From Nocardiopsis ganjiahuensis DSM 45031 (GTDB taxonomy: Bacteria > Actinomycetota > Actinomycetes > Streptosporangiales > Streptosporangiaceae), in the NCBI RefSeq assembly GCF_000341085.1, contig NZ_ANBA01000009.1, forward strand, positions 248,001-312,000: a stretch of DNA of 64,000 nt, read 5' to 3'. Every line of letters starts with the position of its first letter. Positions within the stretch are counted from its first letter, which is position 1. Below the pieces are notes generated by a model. That model was given only the letters and a program-made list of their open reading frames with translations, ran no database searches and was not told the DNA's origin. Positions 1-64,000 of the stretch are shown here, piece after piece. A program made the position numbers and the translations under genes.

Positions 1-768
1 GTCGACGGACTCGACGTGGCCGCGGAGCAGGTTCTCGACGGCCTCCGGTTCACGTTCCAGGAAGGCGGCGTTGACGATGAGGAGCGTGGTGACGTACTGG
101 CCGCCGGTCCGCTCCCACACCTCCTCCTCGTCGACGAGCAGGTGGGCGCCGTCCTCGGCCAGGAGGCGGCTGAGGTGGGGTTCGGGGATCCAGGCGCCGT
201 CGATCTCGCCGGCCCTGAAGGCGTTGACGGTCTCCGGGTTCTCCTGCGGGACGATCGACAGGTCGCCTCCGCCGGCGGTGTCGACCTCCCATCCCTGCTC
301 CTGGGCGAACCAGCGCAGCGCCACGTCCTGGGTGCCGCCGAGCATCGGGGTGGAGAGGGTCTTTCCCCGAAGGTCGTCGACGGTCCTGATGCCGTCCCGG
401 ACCACGAGGCCCGCGCCCTGGGTGGCGGCTCCGGCGATGACGTGCAGGGCCTCGCCTTCCGACTGCGCCCAACCGTTGACGGCGGGGTTGGGCCCCACGA
501 AGGCTGCGTCGACCTCGCCGGAGAACACGGCGTTGATGGCGTCGGGCCCCGCGTTGAAGGTCTGGGTGTCGAGCTCGACCCCGCCCAGCGCCCGGTCGAT
601 GATCCCGTTCTCCACGCCCACGAGCGCGGGCGCGTGGGTGATGTTCGGGAAGTAGCCGAGGGTCAGGACGGAGGAGTCGTCGGCCCCCGCACCCGCGCAC
701 CCGGTGACGCCCAGCCCGAGGGCCAGAGCGGCCGCGGCGACTCGCAGCGGGGTGGCGGAAACACGCAT
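1..768 (-). CDS. ABC transporter substrate-binding lipoprotein, sulfonate/nitrate (SsuA/NMT1-like), 3' end missing
   Basis: Periplasmic-type solute-binding lipoprotein expected to feed an ABC importer for aliphatic sulfonates, taurine or nitrate-like ligands. The ATG is at 766-768 and the frame stays open to the window edge, giving 256 codons. A lipoprotein signal peptide is clear: basic start, alanine-rich core, and a lipobox ending GVTGC with the lipidated Cys at residue 24. The motif LGYFPNITHAP at about residues 37-47 is the usual start of the mature NMT1/SsuA fold, and SGEVDAAFVGPNPAVN follows. The permease and ATPase genes must lie to the left of the window, if present. The upstream dyad at 805-834 is a likely operator. 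The substrate cannot be decided from sequence. Confidence 0.85.
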   Translation of the reverse strand, partial: MRVSATPLRVAAAALALGLGVTGCAGAGADDSSVLTLGYFPNITHAPALVGVENGIIDRALGGVELDTQTFNAGPDAINAVFSGEVDAAFVGPNPAVNGWAQSEGEALHVIAGAATQGAGLVVRDGIRTVDDLRGKTLSTPMLGGTQDVALRWFAQEQGWEVDTAGGGDLSIVPQENPETVNAFRAGEIDGAWIPEPHLSRLLAEDGAHLLVDEEEVWERTGGQYVTTLLIVNAAFLEREPEAVENLLRGHVESVD

Positions 769-804
769 TCAGAGGTCCTTTTCGGGGTGCCGTCGGAGGG
801 ACGA

Positions 805-834
805 ACAAAACTCTACTTAATAAGTAGGTTTTGT
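805..834. promoter_or_regulatory. Long dyad, probable operator of the SsuA-like gene
   Basis: Core CTACTTA-A-TAAGTAG at 813-827 is a perfect 15-base palindrome. Flanks ACAAAAC (805-811) and GTTTTGT (828-834) extend the dyad with one bulged base. It lies 37-66 bases before the ATG in unusually AT-rich sequence, where an operator or promoter would be. The CTAC-N7-GTAG core recurs before metQ at 2196-2210, suggesting a shared regulator. Confidence 0.6.
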
Positions 835-1140
835 GGAAGCACCACCCCCCGAGTTTCGAACAGCCGTGACCTGCCCGGATCCGTTCCCCCTCACCCGGAG
901 TGCGTCTCAGCCCGTGGGAACCCGCAGTTCAGCCCGGAATGCCCCGAACCCTCCCAGAGCCGGACGACCACCCTGCGCGACACCGGGATCCGTTCGCGCA
1001 CCGCAGGACCCCGCGATGCGACCCGGATCACACGAGGGGGCCGGGGGTGTCGGATGCCGCCCTCCCCCGCCCCTCGGCCACGGCCCGGAGGCCTTCCCGG
1101 CCGCGGCAGGCGCGGGCCGTACGGCCCGGCAGACACAGAA
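835..1140. other. Intergenic stretch with no recognised gene
   Basis: GC-rich spacer between the 5' region of the SsuA-like gene and the terminator of metQ. All reading frames here are antisense or open by composition only. I see no RNA gene and no further dyad. Confidence 0.5.
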
Positions 1141-1172
1141 GGGCGGTGGAGCCCGGGGAGGCTCCACCGCCC
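1141..1172 (-). terminator. Intrinsic hairpin terminator of metQ
   Basis: A perfect 13-bp stem (1141-1153 with 1160-1172, sequence GGGCGGTGGAGCC) and a 6-base loop lie 42 bases past the metQ stop. There is no strong T-tract, which is common in high-GC actinomycetes. Confidence 0.8.
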
Positions 1173-1213
1173 TACAGGGGGGGTGGGAGGGGCGTCTCAG
1201 CGCCCGCGGATGG

Positions 1214-2074
1214 CTATTCGGAGATGTCGCCCTCGGCGTCGACCGCCAGGACGACGCCTTGCCAGGTCTCCTTGATGTACTCCAGGACCCGCTCGTCGTG
1301 GAGCAGTTCGGCCAGCAGCTGGACGCGCTCGTCGTCGGAGTTCTCGTCCAGCACGACCAGGCCGTTGGCGTACTTCTCGACGTAGTCGTCGCCCTCGGGC
1401 TCCCAGGCCAGGACGTTGGCCTTCTCGGCGATCTCCGCCTCGATGGCGTAGTTGCCGTTGATGACGGCGGCGTCGACGTCGGAGATCGAACGCGGGAGCT
1501 GCGCCGCCTCCAGCGGGGTGACGACCAGGCCGTTCGGGTTGTCGACGATGTCGTTCTCGGTGGCGGTCTCACCGGCCTCGGGGTCCACGGTGATCAGACC
1601 CTCGGTCTCCAGGATGCTCAGCGCCCGGTTGAGGTTGGCCGGGTCGTTGGGGACGGCGACCTTGGCGCCCTCGGGCAGGTCGTCGGCGCTCTCGTAGGTC
1701 TCGGAGTAGAGCCCCAGCCGTTCGATGTGAACGTCGGTGACGTAGGTTAGTTCCGCGTCGGGGCCGTTCTCGAGCCACTCGTTCATGAACGAGCGGTGCT
1801 GGAAGTAGTTGGCGTCCAGGTCACCGTCGACGAGCGCCGCGTTGGGCGTGTTGTAGTCGGCGATCTCCTCGATCTCCAGCTCCAGCCCGGCCTCCTCGGC
1901 GAGGTTCTCGTCGATGAAGGCGAGGATGTCGCCGTGCGGCACCGGGCTGACACCGACCCGGAGCGGTCCTTCCCCTGCCTCGGCGGACCCGGCGGCCTGC
2001 TCGCTGGGGGAACCGCAGGCGGCGAGGGCCAGAGTGAGGACGGCCGCGCCGATGAGGGTCGAGGTCGTGCGCAT
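1214..2074 (-). CDS. metQ: MetQ/NlpA-family methionine-binding lipoprotein
   Basis: Substrate-binding lipoprotein of a MetNIQ-type methionine importer, 286 aa, the usual family length. The start ATG at 2074 follows an AAGGAG ribosome site. The signal peptide ends in LALAAC with the lipidated Cys at residue 20. The mature part shows NlpA-family blocks: RVGVSPVPHGDIL, DYNTPNAAL, DANYFQHRSF, KVAVPNDPANLNRAL and VINGNYAIEA. No metN or metI lies beside it, so it is either an orphan binding protein or its partners are elsewhere. It is a single-gene unit, with its own dyad upstream (2195-2211) and a terminator at 1141-1172. Family assignment is firm; D/L-methionine specificity is inferred from the family. 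Confidence 0.92.
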   Translation of the reverse strand: MRTTSTLIGAAVLTLALAACGSPSEQAAGSAEAGEGPLRVGVSPVPHGDILAFIDENLAEEAGLELEIEEIADYNTPNAALVDGDLDANYFQHRSFMNEWLENGPDAELTYVTDVHIERLGLYSETYESADDLPEGAKVAVPNDPANLNRALSILETEGLITVDPEAGETATENDIVDNPNGLVVTPLEAAQLPRSISDVDAAVINGNYAIEAEIAEKANVLAWEPEGDDYVEKYANGLVVLDENSDDERVQLLAELLHDERVLEYIKETWQGVVLAVDAEGDISE

Positions 2075-2194
2075 GGTGCACTCCTTCGTGATCGTGGGTG
2101 GAGGATCGCGGGGGGAGTCCGGTGACGGCGCGAACGCCGGAACCGGGCGCCCGAAGTGCCCTGTTGAGGCGAAGACGAGCTGACCAGAGCCTAT

Positions 2195-2211
2195 CCTACC
2201 TTCTTGGTAGG
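2195..2211. promoter_or_regulatory. Dyad upstream of metQ, probable operator
   Basis: CCTACC-TTCTT-GGTAGG is a perfect 6-5-6 inverted repeat about 120 bases before the metQ start, followed by an A-run. Its core fits CTAC-N7-GTAG, the same spacing as the dyad at 813-827. A common sulfur-responsive repressor is an inference from this similarity and from the transporter types. Confidence 0.5.
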
Positions 2212-2360
2212 AAAAATCTGTTTCGCCCTGGTGCAAACGTGGCCTTCAGCACAGCACGAAGGAGGACCGACCGACCCGGCAACTTTCCCGGGATGGAAAG
2301 CGCGGACGCTCACGGCCGGGCGGTCCGAGGGGTTGGCAGGGCCCTTCCCTCGCCGGGGAA

Positions 2361-2394
2361 GAAGGGCACCCCTGGCCTCTCAGGGATGCCCTTT
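2361..2394 (-). terminator. Hairpin terminator of the Hsp20-like gene
   Basis: AAGGGCA (2362-2368) pairs with TGCCCTT (2387-2393), followed by a second pairing block CCCTG/CAGGG after one mismatch. It starts about 20 bases beyond the stop at 2415. Confidence 0.7.
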
Positions 2395-2414
2395 CCGTAC
2401 ACGGGGTCGACGGT

Positions 2415-2840
2415 TCAGGCGACCGGCGTCTCAGGAGCGGCGAACAGGCCCCGCACCCGGTCGGCGAACCGGGTGAGCGCGGAGCGCAGGCGGCTCGCCC
2501 GTGGGACCGCCCGCAGCCCGGGGCGGACCGCCACCGGGGCGGGTCCGGCGAGCGGCGCGGTGACGGTGAGCCCGTGCGGGGCGCGGCGCAGGAAGGGCCG
2601 CCCGACGGGGGCGTCCAGAGGTATCCGGTACAGGACGGAGCGGTCGGTGCTCCGCACGAGCACGAGAGAGTCCCCCTCCTGGAGGACGAGGACCCGACCG
2701 GGATCGATCCCCGGGGCGAGTTCGACGTGGACCACGAGATCTCCCCCGCTGCGGCCGCTGTCCACCCGGGCCACGGGCTCGGCTGCGAGCTGGGCCCACA
2801 GGGCCTCGTCCACCCCTTCGAAGACATCCGTCACGCGCAT
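2415..2840 (-). CDS. Small Hsp20-like (alpha-crystallin fold) protein under HspR-type control
   Basis: 141-aa protein that I read as a divergent small heat-shock protein. Residues about 30-95 follow the beta-strand order of the alpha-crystallin/CS fold: a GGDLVVHVELAPGIDPGRV block (strands plus the xGIDPxxV turn typical of Hsp20), an EGDSLVLVRS block, an RIPLD block, and HGLTVTAPLA where Hsp20 proteins have the GxLxVxxP motif. The C-terminal 40 residues are basic and match nothing I know. The strongest support is the perfect HAIR operator 18 bases before the start, the site of the heat-shock repressor HspR in actinomycetes. It is monocistronic with its own terminator. The fold call is by motif order only, so the family remains moderately certain. 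Confidence 0.6.
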   Translation of the reverse strand: MRVTDVFEGVDEALWAQLAAEPVARVDSGRSGGDLVVHVELAPGIDPGRVLVLQEGDSLVLVRSTDRSVLYRIPLDAPVGRPFLRRAPHGLTVTAPLAGPAPVAVRPGLRAVPRASRLRSALTRFADRVRGLFAAPETPVA

Positions 2841-2857
2841 CGAGGCACTCCCATCGA

Positions 2858-2878
2858 CTTGAGTTGTCTGGACTCAAG
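2858..2878. promoter_or_regulatory. HAIR element (HspR operator)
   Basis: CTTGAGT (2858-2864), seven bases, then ACTCAAG (2872-2878): an exact match to the published HspR-associated inverted repeat CTTGAGT-N7-ACTCAAG. It lies directly upstream of the minus-strand Hsp20-like gene. Confidence 0.9.
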
Positions 2879-2949
2879 TTTATTGATGCACCCCCACCGG
2901 GGCAAGGAGAATGCCGGTGCCTCCCCGCCGTGGACAGCCGCCTCCGCAC

Positions 2950-3570
2950 TCAGACGAGCTCGGCCAGCCGGGGGATCTGGTCGGAATCGGCCAGCGCCGA
3001 ACCCACCGCGACCATGCTGGCCCCCGCATCGAGGAAGGCCTGCGCGTTGTGGGCGTCGACACCTCCCGTGGCCACGATCCGCAGGTCCGGGAACGGGGCG
3101 CGGACGGCCTTGATCCAGTCGGCGCCGAGCACCGAGGCCGGGAAGGCCTTCACCCAGCGGGCACCGGCCTTCAGGACCGCCTGTACGTCGGTGGGGGTCG
3201 CCACCCCGGGCAGGTGGGGCATCCCCGCCGCTTCGGAGGCCGCCATCACCTCCGGGTCGAACCCGGGGGCCACCGTGAAGGCGGCCCCCGCCTCGGCGAC
3301 CGCGCGCACCTGCTCGGTGGTGATGACCGTTCCGGCGCCGACGGGCAGGCCGCGTTCGGCCCCCGCCGCGACCGCGGCGCGCAGGACCGCCATGGACCCC
3401 GGATCCCTCGCGGGTATCTCGACCGCCGTGACACCCAGGTCCCAGGCACGGGTGGCGAGCCCGACCGTGGTGGCGGCCGGCATGCCGCGCAGGATGGCCA
3501 TCACCCGCTGTCCCCCGAACAGGCCGTCCAGGCCGCCGCCCGAAGTGCTGTCGTCGTTGCCGTTGCTCAC
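2950..3570 (-). CDS. 2-dehydro-3-deoxy-6-phospho-gluconate/galactonate aldolase
   Basis: Class I (Schiff-base) aldolase cleaving KDPG or KDPGal to pyruvate and glyceraldehyde 3-phosphate, 206 aa. The GTG at 3570 is chosen because a GAAGGAG site sits 7 bases before it. The expected active-site residues are visible: Glu51 in AVEIPARD and the Schiff-base Lys141 in WVKAFPAS; GVATPTD and ATGGV form the phosphate site. It is the last gene of the operon, starting 11 bases after the kinase stop. With a galactonate dehydratase in the same operon, the physiological substrate is more likely KDPGal (DgoA role) than KDPG (Eda role), but the sequence cannot separate them. Confidence 0.9.
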   Translation of the reverse strand: MSNGNDDSTSGGGLDGLFGGQRVMAILRGMPAATTVGLATRAWDLGVTAVEIPARDPGSMAVLRAAVAAGAERGLPVGAGTVITTEQVRAVAEAGAAFTVAPGFDPEVMAASEAAGMPHLPGVATPTDVQAVLKAGARWVKAFPASVLGADWIKAVRAPFPDLRIVATGGVDAHNAQAFLDAGASMVAVGSALADSDQIPRLAELV

Positions 3571-3581
3571 TGCCGTCTCCT

Positions 3582-4556
3582 TCACTGGCGCTGCTCTGTC
3601 GTCGCGAGGGCCCTGCTGGCCGACGCGCGCCACTGTTCGTCGGGGAGGTCGAGGAGGGCGGCCAACGCCTCCCGGCCAGGCGGGTCCGCGAGGTCGCCGA
3701 CCACGCGCAGGACCGCACCCGCGCACAGGTGTCCCAGCCGCAGGCGGCCGCGGGAGCCCAGGCCCCGGAGCTCGCCGGACAGGTATCCGGCTGCGAAGGC
3801 GTCACCCGCACCCACCGGCTCGACCACGTCCACGACCGGGGCGGGAACGTGCGCCACCCGGTCGCCCACGAACTCGGTGGCGCCGTGCTCGGCGTCCTTG
3901 ACCACCAGGCGCGGCACCCCGGGGAGCAGCACGCGGACGTCCTCCGCGGTCGCTGTGCCCCACAGTGCCTCCGCCTCGTCGCGGCCGACGAAAACGATGT
4001 CGGCCGAGCGAGCCAGGTCGAGCAGGCGGGGCGCTGCCGCCCCTGGTTCCCACAGCCCCGGCCGGTGGTTGACGTCGAAGCTGACGACGGTCCCCGGGCC
4101 GAGGAGGAGTCGCTCGGAGAGGGCGTCGGCCGAAGGCGACAGGGCCGCCGTGATACCGGTCAGGTGGACGATGCGGGCGTTCCGGACCAGGGAGTGGCCG
4201 ACGAGTTCGGGCCCCAGGGCGGAGGCTGCCGAACCTGAGCGGTAGTAGTGCACCCTGCTCCCGGACGGATCCGGGTCCTTGGCCAGCAGGCCGGTGGGGC
4301 GCCGGGGATCCGACTCGACCCCCGAGACGTCGACCCCGCGCTCGCGCAGGGTTCGGGTGAGGAGGCGTCCGAAGGGGTCGCCCCCCACCCGGCTGAGCCA
4401 GGCCGCGCGGTGGCCCAGGGCGGCGACCCCGCACGCGACGTTGGACTCCGCGCCGGCCACGCCCGTACGCAGGGTCCCGGCCCGGTCCAGCGGTGTGCCC
4501 GGTGCTGGGGCGAGCAGGAGCATGGTCTCCCCCACACAGGTGACCAGAGGGTTCAC
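3582..4556 (-). CDS. PfkB-family 2-keto-3-deoxy sugar-acid kinase
   Basis: 324-aa ribokinase/PfkB-family kinase expected to phosphorylate 2-keto-3-deoxy-galactonate or -gluconate at C6 before aldol cleavage. N-terminal GETMLLLAP, the GG-type substrate motif AGAESNVACGVAALG and the anion-hole/catalytic motif GAGDAFAAGY (residues 249-258, catalytic Asp252) are all present. The GTG at 4556 overlaps the lactonase stop by four bases (GTGA) and has a GGAG site. E. coli uses an unrelated DgoK fold for this step, so here a PfkB kinase appears to substitute. Sugar specificity is inferred from operon context. Confidence 0.87.
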   Translation of the reverse strand: MNPLVTCVGETMLLLAPAPGTPLDRAGTLRTGVAGAESNVACGVAALGHRAAWLSRVGGDPFGRLLTRTLRERGVDVSGVESDPRRPTGLLAKDPDPSGSRVHYYRSGSAASALGPELVGHSLVRNARIVHLTGITAALSPSADALSERLLLGPGTVVSFDVNHRPGLWEPGAAAPRLLDLARSADIVFVGRDEAEALWGTATAEDVRVLLPGVPRLVVKDAEHGATEFVGDRVAHVPAPVVDVVEPVGAGDAFAAGYLSGELRGLGSRGRLRLGHLCAGAVLRVVGDLADPPGREALAALLDLPDEQWRASASRALATTEQRQ

Positions 4557-5413
4557 GAGTCGTCTCCGAAGGCCCGGGCGGGCGGGGCGGGGACGTCCAC
4601 GGGGACGGCGAAGACCGCTCCGTCGTACGGGCCGGGTGCGGACAGGCCGACGGTGGCGGAAGTGACGAACAGCGTCGGTTCCGCCTCGCCGACCACGCAC
4701 ACGCTGGTGGGTTGGACCGCGGGTAGTTCCAGGACCCGGTCCAGGGTCGCGTCCGGGGCGTACCGGTGGACCCGCCCGGCTCCCCAGACCGCGACCCACA
4801 GGTACCCGGCGGAGTCGACCTGCATCCCGTCCGGGGCGCCCCCGTCCGCCTCGGTGAAGCACCGAAGGTCCCGGACGTCTCCGCCCGGGCCGATCTCGCA
4901 GGTGTCGATGCGTCCGGCGTGGCTGTCGGCGAGGTACATGCGTGTGCCGTCGGGGGTGAAGGCGGGGCCGTTGGGGACGGTGTAGCCGCCCAGGACCCGG
5001 GTGAGTGTCCTGTCGGGGTCGGTCCGGTAGAGCGAGCCCGCGCCCGGGGTGGCGTCGTAGGCCATGGACCCGGCCCAGAAGCGGCCCGACGGATCACAGC
5101 AGCCGTCGTTCATCCGCATGGGCGTGGCGGCGCCCTCCTCCGGCTGACCGATCCAGTCGGTCCCCTCACCCAGGAGGGCGACACCGGTGCCGGCCGCGGC
5201 GATGTACCGTCCGGGAGGTCCCGCGAAAGGTGCCGCGGCGCCCAAGGGCACCTGCAGTCGGCGCAGCTCACGCGCGGGGCCCGGGCGGCGCGGGTCCAGT
5301 CGGAGCAGTCGCCCGCTCAGGATGTCCACCATGAGCAGGTCGTCCCCGACCCAGCGCAACCCCTCGCCCAGTTCGAACCGGTCCGTGCTCCACGGTTCGG
5401 GTACGTCTCCCAT
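4553..5413 (-). CDS. SMP-30/gluconolactonase-family sugar lactonase
   Basis: 286-aa six-bladed beta-propeller lactonase of the SMP-30/regucalcin family. It probably opens galactono- or gluconolactone to the acid used by the dehydratase. Family signatures: ELGEGLRW near the N-terminus (metal-ligand Glu), RMNDGCCDPSGRFWAGSM, NGPAFTPDGTRMYLADS and GAPDGMQVDSAGYLWVA (metal-ligand Asn and Asp positions). The ATG at 5413 has a GGAGTGGAG site just upstream. It sits between the dehydratase and kinase genes, with a 47-base gap upstream and a 4-base overlap downstream. Lactonase activity is a family expectation. Confidence 0.87.
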   Translation of the reverse strand: MGDVPEPWSTDRFELGEGLRWVGDDLLMVDILSGRLLRLDPRRPGPARELRRLQVPLGAAAPFAGPPGRYIAAAGTGVALLGEGTDWIGQPEEGAATPMRMNDGCCDPSGRFWAGSMAYDATPGAGSLYRTDPDRTLTRVLGGYTVPNGPAFTPDGTRMYLADSHAGRIDTCEIGPGGDVRDLRCFTEADGGAPDGMQVDSAGYLWVAVWGAGRVHRYAPDATLDRVLELPAVQPTSVCVVGEAEPTLFVTSATVGLSAPGPYDGAVFAVPVDVPAPPARAFGDDS

Positions 5414-5460
5414 CTCCACTCCTGACGTGTTTTCCCGCGTCGTCCGCGGGTCTTCGGCGG

Positions 5461-6606
5461 CTACCACTCGGCGAACGATCCGTCGGCGTGGCTCCACACC
5501 GGCGGACGCCAGCGGTGGCCCACCCGATCGGCTCTGCGTACCGCCGCCTCGTCGATGTCCACGCCGAGCCCCGGGGCCCGAGCGGGGCGGATGTGGCCGT
5601 CCGGGAAGGCGAACACCGCCGGGTCGCGGACGTAGTCGAGCAGTTCGGCGTCCTTGTTGTAGTGGATCCCGATGCTCTGTTCCTGGATGAGGAAGTTGGG
5701 GGTGGCGAAGGCGACCTGCAGACTGGCGGCCAGCGCGATGGGCCCGAGCGGGCAGTGCGGCGCGAGCAGGACGTCGTAGGTCTCGGCGAGGGCCGCGATA
5801 CGGCGCACCTCGGAGATCCCTCCCGCGTGGGAGAGGTCCGGCTGGGCGACCGCGATCCCGGCCTGGAGGGCGGGCAGGAAGTCGGTCCGGGAGTACAGGC
5901 GCTCCCCGGTGGCGATCGGGACCGGGCTGGCCCGGACCACGCTCTCCAGCAGGTGGCCGTACTCGGGCAGCAGGGGTTCCTCCACGAACATGGGGCGCAG
6001 CGGTTCCAGGAGCGGCAGGACCCTGCGGGCGGTGGCGGCGTTGAACCTGCCGTGGAAGTCCACCGCCACGTCCCGGTCCGGGCCCAGCACCTCGCGTACC
6101 CCGGCCAGCCGGTCCACCACCGCGTCGATCTCGCGCGCCGTGGCCGATCGCCCCATCACACCGGAGCCGTTCATCTTCACCGCGGTCAGACCCGCCTCCA
6201 CCCGAGCGGCCACCGCCTCGGCCAGCTCGGAGGGGTCGTCGCCCCCGACCCACCCGTACACGCGGACCCTGTCGCGCACCGGGCCGCCCAGGAGCTGGTG
6301 CACGGGGACGCCGAGGCGCTTGCCCGCGATGTCCCACAGCGCCTGGTCGAGTCCGGCCACGGCGCTGGAGAGCACCGGGCCGCCCCGGTAGAAGGCGGCT
6401 TTGGTGAGGCGCTGCCAGTGGTACTCGATCGCGCCGGGGTCCTCGCCCAGCAGCAGGTCGGAGAGCTCGTCGACCGCGGCGCGCACGGTCTCCGCCCGGC
6501 CCTCGACGACCGGTTCGCCCCAGCCGACCACGCCCTCGTCGGTCTCCACGCGGCAGAACAGCCACCGCGGGGGGACCAGGAACGTCTCGATGCGGGAGAT
6601 CTTCAT
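5461..6606 (-). CDS. dgoD: D-galactonate dehydratase (enolase superfamily, DgoD-like)
   Basis: 381-aa enolase-superfamily dehydratase converting D-galactonate to 2-keto-3-deoxy-galactonate, the first committed step of the De Ley-Doudoroff route. It matches the E. coli DgoD sequence I recall over its whole length: ETDEGVVGWGEPVVEGRA, FYRGGPVLSSAVAGLDQALWDI, the first metal ligand in VDFHGR, then VEEPLLPE, ATGERLYSR, QPDLSHAGGISE, APHCPLGPIALAA and the C-terminal FAEW. The ATG at 6606 overlaps the regulator stop by four bases (ATGA), so it is translationally coupled to it. No DgoT-type transporter gene is present in the operon. Confidence 0.93.
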   Translation of the reverse strand: MKISRIETFLVPPRWLFCRVETDEGVVGWGEPVVEGRAETVRAAVDELSDLLLGEDPGAIEYHWQRLTKAAFYRGGPVLSSAVAGLDQALWDIAGKRLGVPVHQLLGGPVRDRVRVYGWVGGDDPSELAEAVAARVEAGLTAVKMNGSGVMGRSATAREIDAVVDRLAGVREVLGPDRDVAVDFHGRFNAATARRVLPLLEPLRPMFVEEPLLPEYGHLLESVVRASPVPIATGERLYSRTDFLPALQAGIAVAQPDLSHAGGISEVRRIAALAETYDVLLAPHCPLGPIALAASLQVAFATPNFLIQEQSIGIHYNKDAELLDYVRDPAVFAFPDGHIRPARAPGLGVDIDEAAVRRADRVGHRWRPPVWSHADGSFAEW

Positions 6607-7337
6607 TTCGGCTCTTCCAGCTCGTCGTGTGCCGCGCCACCGGCCCCGATGGCGCGGAGGAGGTCCTCCTCGGCCTGCCGCAGCAGCGCGCTCATGGCCT
6701 CCTCGGCCGCCCGCGGATCGGCGGCGGCCACCGCGTCGGTGACCGCGCCGTGGCTGGGAACCGGGTCGCCGTGGTCGCCGCTGTGCACGAGCCGGTCCCG
6801 TTCGGACAGGCCGGCGGCGAAGAAGACGTCCGTGCGGGTGAACAGCTCGTTGTGGGTGGCCGCGAGCAGGGCGCGGTGCCAGCGCAGGTCGGCCTCGGCC
6901 TCCTCCTCGGGTGTCCCCCCGCGGGCGGCGGCGATGGCGGCCAGCGCCGCGCGCAGGTCGGCCACGTCCTGGTCGGTTCGGCGAGCGGCGGCCAGCCGGG
7001 CCGCGACCGGTTCGAGGGCGCCGCGCAGCTCGGCCAGATCGCGGAAGAAGTCCTGCCCGGCCCCCGCCGCGATCTGCCAGCCCACCACGTCCGGGTCGAG
7101 CAGGTTCCAGTCGGCGCGGGGGCGCACGAACGTGCCCTTCTTCTGCCGGGATCCCACCAGGCCCTTGGCCGCCAGCACCTTGATCGCCTCACGGATCGCG
7201 GTCAGGCTCAGGTCGAGTTCCTCGCTGAGCGCGGCGAGGTCGATGGTCTCGCCCTCGCCGAACCGACCGGAGAGGACGCGCTTCCCCAGCAGTCCGACCG
7301 TCTGGCCGTGCACACCGCGCCCCGAGTAGGCCGCCAT
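6603..7337 (-). CDS. FadR-subfamily GntR regulator of the galactonate operon (DgoR-like)
   Basis: 244-aa repressor with an N-terminal winged helix-turn-helix (about residues 10-75: LGKRVLSGRFGEGE, LSEELDLSLTAIREAIKVLAAKGLV) and an all-helical FCD effector domain containing the metal-site elements LRWHRALLAATHN and H-rich SHGAVTDAVAAAD. It is the first gene of the operon, with GGAGGAACCG before its ATG. DgoR of E. coli has the same place and role, sensing galactonate. It probably binds the AT-rich dyad in the divergent region to 7411-7429 and so controls its own operon. Confidence 0.88.
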   Translation of the reverse strand: MAAYSGRGVHGQTVGLLGKRVLSGRFGEGETIDLAALSEELDLSLTAIREAIKVLAAKGLVGSRQKKGTFVRPRADWNLLDPDVVGWQIAAGAGQDFFRDLAELRGALEPVAARLAAARRTDQDVADLRAALAAIAAARGGTPEEEAEADLRWHRALLAATHNELFTRTDVFFAAGLSERDRLVHSGDHGDPVPSHGAVTDAVAAADPRAAEEAMSALLRQAEEDLLRAIGAGGAAHDELEEPK

Positions 7338-7410
7338 CGGTTCCTCCGTTCCGGATGCCCTCCAGGACTCGACGCGAGCATGTCAGTGAGACCTGGGTAA
7401 CGTCAATAAT

Positions 7411-7429
7411 AAATACTAATTAATGATTT
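7411..7429. promoter_or_regulatory. AT-rich imperfect dyad in the dgo/xylulokinase divergent region
   Basis: AAAT...TAATTA...ATTT forms an imperfect palindrome in the only AT-rich patch between the two divergent units, about 75-90 bases from the regulator start. It is a candidate operator for the FadR-type regulator. A GTGAC-TGGC-GTCAC dyad at 7497-7510 lies nearer the xylulokinase start. Confidence 0.4.
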
Positions 7430-7562
7430 CATCCCTGGGCAGGCTTGATTCCGACGCCACCTGCCCTCGTGTGCGGACCACCCGATCACTTAGGTTGTGA
7501 CTGGCGTCACCGGCCCACCCGCGACGCGACGACAGCTTCGCCCCCGACCCCACGGAGCAGAC

Positions 7563-8954
7563 ATGGCATTGGTCGCCGGAATCGACAGTTCCACCCAGTC
7601 CTGCAAGATCGTGGTCTGTGACGCCACCACCGGAAAGGTGGTGCGCGAAGGCCGCGCGCCACACCCCGACGGCACCGAGACCGACCCCGCACACTGGTGG
7701 ACGGCGCTGACCACGGCCTCCTCCGGCCTGCTCGACGACGTCTCGGCCGTGTCCGTCGCCGGCCAGCAGCACGGCATGGTCGTGGTCGACGAGGACGGCG
7801 AGGTCATCCGCCCCGCCCTGCTGTGGAACGACGCCCGCTCCGCCGGGGCCGCGCACGACCTCGTCGCCGAACTCGGCGGCCCCAAGGCCTGGGCCGACGC
7901 CGTGGGCAACGTGCCCGTGGCCAGCCTGACCGTCAGCAAGCTCCGCTGGCTCGCCGAACACGAACCCGGCAACGCCGCCCGCGCACGCGGGGTCATGCTC
8001 CCCCACGACTGGCTGACCTGGCGGCTGGGCGGCACCCGCGCCGAACCCACCACCGACCGGGGCGACGCCTCCGGCACCGGCTACTGGTCGCCCGCCGAAG
8101 GCTCCTACCGCCCCGACCTGATGGTCAGGGCCTTCGGTCGCGAACTCGACCTGCCGCGCGTGGCCGCACCCTCGGAACCCGTGGGCCACACCCCCGAAGG
8201 TGCCGTGATCGCCCCCGGAACCGGCGACAACATGGGGGCGGCGCTCGGCCTGGGCCTGCGCCCCGGCGACGCCGTCGTCTCCCTCGGCACCAGCGGCACC
8301 GTGTTCGCCGCGCACGACCGGGCCACACACGACCCCACCGGGACCATCTCCGGCTTCGCCGACGCCACCGGCCGCTTCCTCCCGCTCGTGTGCACCCTGA
8401 ACGCGGCGCGCGTGCTCAGCGCCACCGCCTCCATGCTCGGCACCGGGCTGGCCGGGCTGGACACACTCGCCATGACCGCCGACCCCGGCGCGGACGGGCT
8501 CGTCCTGCTGCCCTACCTCGACGGCGAGCGCACCCCGGAGCTACCGCACGCCTCAGGCTCCCTGCACGGCCTGCGCCGCGACAACATGCGCCCGGAGAAC
8601 GTGGCCCGCGCGGCCGTGGAGGGCATGCTGTGCGGACTGGCCGACGGTCTGGCCGCCCTGACCGGGAACGGGGTCCCGGTCGAACGCGTCCTGCTCGTCG
8701 GCGGCGGTGCCCGCTCGGCCGCCGTGCGCGCCGTGGCCCCACTGGTCCTGGGCACGCCCACCGTGGTTCCGCCCGCCGCCGAGTACGTGGCCATCGGCGC
8801 CGCCCGCCAGGCCGCCTGGACCCTCGCCGGAACCTCCGAGCCGCCCACCTGGACGCTGGGCGCCCCGGAGGAGGAGTCGGCCCACACCTCCGACGTCGGA
8901 CTCCGGATCCGTGAACGCTACGCCGAGCAGCGCCGCGCCGCCCACGGTGTCTGA
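7563..8954 (+). CDS. xylB: Xylulokinase (FGGY carbohydrate kinase)
   Basis: 463-aa FGGY-family kinase; the family role is D-xylulose to xylulose 5-phosphate for the pentose phosphate pathway. The start ATG at 7563 has GGAGCAG before it. Motifs: [10 protein letters not shown] (phosphate loop), [18 protein letters not shown] (XylB-like substrate motif), [20 protein letters not shown] (ATP adenosine/phosphate motif), PYLDGERTP and LLVGGGARS. It is divergent from the galactonate regulator and has no xylose isomerase beside it, so another ketose is possible. A small hairpin at 9040-9057 follows. Confidence 0.88.
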
Positions 8955-9039
8955 CCCGGAGCCCTGCCGGGGCGCGGGTCCGGTGGCTGGCGGGGCAGGG
9001 GTCCGGTGGCTGGCGGGAGCAGGGGCAGCCCGTCCGGAA

Positions 9040-9057
9040 GGTTCCCCGTGAGGAACC
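9040..9057. terminator. Short convergent hairpin
   Basis: GGTTCC (9040-9045), loop of six, GGAACC (9052-9057). It is placed between the converging xylulokinase and DUF1992 genes and could serve both strands. Confidence 0.5.
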
Positions 9058-9063
9058 CCGGGG

Positions 9064-9468
9064 TCAGGGCTGTGCGCCGCCCTGCCACTTGTCACGGAGA
9101 AACTCGTCGACGTCGTAGGGCATGAGGTTGAGCGGCGGCCCGGGGACGACGCTCGCGTTCATCTCGCGGATCTTCTTGTTGAGGCCCTCGAGGAGGTCCC
9201 GCACCCGCTTCTCGGTGCCGGCGGTGCGGGCCTCCGCCACGGTGTCCTCGGCTTCCTTGCGGAGCCTGAGGGTGGGCGGGAGCATCGACACGTTCTCGCT
9301 CCTGAGCTTCCTCTTGATCCACCAGTTCTCGTCGTAGGGCCGGTCGATGTCCGGGATCGGCTTGCCCGCACCGGGGAGGTCGTCGAACTCCCCCCGCTCG
9401 CGGGCCTGCCTGACCTGGGTGTCGATCCAGGACTCGAAGTCCATCCCGGTGGGTTTGCGTTCTGTCAT
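9064..9468 (-). CDS. DUF1992 / DnaJ-C28-like conserved protein
   Basis: 134-aa protein matching the DUF1992 domain (also found in DnaJ homologue subfamily C member 28). The signatures are FESWIDTQVRQARERGEFDDLPGAGKPI, WWIKRKLRSENV and the C-terminal KKIREMNA-type helix. Its function is not known to me; a chaperone-related role has been suggested from the eukaryotic domain fusion. The ATG at 9468 is preferred over upstream starts because of a GAGGAGG site 8 bases before it. It faces xylB and is divergent from the aldo-keto reductase. Confidence 0.85.
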   Translation of the reverse strand: MTERKPTGMDFESWIDTQVRQARERGEFDDLPGAGKPIPDIDRPYDENWWIKRKLRSENVSMLPPTLRLRKEAEDTVAEARTAGTEKRVRDLLEGLNKKIREMNASVVPGPPLNLMPYDVDEFLRDKWQGGAQP

Positions 9469-9638
9469 CGAACCGCCTCCTCGAGGTCCGGCCGCGGAGC
9501 GTACGCGGACGGGTTCAGGGCCTGCTTCCATCATGCGACACTCCCCGCGAAAGCCCGCGTGGCCCCCTGAACCAGGGTGTTCTAGCGTGGGGGCCGAACC
9601 ACTTTCCTCCCCCTGCGGGAGTACACGGAACGGTGACT

Positions 9639-10586
9639 ATGAACGACACCTCTCTGCGCCGGTTGGGCACCTCCGACCTGCGTGTCTCCCCGTTGAACCT
9701 GGGCGGCAACGTCTTCGGGTGGACCGCGGACGAGACCACGTCCTTCGCGATCCTGGACGCCTTCCGCGACTCCGGCGGCAACTTCGTCGACACCGCCGAC
9801 TCCTACTCGGCCTGGGCCGAGGGGCACACCGGCGGGGAGTCCGAACGGGTCATCGGCGGCTGGCTGGCCCAGCGCGGCCACGGCGACATGGTGATCGCCA
9901 CGAAGGTCAGCCAGCACCCGGACTTCCGAGGGCTGTCCGCCAAGAACGTCAAGGCGGCCGCCGAGGCCTCCCTGGGACGGCTCGGCCTGGAGACCGTCGA
10001 CCTCTACTACGCCCACTTCGACGACCCCGACACCCCGGTCGCCGAGAGCGCCGAGGCCTTCTCCTCGCTGGTCGACGAGGGAAAGGTCCGGTACGTGGGC
10101 CTGTCCAACCACAGCCCGGACCGCATCCGCGAGTGGCTGGCGGCCTGCGACGAGAACGGCTGGCACCGCCCGGTGTGCGTACAGCCCCAGTACAACCTGG
10201 TCGAGCGCGGCATCGAGCACGACCTGGTGCCGCTGGCCCAGGCGGAGGGCCTGGCTCTGCTGCCCTACTTCGGGCTGGCCCGCGGCTTCCTGACCGGCAA
10301 GTACCGGCCGGGGGCCGACAACGACCACAGCCCCCGCTCCGGCAAGGCCCGCGCCTACCTGGACGAGCCGCGCGGGGAACGGGTTCTGGCGGCCCTGGAC
10401 ACGATCGCGGCCGAGCGCTCCGCGGCGGTGTCCACGGTCGCCCTGGCCTGGCTGGTCGAGCGCCCCGGCGTGACCTCGGTGCTCTCCAGCGCCCGTGACA
10501 CGGAGCAGCTGGCGGGTCTGCTGGCCCTGAACCACCTGCGCCTGACCGCCGAGGAGACCGCTCTCCTCGACGAGGCCTCCGCCTGA
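9639..10586 (+). CDS. Aldo/keto reductase
   Basis: 315-aa NADP-dependent aldo-keto reductase of the type that reduces sugar aldehydes and similar carbonyls. Catalytic tetrad candidates are Asp and Tyr in FVDTADSYSAW, Lys in MVIATKVSQH and His in LYYAHFDDPD. Later family blocks include RYVGLSNHSPDRI, PQYNLVERG and VALAWLVERPGVTSVL. The ATG at 9639 and an in-frame GTG at 9633 are both possible; only a weak GGAA-type site is visible. It is a single gene. The substrate is unknown. Confidence 0.88.
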   Translation: MNDTSLRRLGTSDLRVSPLNLGGNVFGWTADETTSFAILDAFRDSGGNFVDTADSYSAWAEGHTGGESERVIGGWLAQRGHGDMVIATKVSQHPDFRGLSAKNVKAAAEASLGRLGLETVDLYYAHFDDPDTPVAESAEAFSSLVDEGKVRYVGLSNHSPDRIREWLAACDENGWHRPVCVQPQYNLVERGIEHDLVPLAQAEGLALLPYFGLARGFLTGKYRPGADNDHSPRSGKARAYLDEPRGERVLAALDTIAAERSAAVSTVALAWLVERPGVTSVLSSARDTEQLAGLLALNHLRLTAEETALLDEASA

Positions 10587-10761
10587 ACCCCGTGCACCGG
10601 TGAGGATCCGGCGGGGACCGTCCCCCGCCGGGCCCGCGCCCCCGCGCCACCGGCGCCGGGGCGGGTGGTACCGCCTGCTTCAGGCGCATTCACATAGGGT
10701 GATCCTGCGACTCCGATGGGCCTTTGCGCCTGTCCATCACCATCACGGAGGACGACACGAC

Positions 10762-13260
10762 ATGAGCACCGACTTTCCTGACGGCCCGGGCGGCGACCCC
10801 GGGTCCTTCGACGAGTTCCTGGCGCGGTTCCTCGGCGGATCACGCGGGCCCGTCCGCCGGGTGGACCTCTCCAAGCTGATGAGCCCCGAAGCGCGCACCG
10901 TGGCCGACGCCGCCGTCCGGCGCACCCTGGAGAGCGGCGGGACCGACGTCGACTCGGTCCACCTGCTGTGGTCGCTGCTGCGCTACCCGCCCATCCGCGA
11001 ACTCCTGGACCGCACCGACGCCGATCTGCCGACCCTGGAGAACGTGGTCGGCCAGGCCGTCGCCCAGGCGCCGCGCGCGGTGCGCGGCGGCGCGGCCCGG
11101 CTCACGCCCGCGGCCAAACGCACCTTCCTCGACTCCCTCCAGATCGCCCGCGCGACCGGAAGCGCCAGCATCACACCCGAACACCTGCTGTTCGCGCTGG
11201 CGGTCAACCCCGACGCCCCGGTCGGCCAGCTGCTGCGCGACTCCGGGGTCACCCCTCAGTCCCTCCAGAAGGCGGCCGGGCCGGTGCCCGCCGCGGAGCA
11301 GACCGAGACGGCACCGTCCAACACACCGCAGCTGGACGAGTTCGGCACCGACATGACCGCGCTCGCCCGCGAGGGCCGCCTGGACCCGGTGGTCGGCCGC
11401 GAGGACGAGGTCGAACAGTGCATCGAGGTGCTGGCCCGGCGGCGCAAGAACAACCCGGTGCTCATCGGTGACCCGGGTGTGGGCAAGACCGCGATCGTGG
11501 AGGGCATCGCCCAGCGCATCTTCGACGACGACGTCCCCGAGACCCTGCGCGGACGGCGCCTGGTCCAGCTGGACCTGTCCGGCATCGTGGCGGGCACCCG
11601 GTACCGGGGCGACTTCGAGGAGCGGCTCAACGCGATCGTGGACGAGATCCGCGCGCAGTCGGACCAGCTGCTCATCTTCATCGACGAGATCCACACCCTG
11701 GTCGGGGCCGGTGCGTCCGAGGGGTCGACCAGCGCCGGGAACATGCTCAAACCCGCGCTGGCCCGCGGTGAGCTGCACATCGTCGGCGCGACCACCGTCG
11801 ACGAGTACCGCAAGAACATCGAGAAGGACGCCGCCCTGGAGCGCCGGTTCCAGCCGATCCAGGTGCCCGAGCCGTCGGTGGAGGACACCGTCGACATCCT
11901 GCGCGGCCTGCGGGACCGCTACGAGGCCCACCACCAGGTGCGGTTCAGCGACGAGAGCCTGGTCGCCGCGGCCGAGCTCTCCGACCGCTACGTCACCGAC
12001 CGCTTCCTGCCGGACAAGGCCATCGACCTCGTCGACCAGGCCGGGGCCCGGGTGCGGCTGCGGTTGAAGACCTCCAGCACGACCCTGCGCGATCTGGAGA
12101 AGAAGCTCAAGGACCTGGAGGAGCGCAAGGAGAAGGCCGTCCAGGAGGAGGACTACGAGAAGGCCTCCGCGCTGCGCGACGAGATCAACGCGGCCAAGGG
12201 CAGCATGCACCAGGCACGCGGCACCGGTTCGGCGGTGCCCGAGGTGGGCCCGGCCGACATCGCCGAGGTGGTCTCGCGCAGCACCGGTATCCCGGTGACC
12301 CAGCTGACCCAGGAGGAGAGGGAGCGGCTGGTCAACCTGGAGGAGGTGCTGCACGCCCGGGTGATCGGCCAGGACGAGGCGGTCACCGCCGTCTCCGAGG
12401 CGATCCGCCGCAACCGTGCCGGGCTGGGCGACCCGGACCGGCCGGTGGGCAGTTTCCTGTTCCTGGGGCCCACCGGTGTGGGCAAGACGGAGCTGGCCCG
12501 GGCGCTCGCGGCGGCGCTGTTCGGTTCCGAGGACGCCATGGTCCGGATCGACATGAGCGAGTTCCAGGAACGGCACACCACGAGCCGCCTGACCGGGGCT
12601 CCCCCCGGTTTCGTGGGCTACGAGGAGGCCGGTCAGCTCACCGAAGCGGTGCGGCGGCACCCGTACTCGGTGCTGCTGCTCGACGAGGTCGAGAAGGCCC
12701 ACCCGGACGTGTTCAACCTGCTGTTGCAGTTGTTGGACGACGGTCGGCTCACCGACGGCCAGGGCCGCACCGTGGACTTCCGGAACACGGTGGTCATCAT
12801 GACGAGCAACCTGGGCTCGGAGGTGATCACCGGCGGCGGCCCGATGGGCTTCAGCGCCGACGGGCAGATGGACCCCGACACCGAGCGCCGTGTCATGCGC
12901 CGGTTGAAGGAGGAGTTCCGCCCCGAATTCATCAACCGCATCGACGAGGTCATCGTCTTCGACCAGTTGGACGAGAAGGAGATCGGCCAGATCACCCGCC
13001 TGATGCTGGCGCGGACCGAGGAGCGCCTGCGGGCCCAGGACATCCAGGTGCGGTTCACCGACGAGGCGGTCAAGTGGCTGTCGCAGCGCGGCTACCAGCC
13101 CGAGTTCGGCGCCCGCCCGCTGGCCAGGACCATCCAGCGCAACGTGGGCAACCGGCTGTCGAGGATGGTGCTCGACCGGCAGGTGGTCGCCGGTGACCAC
13201 GTGGTGGTGGACGCCGACGGGGACGACCAGCTCACCATCGCCACGGTGCCGTCCTTCTAG
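10762..13260 (+). CDS. ClpC-type AAA+ unfoldase with atypical N-terminus
   Basis: 832-aa Hsp100 protein with two AAA+ rings, expected to unfold proteins for ClpP. Order: a 40-residue Gly/Asp-rich lead, a double Clp_N repeat (about 45-185), D1 with Walker A GDPGVGKT (from residue 236) and Walker B IFIDEIH (about 305), a short UVR-type middle segment ([14 protein letters not shown]...ALRDEI, about 441-483), D2 with Walker [10 protein letters not shown] (about 569) and [11 protein letters not shown]. The short UVR linker argues for ClpC, not ClpB. The MGF in the D2 loop may dock ClpP. It has GGAGG before the ATG. The diverged N-terminus suggests a paralogue of the main ClpC. No HAIR or ClgR site is seen upstream. 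Confidence 0.88.
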
Positions 13261-13278
13261 GGCCTGGGAAAACGCCGA

Positions 13279-13309
13279 GGGGCGCCGGAGGTTCTTCCTC
13301 CGGCGCCCC
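13279..13309 (+). terminator. Intrinsic terminator of the clpC-like gene
   Basis: A perfect 13-bp stem (13279-13291 with 13297-13309, starting GGGGCGCC) around a TTCTT loop, 18 bases after the stop. Three copies of a TCAGGCGCCG motif follow at about 13319-13367. Confidence 0.85.
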
Positions 13310-13356
13310 CGTGTGTGTCAGGCGCCGATCTCAGGCGCCGGTGTCAGGCATCGCTG

Positions 13357-14478
13357 TCAGGCGCCGGTGCCGCTGGTGCGGATCTGCTCGCGGATCCACT
13401 CCCCCGCGGGCTTGAGCGCTCCGGTCCCCCCGAAGGGGCCGCCGGCGGCGCAGGTGCCCGGCTCGAAGACCGCCCCGGAGCGGAAGTCGTCCGAGAAGTT
13501 CCAGTTCACCCAGCTGATCTGTTCCTCGGCCATGAAGTCGAGGTAGGCCTGGGCCGAGGCGAAGTCGTCGGGCCCGTCACCGGTGTGCTCCTGGGTGCCG
13601 AACTCGGTCACGAACAGGGGCAGCTCCTGGGCCGCCTGGCGGAAGACGTCGAAGTGGGGACCGCCGTGCGAGGCCGCGTAGAAGTGGTACACGTACATGA
13701 TGTTGTCGGCGTCGACCGGGTCGGCGACGATCTCGGAGTGGTCCGAGCCCTCGGACACCCCCAGCGAGGACCAGGCGCGGGTGCCGACCAGCACGACCGC
13801 CTCGGGGTCCTGCTCGCGGATCACCGGGATGACCTGTTCGGAGTACCCCTTGACGGCGTCCCAGGAGACCCCGTTGGGCTCGTTGGCGATCTCGTAGAGG
13901 ACGTTGTCCTTGTCGGAGTGCGCGGCGGCCATCTCCGCGAAGAAGTCCAGGGCGAGATCGGTGTTGTGGTTCGGGTCGCCGGGCGTGAGCATGTGCCAGT
14001 CCACGATCACGTAGAGGCCGCGCCGGGTGCCCTCCTCGACGAGCTCGTGCACCCGGTCGGTGAAGCCGCGCGGGTCGGTCTCGTAGCCGCCCTCCTGGAT
14101 GTACATGGACACCCGGAGGACGTCGGCGTTCCAGTCACCGGCGAGGGCGTCGAGCGAGGCGTCGGTGAGGCAGTCGTCGAACCACTGGAGGCCGTGCGAA
14201 CTCATCCCGGTGAGTTGGACCGGCTGGCCGTTCTCGTCGCAGAGTTTGAGCCCGCACACCTGGAGCTGCCCGTGTGCGTCGACGGCGCTCAGAGCGGTCT
14301 CGTCGGAGACGGGGACGGCTTCGCCGCGGTCGGCGGGCTCACCGGTGAACAGGGCGGCTCCCAGGAGGAGCGCTCCCACAACGGCGGGGCCGAGGGTGCG
14401 CAGGAGTCTTCCGCGGGCGGGGGCGAAGGAGGAACCGGGGGTGGGGTCGGGGGCGGGGGTGGTGCGGTGGTGCGCCAA
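13357..14478 (-). CDS. GH5 endoglucanase (cellulase), secreted or membrane-anchored
   Basis: 373-aa glycoside hydrolase family 5 enzyme acting on beta-1,4-glucans outside the cell. A hydrophobic segment at about residues 30-48 serves as signal or anchor. The catalytic part starts with LKLCDENGQPVQLTGMSSHGLQW, a standard Cel5 opening. The acid/base Glu is in YEIANEPNG and the nucleophile Glu in FVTEFGTQE; VIVDWHML and WVNWNFSD are further substrate-site blocks. No carbohydrate-binding module is attached. The start is TTG at 14478 with GGAGG seven bases upstream. A well-formed promoter lies at 14560-14588. I looked for a CebR-type palindrome and saw none. Confidence 0.9.
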   Translation of the reverse strand: MAHHRTTPAPDPTPGSSFAPARGRLLRTLGPAVVGALLLGAALFTGEPADRGEAVPVSDETALSAVDAHGQLQVCGLKLCDENGQPVQLTGMSSHGLQWFDDCLTDASLDALAGDWNADVLRVSMYIQEGGYETDPRGFTDRVHELVEEGTRRGLYVIVDWHMLTPGDPNHNTDLALDFFAEMAAAHSDKDNVLYEIANEPNGVSWDAVKGYSEQVIPVIREQDPEAVVLVGTRAWSSLGVSEGSDHSEIVADPVDADNIMYVYHFYAASHGGPHFDVFRQAAQELPLFVTEFGTQEHTGDGPDDFASAQAYLDFMAEEQISWVNWNFSDDFRSGAVFEPGTCAAGGPFGGTGALKPAGEWIREQIRTSGTGA

Positions 14479-14559
14479 GGAGGAACCTCCAGCGGGGTGC
14501 GGACCGGCCTGCGCGAAGGGGTTCGCGCGGCCCTGATCCGGAAGGAGTGTTTCCTGAAG

Positions 14560-14588
14560 AAGCTAGGTTCCGGTTGCTCAAACGTCAA
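14560..14588 (-). promoter_or_regulatory. Sigma-70-type promoter of the GH5 gene
   Basis: Reading the minus strand: -35 TTGACG (14588-14583), 17-base spacer, -10 TAGCTT (14565-14560). The inverted repeat GCGCGAA...TTCGCGC at 14511-14528 lies between this promoter and the start codon and may be an operator or an mRNA hairpin. Confidence 0.6.
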
Positions 14589-14712
14589 GGGCGGCTACCC
14601 AAGGTGATCACACGTTCCCGAACCTCCCCGTGGGGCACAGCCGTACCGGTGTGCCCCAGGACAGGTTCCCCGTCGGCCCCTGACTCGGACGCCCTGAACC
14701 GGGCGCCCCGGT

Positions 14713-14898
14713 TCAGGCGGGCTCGGGCTGGGGCTTGGGCCCCGGCGGTTCGGGGTGCGGGACGGGCTCCGGCGGTTCGGGGACCGGGCTCGGCTCCGGC
14801 GGAATCGGATCGGGCGGCATCGGTGCCGGCGGGAACGGATCCGGCGGCATCGGGTCGGGCTGGCGCAGCGTCCGGCCCGACGTGCTGCGTACGCTCAT
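14713..14898 (-). CDS. Proline-rich small protein, unknown function
   Basis: 61-aa protein: a short basic N-terminus (MSVRSTSGRT), then about 45 residues of PxP-type repeats rich in Pro, Glu and Asp (units such as PPDPFPPAP and PEPPEPVPHPEP). No signal peptide or membrane segment. The strong GAGGAGGAAG ribosome site 7 bases before the ATG is the main argument that it is translated. Low-complexity repeats in GC-rich DNA can look coding by chance, so I am not certain. Confidence 0.5.
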   Translation of the reverse strand: MSVRSTSGRTLRQPDPMPPDPFPPAPMPPDPIPPEPSPVPEPPEPVPHPEPPGPKPQPEPA

Positions 14899-15044
14899 GA
14901 GGGCTTCCTCCTCTCGGCGCTGTGTCCCTGCTGAAGGGGTTGATCGGCAACTCGCCCCTCGGTGGGAGTACGTGTCCTTTCCGGTCGACCTAAGTTCCGT
15001 GTTGGTTCCGGGTTCCCCGTTCCGGCCGGGCGACCTGTCCGGCG

Positions 15045-16007
15045 CTAGAGCTTGCGGAGCCGGGGCAGGACCTCGGTGGCGTAGAACTCGAAGAAACCGT
15101 CCTGGTCGTCACCGACCTGGCAGACGTACACCTCGTCCACACCCGCCTCCAGGTAGGGCGTGATCGCGTCGACGTGGGTCTGCGGGTCCGGTCCGCAGGT
15201 GATCTCCTCCGCCACCATGTCCGGGGTAATCAGGGAGCCGGTGAGCTGCTCGAAGTGGCGCGGCAGCGGCAGCAGCTGCACGGACTCCCCCGGCAGCGCG
15301 TCGGTGGGCCAGCGCTCGTGCGCCGTCCGCACCGCTTCCTCCTCGGTGGCGGCCCAGCAGACCTTCAGACCGCCCTGAACCGGTTTGCCCTCGCCTCCCC
15401 AGGCGCGGAAGTTCTCGATGGTCTCGGTGCTGGGCGCCACCTGGATGAGACCGTCGGTCGCGCGCGCGGCCAACTCGGTGGCCTTGGGCCCGAAGGCCGA
15501 CATGTACACCTGCGGCGGTTCCTCGGGCAGCGTGTACAGGCGCGCGGTGTCGACCGTGAAGAACTCGCCCCGGTGGCTGACCAGCTTGCCGCCCCAGAGC
15601 TTGCGCATCACCTCGACGGCTTCCTCCAGCTGCGCGATGCGCCGTGCCGCGGGCGGCCAGGCGTCGCCGAGGATGTGTTCGTTGAGCGCCTCCCCGGTGC
15701 CCACCCCGAGGGTGAAGCCGCCGTTGGTCATGATCGCGGCGGTGGCGGCGGCCTGGGCGATGATCGCCGGATGGATCCGCGTGGTCGGGCAGGTCACCGC
15801 GGTGGTGACGGGCAGGGAGGTGACCTGCCCGATCGCCCCGACCACCGACCACACGAACGACGCCTCTCCCTGGGCGCCCAGCCAGGGGTGGTAGTGGTCG
15901 GAGATCCACAGGGCGTCGAAGGAGGCCTCCTCCGCCGCACGGGCCTGGCGGACCAGTTCCCGCGGACCGTGCTCCTCGCTGGCGAGGAAGTATCCGAAAC
16001 GCGTCAT
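15045..16007 (-). CDS. F420-dependent LLM-class oxidoreductase
   Basis: 320-aa luciferase-like TIM-barrel enzyme of the F420-using group that includes F420-dependent glucose-6-phosphate dehydrogenase and TIGR03557-type proteins. Features: MTRFGYFLASEEHGP start, LWISDHYHPWLGAQGEASFVW (active-site His and substrate pocket), TTAVTCPTTRIHPAIIAQAAAT, GGFTLGVGTGEALNEHILG (F420 phosphate contact) and VYMSAFGPKATELAARATDG. It is monocistronic. The true substrate is unknown, and the cofactor is inferred from the subfamily. Confidence 0.85.
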   Translation of the reverse strand: MTRFGYFLASEEHGPRELVRQARAAEEASFDALWISDHYHPWLGAQGEASFVWSVVGAIGQVTSLPVTTAVTCPTTRIHPAIIAQAAATAAIMTNGGFTLGVGTGEALNEHILGDAWPPAARRIAQLEEAVEVMRKLWGGKLVSHRGEFFTVDTARLYTLPEEPPQVYMSAFGPKATELAARATDGLIQVAPSTETIENFRAWGGEGKPVQGGLKVCWAATEEEAVRTAHERWPTDALPGESVQLLPLPRHFEQLTGSLITPDMVAEEITCGPDPQTHVDAITPYLEAGVDEVYVCQVGDDQDGFFEFYATEVLPRLRKL

Positions 16008-16094
16008 TCCCCCGAATCCTCTCTGCCGTGGCGCGCGGTGCGCGGCGCCTGGGCCGTTCGGTGCACGGGCCTGTCCGATGCGCGGGTCACCGGG

Positions 16095-17270
16095 TCACTC
16101 GGAGCTCCGTTCCCCGGTGCGCCGGTCCTCGCGTTGTTCCTCGGCGCGCGAGCGCTGGTTCATCTGACGGCCCGCCCGTTCGTTGAGGACGGCGACGGTG
16201 TTGACCACACGGCCCAGCCTGCTGTCACCCGCCTCCGAGCCGAGGCGTTCCTCCACCTGCCCCGGGGTGTCCGGCAACAGCCACCCGACCAGCCGCATCG
16301 CCTCCTGGGTGAGCCCCGGCGCGATTCCGCGTGCGACCAGGCCGAGCCGGGCGGTCGGGGTGATCACGAGGAACCCCTTGCGTCTGGCCGTGGCGTGCAC
16401 GATGTGGCGGGCGGCGCGTTCGACGCTCACACTGAGCAGCGGCAGCCCGGCGGCCAGCGCGAACCACGCGTACTCGCGTTCGGGGTCGCCCCGGAAGAGC
16501 ACGCCCCGGTGCGAGCCGGTGCGCATCAGCCCGGGCACGACGGTGGTGACGCGCACCCCGGTGCCCGCGGTCTCGGCGGCCATGCCCTCGGACAGCGCCG
16601 CCCAGGCGTGTTTGGCCGTGGAGTAGGGCAGCATGTGCGGCACCGACAGGTAGGCGCCGATCGAGGTGATGTTGACGATGCTCCCCCGGGTGGCGCGCAG
16701 CCGGTCGACGGCGGCCCGGGACAGGTGGAAGGGGCCCCAGAACATGATGTCCATGGCCTGCCGGAAGTGCTCGTCGGTGAGTGCATCCTGCGGACCGACC
16801 AGCATGGTCCCTGCGGAGTTGACCAGCACGTCGAGACGGCCGAAGCGCTGTTCGGCCTCGTCGAGCAGCGTCTCCACCTGCTCCGGGTCGGTGACGTCGC
16901 AGACCACGCCGTGGGCGTCCACGCCGCGGCCGGTGAGTTCGGCGACCGCCCGGTCCAGGTTCTCCTGCCCGCGGGCGCAGATGACCACGGAGGCACCCGA
17001 GGCCCCGAACTCGCGGGCCAGCTGGAGGCCGAGCCCGCGGGAGCCACCGGTGATCAACACGACCTTGCCGGACATGAGCCCCGAGCGGCGGCGTTCGGAC
17101 AGTGCGGAGGCGCCGACGCCGATGACGGCTCCGGCCGCGCCCCAGGCGAGGAGTTCGAGGTTGCGTCCGCGAGCGGGTTCGGGTGTCGGCGCGGACCCGT
17201 ACCTGCGGCGGGCGCGGGACCACGCCCAGCGGGCCCCGGCCAGTGCGAGCGGCGCCTTCCAGCTGATCAC
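16095..17270 (-). CDS. Short-chain dehydrogenase with N-terminal membrane segment
   Basis: 391-aa SDR. Residues 38-55 (LELLAWGAAGAVIGVGAS) form a likely membrane helix ahead of the Rossmann domain. TGGSRGLG at 74-81 binds NAD(P), NSAG is at 151-154, the catalytic Ser is near 203 and YSTAK at 216-220 supplies Tyr216 and Lys220. A 100-residue C-terminal region ends in a charged tail (RSRAEEQREDRRTGERSSE). The GTG at 17270 overlaps the stop of a 19-residue upstream ORF by four bases (GTGA); the strong ribosome site belongs to that small ORF, so this gene is probably translated by coupling. Substrate unknown. Confidence 0.85.
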   Translation of the reverse strand: MISWKAPLALAGARWAWSRARRRYGSAPTPEPARGRNLELLAWGAAGAVIGVGASALSERRRSGLMSGKVVLITGGSRGLGLQLAREFGASGASVVICARGQENLDRAVAELTGRGVDAHGVVCDVTDPEQVETLLDEAEQRFGRLDVLVNSAGTMLVGPQDALTDEHFRQAMDIMFWGPFHLSRAAVDRLRATRGSIVNITSIGAYLSVPHMLPYSTAKHAWAALSEGMAAETAGTGVRVTTVVPGLMRTGSHRGVLFRGDPEREYAWFALAAGLPLLSVSVERAARHIVHATARRKGFLVITPTARLGLVARGIAPGLTQEAMRLVGWLLPDTPGQVEERLGSEAGDSRLGRVVNTVAVLNERAGRQMNQRSRAEEQREDRRTGERSSE

Positions 17271-17326
17271 CGGTCACCCCGTTCCGCGGCGGTGCGGGCC
17301 GAGGGTGTGCGCTGGACCTGCTGCAT
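17267..17326 (-). CDS. 19-residue leader ORF coupled to the SDR gene
   Basis: The ATG at 17326 has a GGGGAG site five bases upstream. It encodes a basic, polar peptide (MQQVQRTPSARTAAERGDR) and its TGA overlaps the SDR GTG by four bases. The SDR start has no good site of its own. Reading: a small coupled ORF that sets up SDR translation. It could also be chance. Confidence 0.4.
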   Translation of the reverse strand: MQQVQRTPSARTAAERGDR

Positions 17327-17513
17327 GTGCTCCCCTGTTCGTCGGATGCGAGCGGCTGGGGGATGTGGGTGCTCCGGTACCCGGCACGGATCGGCCGAAA
17401 ACAGCAACTGGGAAGAGATGGGGAAACCCGGGTGTCGGTGTTGGAATGGCCCCGGTGTCACGAAGGCCCGGGCCGGCATTCCGGAGCGAGCCCTGGAGCG
17501 GGCCCCGACCAGG

Positions 17514-19340
17514 TCAGGGAACCAGCCCGTGGACGGCGTGGGGTCGGTCGGCGGTGTTGTCGGGAGCGTGGACATAGGAGACGACGGCACCCGGTACGGC
17601 GAGGACACGGTGTTCGACACCGTCGGCCTCCGGGACCTCCTCACCGTCGAACCGGATCCACCGGAGGTCCTCCTCTTCGGCCTCACCTCCCAGAGGCACG
17701 ACCAGCAGGGCACGTTCGCTCCTGGCCTCAGCAGTCAGGTGGCGCACCGCACGGGTGGAGACCAGGGCCTCGGCGAGCGGGAGGGCCCCACTCAGTTGGA
17801 AGTAGGACCCGGGCGCCGCGACCCCGGTCTCCCTGGTGACCTCGCCGCCGGCATCGGTCTCCAGCACGAGCGCGGTCCGTTCCTCTTCGTCAGCGTCCCT
17901 GAGGACCACGGTTCCACCGGTGTCGGCTGCGAGGACCTCGCCCGACCGCGACGCGGCGTCCTCGGCCCCCTCTCCACGAGCCTCCACCGGTTCCCCGGTC
18001 TCCAGGCCGTGGAGTCCGTGCCCTGTCACGACCACGGCTTCGCAACCCAGCCACTCCCTCCCCTGCCGGACCCCGGGGGCGTTGACCGTCATCGGCTGCC
18101 TCGGCGCCCACTCCTGCCGCCACAGCTCCTCGCCGGTGGCGGTGTCCAGCACGATCAGTGTTTCCAGGGCGTCGTCGGGAACGTCGCTGTCACCGGCTCC
18201 GAAAGCCGGCTCCCCGTCGGAGATGTGGCCCTCGTCCAGACAGATGCGGGCCACCAGCAACCGGTCGCCGTGTCCGCGGATCCCATCACCACCGGCTGTG
18301 AGGCAGACCCGCCCCTCCGGGGAATCCTCCAGCGGGAACTCCCACAGCCGTTCGGTGGAGTCGGTGGCGTAGGCGGTCACCACGGCCCCGCCGGTGCCGT
18401 GTTCGAGAAAGAAGCGCCCCTCCGGGGTCAGGTGGCTGCCATGCTCGGGCCCGTCCTCTCCGAGGCCGGGCATGACGGCGTCCCGCACGACCTCGCCGGT
18501 GGCGGCGTCCAACACGACCAGGGTCTGGTCCTCGTCAGGCCGTGCCTGGTGGAAGAGGTGGACGTATCCCTCGTCACCGGCGAAGAACCCGGTCTCACCG
18601 TTGCGGGCGTACGGCAGCCGGTAGCTCCAGAGCTCCTCTCCGGTCTCCCCGTCCAGGCCGACGAACCCGTCCTCATAGCGCACGATCGGCCCCTGCGGCC
18701 CGCGCCCCATGTCGACGACCGGGTGCTCGGGCTGCCAGATCCATCCCACCCGGGTGACGTCGGCGGGCACCGGCGCGGGTTCACGGCCCGCGTTCGTCAC
18801 GGTGTGCTCGACCAGCAGCAGCCGGGACAGAGCCGGGGTCAGGGCCATGACCAGCACCACCACGAGTGCCCCGGCACCCACTCCGAGCAGCGCTCCCGGC
18901 CACCGTCTGATCTGCAGAGCCGAGGAAGCACCGAGCAGGAGGACCAGGCCCAGGGCGACCAGGCAGACCGCGACCGACAGCTCCACGGCCGCTGCGGGAG
19001 GGGCTCCGCCGGCAGCATGCCGGGCCTCGGAGTCCAGGTGCCGGGTGGGAAGGACGATCCAGGCCAGGAACAGTCCCACAGCGGCCACGCACACCCGGAA
19101 CAGGAACTGCCCGCGTTGGGGGCGCTCCTCGGGACGGGCCTCGGGGTTGGCCGCACTCAGCAGCAGGGCGAACACGGTCAGCAGGGCGATCAGCACGGCC
19201 GCGCCCAGCGGCCAGGTGAGTTCCGTGGAACGGGGACTGTGCGAGCTGAGCCCCGCCAGCGGTTCCAGCGCCAGGACCCCGCCGCCGACCAGCACGGCCA
19301 GCCCGGCCCAACCGAACACCCCTCCGAGCCGCCCGCCCAC
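17514..19340 (-). CDS. Membrane protein with PQQ-like beta-propeller domain
   Basis: 608-aa protein. The first about 170 residues hold five hydrophobic helices (roughly 10-30, 45-68, 82-98, 119-138, 147-168). The rest is an extracytoplasmic beta-propeller with PQQ/WD-like blades: DGFVGLDGETGEELWSYRLP, TLVVLDAATGEVV, LIVLDTATGEELWRQEW and VLAADTGGTVV. Such domains act as scaffolds or sensors; nothing here shows an enzyme site. The GTG at 19340 has an AAGAGGTG site. The propeller part is Glu/Asp-rich. No linked partner gene is apparent. Function unknown. Confidence 0.75.
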   Translation of the reverse strand: MGGRLGGVFGWAGLAVLVGGGVLALEPLAGLSSHSPRSTELTWPLGAAVLIALLTVFALLLSAANPEARPEERPQRGQFLFRVCVAAVGLFLAWIVLPTRHLDSEARHAAGGAPPAAAVELSVAVCLVALGLVLLLGASSALQIRRWPGALLGVGAGALVVVLVMALTPALSRLLLVEHTVTNAGREPAPVPADVTRVGWIWQPEHPVVDMGRGPQGPIVRYEDGFVGLDGETGEELWSYRLPYARNGETGFFAGDEGYVHLFHQARPDEDQTLVVLDAATGEVVRDAVMPGLGEDGPEHGSHLTPEGRFFLEHGTGGAVVTAYATDSTERLWEFPLEDSPEGRVCLTAGGDGIRGHGDRLLVARICLDEGHISDGEPAFGAGDSDVPDDALETLIVLDTATGEELWRQEWAPRQPMTVNAPGVRQGREWLGCEAVVVTGHGLHGLETGEPVEARGEGAEDAASRSGEVLAADTGGTVVLRDADEEERTALVLETDAGGEVTRETGVAAPGSYFQLSGALPLAEALVSTRAVRHLTAEARSERALLVVPLGGEAEEEDLRWIRFDGEEVPEADGVEHRVLAVPGAVVSYVHAPDNTADRPHAVHGLVP

Positions 19341-19489
19341 ACCCGCACCTCTTGTCCTGTCGCGCCCCTGTTGTCGCGCCGCATCCTAGAGGTGTGTCGG
19401 GCCGGAGTTCACCGCGGGTACGGGGTTCACTGCGGGTGGGGGGCTCGGAGGGTGCGGGGTTCAAGAGGGCGAGGGCTCGGGCCCGTCGG

Positions 19490-20137
19490 TCAGCGCAGGA
19501 CGAACTCACCCCCGGGGCCGCGCAGGTCGGCCTCCAGCAGCGGTTCGGGGCCCTTGCGCAGGTCCAGGTCCACACCGAGCGCTGCCAGGGCCGGGGCCAG
19601 GGAGTCGGGGTCGGGGTGCTCGGCGCGCACGGCGAGGAGTTCGAGCGCGGGCAGGTCGCCCAGGCCGGGCTGCGGCGTCCGGCCCCAGTCGATGAGGAAC
19701 GGGACCGGCGCCGGGTAGACGTCCGGTTCGCGTTTGGCCAGCAGCCAGCGCAACACGGTGCCGTCGGGGGTGGTCCGGGACCACGGGTCGACGTCGCCGG
19801 GGTCGTGGCCCACCGCCCGGGCCCGCTCGACGACGGTGGAGAGGTCGTCCTCGACCCGCACCGCGAAGGTCGCCAGGCGGGGCCGGTCCAGGTCGGCGAG
19901 GCCGAACACCCGCACCGGGCCCGGGTCCTCCCGGTCGGGGTCGGGGCCGACGATCTCCAGGTAGTAGGGCGCGCGTCGGCCGCCCACGGTCAGCGCCACC
20001 AGGAAGTTGGCCGAGCCCACCGGGTGCGCGCCGCCCCGTACGGGAGCCACCCCGGTGCGTTCGGCGAAGGCGGCCGCACCGGCCTCGAGGTCGGGTACGG
20101 CGTACACCAGGTGGTCGAGCGTGCTCGGGAAACTCAT
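19490..20137 (-). CDS. VOC/glyoxalase-like domain protein
   Basis: 215-aa protein of the Glyoxalase_3/VOC-like type found widely in actinomycetes. It opens with LDHLVYAVPDLEAGAAAFAERTGV, followed by GSANFLVALT and YYLEIVGPDP, a typical first module. The second module is degenerate and ends LEADLRGPGGEFVLR. The ATG at 20137 is chosen for its AAGGAGAGGG site. Metal ligands are not obvious, so an enzymatic role is uncertain. It is a single gene. Confidence 0.8.
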   Translation of the reverse strand: MSFPSTLDHLVYAVPDLEAGAAAFAERTGVAPVRGGAHPVGSANFLVALTVGGRRAPYYLEIVGPDPDREDPGPVRVFGLADLDRPRLATFAVRVEDDLSTVVERARAVGHDPGDVDPWSRTTPDGTVLRWLLAKREPDVYPAPVPFLIDWGRTPQPGLGDLPALELLAVRAEHPDPDSLAPALAALGVDLDLRKGPEPLLEADLRGPGGEFVLR

Positions 20138-20263
20138 CGAACCCTCTCCTTGTCGATCGGTTCCCGAGCCTCTCACTGTTCCCGGGCGCTCTGCTCAGGA
20201 ACAGCGGCCTCCGTGCCGAGGACTCACAGGACCGCTTCCCCGAAGGAAAGCCGCCAGGGGCAC

Positions 20264-20280
20264 CGGGCCGCTCCGGCCCG
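20264..20280. terminator. Short GC hairpin
   Basis: CGGGCC-GCTCC-GGCCCG lies between the VOC-like gene and the small charged-protein gene, about 125 bases past the latter's stop. Confidence 0.4.
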
Positions 20281-20405
20281 CGGTTCCGCACCCGGTCCCG
20301 GGAGAGGGCCTGTACCGGGAGGCGGCCTGCCGGGGCACCCCGGACCGGCACCGGCCCGGGAACGGGTGCGCCGGAGGCCGTCACGGCCCCCGGCGCCCTC
20401 ACACG

Positions 20406-20576
20406 TCAGCTCTCCTTGAAATCCTCGCGGCTGACGGACTCCTCGTCCATGCTGTCCTGGAGCTCGGCTTCCATCTCCCGCCGCGTGTCCGGCTTGCGGG
20501 GATCGTCGCTGTGGTCTTCCTGTACGACCTGGTCGGTGTCGTGCGTCTTGGGCCTGGACTCTTCCGGGACACTCAT
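20406..20576 (-). CDS. Small highly charged hypothetical protein
   Basis: 56-aa acidic and polar protein (Asp, Glu, Arg, Lys and Ser make up most of it) with no hydrophobic segment. It starts at an ATG with a GGGGGAG site. The C-terminal half, REMEAELQDSMDEESVSREDF, looks helical. Similar short charged proteins are common in actinomycete genomes and have no known role. Confidence 0.55.
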   Translation of the reverse strand: MSVPEESRPKTHDTDQVVQEDHSDDPRKPDTRREMEAELQDSMDEESVSREDFKES

Positions 20577-20730
20577 CTGCGGTCTCCCCCTAGTAGACAG
20601 CTGATTCCGGAGTTCCTCCCCTACCCGGGGGCACCCGCGGCCACACGCCATGGCGCCCGGAGCCCGGCAGGATTCCCGTTCGGTCCGGACAGACGCCCTG
20701 ACAGCGGCGGACGGCCGCCGGGAACAACGG

Positions 20731-20760
20731 TTGATACGTCCGTGTACCCGGGAGTAGCGT
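20731..20760 (+). promoter_or_regulatory. Candidate promoter for the symporter operon
   Basis: TTGATA (20731-20736), 18 bases, TAGCGT (20755-20760), about 140 bases before the MFS start. The remainder of the 322-base gap (20577-20898) shows nothing further. Confidence 0.4.
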
Positions 20761-20898
20761 TCACCGGGTGACGACCCCCCAGTCAGCCGTCCGCACCCCG
20801 GTGCGCAGCCACGGCGCCCCCTGCCCCCGGCGGACCCTCCCGCCCTCCTGCCGACCGCTCGTCCGTCGGCCGCCCTTCCTTCACCCCGGGGACCCGCG

Positions 20899-22275
20899 GT
20901 GAACGCGCCGCCCGGTACGCCGCCGAGCGCGCCGCTGAGCCGGCCGCGCCTCCTCGGCTTCGGCGTGGGTTCGGTCGGCACGGGTGTCTTCTCCGCCCTG
21001 CCCGGCCTGCTGCTCCTCTACTACCTCACCGACGTCCTCGGGGTGGTCGCCTGGCTCGCCGGGCTCGTGCTGGTCCTGCCCAAGTTCTGGGACGTGGTGA
21101 TCAGCCCCGTCATCGGCGCCGCCAGTGACCGCGAGGCGGTGCGCACCGGAGGGCGTTCACGGCTGATGTTCGCCGGGGCGCTCCTGCTGCCCGCGCTGTT
21201 CGCCGCGATGTTCGCGGCCCCCACCGCTGAACCGGCCGCCTCCGCGCTGTGGGTGCTGCTGGCGTTCGTCCTGGCCACCACCGCCTTCTCCCTGTTCCAG
21301 GTGCCCTACATCGCGCTGCCCGCCGAGATCTCGCCCCTGCGGGACCAGCGTTCGCGCGCCATGTCCTGGCGGGTGGTCTGCCTGACCCTGGGCATCCTCG
21401 CCGCGGGCGGGCTCGCCCCCGCTGTGGTCGAGGCGGGCGGCGACGGACGCACCGGACACCTGCTCATGGGTGCGACCATCGGCGCGGTCCTGCTCCTGGC
21501 CATGGGCGGGGCCACCCTGAGCACCCGCTGGATCCCCAGCAGACCGGGGCCCGACCCGCTCGGGCTGCGCGCGGCCTTCCGCGCCGCACGCGGCAACCGG
21601 GTCTTCTTCCTGCTGGCCCTGACCTTCTCGGTCCAGTCACTGGGCATCGCCGTGATGCTCGCGGGCGCCCCCTACATCGCCGCCTACCGGCTGGACGACT
21701 ACGCGCTCACCTCGGTGATGTTCGTGTGCATGGTCGGCCCCAGCCTGATCGCGGTCCCGGCCTGGGCCGCGGCCGCACGGAGGTTCGGCACGGTGCGGTG
21801 CTTCCTGATCGCCACGATCGGCATGGCCGCCACCGCCGTGGTCCTGTTCCCCGTGGTCGACACCGAGTCCGTACCGCTCGTGCTGGCGGTGACCGGCATG
21901 GTGGGGGTCTTCTACACCGCGCTGCAGCTGCTGCCGCTGTCCCTGCTGCCCGAGACCGTGCGCGACGACGCCGAACGCAGCGGCCAGGCCCAGCCCGCCA
22001 CGTTCACCGGGCTGTGGTCGTCCGCGGAGACCACCGCGATGGCCCTGGGGCCGGGGGTGTTCTCCGTGGTGCTGACCGCGGTCGCCTTCCGCGCCTCGGA
22101 CGCCGAGACCGCGGTGACCCAGCCGGCCGGCGCCCTGACCGGGATGTCCGCCGGGTTCACCCTGCTCCCGGCGGTGTTGTTCCTGCTGAGCCTGCCGTTC
22201 CTGCTGGCCTTCCGCCGCCGGGTGAACCCGCGGCCCGGGGCCGCCACAGAGGAGGAGAACCACCATGTCGCCTGA
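20899..22275 (+). CDS. GPH/MelB-type MFS cation symporter
   Basis: 458-aa membrane transporter with about 12 hydrophobic helices. The features are of the glycoside-pentoside-hexuronide symporter group: GVGSVGTGVFSALPGLLLLYYLTDVLG, PKFWDVVISPVIGAASDREAVRTGGRSR (loop 2-3 signature) and QVPYIALPAEISPLRDQRSR. The GTG at 20899 is chosen with a weak GGGGAC site. Its end overlaps the PLP decarboxylase gene by 11 bases, so the two are one operon. The pairing suggests import of the decarboxylase or lyase substrate, or export of its product; this is inference. Confidence 0.85.
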   Translation: MNAPPGTPPSAPLSRPRLLGFGVGSVGTGVFSALPGLLLLYYLTDVLGVVAWLAGLVLVLPKFWDVVISPVIGAASDREAVRTGGRSRLMFAGALLLPALFAAMFAAPTAEPAASALWVLLAFVLATTAFSLFQVPYIALPAEISPLRDQRSRAMSWRVVCLTLGILAAGGLAPAVVEAGGDGRTGHLLMGATIGAVLLLAMGGATLSTRWIPSRPGPDPLGLRAAFRAARGNRVFFLLALTFSVQSLGIAVMLAGAPYIAAYRLDDYALTSVMFVCMVGPSLIAVPAWAAAARRFGTVRCFLIATIGMAATAVVLFPVVDTESVPLVLAVTGMVGVFYTALQLLPLSLLPETVRDDAERSGQAQPATFTGLWSSAETTAMALGPGVFSVVLTAVAFRASDAETAVTQPAGALTGMSAGFTLLPAVLFLLSLPFLLAFRRRVNPRPGAATEEENHHVA

Positions 22276-23764
22276 GCCGAACCCGGGCCCGCCGAACCCC
22301 GTTCCGCCGAGCGGCGGGCTCCCCGAGGCGGGCCGGTCCACCGACGACCTGCTCGCCGAGCTCTCCCGGCTCAAGGAGGGCGACCTCCCCGTCCGCGAGG
22401 GCAAGGTGGCCGCCTACGTCTACGATCCGGGCCGGCCCGAGGTCCGCGAGGCCGGGCACCGCGCCTACATGGAGATGCTGGAGGTCAACGGGCTGGACCC
22501 GACCGCCTTCCCCAGCACCGTCGCTCTGGAGCGGCAGGTGGTGGGGGCGGTCGCCGGTGCGCTGGGCGGGGACGCGTCGACCCCCGGGATCTTCACCAGC
22601 GGCGGGACCGAGTCGATCATGCTCGCCGTCAAGGCCGCCCGGGACACCCGAGGGCCGGCGGCAACGGCCCCCGGCTCCGGGCGCGGACGGATCGTCCTCC
22701 CCGTGACCGCGCACCCCGCCTTCCACAAGGCCGCGCACTACCTCGGCCTGGACACGGTGAGCGTGCCCGTGCACCCCCGGACACTGCGCGCCGAACCCTC
22801 GGCCGTGGCCGAGGCGATCGGCCCGGACACCGTCCTGGTGGTGGCCTCGGCGCCGTCGTACCCGCACGGGGTGATGGACCCGGTCGAGGAGATCGCGGCG
22901 CTGGCCGCCGAACACGGGGTGCTCTGCCACGTGGACGCCTGTGTCGGTGGCTGGGTGCTGCCCTGGCTGGAGGGGGTGCCGCCGTTCGACCTGTCCGTCC
23001 CCGGGGTCACGTCCATCTCCTGCGACCTGCACAAGTACGGGTACGCGCCCAAGGGCGCCTCCGTGGTGCTGTTCGCCGACGAGGAGCTGCGCCGCGGCGC
23101 GTACTACGCGAGCGCGGACTGGCCCGGGTACACCGTCATCAACTCGACCGTGCAGAGCAGCAAGGGCGCCGGTCCCCTGGCCGGGGCCTGGGCGACCCTG
23201 ATGGCCCTCGGCGCGTCCGGTTACCGGGAGCTCGCCGCCGACGCGATGGCCGCCTCCCGGCGCCTGCGCGAGGGTGTCCGGCACATCCCTCAGCTGCGGG
23301 TCCTGGGTGAACCGGACGCTCCCCTGGTGGCGCTGGCCTCCGCCACCGACGACCTGGACGTCTTCGTCCTCGCCGACAAGGTGGCCGCGCACGGCTGGTT
23401 CCTCCAACCGCAGCTGTCGTACGCGGGCATCCCGCCTAACCTGCACCTGACCCTGACCGGCGTGTCCCTCGCCGGTGTGGACGCGCTCCTGGACGTGCTG
23501 GCGAAGGCCGCAGAGGAAGCGGAGGGCATCCGCCCCGACGTCCCCGAAGGCCTGGCCGAGGTGATCGAGGGCCTGGACCTGTCCGCCCTCGACGACCGGA
23601 CCTTCGTGGAACTGCTGGGATCCGTGGGTGTGGAGCTCGGCGGCCCCGCGGGTTCGGGGATGTCCGTGGTCAACACGGTCCTCGACGGCCTGGCCCCCGC
23701 GACCCGCGAGGCCCTGCTCGTGCGCTTCCTGTCCGCCCTCAACTCCCCGCACGCCACAGGTTGA
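22265..23764 (+). CDS. PLP-dependent decarboxylase / sphingosine-1-phosphate-lyase-like enzyme
   Basis: 499-aa fold-type I PLP enzyme of the group II decarboxylase family. GGTESIMLAVKAAR is the cofactor phosphate region, HVDACVGGWVLPW carries the Asp that pairs with the pyridine nitrogen, and CDLHKYGYAPKG holds the Schiff-base Lys257. YVYDPGRPEV, TAHPAFHKAAHYLGL and SSKGAGPLAGAWA resemble sphingosine-1-phosphate lyases more than glutamate or tyrosine decarboxylases. A GAGGAGG site precedes the ATG inside the symporter gene. The C-terminal 80 residues are a family-variable helical part. Exact substrate unknown. Confidence 0.85.
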   Translation: MSPEPNPGPPNPVPPSGGLPEAGRSTDDLLAELSRLKEGDLPVREGKVAAYVYDPGRPEVREAGHRAYMEMLEVNGLDPTAFPSTVALERQVVGAVAGALGGDASTPGIFTSGGTESIMLAVKAARDTRGPAATAPGSGRGRIVLPVTAHPAFHKAAHYLGLDTVSVPVHPRTLRAEPSAVAEAIGPDTVLVVASAPSYPHGVMDPVEEIAALAAEHGVLCHVDACVGGWVLPWLEGVPPFDLSVPGVTSISCDLHKYGYAPKGASVVLFADEELRRGAYYASADWPGYTVINSTVQSSKGAGPLAGAWATLMALGASGYRELAADAMAASRRLREGVRHIPQLRVLGEPDAPLVALASATDDLDVFVLADKVAAHGWFLQPQLSYAGIPPNLHLTLTGVSLAGVDALLDVLAKAAEEAEGIRPDVPEGLAEVIEGLDLSALDDRTFVELLGSVGVELGGPAGSGMSVVNTVLDGLAPATREALLVRFLSALNSPHATG

Positions 23765-23821
23765 CCTGAACCCCGGTCGAGTTCCTACTCTTGCGGCACC
23801 ACCAGCCCGAGAGGGGAACAC

Positions 23822-24130
23822 ATGAGCGTCACCTGGGCCTACCTGTACGAGCACCCCGACACCGACCCCGTGGCCGACCGGACCGAGATCGACCGCGCCG
23901 GACAGCGGACGATCCTGGTCCCGGTCGCGGACTCCGCTGCCGCGCCCGGGATCGCCGCCGGCCTGGCCGAGGAGGGGGCCGCCCTCATCGAGCTGTGCGG
24001 AGGTTTCAGCCTGGAGGCCGCCGCCGCGGTGCGCGCGGCGGCACCCGCCCACGTCGCGATCGGACACGTGGTCTTCTCCGCGGAGTCGGTCCGGGCAGCG
24101 GCGGCCTACAGTGAGGCGGCGTCGTCCTGA
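23822..24130 (+). CDS. DUF6506-like small protein
   Basis: 102-aa cytosolic protein with a GAGAGGGGAA site before its ATG. The pattern WAYLYEHPDTDP, EGAALIELCGGFSLEAAAAVRAA, HVAIGHVVFSAESVRAAAAY fits the small DUF6506 family, whose function I do not know. It starts 57 bases after the decarboxylase and may be in the same transcript. Its TGA ends exactly where the converging F420/PPOX gene's stop begins. Confidence 0.7.
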   Translation: MSVTWAYLYEHPDTDPVADRTEIDRAGQRTILVPVADSAAAPGIAAGLAEEGAALIELCGGFSLEAAAAVRAAAPAHVAIGHVVFSAESVRAAAAYSEAASS

Positions 24131-24592
24131 TCAGACCCGGTCCGCGGGGAACCCTCCCGTGGCGACCGGCCCCCACCTCTCGGGGGTGACGCGCACCAGG
24201 GCCTTGCCCTGGCGGCGCATCGCCTCGCGGTACTCGTCCCAGTCCGGGTGCTCGCCCGCGATCACCCGGAAGTACTCCACCAGGGGCTCGACCGCGTCCT
24301 CGCCGTCGATGACCTCCGCGGAGCCGTCCACCTGCACCCAGGGCCCGTCGAAGTCCTCGGAGAGGATGACGACGCTGACCCGCGCGTCCTTGCGGGCGTT
24401 GCGCGCCTTGGCCCGCTCGGGGTAGGTGGAGACCACGATCCGGCCCCGGGTGTCGACGCCGCAGGTGACCGGCGAGGCCTGCGGGGAACCGTCGGCCCGC
24501 CTGGTCAGAAGGAGCGCCTTGTGCCGGGGCCGCGCGAACTCCAGGAGTCCCTCGAGGTCGACCTCGGTGTTGGTGGCGATGTTCGGTGCCAT
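24131..24592 (-). CDS. PPOX-class F420-dependent oxidoreductase
   Basis: 153-aa split-barrel flavin/deazaflavin protein. LLEFARPRHKALLLTRRADGSPQASPVTCGVD is the standard opening of F420-dependent PPOX-class reductases, and RGRIVVSTYPERAKARNARKDARVSV provides the basic groove that takes F420 phosphate. These proteins reduce quinones, biliverdin-like or xenobiotic substrates. The C-terminal part ends WDEYREAMRRQGKALVRVTPERWGPV. It is monocistronic. Cofactor by family; substrate unknown. Confidence 0.85.
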   Translation of the reverse strand: MAPNIATNTEVDLEGLLEFARPRHKALLLTRRADGSPQASPVTCGVDTRGRIVVSTYPERAKARNARKDARVSVVILSEDFDGPWVQVDGSAEVIDGEDAVEPLVEYFRVIAGEHPDWDEYREAMRRQGKALVRVTPERWGPVATGGFPADRV

Positions 24593-24687
24593 GTGTCCGC
24601 TTCCCAGAAGAGGTTTCGCTGCGGCGCCAGGCTATCCAGACCCGGGCCGCCGAGGAAGCCACTCGCCCCGGGCGCGGCCGAGCCGCG

Positions 24688-25524
24688 TCAACACGTGTCG
24701 TACACGTATCCGGGGTCGTCGGGGGCCACCAGTTCGAGGTCCCGCAGGACGACCCCGTCCGGCACGGAGGCGTCGGCGCACACCTCGTCGAAGGTGAGAC
24801 CGGCGCCCTCCAGGTCCTCCGGGTACTCCACGGCCAGCACGTTCCCAGCGCCGTAGGCCTCGGTGTACAGGTCGCACTCCGCCCAGGCCGCGCAGGACTC
24901 GGTGACGGCGAAATCGAACCCGGCCCCGTCCCTGCCGCGTTCAGCCTCCTCCGCCGCGTTCTTCTGGGCGGCGGCCAGCCCCCGGTCATGGGCCGAGGCG
25001 ACGAGTTCCTCGGCCAGATCCAGGTTGTCGTCGATGCTCAGCAACCCACCGGAGCGCAGGTGGGAGTCGAGGTTGTCGAACTCCACCGCGTCGAACCCCG
25101 CGTCGGCGCACCGGTCGAGGGTTGCGGTGAGAACCTCGGCGATCCGCTCCCGCCCCTCCCGCGTGGAGGTGTCGAGCAGCATTTCACCGGGCCACCCGGG
25201 GTCCTCGACCAACTCCCCCGCTTCGTCCCGCAGCAGCAGGCCAGGGGCCTCGTCCAGCCAGCGTTCGAGCTCCCCGGGCTGGGTCTGGAACCCATTGACG
25301 TAACAGACCGAGTAGGTCCCCGGCTCGGGCTCGGCGGACGAGTCCCGCACCACGGTGGTGACCCCCTCCGGCGGCGGATACGAAGCGCCCAACTGGTAGT
25401 CGAACCCGCCCTCGGGCAGAAGCCCCTCCGGGTCCCCGGTGGCTGTCGTGCCGACCGCGCAGCCGGCGAGAAGCGCGGCCAACACGAGCGCGCCCCCGGC
25501 GAGACCTACGGTTCGAGGACCCAC
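24688..25524 (-). CDS. GH114-type endo-alpha-1,4-polygalactosaminidase, lipoprotein
   Basis: 278-aa secreted hydrolase with the GH114 TIM-barrel. The family elements are FDYQLGASYPPP, YSVCYVNGFQTQPGE, GWPGEMLLDTSTREGRERI, GFDAVEFDNLDSHLRS (catalytic acid region), AAQKNAAEEA and FDFAVTESCAAWAEC. The start is GTG at 25524, with GGGAGG five bases before it. The signal peptide then ends in LAALLAGC, a good lipobox, so the enzyme is probably anchored outside the membrane. The family degrades galactosamine-rich exopolysaccharide. The reading frame continues far upstream but without signal-peptide sense. Confidence 0.85.
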   Translation of the reverse strand: MGPRTVGLAGGALVLAALLAGCAVGTTATGDPEGLLPEGGFDYQLGASYPPPEGVTTVVRDSSAEPEPGTYSVCYVNGFQTQPGELERWLDEAPGLLLRDEAGELVEDPGWPGEMLLDTSTREGRERIAEVLTATLDRCADAGFDAVEFDNLDSHLRSGGLLSIDDNLDLAEELVASAHDRGLAAAQKNAAEEAERGRDGAGFDFAVTESCAAWAECDLYTEAYGAGNVLAVEYPEDLEGAGLTFDEVCADASVPDGVVLRDLELVAPDDPGYVYDTC

Positions 25525-25913
25525 GACGGCCTCCCAGTTTCCCGGCGACAGGACAGATTCCGCGGCACGGAGGAGAACCGGGCCCGCGACGCGCCCCGGC
25601 CACCGCACCGGAGCCCAGTCAAGCACCACCCGGGCGTCCCCGTGCCACGGAGGGCGACCGCGGGAGCCGGTCGGCGGGCGACGCCGAACCATCGGAGCCG
25701 CGACCCGGAAGGCCCACCGGAACCGGCTGTTCCTGTTCCGGCACGAGCCGGTGACAGTTCGGCTCACCGGGTTCCGTAGAGTGCCCGTGACCTGTAAAAA
25801 CCTTTGACCAGTACGTATCACCGCAGGCCGAAGTCACCCTGTTCACCCCTCACACCAGGAAATGGCGTCACCCGGGCCCTGTGGCCGCACTGAGGATTGG
25901 AGCCCGCCCGCTC
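25525..25913. other. Divergent intergenic region between GH114 and the ion channel
   Basis: Both flanking genes need promoters here. The only AT-rich patch is around 25790-25830 (TAAAAACCTTTGACC), where TTGACC could be a -35 for the channel gene, but no matching -10 is visible. I see no RNA gene. Confidence 0.4.
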
Positions 25914-26666
25914 ATGGCAACGCCCGAAGAATCCGAGCACGGGGAGCGCGTCGCCCGTTGGGAACGACGCCTGGAGGTGCCCATGCTGCTCCTCGCGAGC
26001 GCGTTCCTGGTCGCCTACGCCTGGCCGGTCATCGAATCGGACATGGGACACAGCATGGAGACCCGTCTGCAGATCCTGTCGTGGACGGTGTGGGCCGCGT
26101 TCGCGGTCGACTTCGGGATCCGGCTCTGGCTGGCCGAGAACCGCCCCCTCTACGCGCTACGCCGGTGGTACGACGTCGTGCTGGTGCTCCTCCCCATGTT
26201 CCGTACGCTCCGGCTGCTGCGCATGCTCGCCCTCATCCGCATGCTGAACCGTTCGATGGCCGGGGCACTGGCCGGACGCATCTCCCTCTACGTGGCCATC
26301 ACCTCGGCACTGACCGTCTTCGTGAGCGCCATCACCGTGCTGGACGCGGAACAGAACGCGCCCGGGGCCAACATCACCGAGTTCGGGGACGCCCTGTGGT
26401 GGGCCGTGGTGACGGTGACGACGGTCGGTTACGGCGACTACTACCCCGTCACGTTCGAGGGCAGACTGGTGGCGGTGGGCCTGATGGTCATCGGCATCGC
26501 CCTCGTGGGGGTGCTCACGGCAGCCGTGGCCTCCTGGTTCATCAGGAACGCGAACCTGAGTGAGAGCGCCGACGCAGAAGCGCAGGCCGCTCCGGAGCCC
26601 GGCCAAACGGAAGACGAGGGTGAAGGCGCCGCCCCGCGCAGCGGCAGTGCCCCGAGGGCTGAATAG
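25914..26666 (+). CDS. Voltage-gated-type potassium channel (VIC family)
   Basis: About 250-aa cation channel. The N-terminal half contains four helices of a voltage-sensor-like module: VPMLLLASAFLVAYAWPV, WTVWAAFAVDFGIRLWLAENRP, WYDVVLVLLPMFRTLRLLRMLALIRML (an S4-like helix with regularly spaced Arg), and YVAITSALTVFVSAITV. The pore loop has the K+ selectivity filter TVGYGD at about residues 170-175. A charged cytoplasmic tail follows. The ATG at 25914 is preferred (GGAG upstream at 11 bases); a GTG at 25881 in the same frame is possible. A CRISPR mini-array begins 27 bases after the stop. Confidence 0.88.
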   Translation: MATPEESEHGERVARWERRLEVPMLLLASAFLVAYAWPVIESDMGHSMETRLQILSWTVWAAFAVDFGIRLWLAENRPLYALRRWYDVVLVLLPMFRTLRLLRMLALIRMLNRSMAGALAGRISLYVAITSALTVFVSAITVLDAEQNAPGANITEFGDALWWAVVTVTTVGYGDYYPVTFEGRLVAVGLMVIGIALVGVLTAAVASWFIRNANLSESADAEAQAAPEPGQTEDEGEGAAPRSGSAPRAE

Positions 26667-26693
26667 CCCGACCGCGTACATCACCGCTGACGG

Positions 26694-26783
26694 AAGACCA
26701 TCCCCGCGTGCGCGGGGAGCAGTGCTCGGCGGCGCGGATGATCGCGTCTACCTCGGGTCCATCCCCGCGTGCGCGGGGAGCAT
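26694..26783 (-). CRISPR. Two-repeat CRISPR mini-array (one spacer)
   Basis: Repeats at 26694-26722 (first three bases changed, AAGACCA for GGGTCCA) and 26755-26783 (last base changed), with one 32-base spacer at 26723-26754. The repeat is the same as in the large arrays. The sequence to its right does not resemble the other leaders, so this is probably a cut-off or dying piece. Confidence 0.85.
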
Positions 26784-26877
26784 AGTGGTGGAGGTTCTTT
26801 TTCAAAGTACGCCAATGCTCGCAGATCTGGTTACCTCTATGAACTGAGAGCGACCACCTCCGCTACGTTGTGTCGCC

Positions 26878-27522
26878 ATGAGGAACTTGGTGTGGCAGTG
26901 GGTCGTGGGATCGCTTGTCGTAGTCAGCGTGGTCGGATGTTCTGCTTCGGAGGCCGAAGACGTGGCCGAGCCAGAAGTAGTGACTGAACCTGAAGAGGCG
27001 GGACCACCGTCGGCCTCTCAGCAAGTCGGCGTGGTCTACTCGGCTTTCGGAAGTGGGCCCAATGCTCTCGACTATGAGGTGCGGGTTGAGATGGGTGAAC
27101 CTCTGGCGCCGGGAGTGTTCGGGTGTGATCTGGCCACATTCGAGGACGAGGTCATCGTGCCGTTCACCATGACCTTGGTGCACACCCACGAGACCGCTCA
27201 CGCGGCGCTGACCGTTGAGGAGACCGGGCCCGACGGGGAGCCGATTCGGGTGTACACCCCCCGACACATGAAGGTCGAGGCGGTTGGAGAGGCAGGCCCG
27301 GTGCGGTGGGCGCCCAAAGCGGGCACCACATGCACCGACCAGCCCGACATGGAGTCGTATGTCTCGCTGGCATGGCAGCCGGGCGAACAGGCGGTCATGC
27401 CGGGATACCTAGCTGGGGTACCCGAGGCAGACCCGACCGGATCCGGTCTGATCATCGAGATGACCCGAGACTCTTGGGAGATCCATCAGGGGGAGCCCGA
27501 ACCGCTCACCGTGACCTACTGA
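26878..27522 (+). CDS. Hypothetical secreted lipoprotein
   Basis: 214-aa protein with a lipoprotein signal: a short N-terminus, hydrophobic VVGSLVVVSVVGC and a lipobox Cys at about residue 21. A Glu/Val/Pro-rich linker (AEPEVVTEPEEAGPP) leads to a beta-rich C-terminal part with two further cysteines (VFGCDLATF and TTCTDQPD). No catalytic motif is recognised. It resembles many actinomycete lipoproteins of unknown role, and its GC content is a little lower than its neighbours. It lies between the CRISPR mini-array and array 2. The start is by signal-peptide position; no strong ribosome site is visible. Confidence 0.7.
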   Translation: MRNLVWQWVVGSLVVVSVVGCSASEAEDVAEPEVVTEPEEAGPPSASQQVGVVYSAFGSGPNALDYEVRVEMGEPLAPGVFGCDLATFEDEVIVPFTMTLVHTHETAHAALTVEETGPDGEPIRVYTPRHMKVEAVGEAGPVRWAPKAGTTCTDQPDMESYVSLAWQPGEQAVMPGYLAGVPEADPTGSGLIIEMTRDSWEIHQGEPEPLTVTY

Positions 27523-27541
27523 CGAGCATGAACCTGCTTCA

Positions 27542-27780
27542 GGATGGAGAACGGTGGGCCAAGGGGGCGGGAAGGGAAGGGCTGTAGCGTGCCCACTTAC
27601 CCCCGGACAGCGTCGCCCATCGCTCCATCGTTGTTGGGGAGAATCCGAGTAGTTGGCCGATCACCGTGGGTGGGAGCTGGCGTACGTAATCCAGCAGAGC
27701 ACTGTTACGCGCCGACCGAACCTCGATACCCAACGCGGTGAGCCTGCGAGCGAGGCTGCGGGGGTGCAGGGAACGGCCGG
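27542..27780 (-). pseudogene. C-terminal remnant of a tyrosine-recombinase-like protein
   Basis: The minus strand encodes about 75 residues (HPRSLARRLTALGIEVRSAR, then ALLDYVRQLPPTVIGQLLGFS, then RWATLSGGKWARY). They match my memory of the tail of actinomycete phage-integrase-like proteins, where LPxxVLAxLLGxSxxTAxRW is frequent. No catalytic Arg-His-Arg-Tyr portion remains: its upstream end runs directly into the distal end of CRISPR array 2. It is read as a truncated mobile-element relic. Confidence 0.6.
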
Positions 27781-27820
27781 GGAAGAGGCAGCCCGACCAG
27801 CCTCGCCTCGGGCAGGGATC

Positions 27821-30800
27821 CGGTCCATCCCCGCGTGCGCGGGGAGTAGTCGGGGCTTTCCTCGTCGCTCTTGATTCGGCCGGGTCCATCCCCGCGTGCG
27901 CGGGGAACAGGGTGCGCTCGGCCTGGAAGTGTTCGGTGGCCTGGGTCCATCCCCGCGTGCGCGGGGAGTCAGGTGTCGGGTGGGGCGGATGGCTTCGTCG
28001 TGGCGGGTCCAACCCCGCGTGCGCGGGGAGCAGGTCGGGCCCTTGCCCCAGGAGGTGGACGTCCGGGGTCCAACCCCGCGTGCGCGGGGAGCAGTCCGAC
28101 CAGTCCGGCCGGAGCGTGGACGTGCGGGGTCCAACCCCGCGTGCGCGGGGAGCAGTCCGTGGACAGGGGCGCCCAGCGGCGCCAGCTGGGTCCAACCCCG
28201 CGTGCGCGGGGAGCAGCCCGTTTACCCTGGTCCACACGGGACATAGGCGGGTCCAACCCCGCGTGCGCGGGGAGCAGCGGAACACGAACGCGTCCCAGAC
28301 CGGTTCCGTGGGTCCAACCCCGCGTGCGCGGGGAGCAGCCGCAGATCACGACCCGAGATCCCCTCTGCCTGGGTCCAACCCCGCGTGCGCGGGGAGCAGA
28401 CCACGGCGGCCAGGTCGTCCAGGCCGAGACCGGGTCCAACCCCGCGTGCGCGGGGAGCAGGCCCTCAAGCGGTGGCAGGACGGCGGCCGTGAGGGTCCAA
28501 CCCCGCGTGCGCGGGGAGCAGATGAGTCCTCCGGGGGAGTCGGTCAATTGCTGGGGTCCATCCCCGCGTGCGCGGGGAGCAGGCGCTGGGGTTCACCGCC
28601 TGGAGCCACTGGTGGGGTCCATCCCCGCGTGCGCGGGGAGCAGACGAAAGGGAAGCCGCTGCACTCGGCGTCGAGGGGTCCATCCCCGCGTGCGCGGGGA
28701 GCAGATCATCGCGGCCGCCTTCGCTCCCATGGCGCTGGGTCCATCCCCGCGTGCGCGGGGAGCAGGACATCACCCGCGCGGACACGGCGTTTCAGCAGGG
28801 TCCATCCCCGCGTGCGCGGGGAGCAGGTGACCCGGTGCCCCGGCCCGCCATGGGTGGTGGGTCCATCCCCGCGTGCGCGGGGAGCAGGAGGATCACGAGG
28901 TCGCCAGCTACCGGCTGGTGGGTCCATCCCCGCGTGCGCGGGGAGCAGTGCTCGGCGAGCCACATGGCGACCTGCGGGTAGGGTCCGTCCCCGCGTGCGC
29001 GGGGAGCAGGTACCCGGCCGCCCGCAGAGACGCGAGGAGCGCGGGTCCATCCCCGCGTGCGCGGGGAGCAGTCGCCTACGTCACCGACCAGCGTGTCTGT
29101 GAGGGGTCCATCCCCGCGTGCGCGGGGAGCAGTGGGAGTCCTTGCGGGCCTGCGCCCGCGCCTCGGGTCCATCCCCGCGTGCGCGGGGAGCAGGGCCACC
29201 GTCCAGGACTGGCTGCTTCGGGTGCGGGTCCATCCCCGCGTGCGCGGGGAGCAGACTCCGCGTGCAGCGTCGGGGCCCGCCTCCGGGGGTCCATCCCCGC
29301 GTGCGCGGGGAGCAGCGGACCAGCGCGGCCGAGACTTCCTCAGCCCGGGGTCCATCCCCGCGTGCGCGGGGAGCAGGCGTTCCTGTCGGCGTACTGGCCT
29401 GCCATCCCGGGTCCATCCCCGCGTGCGCGGGGAGCAGTGACGATCTCCCGAAGACCGGACCCGGGCGACGGGTCCATCCCCGCGTGCGCGGGGAGCAGGT
29501 TCGGGGCGCGCCACCCGTCGAGCCGGGCCTGGGTCCATCCCCGCGTGCGCGGGGAGCAGGTTCGGGGCGCGCCACCCGTCGAGCCGGGCCTGGGTCCATC
29601 CCCGCGTGCGCGGGGAGCAGGCCGGCCAACGGCACGTGCACGCGCCGTTCGGGGGTCCATCCCCGCGTGCGCGGGGAGCAGCACACGGGCGTCCCGGGCC
29701 AGGTTCCGGGACTGGGTCCATCCCCGCGTGCGCGGGGAGCAGCAACCGGTCCCGGATCAGCTCCCACCGGTCCGGGGTCCATCCCCGCGTGCGCGGGGAG
29801 CAGTCGACATCCAACGTCGCGACCAACTCGCCCACGGGTCCATCCCCGCGTGCGCGGGGAGCAGTTGACTACGTTGGATACGGTGCTTTTCGCCGAGGGT
29901 CCATCCCCGCGTGCGCGGGGAGCAGGCAGCCGCCACCAGCCCCACGACCAGGTACACGGGTCCATCCCCGCGTGCGCGGGGAGCAGCAGACGTCCACCCA
30001 CGGCTGGCTCAGAGACCCGGGTCCATCCCCGCGTGCGCGGGGAGCAGCTGCTGCTCTTCTCGCTGCTGCTTTTGGGCTTGGGTCCATCCCCGCGTGCGCG
30101 GGGAGCAGACCACCACCCCCGGTGGAGAGATCGCCTGGGAGGGTCCATCCCCGCGTGCGCGGGGAGCAGTGCCCGCAAGCTGGGGACTCTCAGCGCTGAG
30201 CGGGGTCCATCCCCGCGTGCGCGGGGAGCAGCGGCCGTCCAGGACCAGCAGGGCGTCCCGCAGGGGTCCATCCCCGCGTGCGCGGGGAGCAGCAAGCGCT
30301 GCATGGAGACCGGTGTGTGGCCCGGGGTCCATCCCCGCGTGCGCGGGGAGCAGGAAGACGAGTTCTACGTCTACGCCGACGCCCGGGGTCCATCCCCGCG
30401 TGCGCGGGGAGCAGCTGTGTGATGACTCGGCCCGCTCGGTTGCTCTGGGTCCATCCCCGCGTGCGCGGGGAGCAGAGTGGTTGGTGATCCAGCACGCGGA
30501 CAACCTCGGGTCCATCCCCGCGTGCGCGGGGAGCAGAGCAGTGCAGGGGGACGCGGGTGATTTACGCGGGGTCCATCCCCGCGTGCGCGGGGAGCAGAGG
30601 CCCCTATGCCGGAGTTGGACGGCGCGTCGGGGTCCATCCCCGCGTGCGCGGGGAGCAGCGAGGGCGGCTAGGACAGCGGCCGTCCCCGCGAGGTCCATCC
30701 CCGCGTGCGCGGGGAGCAGTGCCTGCTCGGCACCGAGGTCCTGGCCGTCGAGGGTCCATCCCCGCGTGCGCGGGGAGCAGCCGGAGATGAGGGCGGCCTG

Positions 30801-31695
30801 CCAGATGTAGGCGGGTCCATCCCCGCGTGCGCGGGGAGCAGGGTGTCATGCCGTGCCGGTCCTTCTCGGCCGTGGGTCCATCCCCGCGTGCGCGGGGAGC
30901 AGTCTTCGCGAAGCTTCGCGAAGTACAAGCGATGGGGTCCATCCCCGCGTGCGCGGGGAGCAGCAGGTCAGACCGACCGGTCGAAAACGGCCAAGGGGTC
31001 CATCCCCGCGTGCGCGGGGAGCAGTCCAACGTCATCAACCCCTATGCCGGGCGGATGGGTCCATCCCCGCGTGCGCGGGGAGCAGTTGCGGTCAAGGACG
31101 GTGAAGTCGTAGGCGAGGGGTCCATCCCCGCGTGCGCGGGGAGCAGCTTCCGCGGCATCGACGACCTGTACAACGCCATGGTCCATCCCCGCGTGCGCGG
31201 GGAGCAGCCAACACCCCCCGCCTTCCGCTCCACACCAACGGGTCCATCCCCGCGTGCGCGGGGAGCAGAGCTCCTCGCACAGGCGACGGTAGACCTTCGC
31301 GGGTCCATCCCCGCGTGCGCGGGGAGCAGGAGAACAGCGGCTTCGACCAGACCACGGCCAGGGGTCCATCCCCGCGTGCGCGGGGAGCAGGCCCTGAGTC
31401 GAGCCAGAGCGTCGCCCTGGACGGGTCCATCCCCGCGTGCGCGGGGAGCAGCAGCTCTGGGTCAGCGCTGACCCCATCCGGCCGGGTCCATCCCCGCGTG
31501 CGCGGGGAGCAGCAGTCGGGGCACGTCGTGGCGTCGTCGGGGATGGGTCCATCCCCGCGTGCGCGGGGAGCAGCCCCACCGAGGGCGCCCAGTGACCGCC
31601 ATGACGGGTCCATCCCCGCGTGCGCGGGGAGCAGGCATGGGCGGAGGTCGCGCGCGGGCTGGCGCTGGGTCCATCCCCGCGTGCGCGGGGAGCAG
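27821..31695 (-). CRISPR. CRISPR array 2, type I-E, 64 repeats and 63 spacers
   Basis: 29-nt repeats with a 61-base period (29+32; spacers mostly 32, a few 33). On the minus strand the repeat contains stem CCCCGC-GCAC-GCGGGG and ends in the handle ATGGACCC, like the AUGGACCG handle of T. thermophilus I-E, so the array is read leftwards. The leader (31696-31793) and cas2 adjoin the right end. The left end is degenerate: repeats at 27821, 27882 and 27943 carry changes, one with an inserted base. Nine consecutive repeats (28005 to 28493) share CCAACC in place of CCATCC. Repeats at 28981, 30691 and 31179 have single changes. Spacers 29499-29530 and 29560-29591 are identical. Confidence 0.98.
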
Positions 31696-31793
31696 ACTTT
31701 TTGACCTGGCAACTTACCAGTGGCAAGCAGCGATTTTTCCAACTTCTCGAAAGTTGGACATTAGACACATGCAACCCATAGGCACCATATCGC
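31696..31793 (-). promoter_or_regulatory. Leader of CRISPR array 2
   Basis: 98 bases, AT-rich relative to the genome, between the first (newest) repeat and the cas2 stop. It has TGACCTG near the repeat junction and a dyad CCAACTT-N5-AAGTTGG at 31739-31757 beginning 44 bases from the repeat. GTTGGACATTAGACA resembles the leaders of arrays 3 and 4. It should hold the array promoter and the integration signals, but no clear -10/-35 pair stands out. Confidence 0.75.
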
Positions 31794-32147
31794 TCACCGC
31801 TTTCCAAACCTGCGCCGTTTGGAAGCCTTGCTCCAACCGGTCTTGGCAACACTCGAGCGCCTGCTGGCGGGCTTCTTGGGACGATGCATCAGAACCAATC
31901 CTTCGTGGTCCTTCGGTTCCCAGTCGTGCTCGAAGGTCTCGAAGGCGAATCCCTGCTCTGAATCGTTTCCGTACACCAGCAGGGCGCGACCGTTGTTCGC
32001 GTACTCCTGGACCTCGGCCCACAACGCCTCCCTGACCCTTCGGGAGGGGTTCCCGATGAAAACCCCCGTCGAGATCTCCATCAGCCAGCGGCTGAGAAAT
32101 CCCCTCAGCCCCTTGGGGCACTTGGCAAGCACGATGACGGTCACCAC
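31794..32147 (-). CDS. cas2: Cas2, type I-E
   Basis: 117-aa Cas2e, partner of Cas1 in spacer integration; in I-E systems it is a structural subunit of the integrase. It opens MVTVIVLAKCPKGLRGFLSRWLMEISTGVFIGNPSRRVRE, closely following E. coli Cas2 (LRGRLAIWLLEVRAGVYVG), and GFAFETFEHDWEP matches the I-E strand-swapped region. The C-terminus is longer and very basic (RRSSVAKTGWSKASKRRR). The GTG at 32147 overlaps the cas1 stop by 7 bases; the next GTG at 32144 (4-base overlap) is equally possible. It is the last gene of the operon and lies against the leader. Confidence 0.95.
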   Translation of the reverse strand: MVTVIVLAKCPKGLRGFLSRWLMEISTGVFIGNPSRRVREALWAEVQEYANNGRALLVYGNDSEQGFAFETFEHDWEPKDHEGLVLMHRPKKPASRRSSVAKTGWSKASKRRRFGKR

Positions 32148-33088
32148 ACCACCTCGTCCGGGTGGTGCCGTCCAGCCTCCAGCAACTGGTCTCCGTCACC
32201 GACCAGGCCGACCTTGTCCTCTTCCGTTCCCTCTTCGGCCCCCTCGCCGAGAAGCAGTTTCCGGACGTCCCCCACACACCGCTCGAGCAGACCCTCGGTG
32301 TTGATCCGGTCCCGGAGCAATCTGCGGGTCACACCGTCGACATCCTCGTCGCCCTGAGCGGCCGCGTCGAAGGCCACCGGGATGCCGATCTCCACTTTGT
32401 ACAGATCCGCGATGTCCATGACAAACCCCCGGTCATGTCCCGAGTGCACGAAGCCCAACCCCGGACTGCACCCCAGGGCGACCGTCACCGTGTGCGCCAC
32501 CCCGTAAAGGCACTGCGCCGCGGAGGTGATGCCCTTGTTCGGCGCGTCAGACATGTCGTGCTGGCCGGGTATGTATTTCCGCCCGTGCCAGGGCACCCCG
32601 GTCCGTTCGGACTCGTCCCGGTAACTAGCTTTGACCCGGGCGCTCTCCTTGCCCAGAAGCTGCTGTCGGCTGAACCGCTCGACGTCCAGGTCCGGGAAAC
32701 GCAGCTTGTACATGGTCCGGGCCACGTCCAGCCTCCGTTGCCGGTTGGCCCATGCCGTCGCCTGCGCCTCCACCATCCGGGAGGAGCTCGTCAGGCCCCG
32801 CCCCGCTGCGTAGAAGCGGACCCCGTGCTCGCCCACCCAGACGACGCTGGCACCACACTCCCCCAGGACTTTCATCGCGGCCTGGGTCACGGTCGTCCCC
32901 GGGCCCAGGAGAAGCGTGCCGATGGTCGCTCCGGGGATGTACCGGGTCCCGTCACCGTCCTCGGCAGTGATGGCGTTGTCCTCCCGGTGCACCACGCACC
33001 GTTCCAGGTAGACGAACGACACCCGATCCTTCATCCGGGTCAGCTCCCGCGGCGACAGGGTCCGTCTCCTACCGACCGTCGTCATCAC
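32141..33088 (-). CDS. cas1: Cas1, type I-E integrase
   Basis: 315-aa Cas1e, the metal-dependent integrase that inserts new spacers at the leader-repeat junction. The conserved active-site residues are present: Glu148 in LLGKESARVKASY, His215 in GFVHSGHDR and Asp225/Asp228 in FVMDIADLYK. ERCVVHREDNAI and GASVVWVGEHGVRFYA belong to the N-terminal dimerisation domain. The start is GTG at 33088 (overlapping the cas6e stop by four bases) or the ATG directly after it at 33085. The C-terminal about 45 residues are Glu/Gly/Asp-rich. All catalytic residues are intact, so adaptation should be functional. Confidence 0.96.
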   Translation of the reverse strand: MMTTVGRRRTLSPRELTRMKDRVSFVYLERCVVHREDNAITAEDGDGTRYIPGATIGTLLLGPGTTVTQAAMKVLGECGASVVWVGEHGVRFYAAGRGLTSSSRMVEAQATAWANRQRRLDVARTMYKLRFPDLDVERFSRQQLLGKESARVKASYRDESERTGVPWHGRKYIPGQHDMSDAPNKGITSAAQCLYGVAHTVTVALGCSPGLGFVHSGHDRGFVMDIADLYKVEIGIPVAFDAAAQGDEDVDGVTRRLLRDRINTEGLLERCVGDVRKLLLGEGAEEGTEEDKVGLVGDGDQLLEAGRHHPDEVVW

Positions 33089-33822
33089 CCGCTCACCGGA
33101 GCCAGGGTCATCAGCCCGCAGCCGTACGCCTTCGCCCGGCCGATCCCCGCGCTCAGGGCCCGGCGCAGCGCCTCGGGGTCAGTGACGGTCAACCTCCCGT
33201 CGAAGGTCGCGGTGACCACCGGAACCCGCATCCGTTTTCCCTTCCGCTCGGGTCGGGGATCGGGCTTGTCGAAGCCGGCGCTGTTGCGGTCGTGCACCAG
33301 CAGCTCGTAGCCGTCGACCTCCGGCAGGGCCGGGTCCGGATCCTTGGCACGCACCACCTCGAACCCGCACTGCTCCTGCTTCTTCAACAGCCACCCCGCC
33401 TGGTGGCGCGGGGTGACGTGCGCGGTCGGTTTGGTGTCCTCACCGTCCTTGTGCCGGATGCTGTGCACGGGGTTAGCCGTCAGCCGGAACGCCCAGGTCT
33501 GCCCCGCCTCGAGCCTGGAAAGGAAACCGCCGTACTCGTGGGTCTGCCATCCCGAACCCGCTTCGGCGTGGGGCCAACCCGCCTGCTCGACCAGGTGGGT
33601 CAGTTCGGGCCGGTCGGGACTGACGACGTACAGGAACACTTCCGCCCTGGCGTTGCGGTCCACCCGCCACAGCACCCGGGCCTGTCCCGGGCCGCCGCCG
33701 GGGTCTGCGGGCAACAGGTCGGGGAACCCGCCCATCACGGCCGCGTGCATGGCCTGCGGGGAGGACAGCAGCTTCCGGGCTCCGGGCCGGTGGGTGTTGA
33801 AACGGAATCGGGTGAGGTGCAT
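33085..33822 (-). CDS. cas6e: Cas6e (CasE/Cse3) crRNA endonuclease
   Basis: 245-aa repeat-specific endoribonuclease that cuts 3' of the repeat hairpin and stays bound to the crRNA 3' stem in Cascade. The start at 33822 is fixed by the family opening MHLTRFRFN. The catalytic His is at residue 26 (SPQAMHAAVMGGFP), the same position as His26 of the Thermus enzyme. The glycine-rich C-terminal loop GIGRAKAYGCGLMTLAPV is the typical Cas6e RNA-contact motif. It overlaps the cas5e stop by one base. Confidence 0.96.
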   Translation of the reverse strand: MHLTRFRFNTHRPGARKLLSSPQAMHAAVMGGFPDLLPADPGGGPGQARVLWRVDRNARAEVFLYVVSPDRPELTHLVEQAGWPHAEAGSGWQTHEYGGFLSRLEAGQTWAFRLTANPVHSIRHKDGEDTKPTAHVTPRHQAGWLLKKQEQCGFEVVRAKDPDPALPEVDGYELLVHDRNSAGFDKPDPRPERKGKRMRVPVVTATFDGRLTVTDPEALRRALSAGIGRAKAYGCGLMTLAPVSG

Positions 33823-34559
33823 CAGTGGCCTCCCAGCGCGGACAGGGGCTCGTGGTCGGGCGCCGTCTTCACGCGGCGCGGGAAGGGGTTGGGCACGGTG
33901 ACCGAACCGGACCGCACCGCGCGCAGGCCGTAGCGGCGGTGACGCGGATCGAAGCTGATCGGGAGATCGCGCAGGGAGTCGGCCCTGCCGTCCCCGGGGT
34001 CGGCGTCCACCAGCGTGCCCAGTTCGATCTCCGGCCCCTGGCGGCGCCCGACACGACGCTGGTACCAGGCCGAGGCCTGCCACGGCTGGTCGCGCAGGAC
34101 GTCCTCGACCGGGCTCGCGACCGGCTCACCCAGGTCGAGGGGGCGGGACGGCGGGCAGGAACGCCTGCCCAGGTAAGGCAGGTAGACGGGGCCGCGCACC
34201 GCCTCGTACAGCTCCCGGACCAGCTCGGGGTCACCCTCCACCGCGGCGACGAACACCGCGTCGGACAGGTAGAAGCGCTCGGAGACCGGCATGGAAGTAC
34301 CGGTGACCAGGTGGTGGGCGGTCTGGTAGTCGCGCACCCGTGTTCCCGGCTGATCCGCGCGCACCCCGTAGCGGAGCGCCGCCAGGTCGGACAGGTCGGC
34401 GGTGCGGTCCCGGCCCAGGGCCGCGGCGAGCAACCCGACCACTCCGCTCTTGGTGGGGGCGTTCTCGGTGCCCCGGCGGGCGAACCGGGAGGCCGAACCC
34501 CACGCCTGGAGGGGGCCCGCCAGAACCAGGGGCAGGGCGAGTGTGGCGGACCCGCTCAT
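33822..34559 (-). CDS. cas5e: Cas5e (CasD) Cascade subunit
   Basis: 245-aa RAMP subunit that holds the 8-nt 5' handle of the crRNA. Typical Cas5e signatures: LVLAGPLQAWGSASRFARRGTENAPTKSGVVGLLAAALG at residues 11-49 and ALRYGVRADQPGTRVRDYQTAH, then VYLPYLGRRSCPP. The ATG at 34559 overlaps the cas7e stop (ATGA). Its handle-binding role matters here because nine repeats of array 2 would give a changed first handle base. Confidence 0.95.
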   Translation of the reverse strand: MSGSATLALPLVLAGPLQAWGSASRFARRGTENAPTKSGVVGLLAAALGRDRTADLSDLAALRYGVRADQPGTRVRDYQTAHHLVTGTSMPVSERFYLSDAVFVAAVEGDPELVRELYEAVRGPVYLPYLGRRSCPPSRPLDLGEPVASPVEDVLRDQPWQASAWYQRRVGRRQGPEIELGTLVDADPGDGRADSLRDLPISFDPRHRRYGLRAVRSGSVTVPNPFPRRVKTAPDHEPLSALGGH

Positions 34560-35743
34560 GCCTGCGGCGCCTGACGCCGGGCGACGGCCGCGCCGACCTG
34601 CTCGACCAGTTCGGGCAGGGTGACGTCGGCGCCGAGCCCGGAGAGCTTGGCGGTGCGCTCCCCCACCCGGACCACCCAGGTGTCGACGTCGTCGGCGGCC
34701 CCGAAGGCCCGCTCCACCTGCGGCACGTACTCGGCGAGCCGTGCGCTGGCCTGGGCGACGTGCCCGGCCTCGGCCTCGACCGGCTCCTCGAAGGCCCCGA
34801 CGAAACTGATCGGGCGCGAGTTCCGCAGCTTGACGATGACCGCGTCGGGCAGGGTGTGGTTGCCGAAGGTGTTGATCTTGCCGGTGGGCAGCGACTCCAC
34901 GAACCCGCGCACGAACGCCTCCACGGCACGACGCAGCGGTTCGGTGACGGGCTCGTCCTCGCGCAGCCCCTCCCCCAGGTTCTTGCGCAGCAGGTCCACG
35001 TCCACGGCCGCGTAACGGTAGAGGGTGGCGCTGTTGAACTCGACGGTGCCGATCATGCCCGCCCCGGTCTCGTCCTCGGGATTGCGGTCGTCGACCGCCG
35101 TGTAGTAGTCCGACTCGTTCTCCACCGCGTGCACGCTGAGGGCGTGTGCCACCTGCGCGGCGGCGTCGACGTTGATGTCGGCCCCGTCGGCGACCATGCG
35201 GCCGAACAGGGCGATGTCGACGGAGTGGCGGGTGTCCGCGATGGACTTGGCGCGCGCCTTGTTGTCCTTGTCCTTGAGGAAGGCCTTGATGTCCTCGCGG
35301 CCCTCCACGGCGAGCTCGGCGAGCCCGTCGCGCTGGCGGGCACTGAGGAACATGAGGTAGGCGGACTCGGGCGCGGGAGCGGGATCGCCGTTCTTCTTGG
35401 CGGCGTCGGCCTTGCGCTTGGGCGGCTCGATCTTGGAGCCGGTCGCCGTCTGCACCGTCTCGGCGGCGAGGGCGAGCGCCTCGGCCTCCTCGATGGAGGC
35501 GTCCAGCTTCCGGATGCTCGCCGCGATGAGCTCGGCGACGCGCTTGGTACGGGTGCCCAGGTCCTGGGGGTCGACCAGGGCGTCGAAGGCCAGGCGGGTG
35601 GCGCGCTTCCAGGCCTGGCTGGAGACCCGGGAGCGACGGGCGCCGCCGTAGACGGCGGTCTTGGGGGCGCCGGTGTCGTCGCGGTTGAGGTTGCTGGGCG
35701 GCACGGTCTGCAGCACGTGCACGTCGAGAATGGTGCGGCTCAT
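34556..35743 (-). CDS. cas7e: Cas7e (CasC/Cse4) Cascade backbone
   Basis: 395-aa subunit, six copies of which coat the spacer part of the crRNA. The start is MSRTILDVHVLQTVPPSNLNRDDTGAPKTAVYGGARRSRVSSQAWKRA, the conserved Cas7e N-terminus. DTRHSVDIALFGRMVADGADINVDAAAQVAHALSVH and GMIGTVEFNSATLYRYAAVD are further family blocks, and KINTFGNHTLPDAVIV is close to the C-terminal thumb region. The ATG at 35743 follows a weak GAGGA site. A 191-base gap separates it from cse2, the only sizeable gap in the operon. Confidence 0.96.
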   Translation of the reverse strand: MSRTILDVHVLQTVPPSNLNRDDTGAPKTAVYGGARRSRVSSQAWKRATRLAFDALVDPQDLGTRTKRVAELIAASIRKLDASIEEAEALALAAETVQTATGSKIEPPKRKADAAKKNGDPAPAPESAYLMFLSARQRDGLAELAVEGREDIKAFLKDKDNKARAKSIADTRHSVDIALFGRMVADGADINVDAAAQVAHALSVHAVENESDYYTAVDDRNPEDETGAGMIGTVEFNSATLYRYAAVDVDLLRKNLGEGLREDEPVTEPLRRAVEAFVRGFVESLPTGKINTFGNHTLPDAVIVKLRNSRPISFVGAFEEPVEAEAGHVAQASARLAEYVPQVERAFGAADDVDTWVVRVGERTAKLSGLGADVTLPELVEQVGAAVARRQAPQA

Positions 35744-35934
35744 GGGGAGTGTCCTCGTCTGGTCGGTGCGGTTCAGTGTTCGATGCGGTGCTGCGGGTGC
35801 GGGGTGGTTCGGCGGGCCCAAGGGCCCCGGATGCGCCCGGTGACGGCGGGATGCGCAGCGGTGGGGCGCGTCCGTCCGGGGCGCGTGTTCACTCGGGACG
35901 CGCGTTGGCCTGGGACGCGTTCGGACCCGAGGGC

Positions 35935-36594
35935 CTACTCGACGGGCTCGGTGCCGTCCTCCTCCCGGCCCTTGTCCGGGTCCTGTTCCCGTTCGGTTCT
36001 GCTGGGCCGGTACGCCTGGAAGCCGCGCCCCCAGGAGCGGCGCACCCGCTCGGCGCCGGCCCGGGTCCTGGCGTCGTAGAGCTGGTCGGCGAGGAGCCCG
36101 TAGTCCAGCGGGATGTCGTCGGCGCGCAGGAGGGTGACGATGGCGCGCAGACGGTCGATGCGGGTGGCAGGGCTGTTCGCCGTCTGGGCCTGCACGAAGC
36201 GTTTGCGCAGGGGTTCGTCGATGTCGCCGGAGGGCATGAGGCGGCGGACCGCCGCGCCGAGTTCGTGTCCGCGCCGGTGCATGCCCTTCTCACGTTTGGA
36301 CTGCTGGTGGAGCGCGTAGAGGGTGAGGGCCTCGTGCACGGCGGCCTCGGCGTCGCCGATCCGGGGGTGGTCGAGGGGGAAGTGCTCGTAGAAGTCGGGG
36401 TGGGTGGTGAGGCCGACCAGCTCCGGCGCCTCTTCGATGGTCTTGCCCGCGCCCCGGCGCAGTTTGGCCAGGGTGGCCACGGACTCCGAGAGGTCCTTGA
36501 GGTATCCGGTCTGGAGCTGGCGGACCCGCTCGTCCACCGCCGTCCCGACGTCCCCGAGCTCGTGGATGAACCGGGTGGGGCTCGTTGTGGTCAC
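35935..36594 (-). CDS. cse2: Cse2 (CasB) Cascade small subunit
   Basis: 219-aa all-helical small subunit, two copies per Cascade, stabilising the displaced DNA strand. It contains ATLAKLRRGAGKTIEEAPEL, the family's RRG-type motif, then a helical core (HEALTLYALHQQS) and the C-terminal block SPATRIDRLRAIVTLLRADDIPLDYGLLADQLYD...SWGRGFQAY. The GTG at 36594 overlaps the cas8e stop by four bases with GGAGGA upstream. The tail is strongly charged. Confidence 0.94.
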   Translation of the reverse strand: MTTTSPTRFIHELGDVGTAVDERVRQLQTGYLKDLSESVATLAKLRRGAGKTIEEAPELVGLTTHPDFYEHFPLDHPRIGDAEAAVHEALTLYALHQQSKREKGMHRRGHELGAAVRRLMPSGDIDEPLRKRFVQAQTANSPATRIDRLRAIVTLLRADDIPLDYGLLADQLYDARTRAGAERVRRSWGRGFQAYRPSRTEREQDPDKGREEDGTEPVE

Positions 36595-38405
36595 GTGGAT
36601 TCCTCCGTGGTGTGGTCGGAGACGGTCAGGGGGAGGCTCGCGCGCAGAGCTCTGCGGAAGCGCAGGTCGGCGCTGGAGGTGTTGAGCCAGAACGCGCCGC
36701 TCTTCGTCTGCAGGACGCGCCCCTCCCAGGAGGCCTCGCTGGCGGACTCGATGAGTTCGTCGCCCAGCCGCGCGACGGTGGCACGCACGGTGAGCTGCCA
36801 TTCCCGGCGCTGTTCGGTCGGGTAGCGGGGATCGTCCAGGGGGTCCTCCGCTCCGTCGGCGGTCCCGGCGGCGGGCACCAGTTCGCTCAGCCAATTGCGG
36901 AAGGGGGCGTCGAGGTCGCCGAAGGCGCGGTCGCGGGCGGTGGCGCGCGGCCCGTCGCTCTCGGCCCCGGCGGCCTGGGCCAGGCCGGTGGCCAGGTCGC
37001 CCAGGGCGGTGACGGCGTCCTCGGCGTCGGTGACCGCGTCGACGGCCTCCCGGGCCAGTTCGCGGTTGCGTTCGTGCAGCAGGACCACGGGCATGGCGAC
37101 CGCGTCGTCGACGATCTCGTCGATGACGGACTGCTGGGTGCCGTAGACCGCTCCGACCAGCCGGGCCCGCAGGAGGTACCCGCGGGGCAGGTAGCCGTCC
37201 ACGGTGAGACGGGCGATCCATTCCAGGACGCGGGGGCGCACCTTCTCGGCCGCTTCCTGGCGCTGGTCGGCGCCCCGCACCTTCCCGGTGACGAGGGCGC
37301 CCAGGCCGCGCCAGGCGGCGCGGGTCGGGTCGTGCTCCCGGGGCAGGTAGACGGTGGTCTCGCGGAGCTTCTTCTCCTGGGCGGGGCTGCGCCGCCAGGC
37401 GGACATGGGTTCGCGCGGATGCATGTTGCGGGGGGTGAGCGGGTCGCCGTAGGCGAGCAGGACGCCGTGCACCCCCTCGGTGTCGTGGTGCAGGCGCAGG
37501 CGGCGGCTCTGCCAGGTGTAGAGGTCACGCAGCCCGTGGGGCCGGGAGGCCGCCTCTACGGGTTCCAGGGGTGCGGCGGTGGTGGGCGGGTGGGCCCAGG
37601 CGGGGCGGTCCCGGCCGGGTTCGGTGGCGGTCTCGAGGTTGGGGGTGTCGAAGGCGATGAGGTTGAGCAGGAGGGTCTGGCACAGGTCGTCGCCCTCCGC
37701 GTACACCCCGCCGAGGTTGCCCGCCCAGCCGACGCCCTGGGGGTAGCCCTTACCGCCCTTCACCCGGGGGTCGCCCTCGGCCCCGGACTTGATGCCCGAG
37801 GGGTCGTAGGCGTGAGCGTGCACCACCCAGCGGGCGGCCTCGGCGTGTCCGAGGCGCCGCGCTCCGTGGGCGCGCATGGTGAAGAACCGGGCCCCGTTGG
37901 GCACGTCGGCGACCATCCTGTCCAGCGCCGAGTACTCGCCCTTGCCGGTGTGCAGGTCCGCGACCTGGAGGAAGGGAATGCGCGGATGCAGGAGGTCGAA
38001 GCGCTCGCGGTGGGTGTCCAGGTAGGCGCGCAGCTCTTCCAGGGGCAGGCCCTCTTCCCACAGGTCTCCCCAGTCCTCGATCTCCTGGGGGCCGTCGAGC
38101 GCGTCGTGCAGGACGGCCAGGAGCAGGCGCAGGAGCGCGAAGTCCTGGGTGGGCACGTCGCCGACCAGGCGGCGCACGTCCGCGGCCTGCTCGAAGACCT
38201 CGGTCAGGGACAGTTCGGCTTCGGTGCCGTCATTGCGCAGCACCGGGACCCAGGGACTGCGGGTGAGGTCGAAGGTGGGCGTGGCCGTGTGGTCGGACCC
38301 GGGCACGGGTTCGGATGCGGGTCCGGGGGCCGCGGGCCCGGGTGTGTGCTCGGTCGGGGGTGCGGTGGTGGACGCAGATCCGGATGGGGGTGTCTCACTC
38401 GGCAC
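36591..38405 (-). CDS. cas8e: Cas8e (CasA/Cse1) Cascade large subunit
   Basis: 604-aa large subunit that reads the PAM and recruits Cas3. After about 45 Pro/Ser/Thr-rich residues with no family match, FDLTRSPWVPVLRNDGTEAELSLTEVFEQA is the standard Cse1 opening. PTQDFALLRLLLAVLHDAL, LLHPRIPFLQVADL, AARWVVHAHAYDPSGIKSG and GVGWAGNLGGVYAEGDDLCQTLLLNL are clear family blocks. The C-terminal four-helix bundle lies in about residues 410-590. The GTG at 38405 has GGAGG six bases upstream, inside the cas3 gene (11-base overlap). The low-complexity N-terminus is unusual and could shorten if an internal start is used. Confidence 0.93.
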   Translation of the reverse strand: MPSETPPSGSASTTAPPTEHTPGPAAPGPASEPVPGSDHTATPTFDLTRSPWVPVLRNDGTEAELSLTEVFEQAADVRRLVGDVPTQDFALLRLLLAVLHDALDGPQEIEDWGDLWEEGLPLEELRAYLDTHRERFDLLHPRIPFLQVADLHTGKGEYSALDRMVADVPNGARFFTMRAHGARRLGHAEAARWVVHAHAYDPSGIKSGAEGDPRVKGGKGYPQGVGWAGNLGGVYAEGDDLCQTLLLNLIAFDTPNLETATEPGRDRPAWAHPPTTAAPLEPVEAASRPHGLRDLYTWQSRRLRLHHDTEGVHGVLLAYGDPLTPRNMHPREPMSAWRRSPAQEKKLRETTVYLPREHDPTRAAWRGLGALVTGKVRGADQRQEAAEKVRPRVLEWIARLTVDGYLPRGYLLRARLVGAVYGTQQSVIDEIVDDAVAMPVVLLHERNRELAREAVDAVTDAEDAVTALGDLATGLAQAAGAESDGPRATARDRAFGDLDAPFRNWLSELVPAAGTADGAEDPLDDPRYPTEQRREWQLTVRATVARLGDELIESASEASWEGRVLQTKSGAFWLNTSSADLRFRRALRASLPLTVSDHTTEEST

Positions 38406-41313
38406 GGGTGACCTCCAGGCCGTCGGATTCGGTGTAGTGGAGCCGGTGTCCGGCCAGCTCGGCCCGGTCGTCCTCGTCCAGGAACAGGACCAGTTCCCCG
38501 GCGATCCAGTGGGCCTCCTTGGTCTGCCAGGCATCGACCAGGTCGGATTCCAGCTCGGCGATGGTGCGTTCGATCATCTGGCCGGTGAGGGTGAACTGGT
38601 AGGGCAGGCGGAGCCCGCTGGCCGCGAGGGCGCGGGCGGCCTCGGGCGCGGGAACGGACTCAGTGGGCAGCGGCAACCCGCCGCGCTGCCCGCTCAGCCA
38701 CGGGACGGTGGTGGCGGTGCCGTCGGCGCAGCGGCGGGCGACCAGCACCTCCAGGCTCTCGCCGGTGTCGCGGACCTGTGCCTTTCCGCTCTGGCTGTCG
38801 TCGGCCTCACCGATCCCTGCATCCACCCAGCCGATGATCGCCCTGCCGTCGCGGGCCGCCGGGTCGAGGAGGAAGGTGCGGGCGCGGGTGGCCTTGTCGG
38901 CCTGTTCGGCCTCCTGGGTGATGCGGGCCCTGTCCAGGGCCTGGGTCCAACCGGCCGGTGCGGTGCCGGCGTGGTCTCCGGCGTCGCGGTAGGCGGCCTG
39001 GACGAGCGGACTGATGTGTTCGGGCAGCCGAAGGGTGCGGGCACTGTCGGTCTGCGCTTCGAGGTGCGGGCGGAGCACGGCGAGGGCCCGCAGGAGCGGG
39101 TACTCGCCGTAGACGGTGCGCGAGCCGCGCACCGGCCGGGGCGGGGTCTCGGTCCAGTCCACTCCGGTGATCAGGCAGCGAGCCGTGCGCAGGCGCGGCG
39201 GGCGCTGACCCTGCCCCTCTCCCCTGGGGTGGCGGTGCAGTCGGCCCATGCGCTGCAGGACCAGGTCGAGCGGGGCGAGGTCGGTGACGAGCAGGTCGAA
39301 GTCCACGTCCAGGGACTGCTCCACGACCTGGCTGGCCACCACGATGTGCCGGGCGGGGCGGGTCCCGCCGGATTCGGCGACCTTGGCCGGCGGGCCGTAC
39401 TCGCGCAGGAGCTGTTCGTCCCGGGCAGCGCGGTCCAGGTCCAGGAAGCGTGAGTGGGCGACGGTCACCGAGGCGTCGCCGAAGTGGTCGCGCAGGTGCG
39501 CGGCGGTCTCGTGGACCCGGGCGACGGTGTTGCGGATGACGAGGGCACAGCCGCCATCTGCCAGTTCCCGCTCCAGGCGGTCGGTGAGGGTTCCGGGGTC
39601 GTCGTCCAGGGGTTCCACCAGAACGTCCGTGGCCCGACCGGAAGCGGCGGGGGTGTACAGGCGCGGTACGGTGCCGGGTTCGGCGGTGGTGATCAGCGGG
39701 TAGGCGTCGGCCCGGCCGACCTCCGCGTACCCCTGCTCGTCGCCCGTGCGGGGTGAGGCCCCCGTGTACGCCTGGGCGAGTTCGCGCCTGCGCCGGGCCG
39801 GAAGTGTCGCGGAGAGCACGATGACGGGCACGCCGTACCTGCCGAGCCAGGCCAGGGCGCGGTCGAGGTAGGTGTTCATGTAGGTGTCGTAGGCGTGCGC
39901 CTCGTCGATCACGACGACCTTTCCCGCTAGGGCGAGGTGGCGCAGGGTCAGGTGTTTGCTCTTGAGGCCGGTGAAGAGGAGCTGGTCGACGGTGCCGACG
40001 GAGAAGGAGGAGAGCATGCCCTTCTTGCGGCCGCGCAGCCAGCGGTGGGCGACCAGTGCCGCGGCGCCGGGTGTGCCCTCGGAGTCCCGGTCGGTGTCCG
40101 TGGCCAGGCGGGGGCCGCCCCCGAGGTAGCGGGAGAACTCCTTGTTCAGGTGGGCCTTGGAGTGCGCGAGGAAGATGGAGGCTGCTTCCCGGGGCATGCC
40201 GGGGAGGCGGTCCAGCCAGTGGGTGAAACGGGCGAACATCGCGTTGCTGGTGGCCATGGTGGGCAGGGCGACGAAACAACCGCCCGCACAGGTTTCGGCG
40301 GCGAGGATCTCGGCGGCGGTCAGGGCGGCCTCGGTCTTGCCCTCGCCCATGGGCGCTTCGATGATCATCAGGCCAGGCCCGCTCATGTTCCGGGCGGCTT
40401 CGACCGCCTGTTCCTGGACCGGCCGCGGTAGGGCTCCGTCAGGCAGGTCGAACCGTTCGGCGAAGAGTTCGGCCGCGGTACCCCGGGGTTGCTGAGGGCT
40501 CCACTGGTGTGGGAGGCCGAGGAGGCGCCAGGCCTGCTCCGAGCGTTCGGGATCCGTGCTGCGTTCGCCTGGGAAGTAGGGAAAGTAGTCGGGGTTGCTG
40601 GCGATCCAGTCGGCGGTGATGACCAGGGCGGTGAGCAGGACCTGGGCGGTCTGCGGGAGTTTGACGGTGCGCCAGTGCGCGAGCCGGGCGGCGGCCCCGG
40701 TGGCGTGGGCGGCGGTGTCCAGGAGTTCGGTCTGGACCTGCTGCCAGGCGGGGGCGCTGCCACGGGTGCGCAGGAGGGCCGGGTGGTCGTCCAGGTCCGT
40801 GATGGCGGAGTTGGTCGGCGGGATGCCGTGGTGGCCACCGGCGACGACCGTGAACTGGTGGGTGTCGCGGAGCCGCCAGCCGTGCTGTTCGACCAGCCAG
40901 TCCCGGAGGAGGAGTTGGCCCGCGAGGCCGTGCGGGGCGAGGCGGCGATCGGCCATCTGCTTCTGCAGGGGCATGTCGAGGCCGTGCGCGCGCATGTCGT
41001 CCGCGAGGTGCTCGACCTGGCAGGCGAAGGCGGGGGTGGCCTTGCCGATGTCGTGGGTGGCGGCCGACCAGAGGGCGAGCAGGCGGGCGTCCGCCTCACC
41101 TTCGGGGAGGGCCGAGGCGATGAGGGAGCGGACCTGCCCGGGAAGCCACTCGTCCCAGAGCTTGGCCGCGACGAAGGCGCTGTCGGCCATGTGGCGGTAG
41201 AGCGGAAGCCAGCCGTCGGAGTCGAAGTCGTGCTTGGCCCACACGCTGCGAGCGGCCTCGGAGAGGGGGTCCCTCCAGGGCTGGGAAGGGGGGTGGGGGG
41301 TCATGGTGCCCAT
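38395..41313 (-). CDS. cas3: Cas3 HD nuclease-helicase
   Basis: 972-aa fusion of an HD nuclease and a superfamily 2 helicase, the DNA-degrading effector of type I interference. HD domain: RHMADSAF (His41), the HD pair His87-Asp88 in ATHDIGK, and VAGGHHGIPP. Helicase: Walker A APMGEGKTEA (about 322-331), DEAH box in VVVIDEAHAYDTYMN (about 470), SATLP, then RNTVARVHETA, VVEQSLDVDFD and QRMGRLHRH. The C-terminal domain ends in GLEVTRAE. It is the first gene of the operon, starting at ATG 41313 or at 41304 (MTPHPPS). All motifs are intact. Relic repeats lie upstream. Confidence 0.96.
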   Translation of the reverse strand: MGTMTPHPPSQPWRDPLSEAARSVWAKHDFDSDGWLPLYRHMADSAFVAAKLWDEWLPGQVRSLIASALPEGEADARLLALWSAATHDIGKATPAFACQVEHLADDMRAHGLDMPLQKQMADRRLAPHGLAGQLLLRDWLVEQHGWRLRDTHQFTVVAGGHHGIPPTNSAITDLDDHPALLRTRGSAPAWQQVQTELLDTAAHATGAAARLAHWRTVKLPQTAQVLLTALVITADWIASNPDYFPYFPGERSTDPERSEQAWRLLGLPHQWSPQQPRGTAAELFAERFDLPDGALPRPVQEQAVEAARNMSGPGLMIIEAPMGEGKTEAALTAAEILAAETCAGGCFVALPTMATSNAMFARFTHWLDRLPGMPREAASIFLAHSKAHLNKEFSRYLGGGPRLATDTDRDSEGTPGAAALVAHRWLRGRKKGMLSSFSVGTVDQLLFTGLKSKHLTLRHLALAGKVVVIDEAHAYDTYMNTYLDRALAWLGRYGVPVIVLSATLPARRRRELAQAYTGASPRTGDEQGYAEVGRADAYPLITTAEPGTVPRLYTPAASGRATDVLVEPLDDDPGTLTDRLERELADGGCALVIRNTVARVHETAAHLRDHFGDASVTVAHSRFLDLDRAARDEQLLREYGPPAKVAESGGTRPARHIVVASQVVEQSLDVDFDLLVTDLAPLDLVLQRMGRLHRHPRGEGQGQRPPRLRTARCLITGVDWTETPPRPVRGSRTVYGEYPLLRALAVLRPHLEAQTDSARTLRLPEHISPLVQAAYRDAGDHAGTAPAGWTQALDRARITQEAEQADKATRARTFLLDPAARDGRAIIGWVDAGIGEADDSQSGKAQVRDTGESLEVLVARRCADGTATTVPWLSGQRGGLPLPTESVPAPEAARALAASGLRLPYQFTLTGQMIERTIAELESDLVDAWQTKEAHWIAGELVLFLDEDDRAELAGHRLHYTESDGLEVTRAE

Positions 41314-41485
41314 CTAAAAGGCCACCGCCGACACTCCGAGCCAAGAACCGAACTTTCCCGCCGTCCCGATGTGGCCAATGTGTACTCGCCGGTTCGTCAG
41401 CAAAAGCGACATACCTGTGGTACGGGGTTCCAGGTTGTGGGAGTGGTGGGGCTCTGATCAGCAGGGGCGCACGGGAGGGAAGAAG

Positions 41486-41623
41486 GATATTGACCCCGCA
41501 TGCGCAAGGAGTGGTCGAGGTAGTCGATGGCGTTGTACGCATGCGGGGGCCATCCCCGCGTGCGCGGGGAGCATGTACCGCTCGTAGCCGATGTGGGGCC
41601 ATCCCTGCGTTTAGCAGGGAAGG
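41486..41623. CRISPR. Degenerate CRISPR relic upstream of cas3
   Basis: Three decayed copies of the same repeat: about 41486-41515 (ACCCCGCATGCGC, several changes), 41546-41574 (nearly intact; GGGGCCATCCCC start and final T) and 41595-41623 (many changes, hairpin arms CCCTGC/GCAGGG retained). The second gap is only 20 bases. It is too degraded to be a working array. The rest of 41314-41725 should carry the cas operon promoter, but I cannot point to one. Confidence 0.75.
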
Positions 41624-41725
41624 GTGCAGGAGCGGTCACAACACGTTATCGTATCCACATCCGAGAAAAATATCGAACACATCAGCTACAAGAGATGAAC
41701 AAGCCAACATCTCTCAAGGAGCTAC

Positions 41726-41929
41726 ATGACCCCCCAGGCCGCCCCTCCCACCCCTGCAAGGGACCGCATCCCCTTGCGAACCGCCTTCATCCTTGCACTC
41801 TCCCTCTTCGTCTTCGTCCTGGTTTGCGGCCTCTGCTGGGCAGCAGGAGAATCTCCTGCAGCAGCAGCCGCTTCCGGAGTGATGCCCTCATCCATCGCTT
41901 TTCTTGTCTTCGATAGGCTGATCAGCTAA
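41726..41929 (+). CDS. Small membrane protein, unknown
   Basis: 67-aa protein with a good AAGGAG site before its ATG. A long hydrophobic helix (AFILALSLFVFVLVCGLCWAA, residues about 20-40) and a second weaker one (SSIAFLVFDRLI) at the C-terminus. It lies alone between relic repeats and array 3. Composition is less GC-rich than its surroundings, which suggests acquisition. A membrane-acting partner of the CRISPR system is possible but there is no evidence for it. Confidence 0.55.
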   Translation: MTPQAAPPTPARDRIPLRTAFILALSLFVFVLVCGLCWAAGESPAAAAASGVMPSSIAFLVFDRLIS

Positions 41930-41979
41930 CAGTTCAAGGCTTCTGCTGAACCAGCTTCCGGCCCTGCGTTCATCTCAGC

Positions 41980-42619
41980 AGGATCATCCTCACGTGCGCG
42001 AGGAGTATCTGCGCGCCAAAACGGACGAGTACACCCGCTGGGGTCTATCCCCGCGTGCGCGGGGAGCAGGCTCCGTACCGTTCGATCTTGGTGTGGATCC
42101 CGGGTCCATCCCCGCGTGCGCGGGGAGCAGCCGTTCGGGGTGGGCGGGTAGGGCTCGAACCCGGGTCCATCCCCGCGTGCGCGGGGAGCAGGACCATGAC
42201 GCGACACGTGCCGCGTACCTGTGGGGTCCATCCCCGCGTGCGCGGGGAGCAGTCGACCTTGAACCAGGCCATCAGGGAGTGTTCCGGGTCCATCCCCGCG
42301 TGCGCGGGGAGCAGCGGGGGGTGGCTGCGCTGGTCATGGCGGGTGCGGGTCCATCCCCGCGTGCGCGGGGAGCAGTTCTCCGAGATCCAGTAGGCAACCT
42401 CCTGGTAGAGTCCATCCCCGCGTGCGCGGGGAGCAGGTGCTCTGCCCAGGTGTCCCAGGTGCCGGGGCGGGTCCATCCCCGCGTGCGCGGGGAGCAGCGG
42501 GTGAGGGCTTGGACGAGGGCGTCGTTCATGGGTCCATCCCCGCGTGCGCGGGGAGCAGTTCCGTTTCGTTCCGTCATATCGTTCTGTTTCGGGTCCATCC
42601 CCGCGTGCGCGGGGAGCAG
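41980..42619 (-). CRISPR. CRISPR array 3, type I-E, 11 repeats and 10 spacers
   Basis: Repeats start at 41980, 42041, 42102, 42163, 42224, 42286, 42347, 42408, 42469, 42530 and 42591. The leftmost copy has at least five changes and the next has CTATCC for CCATCC, so the left end is the old, distal end. The copy at 42408 begins GAG for GGG. All spacers are 32 bases except 42253-42285 (33). The leader is on the right at 42620-42738. Confidence 0.97.
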
Positions 42620-42738
42620 TCTCAATGACCTGCAGTTTTAAGGAGCAAAGATGCTGGAATCTGCACGTTGTTGAGAGCCAGACATCAAAGACAAAAGTTG
42701 CAAAATCACCCAAAACCCCTTCAGTTTCCTTTGCGAGC
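42620..42738 (-). promoter_or_regulatory. Leader of CRISPR array 3
   Basis: AT-rich stretch up to the NUDIX stop. It shares ACCTGC, AATCTGCA-GTTGTTGA, GACA-CAA and ATCACCCAAAA with the leader of array 4 and TGACCTG with that of array 2. The position of the leader dyad (from 42664, 44 bases out) is kept, but the palindrome itself is degenerate (CACGTTGTTGAGAGCC). Confidence 0.7.
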
Positions 42739-43197
42739 TCAGCCGTCGCGATTCACCAGCAGATGAGGTGGACACAGGTGCGTACCATCGTGAGCCCTAA
42801 CGAACGGTCCGCCCTCGCTCAGGGCATCCGTTATGCGAATTCCACGGGCCTCGGGAGCCGCAGAGAGGGCCTCGCTTGGAGTCATCCAGGCTACTGCCAT
42901 GGCTTCGGAGCTGGCTTGAGCTTGACCACCCACAGGTTCACAGAAGAAGGCCAGAGAGACCACGCCAAGCTTCATGTTCTTGTAGACCCCGGTCAGCCGG
43001 AGCGGTTTGACCTCCACACCGGTTTCCTCACGCACCTCACGAACAGCACATTCCTCGGGAGTTTCGCCAAGCTCGAGAACCCCGCCAGGCGGCACCCAAC
43101 GCCCATCATCAGAACGCTTGATGACCAGGACCCGACCGTCCGCCGGGCGAACGACCACCCCCGTGACGCTCACGCTGTGCAGCGGGTTCTCGCTCAT
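42739..43197 (-). CDS. NUDIX hydrolase
   Basis: 152-aa NUDIX-family pyrophosphohydrolase. The NUDIX box GGVLELGETPEECAVREVREETGV is complete, with the REVREE metal-binding Glu residues, so it should be active on a nucleoside diphosphate-linked substrate, which I cannot name. SVTGVVVRPADGRVLVIKRSDDGRWVPP precedes it. The ATG at 43197 overlaps the stop of the GntR gene (ATGA), so it is co-translated with the regulator. Its 3' end abuts the leader of array 3. GC content is somewhat lower than the flanking core genes. Confidence 0.9.
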   Translation of the reverse strand: MSENPLHSVSVTGVVVRPADGRVLVIKRSDDGRWVPPGGVLELGETPEECAVREVREETGVEVKPLRLTGVYKNMKLGVVSLAFFCEPVGGQAQASSEAMAVAWMTPSEALSAAPEARGIRITDALSEGGPFVRAHDGTHLCPPHLLVNRDG

Positions 43198-43958
43198 GGT
43201 TCCTGACCCCACGCGTAGGTTAGCTTCCAGCGGAATGCGGCGAGGATATTGGTGCAGGCCTCTACTCGACGACCATTGGCGTCGAAAGCGGTACGTAGGA
43301 CACAGAACACCGGCTGGCTCTGCGCGGTGTTGAGGAAGGACGCCTCGTCCGGAGTGGCACTGCGCACTTCAATGTCCTCGGTGAAGCGCACGGGCCCGAA
43401 CCCACGCTCAGCCAGACGCTCATACATGCCGCTCGGGCCGGTGTCAGGCATCGCGATGTCGACGCTTCCTGCGACGTCCATGGGAATGTAGGACGTCGCG
43501 AGCTGTACCGGCTTGTCGTCAGCGAACATGTGGCGCTTGCGCACGAGCCCTCGCGTGCCGGGATCGAGCTCCAGGGCCTCAGCAATGCCCTCGGGAAAGG
43601 TCTCCGCACCCCAGCTCACAAGTTCGGTTCTGGGCGTGAGACCAGTGTCGGCCATCTCTTCGGCGTAGGAGCTGTAGCTCTGCCCGGAGCGATAGTCCCG
43701 AGCGATACGCCGCACACGCTTGACGGTGGGCATCTCCAGCACCACCGACCCCCGACCGTGTTCGGTACGAACCCAGCCTTCGCTCTGGAGCATGGCCATA
43801 GCCCGACTGATAGAGCTCTGATTGAGCCCGTACTCGCGGGCCAGGTCCGGCTGGCTGGGCAGGGTACTTCCAGGCAGATAGTCACCCCTCCGGATAGCTT
43901 CGCGCAACAGCGAGGCCACCTGTTTGTACCGCGCGCGAGGCGGTTCGAGGGTGCTCAT
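43194..43958 (-). CDS. GntR/HutC-family regulator with UTRA domain
   Basis: 254-aa repressor. The winged helix-turn-helix is at about residues 8-75 (YKQVASLLREAIRRGDYLPGSTLPSQPDLAREYGLNQSSISRAMAMLQSEGWV, then RGSVVLE). The UTRA ligand-binding domain is at about 95-245 with LDPGTRGLVRKRHMFADDKPVQLATSYIP. The ATG at 43958 is chosen for its AAGGGG site; an in-frame ATG at 43979 exists. Arrangement with a NUDIX gene is common in actinomycetes. It is divergent from a DUF5753 regulator across the operator/promoter at 44054-44098. Confidence 0.88.
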   Translation of the reverse strand: MSTLEPPRARYKQVASLLREAIRRGDYLPGSTLPSQPDLAREYGLNQSSISRAMAMLQSEGWVRTEHGRGSVVLEMPTVKRVRRIARDYRSGQSYSSYAEEMADTGLTPRTELVSWGAETFPEGIAEALELDPGTRGLVRKRHMFADDKPVQLATSYIPMDVAGSVDIAMPDTGPSGMYERLAERGFGPVRFTEDIEVRSATPDEASFLNTAQSQPVFCVLRTAFDANGRRVEACTNILAAFRWKLTYAWGQEP

Positions 43959-44053
43959 CCAGCGTGCCCCTTCCGGCATGTGTGTACTCGTGTCTCACCG
44001 TAGCGCGCTGGCTTGCGCGCCCCGCATCATGGCTGATCCAGACCTTCCCTTCA

Positions 44054-44098
44054 ACTTATGTCATATGTCTTGACGCTTATGCAATAAGTCTCTATCGT
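44054..44098 (+). promoter_or_regulatory. Promoter of the DUF5753 gene with palindromic operator in its spacer
   Basis: TTGACG (44070-44075), 17 bases, TATCGT (44093-44098). The spacer contains the perfect palindrome CTTAT-GCA-ATAAG (44076-44088), and a related half-perfect copy CTTATGTCATATG lies just upstream at 44055-44067. A GntR/HutC repressor made from the divergent gene is the natural candidate to bind both. Confidence 0.55.
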
Positions 44099-44186
44099 CG
44101 TGCCCAAGCAGAGCCCAAAGCAGTCACCTCGCTCCACAGAGTGAAGGGTGTGCCGCTGCTCTACAGGTGAGGGAGAGGGGACAGCC

Positions 44187-45062
44187 ATGTCGTGTGACCG
44201 CGGGATAGACGTGGGTAACGGCGATGGGCCACAGGAAGAACCGGGGACGAGGTGGGAGGGGTTCGGAGCTCGGGTGTGGGCCGCGCGCAAACAGCAGCAC
44301 TTGCGGCTCGGCATGCTCGCCGACATCACCCTGACCACCCCGGAGCTACTCCAGGAAGTGGAGGCCGGAGACCTGGACCCCGGCAGGCGGCTGGCTCAGG
44401 ACCTGGACCGCACCCTGAGCTGCGGTGGTCGGCTGTGGGACGCCTGGGCGCGAACCCACCTCACCGAACTCCTCCAACGACCGGCAACCATCACCGACGT
44501 CCTCCCAGAAACCTTCCAGGTACGCGCCTACGCGCCCCTCGTTCTGCCCGCCCCCTACCGGACCAGCAGTTACCAGGCCGCCCTGGATCAGGTCGAACAC
44601 CCCATGGACTCGGCTCGGCTGGACTCCGACAGCCCCCACCTGCCCCGCCTGAACACGGCTGGCACGGGTGGAGCACCCTTTCACTGCCTGGTCGTGAACG
44701 AAACCGCCCTCACCCGGAGCTCCACCGAGCCCGAGGTCATGCGTGCTCAACTGGTGCACCTGCATCACCTGGCCCAAACCGTCGGGATCAGCGTGCACCT
44801 CATCCCGACCAGCACCGCCTTCCACCCCGGCCTGGGCGGAGCGTTCTGGACCCTGTCCTACTCCCCCAGCCACACCCTGGCCTACGTCCCCCACCCGCGC
44901 GGCCAGGGTCAGATCATCAACTGCGTATCCCAGGTCAAGAGCTACACGGACCTGTTCGCCACTCTCCAAGGAGCCGCGCTGCCGGTGGAGGAGTCCCAGC
45001 AGCGGCTGGTCGAACTCGCCTCCCGTATCCGCTCGACACTGACGCGGGCACTCGCGAAGTAG
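44187..45062 (+). CDS. Helix-turn-helix regulator with DUF5753 domain
   Basis: 291-aa XRE-like protein. A short N-terminal HTH (about residues 20-75: FGARVWAARKQQHLRLGMLADITLTTPELLQEVEAGD) leads to a DUF5753 domain (about 105-285) with the hallmark YAPLVLPAPYRTSSYQAAL, ALTRSSTEPEVMRAQLVHL and a terminal segment LAYVPHPRGQGQIIN. Such proteins are abundant in actinomycetes, often next to small acidic partners or to RsbW-like ATPases. The ATG at 44187 has GAGAGGGG upstream. A promoter is at 44070-44098. It heads the cassette that runs to the methyltransferase. Confidence 0.85.
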   Translation: MSCDRGIDVGNGDGPQEEPGTRWEGFGARVWAARKQQHLRLGMLADITLTTPELLQEVEAGDLDPGRRLAQDLDRTLSCGGRLWDAWARTHLTELLQRPATITDVLPETFQVRAYAPLVLPAPYRTSSYQAALDQVEHPMDSARLDSDSPHLPRLNTAGTGGAPFHCLVVNETALTRSSTEPEVMRAQLVHLHHLAQTVGISVHLIPTSTAFHPGLGGAFWTLSYSPSHTLAYVPHPRGQGQIINCVSQVKSYTDLFATLQGAALPVEESQQRLVELASRIRSTLTRALAK

Positions 45063-45090
45063 CCCACGCCGGCAGCCCGAGCACGAAAAA

Positions 45091-45121
45091 GCTCTGGCGG
45101 GTGCGACAACACCCCCAGAGC
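45091..45121 (+). terminator. Hairpin after the DUF5753 gene
   Basis: GCTCTGG-C-GGGTG pairs with CACCC-C-CCAGAGC across a CGACAA loop, with a single C/C mismatch, 29 bases after the stop. It may attenuate the transcript and not end it fully, because the ATPase gene follows at 45157 in the same direction. Confidence 0.6.
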
Positions 45122-45156
45122 AGGTCAACCAGTTCCACTCGCTGAAAAGAGAAAGC

Positions 45157-45699
45157 GTGATTGACATGGCCATTGTGCCCCAACCCCGACCCGCACAACA
45201 CACCCGCCCCGAAGCCGAACCGGTGCGCCGCTGGCCCACCCGCGTCTATCCCGGAAGCCTGACCCAGGCCAGTGGGGTCCGCTCCGACCTGCTCGCCGAC
45301 CTGTACCGGCTGCCCTGCCTGAACCCGGAGCTGGCCGAGGCGATGGTGCTGTGCGCCAGCGAGATGTTCGCCAACGCCGTGGACCACTCCCGGTCCGGCA
45401 CCGAGCCCGAGGGCCTGGTGATCCGAACGTTGGCCGCGCCGACGCGGGAAAGGGTTCGGGTCGAGATCATCGACGACGGGCACCGCCCCGACCGATCTCA
45501 GGTCCCGGCGATCCCGCGTGAGCGTTCGGCGCAGGAGTGGGAGGAGGCCAAATGCGGCCGTGGCCTGCTGCTCATCGACCATCTGGCCGCTTCCTGGGGG
45601 ACCCGACAGGTGGTCGACTTCCCGTTCTGTGAGGGGCTGGGCACTGTCATCTGGGCCGAGTTCACGCTCGCTTTCGCTCAGGACGGGTGGAACCGATGA
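45157..45699 (+). CDS. RsbW-like ATP-binding protein (HATPase)
   Basis: 180-aa GHKL-type protein of the anti-sigma/histidine-kinase-like group. N box EMFANAVDHS, G1 box EIIDDGHRPD and G2 GRGLLLIDHLA are intact, so ATP binding is expected. RVYPGSLTQASGVRSDLLADLYRLP is the usual N-terminal region. In actinomycetes these proteins act as anti-sigma factors or adaptors with DUF5753 regulators. The GTG at 45157 and ATG at 45166 are both possible. The stop overlaps the next gene's start (ATGA). Confidence 0.85.
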   Translation: MIDMAIVPQPRPAQHTRPEAEPVRRWPTRVYPGSLTQASGVRSDLLADLYRLPCLNPELAEAMVLCASEMFANAVDHSRSGTEPEGLVIRTLAAPTRERVRVEIIDDGHRPDRSQVPAIPRERSAQEWEEAKCGRGLLLIDHLAASWGTRQVVDFPFCEGLGTVIWAEFTLAFAQDGWNR

Positions 45700-46223
45700 C
45701 CGCGTCGCCAGTGCCGGTGGCCGCTGGAGTGCGGCAGGTGCTCTCCGCCCCGCGAGGCCAGCGTTTCAACCGCACCCGCTCCTCCGCCGCCCCTGCCCCC
45801 AGCCACAGCCCTGCCCCAGCTCCGGCCCCTGACCGAACCCGAACCAGCACCCCCGACAGTGCCGGTACCCCCGTCGGCGCGCACACGCGCTCCGATGCCC
45901 GACCGGAGACGCTCACCCATCATGAGCAGGTGCTCGCACAGATGCGAGGTAATCCCCGAGTGGAGCATCGCCTGCTCTACGGGGAACTGCCTACCTGGAT
46001 GCACGTGGCCGCTCAGCGACGCCGATCCCCCGGTCCGGTGCCGCCCCCGCGTCCGGCTCCCGACGACAACCCTTCCCGGCCCGGACGTGAACTCCCGCCA
46101 TTGCCCCGGCGTCCGCACAGCCATCGCAAGCCCCGCCGGAGAATCGGTTGGTCCCTGAGCGCTTATGCTTTGGCCACCGCAGCGGGCGCCCTGATCCAGC
46201 ACGTCTTCTCATTCCTGCTGTAA
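45696..46223 (+). CDS. Pro-rich protein with C-terminal membrane anchor, unknown
   Basis: 175-aa protein coupled to the ATPase gene by a 4-base overlap. Residues about 25-75 are a disordered Ala/Pro/Ser/Arg-rich stretch. A short ordered segment follows (THHEQVLAQMRGNPRVEHRLLYGELPTWMHVAAQRR), then another Pro/Arg-rich linker. One hydrophobic helix, LSAYALATAAGALIQHVFSFLL, ends the protein, suggesting a tail-anchored cytoplasmic protein. I recognise no family. Its coupling to the HATPase makes a common function likely. Confidence 0.6.
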   Translation: MTASPVPVAAGVRQVLSAPRGQRFNRTRSSAAPAPSHSPAPAPAPDRTRTSTPDSAGTPVGAHTRSDARPETLTHHEQVLAQMRGNPRVEHRLLYGELPTWMHVAAQRRRSPGPVPPPRPAPDDNPSRPGRELPPLPRRPHSHRKPRRRIGWSLSAYALATAAGALIQHVFSFLL

Positions 46224-46264
46224 CCGCCTCATTCCACCCACGAAAGGGGCCCGAAGAGGTGAGG

Positions 46265-46443
46265 ATGGTATCCGGGAGGCCGAAGGCCACCGGACGCTCG
46301 ATCTCCCTCCGGAGGGCCGCTGCACCGGGTTGACCAACCAGTCGCGCGGGCCGGGCAGCATCGGCCCGTACGGCTCTATCGCCTCCCAACATGCCGCCCA
46401 CCGAGTGATCGCGGCAGACCCCCCTTTGAGAGGACAGACTTGA
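46265..46443 (+). other. Two possible very small overlapping ORFs before the peptide gene
   Basis: In the 216-base gap there is a 22-codon ORF (46265-46333) with GAGGTGAGG before its ATG. A 37-codon ORF then starts at TTG 46330 and stops at 46443. Each stop overlaps the next start by four bases (TTGA), and the chain continues into the 49-residue ORF at 46440. Whether these are translated cannot be told by eye; frequent TTG/GTG codons make chance overlap possible. Confidence 0.3.
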
Positions 46444-46589
46444 AGATCCCGACCCCCCGGGCCACCGCGGACAAGCACCCGAAGCTCACCGACAGCGACG
46501 GACACCGGCCCACTCGCCCCTCCCCCGCACGAACCCCCGAAGGCAGCGGCTCCCACGGCGGCAAGCACGAGAGGCACGACAAGCAATGA
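46440..46589 (+). CDS. Candidate RiPP precursor peptide (49 aa), imiditide-like
   Basis: Starts at TTG 46440 with GAGAGGA five bases upstream, and its TGA overlaps the methyltransferase ATG (ATGA). No other start exists in this frame upstream. The peptide is hydrophilic and basic, with many Lys, Arg and His, no Cys, and four Asp (11, 18, 20, 47). Asp20 is followed by Gly21, a sequence prone to form aspartimide; Asp47 lies in the basic tail GGKHERHDKQ. Charge-rich linear precursors coupled to a PIMT-like enzyme are what I recall of the imiditide family. The assignment is inference from size, composition, coupling and the enzyme. Confidence 0.6.
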   Translation: MKIPTPRATADKHPKLTDSDGHRPTRPSPARTPEGSGSHGGKHERHDKQ

Positions 46590-47716
46590 TCCCCTCACAC
46601 GAAAAGCTCGTCGCCCACCTCCTCCAGGAGGGCGTCCTCTCTCCCCGCTGGCGCCGCACCTTCGAACTCGTGGAGCGCCACAGGTTCCTGCCCGACCAGG
46701 TCACCCTGCCCGACGGCACCTCCGTGGACCGGGCCGGCGCTCCGGAACAGTGGCTCGGAGTCGCCTACGACGACACCCCTCTCATCACCCGGGTGGACGA
46801 CGGCGTCGAGGACTGCAGGGGATATCCGAGCGGTTGGGCGCCCATGCCCTCCGTCGTCGCCGACATGCTGCGCCGACTCGACCTCCGTCCCGGCATGCGG
46901 GTCCTGGAGGTCGGTACGGGAATCGGGTACAACACGGCACTGCTCTCCCACCTCCTGGGCGAGGAGGAGGTCACCACCATCGAGGCCGACCCGACCGTCG
47001 CCGAGCAGGCACGCGTCAACCTCATCGGCACCGGGTTCGTACCTCTGGTCGTCACGGGTGACGGGGCACAGGGTTGGCCCGCACGCGCCCCGTTCGACCG
47101 GGTGATCAGCACCGCGGCAGTGAAGCGGGTGCCCTACCACTGGATCGCCCAGAGCCAGCCGGGCGGAAGGATCCTCACCCCTTGGGGCACCGCCTTCCAC
47201 AACGGGGTGCTGGCTGACCTGGAGGTCGGCCAGCGCGGCACTGCGAGCGGACGGTTCTGTGGCGACGCCGCCTTCATGTGGGCGCGAGGCCGACGGCCCC
47301 TCGGCCAAGCGGTGGCGACCTTCGTCAGCGACGAGCACGAGTTCAGGGCCAGACGCACCGGCATGGAACCGAACGCTCCGTTGGCGTTCGACGCGAGCTT
47401 CGCGATCGGGCTGCACATGTCCACCGTGATCAACACGATCGAGTTCCCCGAGAGCGGCGACGACCAGCAGTTCGTCGTGCACCTGGTCGATCCCGACAGC
47501 GGTTCCTGGGCTTCCTGGCACGTAGAACCGGGCTCGACCTCCCACGAGGTTCGCCACTACGGGCCCCGGAACCTGTTCGCGGAGTTCGAGGCGGCCTATC
47601 AGTGGTGGCTCGACTCCGGCAGCCCCGCCATCGACCGGTTCGGTATGACCGTGTCCGTGGACCAGCAGACCGTCTGGTTGGACGAAGCGGCGAACGTCAT
47701 TTCATCGATGCCCTGA
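46586..47716 (+). CDS. PIMT-like O-methyltransferase of RiPP type
   Basis: 376-aa SAM-dependent protein-isoaspartate-methyltransferase homologue. SAM motif I is VLEVGTGIGYNTALL (106-120), preceded by GWAPMPSVVADMLRRLDL. GDGAQGWPARAPFDRVISTAAVKRVPYHWIAQSQPGGRIL covers motifs II-III. Housekeeping PIMTs stop near 220 residues; here about 140 more follow, ending WWLDSGSPAIDRFGMTV...QQTVWLD. That C-terminal W-x-G-x-P-x-DRFG-x-TV-x-VWLD type motif marks methyltransferases tied to lasso, graspetide, lanthipeptide and imiditide clusters. No ATP-grasp, LanB/C/M or lasso genes are nearby, which leaves a two-gene imiditide-like arrangement as the best reading. Array 4 starts 82 bases downstream. Confidence 0.85.
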   Translation: MIPSHEKLVAHLLQEGVLSPRWRRTFELVERHRFLPDQVTLPDGTSVDRAGAPEQWLGVAYDDTPLITRVDDGVEDCRGYPSGWAPMPSVVADMLRRLDLRPGMRVLEVGTGIGYNTALLSHLLGEEEVTTIEADPTVAEQARVNLIGTGFVPLVVTGDGAQGWPARAPFDRVISTAAVKRVPYHWIAQSQPGGRILTPWGTAFHNGVLADLEVGQRGTASGRFCGDAAFMWARGRRPLGQAVATFVSDEHEFRARRTGMEPNAPLAFDASFAIGLHMSTVINTIEFPESGDDQQFVVHLVDPDSGSWASWHVEPGSTSHEVRHYGPRNLFAEFEAAYQWWLDSGSPAIDRFGMTVSVDQQTVWLDEAANVISSMP

Positions 47717-47798
47717 CCTCAGCCTGAGGATCGGATGCGGCTGCCGGTTTCACTTGGGTGGCCGGTGGGACAGCGAGGCTGGCGAGGTGTGCGGAGAT

Positions 47799-49299
47799 GG
47801 GCTCCTCCCCGCGTGCGCGGAGAGCAGTGTCGAACAGGACCGGCATATCAGGCCTCCTTGGGTCCATCCCCGCGTGCGCGGGGAGCAGTGGTCTCGCTGT
47901 GCGCGGCCTGCCCCGTGCGCGGGTCCATCCCCGCGTGCGCGGGGAGAAGCCGTCGGGGTCGTCGTCCTCGGGGGCGTTGCCGGGTCCATCCCCGCGTGCG
48001 CGGGGAGAAGGAGCTGCGCTCCTACACGGTCGGCACCGCCCGGGGTCCATCCCCGCGTGCGCGGGGAGAAGCCCGCCATGCCCGGCGGGCGCCCCCGTTG
48101 CGTGGGTCCATCCCCGCGTGCGCGGGGAGCAGCCGCGCGCCGGGACGGCGCCCGCGAGCGGCACGGGTCCATCCCCGCGTGCGCGGGGAGCAGCAGCTGC
48201 CCGGCGACGAGCACATCCGCCGCCTGGGTCCATCCCCGCGTGCGCGGGGAGCAGACTCTGAGCCGATCTGCATGTCAGATCGCCTTGGGTCCATCCCCGC
48301 GTGCGCGGGGAGCAGCGATTCGGACACCGGGCAGTGCGGTGCCAGCTCGGGTCCATCCCCGCGTGCGCGGGGAGCAGTTGATTACCCAGTTAATGGGCTT
48401 TCGCGCGTGGGGTCCATCCCCGCGTGCGCGGGGAGCAGGGCGGCCTTGACCGCGCCACGATGGTGAACCAGGGTCCATCCCCGCGTGCGCGGGGAGCAGG
48501 TCGTGGACCCGTTCGCTGGGTCGGGGTCAACGGGTCCATCCCCGCGTGCGCGGGGAGCAGTCACCCACCGGGTGGAGCAGATCCGTGAGCGGGGGTCCAT
48601 CCCCGCGTGCGCGGGGAGCAGCACAGCGGGCTGAAGAGGGGCACGTCCTACAAGGGTCCATCCCCGCGTGCGCGGGGAGCAGGAAGAGGGCCACAGGGTG
48701 ACCAACCCGGACGTGGGTCCATCCCCGCGTGCGCGGGAAGCAGCTACCCGGACGGGCACCCCGCGTTCGTCCCGTGGGTCCATCCCCGCGTGCGCGGGGA
48801 GCAGCGGTGGGGTGGCCAGGGCCCCCGGGGGGTTTGGGGTCCATCCCCGCGTGCGCGGGGAGCAGCAGGTGGTCCCGGACCTCGTCCAGGGCCAGCGGCG
48901 GCGTGGGTCCATCCCCGCGTGCGCGGGGAGCAGGCGCCGATCGCCTTGAACGCAGGCGCGATCACGGGTCCATCCCCGCGTGCGCGGGGAGCAGGCCTCA
49001 CAGCCCGTCAGATCTACCGCCTCGAAGGGTCCATCCCCGCGTGCGCGGGGAGCAGGAAATCGAGCATGTCGACCCCGTAGTGGTGGCGGGTCCATCCCCG
49101 CGTGCGCGGGGAGCAGCTGATGGCCGTCACCTTCATCTACGCGGCGGTGGGTCCATCCCCGCGTGCGTGGGGAGCAGCCCCGGATGTGACCGACCTGAAA
49201 CTCACGCCGGGGTCCATCCCCGCGTGCGTGGGGAGCAGTGGGGCTTGCCCTTCAGCCCGATCGGTCCGCCGGGTCCATCCCCGCGTGCGTGGGGAGCAG
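47799..49299 (-). CRISPR. CRISPR array 4, type I-E, 25 repeats and 24 spacers
   Basis: Same repeat and period as array 2. The leftmost copy (47799) is degenerate. Copies at 47921, 47982 and 48043 end GAGAAG for GAGCAG, and 48715 has GGGAAGCAG. The three copies nearest the leader (49149, 49210, 49271) share GCGTGGGG for GCGCGGGG, which puts an A/C mismatch in the crRNA stem of the minus-strand transcript. The spacer at 48866-48904 is 39 bases long and that at 48316-48348 is 33; the others are 32. The leader is on the right. Confidence 0.98.
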
Positions 49300-49450
49300 T
49301 CTTGTTCACCTGCGAGTTTGTGGAGCGAGACCCCTCAAATCTGCAAGTTGTTGAAACTTGGACACCAAGAACAAATCACCCAAAAGACCATGAAAAATCA
49401 CTACTTCGACCGTCCTGCCATCCCAACAGTAGAACTTACTCAGGGGACAT
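49300..49450 (-). promoter_or_regulatory. Leader of CRISPR array 4
   Basis: AT-rich stretch with CACCTGC near the junction, a dyad CAAGTT-N5-AACTTG at 49344-49360 (45 bases from the repeat), then ACTTGGACACCAAGAACA and ATCACCCAAAA, all shared with one or both of the other leaders. It runs to the terminator of the murG-like gene. Confidence 0.72.
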
Positions 49451-49459
49451 CTGAAAAGA

Positions 49460-49477
49460 GCCGCCCTCCCGGGCGGC
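49460..49477 (-). terminator. Rho-independent terminator of the murG-like gene
   Basis: GCCGCCC (49460-49466), loop TCCC, GGGCGGC (49471-49477). Read on the minus strand it is followed by TCTTTTC, a real T-tract. It also insulates the CRISPR leader from the gene to the right. Confidence 0.85.
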
Positions 49478-49511
49478 CCTCCTCTGCCTATCTGCTCTCC
49501 CGCCCCTACCG

Positions 49512-50687
49512 CTAGCCAGCAGCGGTGAGCAGCACGTCCACCAGGCGCTCGGCGGCGTCCGGGCGGCCGTGGGAACGGGCGTTCTCGGCGATGGCGTCGC
49601 GGGTGGCCGCGTCAGCGAGCAGGGGCTCGACCGCTGCTTGGAGGTTCTGCGGGTTGACCTCGCCGAGGAGGGCGATGGCCGCTCCCGACTCCTGGAGGTG
49701 GCGGGCGTTGTGGGCCTGCTCGTTGCCGGCGGAGGAGGCCAGGGGGATGAAGACCGCGGCCTTGCCCAGGGCGGTGAGTTCGGCGATGGTGCCGGCACCG
49801 CTGCGGGAGATCACCACGTCGGCGAGCGCCAGCACGTCGGGCAGCTCGGGGCCGACGAAGGCGGTGAGGTGGTACCTCTCGGCGAGGCCGGGCGGAAGGC
49901 TCTGGGCACTCTCGCGGAGGCTCTCGACGTTGTTGGCGCCGCACTGGTGGACGACGTTGGCCCGTGCGAGCAGCCACGGGAGGATGTCGCGGACGTTGGT
50001 GTTGATCTGCGCCGAACCCTGCGCCCCACCGGTCACGTACACGGTGGGCAGCTCCGGGTTGTGACCGGTGAAGCCCAGCCCCTTGGCGCCCAGGTCCGCC
50101 TGGCCGGTGAGGACCTCAGGCCGGACCGGGTTGCCGGTCACCACGGCGGTGTCCTGGGAGCCCTCGGGCAGGAGTGCGACGGAGGACTTGGCGGACACGG
50201 CGATCTGGGCTCCGGCGCGGGCCAGGACCTTGTTGGCCAGGCCCAGGCGTACCGTCTGCTCGTGCACGACCAGGGGGCGGCGGCACATGCGGGCGGCGAG
50301 CCCCACGGGTACGGCGACGTAGCCGCCGGTGGCCAGGACGACGTCGGGGGCGAAGCCGGAAACGAGCGAACGCGCCTGGGCCACGCCTCGGGGAACGTTG
50401 GTCATGTCCTTGACGTTGGCCGGGGAGACCATCTTGATCGGGTTCTTGGACCGGCGGATCTTGCCGGTCGCCACCGATTCGAAGGCGATGCCGTTGTCGG
50501 TGGCCACGCGCTGTTCGAGGCTGTTGGCCGCGCCCACCCACAGCACCTCCAGGGTGTTGCCGGTCGACTCCAACCGGGACCGCAGCGCGTTGACGGCGGT
50601 CAGCGCGGGGTAGGTGTGGCCACCCGTACCCCCTCCGGTCACGATGAGGCGCAGGTCCCGGGGCGAGCGGTCGTTGGTGCTGTTCAC
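49512..50687 (-). CDS. murG: MurG-like UDP-GlcNAc:lipid I N-acetylglucosaminyltransferase
   Basis: 391-aa GT28-family glycosyltransferase; MurG makes lipid II from lipid I on the cytoplasmic membrane face. RLIVTGGGTGGHTYPALTAVNAL carries the GGTGGH loop; ATGGYVAVPVGLAARM, HEQTVRLGLANKVLARAG and TGNPVRPEV match MurG. VTGGAQGSAQIN, VISRSGAGTIAELTALGKAAVFIPL and NEQAHNARHL form the UDP-GlcNAc site. It is not in a dcw cluster: its neighbours are a CRISPR array and a TetR unit. It is therefore likely a second copy. The start is GTG 50687 with GGGAAA upstream. Confidence 0.85.
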   Translation of the reverse strand: MNSTNDRSPRDLRLIVTGGGTGGHTYPALTAVNALRSRLESTGNTLEVLWVGAANSLEQRVATDNGIAFESVATGKIRRSKNPIKMVSPANVKDMTNVPRGVAQARSLVSGFAPDVVLATGGYVAVPVGLAARMCRRPLVVHEQTVRLGLANKVLARAGAQIAVSAKSSVALLPEGSQDTAVVTGNPVRPEVLTGQADLGAKGLGFTGHNPELPTVYVTGGAQGSAQINTNVRDILPWLLARANVVHQCGANNVESLRESAQSLPPGLAERYHLTAFVGPELPDVLALADVVISRSGAGTIAELTALGKAAVFIPLASSAGNEQAHNARHLQESGAAIALLGEVNPQNLQAAVEPLLADAATRDAIAENARSHGRPDAAERLVDVLLTAAG

Positions 50688-50989
50688 GCGTTTCCCATCT
50701 GGCTACCCGCGGTCGCCCCGCGAGTGGGAGAAATGGTCAGTAGGAGGGCCGCCGGCTGGCTGGGGGGATCACGGCCCATGAGCACGGTAGCCGCGTTCGG
50801 GGGCCCTTTGCGCCAGCGGGCGGGGCGAATCGGGACAAATCTCATCCGGGCCCTGGTCACACGCCTGCTGTAGAGGCCCGTGCCCGGGCCCGATCTGTTC
50901 CCCTCACGCGACCCGGTCGGGGTCCGCGCCGCAGGTCAAGGAGGCCGGTGACGAGCCCGTTCTCCCGAGCTCCGGCCCCGTGTTCCGGA
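50688..50989. other. Intergenic, no recognised gene
   Basis: Upstream region of the murG-like gene and downstream region of the tetR gene. No tRNA, dyad of note or coding signal is seen. Confidence 0.4.
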
Positions 50990-51625
50990 TCAGTCCGGGG
51001 AGACGCCGTAGGCGGCGAGGAAGACGCGGACGCTCTCGACCGTGTGCGCCTGGAGCTCCTCGGCTTCGGGGATGCCCCCGTCTCCCAGGAGCATGGCCCG
51101 GTTGACGGGCTCGGACATGACCAGCCAGTTGAACCTGGACGCCGCGGCCCGGGTGTCGGCCACGGACAGGCGCCCCTGGGCGACCAGGCGGTCGAAGATC
51201 CCCGCCAGGTTGTCGATCGCCCGCTGGGGACCCTTCCGGTACAGGGTCTCGGCGAGTTCGGGGAAGCGGGCCACCTCCCCGATGACCATGCGGCGCAGCT
51301 GCATGAGGCGCGGGGTCAGTACCACGGTGAGCTGACGGTAGGCGTAGTCGCAGAGGTAGTCGGCGAGGTCACCGTCGGGGACGGGGTCGGGGTCGTCGAC
51401 GTGCACGAGGTCGCCCGCGCCGGTCGTCATGTGGCTGACGATCTCGACGAACAGGTTCTCCTTGCTGCCGAAGTGCTTGTACACGGTCTGTTTGGACACC
51501 TCGGAGCGCGCCGCGATCTCGTCCATGTTGGTGCCCAGGTAGCCGCCGCGCAGGAAGATCTCCTCCGCCGCGTCCAGGATGGCGCGCCGTTTGCGCGCCG
51601 AACGCCCTTCGGGGGGTTGCTGCAC
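50990..51625 (-). CDS. TetR-family repressor
   Basis: 211-aa regulator. The N-terminal HTH at about residues 10-58 is typical: RRAILDAAEEIFLRGGYLGTNMDEIAARSEVSKQTVYKHFGSKENLFVEIV. The C-terminal helical domain resembles the AefR/TetR_C type (RRMVIGEVARFPELAETLYRKGPQRAIDNLAGIFDRLVAQGRLSVADTRAAASRFNWLV). The GTG at 51625 has AAGG upstream. It is divergent from a VOC/hydrolase operon with two near-identical operators between, so it very probably represses both itself and that operon. Ligand unknown. Confidence 0.9.
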   Translation of the reverse strand: MQQPPEGRSARKRRAILDAAEEIFLRGGYLGTNMDEIAARSEVSKQTVYKHFGSKENLFVEIVSHMTTGAGDLVHVDDPDPVPDGDLADYLCDYAYRQLTVVLTPRLMQLRRMVIGEVARFPELAETLYRKGPQRAIDNLAGIFDRLVAQGRLSVADTRAAASRFNWLVMSEPVNRAMLLGDGGIPEAEELQAHTVESVRVFLAAYGVSPD

Positions 51626-51666
51626 GTGTCCTTCCCTTCTCTCCTCGGATTTTGTTGACCTTTGGG

Positions 51667-51718
51667 TACTGGACGGTCTAGTTTGGCATACATCCAGAGT
51701 ACTGGACCGTCCAGTTTG
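51667..51718. promoter_or_regulatory. Twin TetR operators
   Basis: Two 19-base direct copies, TACTGGACGGTCTAGTTTG (51667-51685) and TACTGGACCGTCCAGTTTG (51700-51718), 33 bases apart (three helical turns). The second contains the perfect palindrome CTGGAC-C-GTCCAG. They occupy the divergent promoter region between tetR and the VOC gene. Confidence 0.82.
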
Positions 51719-51744
51719 AATTTTGAGGGATCGAGGCACCCACG

Positions 51745-52113
51745 ATGCACCTGCAGTTCGCCGAACTCCCCGTGTCCGACCAGGACCGGGCGAAGGCCTT
51801 CTACACCGAGAAGCTCGGCTGCCACGTGGTCGCCGACGCCTCCATGGGCGGGGACCGGCGGTGGATCGAGCTCGGCTTCGCGGGAGCCGGCACCGCCCTG
51901 CACTTCGTCCCCCGCCAGAGCGAGGCCCCCTCCTCCGACCCCGTGCTGGTACTGGTCGAGGACGACGTCAAGGGCACCGTCGAGGCCCTGCGCGCCAAGG
52001 GCGTGGAGATCGTGACCGAGCCCGGGGAGGCCCCCTACATGCCGGGGGTCACCGTCGCCGAGTTCCGGGACAGTGAGGGCAACCGCATGGTGCTCAGCGA
52101 AGGGCGCGGGTGA
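51745..52113 (+). CDS. VOC-family (glyoxalase/bleomycin-resistance fold) protein
   Basis: 122-aa single VOC module pair: FAELPVSDQDRAKAFYTEKLGCHVVAD, RWIELGFAGAGTALHFVP, and the second half ending GVTVAEFRDSEGNRMVLSEG. His2 or Gln4 and Glu of the last strand could be metal ligands. Proteins of this kind act as dioxygenases, isomerases or drug-binding proteins. Regulated by the divergent TetR gene. Its TGA overlaps the hydrolase start (GTGA). Confidence 0.85.
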   Translation: MHLQFAELPVSDQDRAKAFYTEKLGCHVVADASMGGDRRWIELGFAGAGTALHFVPRQSEAPSSDPVLVLVEDDVKGTVEALRAKGVEIVTEPGEAPYMPGVTVAEFRDSEGNRMVLSEGRG

Positions 52114-53036
52114 CCGTCATGAGCGCACACACCCACGGAGAGCACGTGAGCGCGGACCGACCGGTCGGGGACCACTCCCCCGGCGAACGCTCGCTCCGGG
52201 TCCCCGGGGCCCGCATCCACCACGAGGTGCGGGGCTCGGGCCCGCTCCTGATCCTGATCCCGGGCGGGCCGCAGGACGCCGGGGTCCTCGCCGACCCGGC
52301 CCGGCGCCTGGCCGACCGGTACACGACGGTGGCCTACGACCCCCGGGGCAACTCGCGCAGCGTCCTGGACGAGGTCGCCGGGGACGCGGCCGACGGGGAC
52401 CAGCGGCTCGACGTGCACGCCGATGACGCCGCACGCCTGATCCGTTCGCTCGGCGGCGGCCCCGCGTACGTCTTCGGGACCAGTGGGGGTGCGCAGATCG
52501 CGCTCGCCCTGGCCGCCCTGCACCCCGGGCTGGTGCGCGCGGTCGTGGCCCACGAACCGCCGTGCGTGATGCTGCTGGACGACCCGTCGGAGGTCCTCGC
52601 GCACGACCGGGAGATCCACGAGACCTACCTGCGGGACGGGGTGGAGGCCGGGATCGCCCTGTTCCTGGGGCTCAACGACCTGGACGGCCCGGATCAGCAG
52701 GGTCCGGACGCCGGGGGCGAGGGTCCCCCGCCGATGAGCGAGGAGGACGCCGCGACCTTCGAGCGGGTCAGCGGGAACTTCGAGTACTTCCTCGCGCACG
52801 GGATGCTGCCGCTCTCGCTGTACCGCCCGGACGTGGAGGCCCTGCGGCGCGACGGGACCCGTGTGACGGTGGGGCTGGGTGAGGGCTCGGTGGGCCAGGA
52901 CATCCACGACATCGGATCGGCCCTGGCCGAGGCGCTCGGGGTCGATCCGGTCGCCTTCCCCGGTGACCACCTGGGGTACGAGGCCGAGCCGGAGGCCTTC
53001 ACCTCGACCCTGCGCCGCGTACTCGCGGGCGCCTGA
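52110..53036 (+). CDS. Alpha/beta hydrolase
   Basis: 308-aa alpha/beta-hydrolase fold enzyme. LLILIPGGPQDAGVL is the oxyanion region, TVAYDPRGNSRS the usual strand 4 motif, FGTSGGAQIALALAALHP the nucleophile elbow (Ser in G-T-S-G-G), and GDHLGYEAEPEAF near the C-terminus supplies the catalytic His. The start is GTG 52110 (overlapping the VOC stop) or ATG 52119. It is co-transcribed with the VOC gene, suggesting that both act on the compound sensed by the TetR protein. Substrate unknown. Confidence 0.87.
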   Translation: MTVMSAHTHGEHVSADRPVGDHSPGERSLRVPGARIHHEVRGSGPLLILIPGGPQDAGVLADPARRLADRYTTVAYDPRGNSRSVLDEVAGDAADGDQRLDVHADDAARLIRSLGGGPAYVFGTSGGAQIALALAALHPGLVRAVVAHEPPCVMLLDDPSEVLAHDREIHETYLRDGVEAGIALFLGLNDLDGPDQQGPDAGGEGPPPMSEEDAATFERVSGNFEYFLAHGMLPLSLYRPDVEALRRDGTRVTVGLGEGSVGQDIHDIGSALAEALGVDPVAFPGDHLGYEAEPEAFTSTLRRVLAGA

Positions 53037-53054
53037 CGCCCCGACGGCCGCGCC

Positions 53055-54281
53055 TCACTCCGGTCCCGGGGCGGGGGCCGGGACGCGCTGGTCGAAGTCC
53101 ACCCGGTAGTCGTTGATCCAGGCGTGGCTGCCGAACCGGGCGATCATCGCGAACACCACCCGCAGGGTGAGGTCGCGCATCAGCAGCGCCGCCGGGTGCG
53201 CGGAACCGGTCTTCTGGTTGCCGCGCCTGCGGCCCTCGGCGGCGATGCGCTCCACCCGCTCACGGCGGCGCCGCTCGTAGGCGGTGAAGGCCTCCTCGGG
53301 GGTGGGCAGGTCCCGCAGGCAGGCGGCGAGGACCAGGGCGTCCTCCGAGGCCAGGGAGGCGCCCTGTCCGCTGGAGTTGGAGACGGCGTGGGCGGCGTCG
53401 CCCAGCAGCGCCACCCGGCCCCGGCTCCAGCGGGGCAGGGACGCGAGGTCGTAGGTGCCCAGGGGCCGGAAGCGCTCGGCTTCGGCGGCCGCCAGGATCC
53501 TGGTGACGTCCGGGTGGTCGTCCGCGAAGAGGTCCAGGACGTGTTCCTTCCAGGCGTCGTCGCCCCGGGCGGCGATCTCCTCGCGGGTCAGCTCGGAGTG
53601 CCCGAGGTTGGCGAACCAGAACACCTCTCCGGAGGGCGCTGTCTGGTAGCCGAAGAAGGCCCGTCTGCCGAAGACCATCCGGGTGCTCGCCTCCGGGGTG
53701 GGCGCGACGCCCTCGACCCGGGTGTAGCCGCCGATGCCGAGGAGGCCGGTGTACTGGGGGTCGGGCGCCTCGGGGTCCATGGCGCACCGCACGGGTGAGT
53801 GGATTCCGTCCGCGCCCAGGAGCAGGTCCGCCTCCGCGGTGGTGCCGTCGGCGAACTCGGCGACGACCCCGGTGGCGGTCTCGGTGTAGCCGACGAACCT
53901 CCTGCCGTACTCGATGCGCACGCCCTGTTCCCGGGCGGCCTCGGCCAGGGCGCGTTGGAGGGCGCCGCGGTTGACGGTGACGGTGCGCAGCTCGGCCGGT
54001 CCCTTCTCCGAGCCGTCGGGGAGCAGTCCGAGCCTGCGGCCCGCCCCGTTGACGAACTCGATGCCGGTCGTGGGGAAGGAGGACGCCCGTCGCGCCGCGT
54101 CGAGCATTCCCAGGGTGCGCAGGGCGGCCAGGCCGTTGGGGGCCAGAGTCAGGAACGCGCCGATGTCGTCCCCGGGCCCGGGGTGGGCCTCGTGGACGAC
54201 CGCCTCGATTCCGACCCGGCGCAGCGCCACGGCCGCGACCGGCCCCGCCACACCGCCTCCGATGATCAGTGCCCTGGTCAT
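53055..54281 (-). CDS. FAD-dependent monooxygenase (UbiH/PHBH-like)
   Basis: 408-aa class A flavoprotein hydroxylase. The dinucleotide fold GGGVAGPVAAVALRRVG is at residues 8-24, the DG motif LLLGADGIHSPVR about 150-163, and the GD motif GRVALLGDAAHAVSNSSGQGASLASEDALVLA about 285-316. Such enzymes hydroxylate aromatics or tetracycline-like antibiotics. It is divergent from a PadR gene with a perfect palindrome between them, so it is probably substrate-induced through PadR. Its convergent neighbour is the hydrolase gene. Confidence 0.88.
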   Translation of the reverse strand: MTRALIIGGGVAGPVAAVALRRVGIEAVVHEAHPGPGDDIGAFLTLAPNGLAALRTLGMLDAARRASSFPTTGIEFVNGAGRRLGLLPDGSEKGPAELRTVTVNRGALQRALAEAAREQGVRIEYGRRFVGYTETATGVVAEFADGTTAEADLLLGADGIHSPVRCAMDPEAPDPQYTGLLGIGGYTRVEGVAPTPEASTRMVFGRRAFFGYQTAPSGEVFWFANLGHSELTREEIAARGDDAWKEHVLDLFADDHPDVTRILAAAEAERFRPLGTYDLASLPRWSRGRVALLGDAAHAVSNSSGQGASLASEDALVLAACLRDLPTPEEAFTAYERRRRERVERIAAEGRRRGNQKTGSAHPAALLMRDLTLRVVFAMIARFGSHAWINDYRVDFDQRVPAPAPGPE

Positions 54282-54323
54282 GTCCGCCCCTCCCTGTTGG
54301 CCTTGCCTGCCTGTTCGAACTTG

Positions 54324-54342
54324 ATAGTCATATAATGACTAT
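54324..54342. promoter_or_regulatory. PadR-type operator palindrome
   Basis: ATAGTCAT-ATA-ATGACTAT, a perfect 8-3-8 inverted repeat in an AT-rich patch 43 bases before the monooxygenase start and about 110 before padR. It is the obvious binding site for the divergent PadR regulator. Confidence 0.75.
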
Positions 54343-54449
54343 ACATAGAATGGCCAAGGCATCAACCCCCGGGCGCGGGCCGCGGGGCGAAAGGCCCGGA
54401 GCCCGGCCACCGGGCATGACAGGCGCACGGAAGAAGTGGAGGTGACCGG

Positions 54450-55079
54450 GTGGCATCTCGGACCCAGCGCCGCTCACCGCTGGCGGTGCAGCTCCTCCTG
54501 CTGCTGGCGGAGGAGCCGATGCACGCCTACCGGATGCAGCAGCTGATCAGGGCCCGGCACAAGGACCGGATCGTCAACATCGCGCAGCGCAACAGCGTGT
54601 ACCAGACCCTGGACCGGCTGCTGCGCGCCGAACTCGTCGAGGTGGCGGACCGGGTACGCGCGCCGGGCCGCCCCGAGCGGACGGTCTACCGGCTCACCGG
54701 CACCGGGCGCGACATCCTGGACGAGTGGCTGCGGGAGATGCTCTGCACCCCCGCCCGCGAGTTCCCCGAGTTCCCCGTGGCGCTGGCCGCGCTGGCGCAC
54801 CTGACCCCGGAGCGGGCCGCCGGATACCTGGAGGAACGGGCGCGGGAACTGCGCGCCCGGCTACGGCAGGCCGAGTCCGACGCCGAGCGGGCCGGGGAGA
54901 TGGGGCTGCCGCGCATGTTCATGCTGGAGGACGAGTACCAGAACGCGCTCACCGAGACCGAACTGCGCTGGGTGAACGGCCTCGTGGACGACCTGCGCGC
55001 GGGACGCCTCGCCTGGGACAGGGAGTGGCTGGACGCCGTGTCCGCACGCCTGGGACCGGCCGATCCCGACCAGGTGTAG
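54450..55079 (+). CDS. PadR-family transcriptional regulator
   Basis: 209-aa PadR protein: winged helix at about residues 8-85 (AVQLLLLLAEEPMHAYRMQQLIRARHKDRIV, SVYQTLDRLLRAELVEVADRV...TVYRLTGTGRDILDEWL) and a C-terminal helical dimerisation domain (LEERARELRARLRQAESDAERA, LRWVNGLVDDLRAG). The GTG at 54450 has GGAGGTGA upstream. It probably represses the divergent FAD monooxygenase. Ligand unknown, perhaps a phenolic compound as in other PadR systems. Confidence 0.9.
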   Translation: MASRTQRRSPLAVQLLLLLAEEPMHAYRMQQLIRARHKDRIVNIAQRNSVYQTLDRLLRAELVEVADRVRAPGRPERTVYRLTGTGRDILDEWLREMLCTPAREFPEFPVALAALAHLTPERAAGYLEERARELRARLRQAESDAERAGEMGLPRMFMLEDEYQNALTETELRWVNGLVDDLRAGRLAWDREWLDAVSARLGPADPDQV

Positions 55080-55093
55080 GGCCCCTCGGCCGC

Positions 55094-56092
55094 TCAGCGC
55101 CGGGGCAGGACCTCGGGCAGGGCGAAGAGCGGGAACAGCGTGGTGTCGAAGAAGACCGTGCAGTGGCTGACGCCCTCCGGGGACAGCTCCAGCACGTGGA
55201 GGCCGAAGGCCCGGTGGGTGCCGTCCTGCGCGCGCAGGTACATGCCGAAGGCGGGCTGGCCGTTGGCGGAGGTCGGCACCATGGCCAGGTCGCCGGGGGC
55301 CTGGGCCGGACAGTGGGTGGCGACGAGCCGTCCGATGTGCTCGGCGCCGCGCACCCAGGTGGCGAACGGGGGCATCTCGAAGGCGGCCTCGGCGGTGAAC
55401 AGCTCGGTGAGCGCGCCGATGTCGTAGGCCTCGAAGGCGGCGACGTAGCGGTCGAGGAGCTCGCGCTGGTCGGAGCGGGGTTCGGGGACGCTGTCCTCGT
55501 CGGGTGTGACCCGGCCGAGCTGGGCGCGGGCGCGCTGCAGGAGGCTGTTCACGGCCGGGACCGAGGTGTCCAGGGTCCGGGCGACCTCGGCTGCGCTGAA
55601 GCGGAGCACGTCGCGCAGGATGAGCACGGCCCGCTGGCGGGGTTGGAGGTACTGGAGCGCGGCGACCAGGGCGAGCCGCACGGTCTCGCGGGCGGTGACC
55701 ACGGCTCCGGGGTCGTTGGTGTCGAGGCCGGCGAGGGTGTCCGGCAGCGGTTCGAGCCAGGGCAGCTCGGGGCGGTCGGCGAGTTCGCCCTCGGGGGTGC
55801 TGGTGGGGCCGCCGAGCCCGGTGGGCAGGGGTCGGCGGCCGCGCCGTTCCAGGGCGGTGAGGCAGGCCGTGGTGGCGATCCGGTGGAGCCAGGTGCGCAG
55901 GCTGGAGCGGCCCTCGAAACGGTCGTAGCCCTTCCAGGCGCGCAGGTAGGTCTCCTGGACCAGGTCCTCGGCGTCGTGCACGGAGCCGAGCATGCGGTAG
56001 CAGTGCGCGTACAGCTCCCCGCGGTAGGGAGCGGCGAGCCGCTCGAAGTCCTGGTCGGTCGTCCCGATCACGTGTTCCACCACGGCCGTCAC
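55094..56092 (-). CDS. ECF sigma factor with SnoaL-like C-terminal domain
   Basis: 332-aa sigma-70 family protein. Region 2 (FERLAAPYRGELYAHCYRMLGSVHDAEDLVQETYLRAWKGYDRFEGRSSLRTWLHRIATTACL) is at residues 16-78, and region 4 (ALQYLQPRQRAVLILRDVLRFSAAEVARTLDTSVPAVNSLLQRARAQL) at about 140-190. A SnoaL/NTF2-like domain of about 130 residues follows, as in the SigJ/SigG-type groups. In those groups the fused tail replaces a separate anti-sigma factor. No anti-sigma gene is adjacent. Signal unknown. Confidence 0.9.
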   Translation of the reverse strand: MTAVVEHVIGTTDQDFERLAAPYRGELYAHCYRMLGSVHDAEDLVQETYLRAWKGYDRFEGRSSLRTWLHRIATTACLTALERRGRRPLPTGLGGPTSTPEGELADRPELPWLEPLPDTLAGLDTNDPGAVVTARETVRLALVAALQYLQPRQRAVLILRDVLRFSAAEVARTLDTSVPAVNSLLQRARAQLGRVTPDEDSVPEPRSDQRELLDRYVAAFEAYDIGALTELFTAEAAFEMPPFATWVRGAEHIGRLVATHCPAQAPGDLAMVPTSANGQPAFGMYLRAQDGTHRAFGLHVLELSPEGVSHCTVFFDTTLFPLFALPEVLPRR

Positions 56093-56236
56093 GTTACGCC
56101 TCCCCTACGACAGAACACACGGGTCCGTGTGCTTCCTTTGCGAACAGTTCTCCTGGCGGATCCGCTCACCGCTCCCCGGCCCACCACCCGCCTGCCTCCC
56201 GGGCGCGTGTCTGCCCCCGGTCGGCCCGCGGCTCCG

Positions 56237-56632
56237 CTATCCCATCTCCCCCCGTTCCATGGCGGCGAGGTGCTCCTCGCTCATCTGGATGATCTGCACG
56301 TAGTTGCCGTCGGGGTCCTTGGCGGTGGCGAAGAGGCTCCCGTCGCGGTCCTCCAGCGGCGCCACCCACTCGGTGCCCTGCCCGTCCATGAGCCCGGCGA
56401 CGGCGCGGGCGTCGGCGACGTCGAAGTTGAGGATCACGCGGGTGGGGTCGGCGGTCTTGGCGCCGATGTCGGGGCGCTGGTCGATCAGCAGGTGGAAACT
56501 GCCGAAGCGGAGCACTCGGTACTGGTCCACGGTGTTGCTGTCGGCGGGGTCCAGTACGGCGGCGTACCAGTCGCGCAGGCGGTCGGGGTCGGTGCTGGCG
56601 AGCAGCATGCTGTCCAGGTTGGGGCGCTTCAT
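56237..56632 (-). CDS. VOC-family protein
   Basis: 131-aa VOC protein: LDSMLLASTDPDRLRDWYAAVLDP, LRFGSFHLLIDQRPD, then VILNFDVADARAVAGLMDGQGTEWVAPLEDRDGSLFATAKDPDGNYVQIIQMSEEH. The C-terminal DPDGNYVQI is the usual last strand. It starts at ATG 56632, overlapping the MFS stop by four bases, so it is the second gene of a drug-efflux-type operon. It may bind or modify the compound exported by the MFS protein. Confidence 0.85.
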   Translation of the reverse strand: MKRPNLDSMLLASTDPDRLRDWYAAVLDPADSNTVDQYRVLRFGSFHLLIDQRPDIGAKTADPTRVILNFDVADARAVAGLMDGQGTEWVAPLEDRDGSLFATAKDPDGNYVQIIQMSEEHLAAMERGEMG

Positions 56633-58266
56633 CGGATCCTCCCGGTGGGGTCGGTGTCGTGTGCGGAGTCGTGTTCGGTGTCGTTCTCCGTCACCCGTAC
56701 CGACTCGTCCGGGACCGGAGACTCATCGGGTACCGCGGCCTCCCCCGCGCCGCGCAGCAGCCACAGGGCGACGGTGCCGAACACCGCCATCGCGACGATC
56801 CCGAACGCCGCCGTCACGTTGAGTCCGGCGGTGAAGGCCTCCCGGGCCGACTCCATCAGCCCCTCGGCCTGCTCCGGGGGAAGGCTTCGCGCCGCGTCGA
56901 CGGCCCCGGCCAGGGTCTGCCCCGCCATCTGCTCGACGGTCCGGTCCGCGATGCCCTCGGGGACCTCGATCCGGGTCCGGTAGACGGCGGCGGCCAGGCT
57001 GCCGAGCAGCGCCACCCCGGTCGCGATGCCGAACTCCCCGCTGGTCTCGGACATGGACGCGGCGGATCCGGCCTTCTCCCGGGGCGCGGAGCCCACCACG
57101 ATGTCGGCGATCAGGGCGGCACCCGGGCCCAGCCCCACCGAGGTGAGGAGCAGGCCGAGGACCACCGCGCCCGTTCCGCCGTCGGCGGGGACGAACACCA
57201 GCAGCAGGAAGCCGAGGGCGCTGACGAACATGCCGCCGCCGATCACGTTGGCGCGGCCGATCCGCTGGGCCAGGGGCGCGGCGCACATGGTGCTGACGAT
57301 CATCGCCAGCGCCGGGGGCACCAGCCACAGCCCGGCGGCCAGCGGCGAGTTGCCCGCGACCAGTTGGAGGTACTGGCTGAGCAGGAGGAACGTGCCGCCC
57401 ATGGCCACTGCCCCGGCCATCATGGTGGCCAGGGCCGCTCCGAAGGAGGGCGCCCGGAACAGGCGCAGGTCCAGGAGCGGGTCGGGCAGGCGCAGCTGCC
57501 TGCGCACGAACCACACCCCCATCGCGGCGCCGACCAGCACCGTGATCAGCGCCGTGGCCCCGGAACCGCCCTCGGCGGCGGTCTTGAGGCCGTACACCAG
57601 CGGCAGGATCGCGGCCAGGGACAGGGCGACGCTGAACAGGTCGAGGCGGCCGGCGGCCGGGTCGCGGTACTCGGGCAGGAGCAGGGGCGCGCAGACCAGC
57701 AGCAGGAGCATCACCGGCACCCCGAGGAGGAACACCGAGCCCCACCAGAACCACTGGAGGAACAGCCCGCCCACCACGGGGCCGATGGCGGTGCCGCCCA
57801 TGAAACAGCTGGTCCACACCGAGATCGCCACAGCGCGCTGGGCGGGGTCGCGGAACATGTTGCTGATCAGCGCCAGAGTGGAGGGCATGAGCGTGGCCCC
57901 GGCCACCCCCATGAGGGTCCGGGTGGCGATGAGCATCTCGGCGCTGGTGGAGAAGGCCGCGGCCACCGAGGCCAGCCCGAACGCGGTGGCGCCGATCATC
58001 AGGAGCCGGCGGCGGCCGATCCGATCGCCGAGCGTGCCCATGGTGATGAGGAACCCGGCGATCATGAAGCCGTAGACGTCCATGATCCAGAGGGTCTGCG
58101 CCCCGGTGGGGCGCAGGTCGGCGGCCAGGTGCGGGAGCGCCAGGTAGAGAACGCTCATGTCCAGGGACAGCAGCAGCGTGGGCAGGGCGAGTACCCCGAG
58201 CCCGAGCCACTCGCGCCCGGTCGCCCGGGGTGAGCCCGCGCGAGGGAGGGACGGTGTCGAGTTCAT
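56629..58266 (-). CDS. DHA2-family MFS drug transporter (14 TM)
   Basis: 545-aa proton-coupled multidrug efflux protein with about 14 hydrophobic helices. Motif A is GTLGDRIGRRRLLMIG, and motif C-like GVAGATLMPSTLALISNMFRDPAQRAVAISVWTSCFMGGTAIGPVVGGLFLQ is the family's best-known block. LTSVGLGPGAALIADIVVGSAPREKAGSAASMSETSGEFG is also typical of EmrB/QacA-like members. The C-terminus has a Glu/Asp-rich tail. The VOC gene is coupled to its stop. A GGTCCG...CGGACC dyad at 58288-58314 lies just upstream and may be an operator; no TetR gene sits beside it. Confidence 0.9.
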   Translation of the reverse strand: MNSTPSLPRAGSPRATGREWLGLGVLALPTLLLSLDMSVLYLALPHLAADLRPTGAQTLWIMDVYGFMIAGFLITMGTLGDRIGRRRLLMIGATAFGLASVAAAFSTSAEMLIATRTLMGVAGATLMPSTLALISNMFRDPAQRAVAISVWTSCFMGGTAIGPVVGGLFLQWFWWGSVFLLGVPVMLLLLVCAPLLLPEYRDPAAGRLDLFSVALSLAAILPLVYGLKTAAEGGSGATALITVLVGAAMGVWFVRRQLRLPDPLLDLRLFRAPSFGAALATMMAGAVAMGGTFLLLSQYLQLVAGNSPLAAGLWLVPPALAMIVSTMCAAPLAQRIGRANVIGGGMFVSALGFLLLVFVPADGGTGAVVLGLLLTSVGLGPGAALIADIVVGSAPREKAGSAASMSETSGEFGIATGVALLGSLAAAVYRTRIEVPEGIADRTVEQMAGQTLAGAVDAARSLPPEQAEGLMESAREAFTAGLNVTAAFGIVAMAVFGTVALWLLRGAGEAAVPDESPVPDESVRVTENDTEHDSAHDTDPTGRIR

Positions 58267-58474
58267 CCGGTCGGTTCCTTGTCAACTGGTCCGATTCGTT
58301 CATGTGTACGGACCGGCGCAATGCACGGAACTCATCGGTCGGCGGCCGGATTTCTTCCGGGCGGGGCGCGGGCGCGGAGACACAGAGGCGGTGCGTGCCA
58401 GAATGTCGCCGGGTGACCGGTTTCCCACCGGCCGCCCCGACAACCGCTTTCCCGCCAGCCACGAGGGACCCGCC

Positions 58475-59470
58475 ATGACCTACGTCGCCGCACCGACGCG
58501 CTACGACACCATGCCCTACCGCCGCTGCGGCCGCAGCGGTCTGCGCCTGCCCGCCCTGTCCCTGGGGCTGTGGCACAACTTCGGCGGCGAACGGGCGCTC
58601 GACGTCCAGCGCGACGTCCTGCTGCGCGCCTTCGACCTGGGTGTGGTCCACTTCGACCTGGCCAACAACTACGGTCCCCCGCCCGGGGCTGCCGAGGAGA
58701 ACTTCGGCCGGGTGGTCGCCTCCGACCTGCGGCGGTACCGGGACGAGTTCGTCGTCTCCACCAAGGCCGGGTACCTGATGTGGCCGGGCCCGTACGGCGA
58801 GTGGGGTTCGCGCAAGGGCATGCTGGGCAGCCTGGACCAGAGCCTGGGCCGGATGGGCCTGGACCACGTGGACGTGTTCTACTCGCACCGGCCCGATCCG
58901 GACACGCCCCTGGAGGAGACCATGGGCGCCCTGGACACGGCGGTGCGCCAGGGCAAGGCGCTGTACGCGGGCGTGTCCAACTACTCGCCCGAGCAGACCC
59001 TGGAGGCCGCCCGCATCCTGCGTGAGCTGGGCACCCCGATGCTCATCCACCAGCCCTCGTACTCGATGTTCAACCGGTGGGTCGAGGACGGTCTGCTGGA
59101 CGTCCTGGACGAGGTGGGCGCGGGTTCGATCGCCTACTCACCGCTGGCCCAGGGCCTGCTGACCGACCGCTATCTGGACGGCGTCCCGGAGGGCTCGCGC
59201 GCGGCCGGTTCGAGCCCGTTCCTGAGCGCGGAGGGCATCACCGACACCGTGCTGGAGCGGGTGCGCGGACTGAACGCGGTCGCGGAGCGGCGCGGGCAGT
59301 CCCTGGCGCAGATGGCCCTGGCCTGGGTGCTGCGCGGGGGCCGGGTGACCTCCGCCGTGGTGGGCGCCAGCAGTGTGGCGCAGCTGGAGGACAACGTGGC
59401 CGCCATCGGCAACCTGGAGTTCTCCGCCGAGGAACTGGCCGAGATCGACCGCTACGCCCCCGTGGGCTGA
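58475..59470 (+). CDS. Aldo/keto reductase (YghZ/GPR-like)
   Basis: 331-aa aldo-keto reductase close to the L-glyceraldehyde 3-phosphate reductase group: MPYRRCGRSGLRLPALSLGLWHNFGG, HFDLANNYGPPPGAAEENFGRVVASDL (catalytic Asp/Tyr), FVVSTKAGYLMWPGPYGEWGSRKGML (Lys), VDVFYSHRPDPDTP (His). AGVSNYSPEQT, PSYSMFNRWVEDGLL and IAYSPLAQGLLTDRYL follow. The ATG at 58475 has GAGGGAC upstream. The role may be detoxification of methylglyoxal and similar aldehydes, as in E. coli YghZ. It is monocistronic. Confidence 0.9.
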   Translation: MTYVAAPTRYDTMPYRRCGRSGLRLPALSLGLWHNFGGERALDVQRDVLLRAFDLGVVHFDLANNYGPPPGAAEENFGRVVASDLRRYRDEFVVSTKAGYLMWPGPYGEWGSRKGMLGSLDQSLGRMGLDHVDVFYSHRPDPDTPLEETMGALDTAVRQGKALYAGVSNYSPEQTLEAARILRELGTPMLIHQPSYSMFNRWVEDGLLDVLDEVGAGSIAYSPLAQGLLTDRYLDGVPEGSRAAGSSPFLSAEGITDTVLERVRGLNAVAERRGQSLAQMALAWVLRGGRVTSAVVGASSVAQLEDNVAAIGNLEFSAEELAEIDRYAPVG

Positions 59471-59663
59471 CCGGCGGGGTCCCTGCGGGGCAGGAGGAGC
59501 CCGGCCAGGGACATCACCAGGGCGGCGGCCAGGAGCGCCGCCCTGGTGTCCACCAACGCGGCGACCACGCCGCCGAGCAGGACCCAGCTGACCAGGACCG
59601 GCCGGAGGGTGGTCAGCGCGCTGGTCCCGGCCAGGAGCGAGACCTGCCGGGTGGCCGCGCTTA
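59453..59663 (-). pseudogene. Remnant of a membrane transporter C-terminus
   Basis: The minus strand encodes about 68 residues: TRQVSLLAGTSALTTLRPVL, then VSWVLLGGVVAALVDTRAALLAAALVMSLAGLLLP, ending at a TAG inside the aldo-keto reductase gene. Two hydrophobic helices and the RPxL-G-GxxA-LxxRAALL pattern resemble the last helices of MFS exporters. There is no start codon or upstream portion; the VOC gene begins to the right in another frame. Read as a truncated relic. Confidence 0.45.
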
Positions 59664-60044
59664 CTCCTGGAGGAGGCCGATGACGTTCCCGGCCGGGTCC
59701 GTGAACCAGGCGACGTACGGCTTGCCCTCGCGGACGACACCCTTCTCGTCCTGGTCGAAGGCCTCGTAGCGGAGCATGCTGACGCCCCGGTCGACGAGGT
59801 GGTCGACGGCGGCGTCGATGTCGTCGACGGCCAGGTTCAGGACGGTGAACACGGCGGGCCGGTGGTCCGGTTTCGGGTAGAGCAGGATGCCCCGGTCGTT
59901 GCCGAGGTCGATCTCGAGCAGTCCCGCCTCCTCCATACCGGGCACGTCCTCGACGTTCAGGCCGAGGGTGTCGCGGTAGAAGGCGCGGGCGGTCCCGGTG
60001 TCGGGGACCGCGAAGGAAGCGAAGGCCCTGGTGCTGTCGAACAT
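59661..60044 (-). CDS. VOC-family protein
   Basis: 127-aa glyoxalase-fold protein: FASFAVPDTGTARAFYRDTLGLNVEDVP, GLLEIDLGNDRGILLYPKPDH, VLNLAVDDIDAAVDHLVDRGVSMLRYE and a final AWFTDPAGNVIGLLQE with the usual Glu at the end. The ATG at 60044 has an excellent GGAGGACACC site, preferred over the long upstream frame. It is monocistronic and divergent from the alcohol dehydrogenase gene. Function unknown beyond the fold. Confidence 0.85.
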   Translation of the reverse strand: MFDSTRAFASFAVPDTGTARAFYRDTLGLNVEDVPGMEEAGLLEIDLGNDRGILLYPKPDHRPAVFTVLNLAVDDIDAAVDHLVDRGVSMLRYEAFDQDEKGVVREGKPYVAWFTDPAGNVIGLLQE

Positions 60045-60291
60045 GGTGTCCTCCCTGGACGGTGTGTCGTTCTCACCCCGTACCGACCCGGGCCGCCCCC
60101 GGGAATCATCGGGACCGCGCCGGGAGAAACCCTGCGGGAGGGTCAAAAAACACGGACGAATCCGTTCATACCCCTTGGGTGACGTGCGGTTTCACCGGGT
60201 GTTAACTTCGCGTGGGCAACGGAACACGGATCGTGTCCTGCCTCCGGTGCCTCGGCCGGGGTACCGCGCCTCACGCGGGAGGAGACCGCAC

Positions 60292-61341
60292 ATGCGCGCA
60301 GTCGTGTTCGAGAACTACGGGGAGTTCCCTTCGCTCACCGAGGTCGCCAAGCCCGAGCCGGGCCCCGGCGAGGTCCTCCTCCGGGTCGCGGGTGCCGGGG
60401 CCTGCCACTCCGACATCACCGTGTACCGGGTGTTCCAGGAGGGGCAGACGGGGGCGCAGAAACCGCCGTTCGTCCTGGGGCACGAGAACGCGGGCTGGGT
60501 GGAGTCGCTCGGCAGCGGGGTGAGCGAACGGGTCGAGGTCGGCGCCGCCTACATGGTGTACGGACCGATCGGCTGCCAGCACTGCCGCAAGTGCGCCGTG
60601 GGCCTGGAGACCTACTGCGAGAACGCGGCGACCATGCCCTACGCGGCGGTGGGGCTGGGCCGCAACGGCGGTATGGCCGAGTACATGACCGTCCCCGAGC
60701 GGCACCTCATCCCGCTGGGCGACGCCGACCCGGTGGCAGCCGCGCCGCTGGCCGACGCCGGACTGACCCCCTACCACGCGATCAAACAGGCCCTGCCGCA
60801 CCTCGACGGCGGCGGCCGGTACGCGCTGGTGATCGGCCTGGGCGGGCTCGGGCAGATCGGGGTGCAGATCCTGCGGGCCCTGAGCGGCGCGACGGTGATC
60901 GCCACCGACGTCAAGGAGGAGGCGCGGGCCCGGGCCGAGGCCAACGGCGCGATCACGGTGGGCGCCGGGGAGGGACAGGCCGAGCAGATCCGCGAGCTCA
61001 CCGGGGGCCGGGGCGCGGACGCGGTCTTCGACTTCGTGGGCGCGGAGCCGACGGTGTCGACGGCCGCGGCCAGTGTGGCCCAGGGCGGCCGGGTGAGCGT
61101 CGTCGGTATCGCGGGCGGCACCCACGAGTTCTCGTTCTTCACCAACCCGTACGAGTCGCACCTGACCAACACCTACTGGGGCTCGGTGGGCGAGCTGTGG
61201 GAGGTGGTGGACATGTACAAGGCGGGGCAGATCCGGCCGGACATCGAGCGGTTCTCCATGGACGACGCCCTGGAGGCGTACCGGAAGCTGGAGGCGGGCG
61301 AGGTCAACGGACGTGCGGTCGTGGTGCCCAACGAGCGCTGA
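60292..61341 (+). CDS. Zinc-dependent alcohol dehydrogenase (MDR family)
   Basis: 349-aa medium-chain dehydrogenase. The catalytic zinc site is GACHSD with GHENAG. The structural zinc loop GCQHCRKCAVGLETYC has the four-Cys pattern. GLGGLGQIGVQILRALSGATVIATD is the NAD(P)-binding fold, with Asp at its end suggesting NAD preference. IAGGTHEFSFFTNPYESHLTNTYWGSVGELWEVVDMYKAGQI matches bacterial NAD-linked aryl/alkyl alcohol dehydrogenases. The ATG at 60292 has GGGAGGAG upstream. The exact substrate is unknown. Confidence 0.92.
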   Translation: MRAVVFENYGEFPSLTEVAKPEPGPGEVLLRVAGAGACHSDITVYRVFQEGQTGAQKPPFVLGHENAGWVESLGSGVSERVEVGAAYMVYGPIGCQHCRKCAVGLETYCENAATMPYAAVGLGRNGGMAEYMTVPERHLIPLGDADPVAAAPLADAGLTPYHAIKQALPHLDGGGRYALVIGLGGLGQIGVQILRALSGATVIATDVKEEARARAEANGAITVGAGEGQAEQIRELTGGRGADAVFDFVGAEPTVSTAAASVAQGGRVSVVGIAGGTHEFSFFTNPYESHLTNTYWGSVGELWEVVDMYKAGQIRPDIERFSMDDALEAYRKLEAGEVNGRAVVVPNER

Positions 61342-61365
61342 TCCGCCGCCCGTTCCCCCCTGTTC

Positions 61366-61923
61366 TCAGGCCGTCCGGCCCGCCCGTTCCCGGGCGTGGT
61401 GCCGGGCGGCCTTCGCGCGGTTGCCGCAGCCCGACATGGAGCACCAGCGGCGGGTGCCGTTCTTCGAGGTGTCGAAGAAGTGCAGGACGCAGCCGGGGTT
61501 GGCGCAGCCGCGGATGCGGTCGGGGCGTTCCCTCAGGTCGAGGAAGTCGGCGGCGGCGGTCCAGGCGGGCCCCCACGAGGGGGCGTCGAACTCGACGGTG
61601 CTGGCGGGGGCGCCCCGGTCGAGGCGGCGGCGCACGCTGCCGTGCGCCAGGACCGCGTTGAGGTCGGCGGCGGCCTCGGGGTCGCGGGGGTCCTCCAGCA
61701 GGCGGGCGAGGGCGCTGCGGGTGCTCAGGAGGTGGTCGAGCGCGGTGGGGCCGGCCTCGAACCGGGGGGCGAGTCCGCTCTCGTCGAGCCACTGGGCCAG
61801 GCCGTCGAGGGAGTCGAGCAGGTCGTGGTGCTCGGTACCGGCGACCCAGCGGGTGTTGAGCAGGTCCACAGCGACGGGTTCCCCCGTGAGCGGCCGTTGC
61901 CGAACCGTTTCCCTCGCCGCCAT
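61366..61923 (-). CDS. CGNR zinc-finger regulator (ABATE domain)
   Basis: 185-aa stress-type regulator. The N-terminal ABATE domain (LTGEPVAVDLLNTRWVAGTEHHDLLDSLDGLAQWLDESGLAP) is followed by a C-terminal treble-clef zinc ribbon with the CGNR signature: RGCANPGCVLHFFDTSKNGTRRWCSMSGCGNRAKAARHHAR. Four Cys bind zinc, and CGNR contacts DNA. The ATG at 61923 is preferred for its GGAGGGCCG site. It is divergent from the VOC/flavin-oxidase pair, over a region with three copies of a TTGA-CGGTT motif. Confidence 0.9.
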   Translation of the reverse strand: MAARETVRQRPLTGEPVAVDLLNTRWVAGTEHHDLLDSLDGLAQWLDESGLAPRFEAGPTALDHLLSTRSALARLLEDPRDPEAAADLNAVLAHGSVRRRLDRGAPASTVEFDAPSWGPAWTAAADFLDLRERPDRIRGCANPGCVLHFFDTSKNGTRRWCSMSGCGNRAKAARHHARERAGRTA

Positions 61924-62010
61924 CGGCCCTCCTTCGCGCATCGTTTTGGCTGGTCGCTTCCCCTGGCCGGACGGACACGGGGTGCCGGGAGCCTACCAAG
62001 CCCCCACCTT

Positions 62011-62082
62011 GTAACCCTTCAACTGATTTTGAGCGGTTGACTCGAACTCATTCTAACCCCTAAAGTCTTTTTGAACGGTTAC
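62011..62082. promoter_or_regulatory. Repeated motif in the CGNR/VOC divergent region
   Basis: GTAACCCTTCAA (62011-62022) is the inverted form of TTGAACGGTTAC (62071-62082) with one mismatch. A third, direct copy TTGAGCGGTTGAC lies at 62029-62041. It is the only AT-rich patch between the genes. It is a candidate binding array for the CGNR protein. Confidence 0.55.
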
Positions 62083-62123
62083 GCCATCAGGAGTCGCCGT
62101 CCCCTCGAGAGAAGAGGCCTGCC

Positions 62124-62576
62124 ATGGCACCGTCCCGACTGACCACCGGCCACGTCGGACTGAACGTCACCGACCTCGAGCGCTCACTCGACTTCTACAC
62201 GCGCGTCCTGGGCTTCGAGGTCATGGGCGAGAGCCGCGAGGAGGGCCGCGAGTACGCCTTCCTCGGCCACGACGGAACACTCCTGCTCACCCTGTGGCAG
62301 CAGAGCGGCGAAGGGTTCCGCACCGACACCGCCGGACTCCACCACCTCTCCTTCCAGGTGGAGACGGTCGAGGAGGTCCGCCGTGCGGAGGCCGCGCTCC
62401 TGGAGACCGCCGTGGAGTTCGCCTACGACGGTGTGGTGCCGCACGGCGAGGGGGCGGCCTCGGGCGGGATCTTCTTCCACGACCCCGACGGCATCCGGCT
62501 GGAGATCTACGCGCCCTCGGGCGCGGAGGGAGCCGAGGCCCCGACGGAGTCCGCCCCCACCTGCGGTTTCTTCTAG
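62124..62576 (+). CDS. VOC-family lactoylglutathione-lyase-like protein
   Basis: 150-aa protein with a full VOC pattern: TTGHVGLNVTDLERSLDFYTRVLGFEVMGES, YAFLGHDGTLLLTLWQQS, HHLSFQVETVEEVRRAEAALLE and FFHDPDGIRLEIYAPSG. The His in GHVGLNV, His in LHHLSF and Glu in LEIY are the expected metal ligands, so this one may be an active metalloenzyme. It is paired with the downstream flavin-oxidase-like gene and faces the CGNR regulator. Confidence 0.87.
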   Translation: MAPSRLTTGHVGLNVTDLERSLDFYTRVLGFEVMGESREEGREYAFLGHDGTLLLTLWQQSGEGFRTDTAGLHHLSFQVETVEEVRRAEAALLETAVEFAYDGVVPHGEGAASGGIFFHDPDGIRLEIYAPSGAEGAEAPTESAPTCGFF

Positions 62577-62686
62577 GACGTCCGTTCTTCTAGGGCACCC
62601 GGCAGTCCCGGCAGAACCGGACCACAGGTCCCGGCTGCGGGACCTGACCGCAGGACCGAGCCGCAGGACGAGGAAGGGAACGGGAC

Positions 62687-63610
62687 ATGAGCGGTTACCA
62701 CCGCGGGGAACTGGAGGTCCAGCGGAGGGCGGGCCTGTCCGAACGGGCCTCCCACACCGCCAGGGCGGTACGCGGGGAGATCCCCGCCGTCGCCGCCGAC
62801 TTCCTCGCCGCGCAACCGCTGCTCGTGGTGGGCGCCGCCGACGCCGCGGGGGCCCTGTGGTGCTCCGTACTCACCGGGCCGCCCGGGTTCATGCGCGTCC
62901 ACGGCCGACACGTACTCGACGTCGCCGCCCTGCCCCGCGGCGGCGACCCGCTGGCCGGGGTGTTCGGCAGGGAACCGCTGCAGGTCGGCACCGTGGCGAT
63001 CGAACCGGCACGGCGGCGCCGGATGCGGGTGAACGGCACCGCGTACCCGGCCCCGGACCGGCAGGGCTGGCGGCTGCGGACCGAGCAGGTGTACGCCAAC
63101 TGCCCCAAGTACATCCAGAAGCGCACACTGGAGCCGGACACGGACCCTTCGGCGAACGCGACGCCTCCGGAGGCCGGGGTGCGGCTGACCGGGGCCCAGC
63201 GCGCCCTGCTCGCGTCGGCGGACACCTTCTTCATCACCACCGCCGACGACGCCGGGGCCGCCGACACCAACCACCGCGGCGGCAACCCCGGGTTCGTGCG
63301 CGTCCACTCCCCCACCCTGCTGAGTTGGCCCGACTACGCCGGGAACGCCATGTTCGGCACCCTCGGCAACCTGCACGTGAACCCGAGGGCCGGGTTGCTG
63401 GTGCCGGACTGGACGAACGGCGGCCTGCTCCAGCTCACCGGCACCGCCCGCGTGCTGTGGGGCGAGGGACCGGAGGGCCGGAACGTGGAGTTCGAGGTCG
63501 AACGGGTGGTGGCCACCACGGCCGGCGGGCTGCGCGCCGGGAGCCCGCCCGAGTACTCCCGGGCCAACCCCGCCGTCGACGCCCCCGCTCCCGCCGCCCC
63601 CGCGGGCTGA
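62687..63610 (+). CDS. Pyridoxamine 5'-phosphate oxidase-like FMN-binding protein
   Basis: 307-aa protein with two split-barrel modules. The first (about 35-140) has LLVVGAADAAGALWCSVLTGPPGF and RRRRMRVNGTAYP; EQVYANCPKYIQKRTLEP joins to the second (about 180-290): DTFFITTADDAGAADTNHRGGNPGFVRV and AMFGTLGNLHVNPRAGLLVPDW. This is the arrangement of the COG3576-type flavin proteins often fused to ferredoxin reductases. The ferredoxin-reductase part is absent. It probably forms an operon with the VOC gene 110 bases upstream. Substrate unknown. Confidence 0.83.
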   Translation: MSGYHRGELEVQRRAGLSERASHTARAVRGEIPAVAADFLAAQPLLVVGAADAAGALWCSVLTGPPGFMRVHGRHVLDVAALPRGGDPLAGVFGREPLQVGTVAIEPARRRRMRVNGTAYPAPDRQGWRLRTEQVYANCPKYIQKRTLEPDTDPSANATPPEAGVRLTGAQRALLASADTFFITTADDAGAADTNHRGGNPGFVRVHSPTLLSWPDYAGNAMFGTLGNLHVNPRAGLLVPDWTNGGLLQLTGTARVLWGEGPEGRNVEFEVERVVATTAGGLRAGSPPEYSRANPAVDAPAPAAPAG

Positions 63611-63655
63611 CCGGCGCGTCCCGCGCCCCCGTCGATTCACCGCGGGGTGGCCCGG

Positions 63656-64000
63656 TCACCACCAGTAGACGGGATAGGGGCGGCCGGAGACGCGGTTGCC
63701 GACCAGGCCGACCAGGACCAGTACCGCGGCCGCCGCGGCGAGCAGGCCCGTGAAGGGCCAGAACGCGGGTGCCTCCAGGGCGACGATGAGCGCGGTGGCC
63801 GCGGCCGGTGAGTGCGGGGTGCGGGCCAGGGTCATCACGCCCAGGGCCAGACCCCCGGCGACGGCGGCCGCCCACAGTCCGGGGGCGGCGACGAGAAGGA
63901 CGGCGAAACCGGTCAGCGCGGACAGCAGCTGTCCGCCCACCACACTGCGGGGTTGGGCCAACGGCAGGGCCGGGGCGCCGGCGACCAGGGCCATGCTCGC
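63656..64000 (-). CDS. HPP-family membrane protein, 5' end outside the window
   Basis: Minus-strand frame open to the right edge, giving about 114 residues with at least three hydrophobic helices. ALVAGAPALPLAQPRSVVGGQLLSALTGFAVLL matches the HPP-family motif PxxPLAQPRxxxGGHxxSA. ARTPHSPAAATALIVAL is the second conserved segment, where HPP proteins have xHPPAGA. The family includes nitrite transporters of plants and cyanobacteria and many bacterial proteins of unknown role. The C-terminus ends GRPYPVYWW. The start lies beyond position 64000. Confidence 0.82.
   Translation of the reverse strand, partial: ASMALVAGAPALPLAQPRSVVGGQLLSALTGFAVLLVAAPGLWAAAVAGGLALGVMTLARTPHSPAAATALIVALEAPAFWPFTGLLAAAAAVLVLVGLVGNRVSGRPYPVYWW

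Follow-up and report, generated by a model that had tools for sequence, protein, structure and literature searches.

Two-gene clusters in which a short Gly/Pro/Asp-rich precursor is encoded together with a PIMT homologue were published as a class in 2023 and named imiditides or type I pamtides (Zhu and Link, PMC13001092; Lee et al., PMC10787088), with NmaA-NmaM from Nonomuraea maritima and SpaA-SpaM from Streptomyces sparsogenes as examples. In both SpaA and NmaA, modification requires C-terminal residues of the precursor (PMC10787088, PMC13001092); in NmaA a His follows the modified Asp, and RiPP-associated PIMTs are characterised by a W-x3-G-x-P motif (PMC13001092). Related enzymes occur in cysimiditides or type II pamtides (FcaA-FcaM, TceA, NalA), which are likewise two-gene units and whose precursor carries two zinc-binding CxxC motifs; in group 13 graspetides, where a methyltransferase with a C-terminal extension accompanies the ATP-grasp ligase that these systems require (TIGR04187/TIGR04188); and in housekeeping PIMT (Pcm/PCMT1; PDB 2yxe, 1jg1, 3lbf, 1dl5), which shares the catalytic domain.

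We analyzed a 64-kb stretch of DNA from Nocardiopsis ganjiahuensis DSM 45031 (the window), for which an original prediction had proposed an imiditide-type pair: a TTG-started ORF whose stop overlaps the start of a 376-aa PIMT homologue. Both elements are present in the sequence. The precursor peptide gene (46440..46589, + strand; 49 codons, encoding MKIPTPRATADKHPKLTDSDGHRPTRPSPARTPEGSGSHGGKHERHDKQ) begins at a TTG preceded by GAGAGGAC, translates to (M)KIPTPRATADKHPKLTDSDGHRPTRPSPARTPEGSGSHGGKHERHDKQ, and ends in a stop that overlaps the ATG of the enzyme (ATGA), whose ORF runs from 46586. Orthologous peptides were aligned in 17 rows (consensus GKHEDNSTSDGHKPDRPIPPPTPNDGGSGGGKHERDDK), and a leave-one-out profile that contained neither the window peptide nor its closest relative was searched against the 959 stop-to-stop segments of the 64-kb window. 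The window peptide was the sole significant match (E-value 2.7e-9, the next best segment reaching 0.11), and because the profile matches it alone, the ORF is, by homology, a real gene and not a chance reading frame.

Of the 10 conserved columns the window peptide keeps 8, among them Asp20 and those of the GGKHER tail; it contains no Cys. Unlike most of its Nocardiopsis relatives it has lost the second Asp-Gly-Gly, which is also missing from the peptides of L034 and L051, and it carries the N-terminal extension MKIPTPRATA. The C-terminal tail follows the pattern GGKHERxDK in the alignment, with G41, E44 and R45 nearly invariant, and the segment K42-Q49 (KHERHDKQ, codons 46563..46586, +) is the probable enzyme-recognition region by analogy with SpaA and NmaA.

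No Asp other than Asp20 (codon 46497..46499, +) is invariant across the 17 aligned peptides, and P27 and P29 are conserved alongside it; this residue, in the context SDGH, is likely the one that is methylated and converted to aspartimide. The original prediction had singled out both Asp20 and Asp47: the first stands as the sole invariant Asp, and the second is part of the basic tail, which is itself conserved. When DNA was searched for a pattern of NmaA-like Asp-His cores, only unrelated sites came up and the characterised NmaA was not recovered. Asn-Gly is a classic site of spontaneous succinimide formation. One Nonomuraea-like clade (L099, L105, L106, L108, L110, L111 and L115), whose genomes would be Nonomuraea, has Asn in place of Asp20 (NGH); an Asn-Gly at this position would fit a succinimide site, and these precursors could be a self-deamidating variant.

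Conservation of the small ORF was examined next to orthologous enzymes. The same peptide recurs upstream of same-genus orthologues in the same position, and the peptide family directly precedes the orthologous enzyme in many genera. The 17-row profile matched 60 of the 300 family genomes, spread over 22 of 68 genera, though its weakest matches are doubtful; nearly all of the matches with an E-value below about 1e-5 that we opened had the enzyme immediately downstream. Between other genomes of the Nocardiopsis group the peptide is strongly constrained (for instance dN 0.04, dS 0.61-0.62; L041/L048 and L052/L053). The locus adds a Nocardiopsis-centred peptide subfamily whose conservation points to the modified Asp. 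At L115 a precursor-like sequence, MGKHEDPAEKNGHKPGKPIPLTGG, continues in the reading frame of the methyltransferase, so that peptide and enzyme may be naturally fused. An exception to the pairing is L114/L181 (G204:C1:4360842), where an intact-looking type I precursor, MGRHEKPENDGQLPQPVPVPAPDTEGGGRGGRHERDDEEK, stands in a 14-kb region that contains no homologue of the methyltransferase.

The second gene (46586..47716, +) encodes a PIMT-type O-methyltransferase (PAMT) of 376 aa that matches Pfam PCMT (PF01135) with an E-value of 1.1e-31. Solved PIMT structures, searched with phmmer, match residues ~59-233 at most; as these matches end by residue 233, about 140 residues are additional, as had been predicted, and they have no counterpart at the sequence level in housekeeping PIMT. 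The extension includes the region WWLDSGSPAIDRFGMTVSVDQQ (47603..47668, +), which carries the hallmark of RiPP-associated PIMTs in the form WLDSGSP, within W-L-D-S-G-S-P-A-I-D-R-F-G. The predicted C-terminal motif is therefore present, with the spacing W-x3-G-x-P and not W-x-G-x-P. Residues 284-296 form an acidic loop, TIEFPESGDDQQF (47435..47473, +), a candidate counterpart of the NmaM loop implicated in peptide binding; its net acidic count is +4 in the window enzyme, against means of 1.5 in peptide-paired enzymes and -1.2 in a peptide-less sister clade. Structure prediction of the window enzyme from three sequences gave a mean pLDDT of 31 and was left unused, and an Rfam search of the region gave no match.

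By comparison with the published descriptions of type I pamtides (PMC13001092, PMC10787088), the pair has the same two-gene layout, with a Gly/Pro/Asp-rich precursor of the ~45-aa type directly before a PIMT homologue and conserved across orthologues. It likewise has an enzyme of more than 300 aa with a C-terminal extension and W-x3-G-x-P, a conserved Asp near conserved Pro/Gly (P27, P29), and a charged precursor tail together with an acidic enzyme loop, for which we infer the equivalence to NmaM. Among primary enzymes of other RiPP classes, the search covered the TIGR04187 ATP-grasp and lantibiotic dehydratase, and neither was found in the cluster: the RiPP-type ATP-grasp had no match in the whole genome, and the single, weak Lant_dehydr match lies on another contig, in keeping with the earlier statement that no other RiPP enzymes are encoded nearby. 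The loci of close orthologues also had no ATP-grasp gene.

To place the enzyme, we used a tree of 112 enzymes labelled according to their neighbouring genes. The window enzyme pairs with its Nocardiopsis terrae relative (support 100) within a starred set whose 44 rows comprise type I, decayed type I and peptide-less enzymes; the enzymes of zinc-ribbon (type II) pamtides and the 12 linked to an ATP-grasp are placed elsewhere. The type I label does not form one clade: a Nonomuraea-like set of type I pairs branches separately, and support is weak at the deepest forks. Judged from sequence, the window pair is a type I pamtide/imiditide locus, a class already published. This assignment stands because the small ORF is conserved beside orthologous enzymes and because the enzyme groups neither with ATP-grasp-linked nor with housekeeping enzymes; the central claim of the original prediction is upheld accordingly. 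Three other assignments were rejected. A housekeeping PIMT would be ~210-220 aa long, compared with 376 aa here; the window enzyme is paired with a precursor gene, and it scores 97.9 bits with TIGR00080 against a pimt equivalog cut-off of 159.05. The group 13 graspetides need an ATP-grasp ligase, for which the window genome gave no TIGR04187 match, have Thr and not Ser at residue 86 and group separately in the tree; TIGR04188 covers the window enzyme over nearly its full length, at 300.8 bits, below the model cut-off of 380. For a cysimiditide or type II pamtide, the two CxxCxGxG motifs are absent from a peptide without Cys, and the enzymes of that type lie in another part of the tree.

Where the window enzyme departs from type I pamtides is the substrate-pocket loop. 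We derived an intact loop, [T/S]S[S/T]xS, as a criterion in this analysis (it is not a published one); residues 82-86 of the window enzyme (46829..46843, +) read S-G-W-A-P instead, as seen in the tree rows and in the codon comparison. Ser83 and Ser86 are kept in all 46 other peptide-paired type I enzymes of the tree, where the window enzyme has Gly and Pro; residue 84 is Ser or Thr in the same 46 and Trp here; and residue 69 is Gln in the 46 and Arg here (TR for TQ). In addition, the Thr at residue 113 of the SAM-binding GTGTG loop is replaced by Ile (46922..46924, +), so that the loop reads GTGIG, with Thr or Ser in all other tree rows. Anchored on the following Pro and on Val-x-x-Met-Leu, positions 84-86 align with the Thr-x-Ser motif found in classical PIMTs; in human PIMT the proposed isoAsp site is lined by residues 57-59 (PMC8275801). 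At all of these positions the window enzyme differs from that of N. terrae by point substitutions, with no indels. We rejected a compensated frameshift as the source of the altered pocket loop, because the two genes are equally long and their codon alignment is gapless there. Because the Ser loop and the SAM-loop Thr are lost, the activity of the window enzyme is doubtful, a point that the original prediction had missed.

The closest relative of the enzyme is that of N. terrae (L034/L103), at 81% identity; a single-protein search of genome contigs matched two loci. Among 70 conserved columns, 8 are broken in the window enzyme, 1 in this relative and mostly 0-3 in the others, and where outgroups conserve a site, the window branch has accumulated 25 changes and the N. 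terrae branch 6 (p 0.0009). The enzyme dN/dS is 0.40 for the window/N. terrae pair, compared with 0.20-0.31 for most other close pairs, ~0.35 for pairs with N. terrae and 0.20 for MurG. For the peptide, the window/N. terrae value is ~1.2, from 45 codons only, vs 0.06-0.3 in many other pairs. The N. terrae peptide itself has a stop after KHER, so that its last residues are missing, and that genome holds a second, intact pair at L035. Broken peptides were found in further copies (L038, L040, L045 and L065); each of these decay calls comes from a single genome, in which sequencing errors are possible. The window pair looks to be under weakened selection, a drifting and possibly dying copy. With an intact ORF and a dN/dS (0.40) below 1, the enzyme is not a freely drifting pseudogene; the kept peptide columns and acidic loop would be compatible with continued use or with an altered specificity. 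The family itself looks ordinary, and what looks new here is the impaired state of this copy.

Homology, gene pairing, an invariant Asp and a conserved tail are observed in the window pair itself; the chemistry and the recognition would carry over from the characterised members. By that analogy, an enzyme of the family would bind the unfolded precursor mainly through contacts between its charged C-terminal tail and the acidic loop, and would methylate the Asp of the SDGH core with SAM (Asp20 in the window peptide). The methyl ester would then close spontaneously to an aspartimide, which would open to isoAsp/Asp; the mass shifts expected are +14 and then -18 Da. In the window enzyme, loss of the Ser loop and of the SAM-loop Thr probably leaves weak or no activity on Asp20. 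The reading that we favour with fair confidence is that of a type I pair which in this strain is a diverged copy under weakened selection, with an enzyme probably impaired in this way, and is likely heading to loss. The set of loci offers a natural series of intact, half-broken and lost copies, and since the N. terrae copy is altered in the peptide and the window copy in the enzyme loop, the roles of the tail and of the pocket loop are directly testable.

A fully working imiditide, in which the altered loop is still catalytic or has adapted to a changed peptide and the fast evolution of the peptide reflects diversifying selection on a bioactive product, appears unlikely to us. Intact ORFs with ATGA coupling, the retention of Asp20, tail and acidic loop, and an enzyme dN/dS below 1 all speak for it. 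It must nonetheless accommodate a loop in which Ser/Thr have become Gly, Trp and Pro and a SAM-loop Ile in place of Thr, changes found in no other peptide-paired enzyme of the tree, as well as a closest relative whose peptide stops before its last residues and a window branch on which conserved sites have changed in excess.

A sister clade within Nocardiopsis bears on another alternative. It comprises PIMT homologues without a precursor (L046, L047, L058-L061, L063, L064, L067, L069, L070, L159 and L160), in which the conserved Ser86 is replaced by Pro or Cys. Their neighbourhood is a recurrent one, with a divergent XRE-like gene upstream and, in most, a HATPase gene downstream. The window enzyme might now serve another substrate, or bind without methylating, a shift that this clade may also have undergone, but we hold this to be improbable. 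Pro86 is shared by 9 of the 13 sister-clade enzymes, all 13 loci are without the peptide, a HATPase gene adjoins most, and one pair has a dN/dS of 0.20; another pair, however, has 0.76, and the window locus, unlike the sister clade, retains the acidic loop and a recognisable peptide, with its HATPase gene upstream of the pair and deleted in N. terrae. More narrowly, there is a slight chance that the change from Ser to Gly/Trp/Pro made the window enzyme a PIMT-like partner-binder without classical Asp methylation, in parallel with the sister clade, which has Pro in place of the same Ser, has lost the precursor and mostly remains beside an RsbW-type HATPase gene. It is highly implausible that the enzyme once served a graspetide or lanthipeptide pathway and was orphaned by the loss of the main enzyme: its top NCBIfam match is indeed the ATP-grasp-linked TIGR04188, but below the model cut-off, the ATP-grasp-linked enzymes cluster elsewhere in the tree, and the adjoining peptide belongs to the type I pamtide family.

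Upstream of the type I pair, on the same strand, lie genes for an XRE-type regulator with DUF5753 (44148..45062, +; PF19054, E-value 4.7e-26), for a HATPase_c_2 protein and for a protein of 178 aa that matched no family. The original prediction had read these as the pair's own regulator genes, which our comparison does not bear out. Other orthologous pairs do not have the HATPase and 178-aa genes in front of them. N. terrae lacks 880 bp here, comprising the HATPase gene and some of the 178-aa gene, and matches the regulator only partially. XRE/DUF5753 genes do recur near such loci, within ~3 kb of a type I enzyme in six genomes (G000, G003, G005, G007, G015 and G033), yet at differing positions and against a background of 15-64 copies per genome. 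As G007, G015 and G003 probably share one ancestral arrangement, the link between DUF5753 and type I loci is suggestive.

The block that holds the locus is flanked by two CRISPR arrays (window 41979-42629 and 47798-49375) with the same 29-nt repeat and 61-nt period, with a Cas3-like gene at 38395-41313; repeat-like sequence also flanks the N. terrae locus. Elsewhere in the genome that contains the window, L054 (G000:C3, ~100.4-101.9 kb) is a zinc-ribbon (type II) pamtide pair whose precursor ends in CGACKGDGGAWVTNDGATPGKNIGRWVPCGSCKGSGSV and whose PIMT homologue has an intact pocket loop. The third PIMT homologue of this genome, L055 (G000:C12), belongs to a clade of nine enzymes for which no precursor was recognised; this clade lies close to that of the type II pamtides. 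Clustered RiPP loci were seen in two cases: at L065 a type I pamtide remnant adjoins a graspetide-type ATP-grasp and methyltransferase, and in the L056 region a type I pair lies ~6.5 kb from a lantibiotic dehydratase gene.
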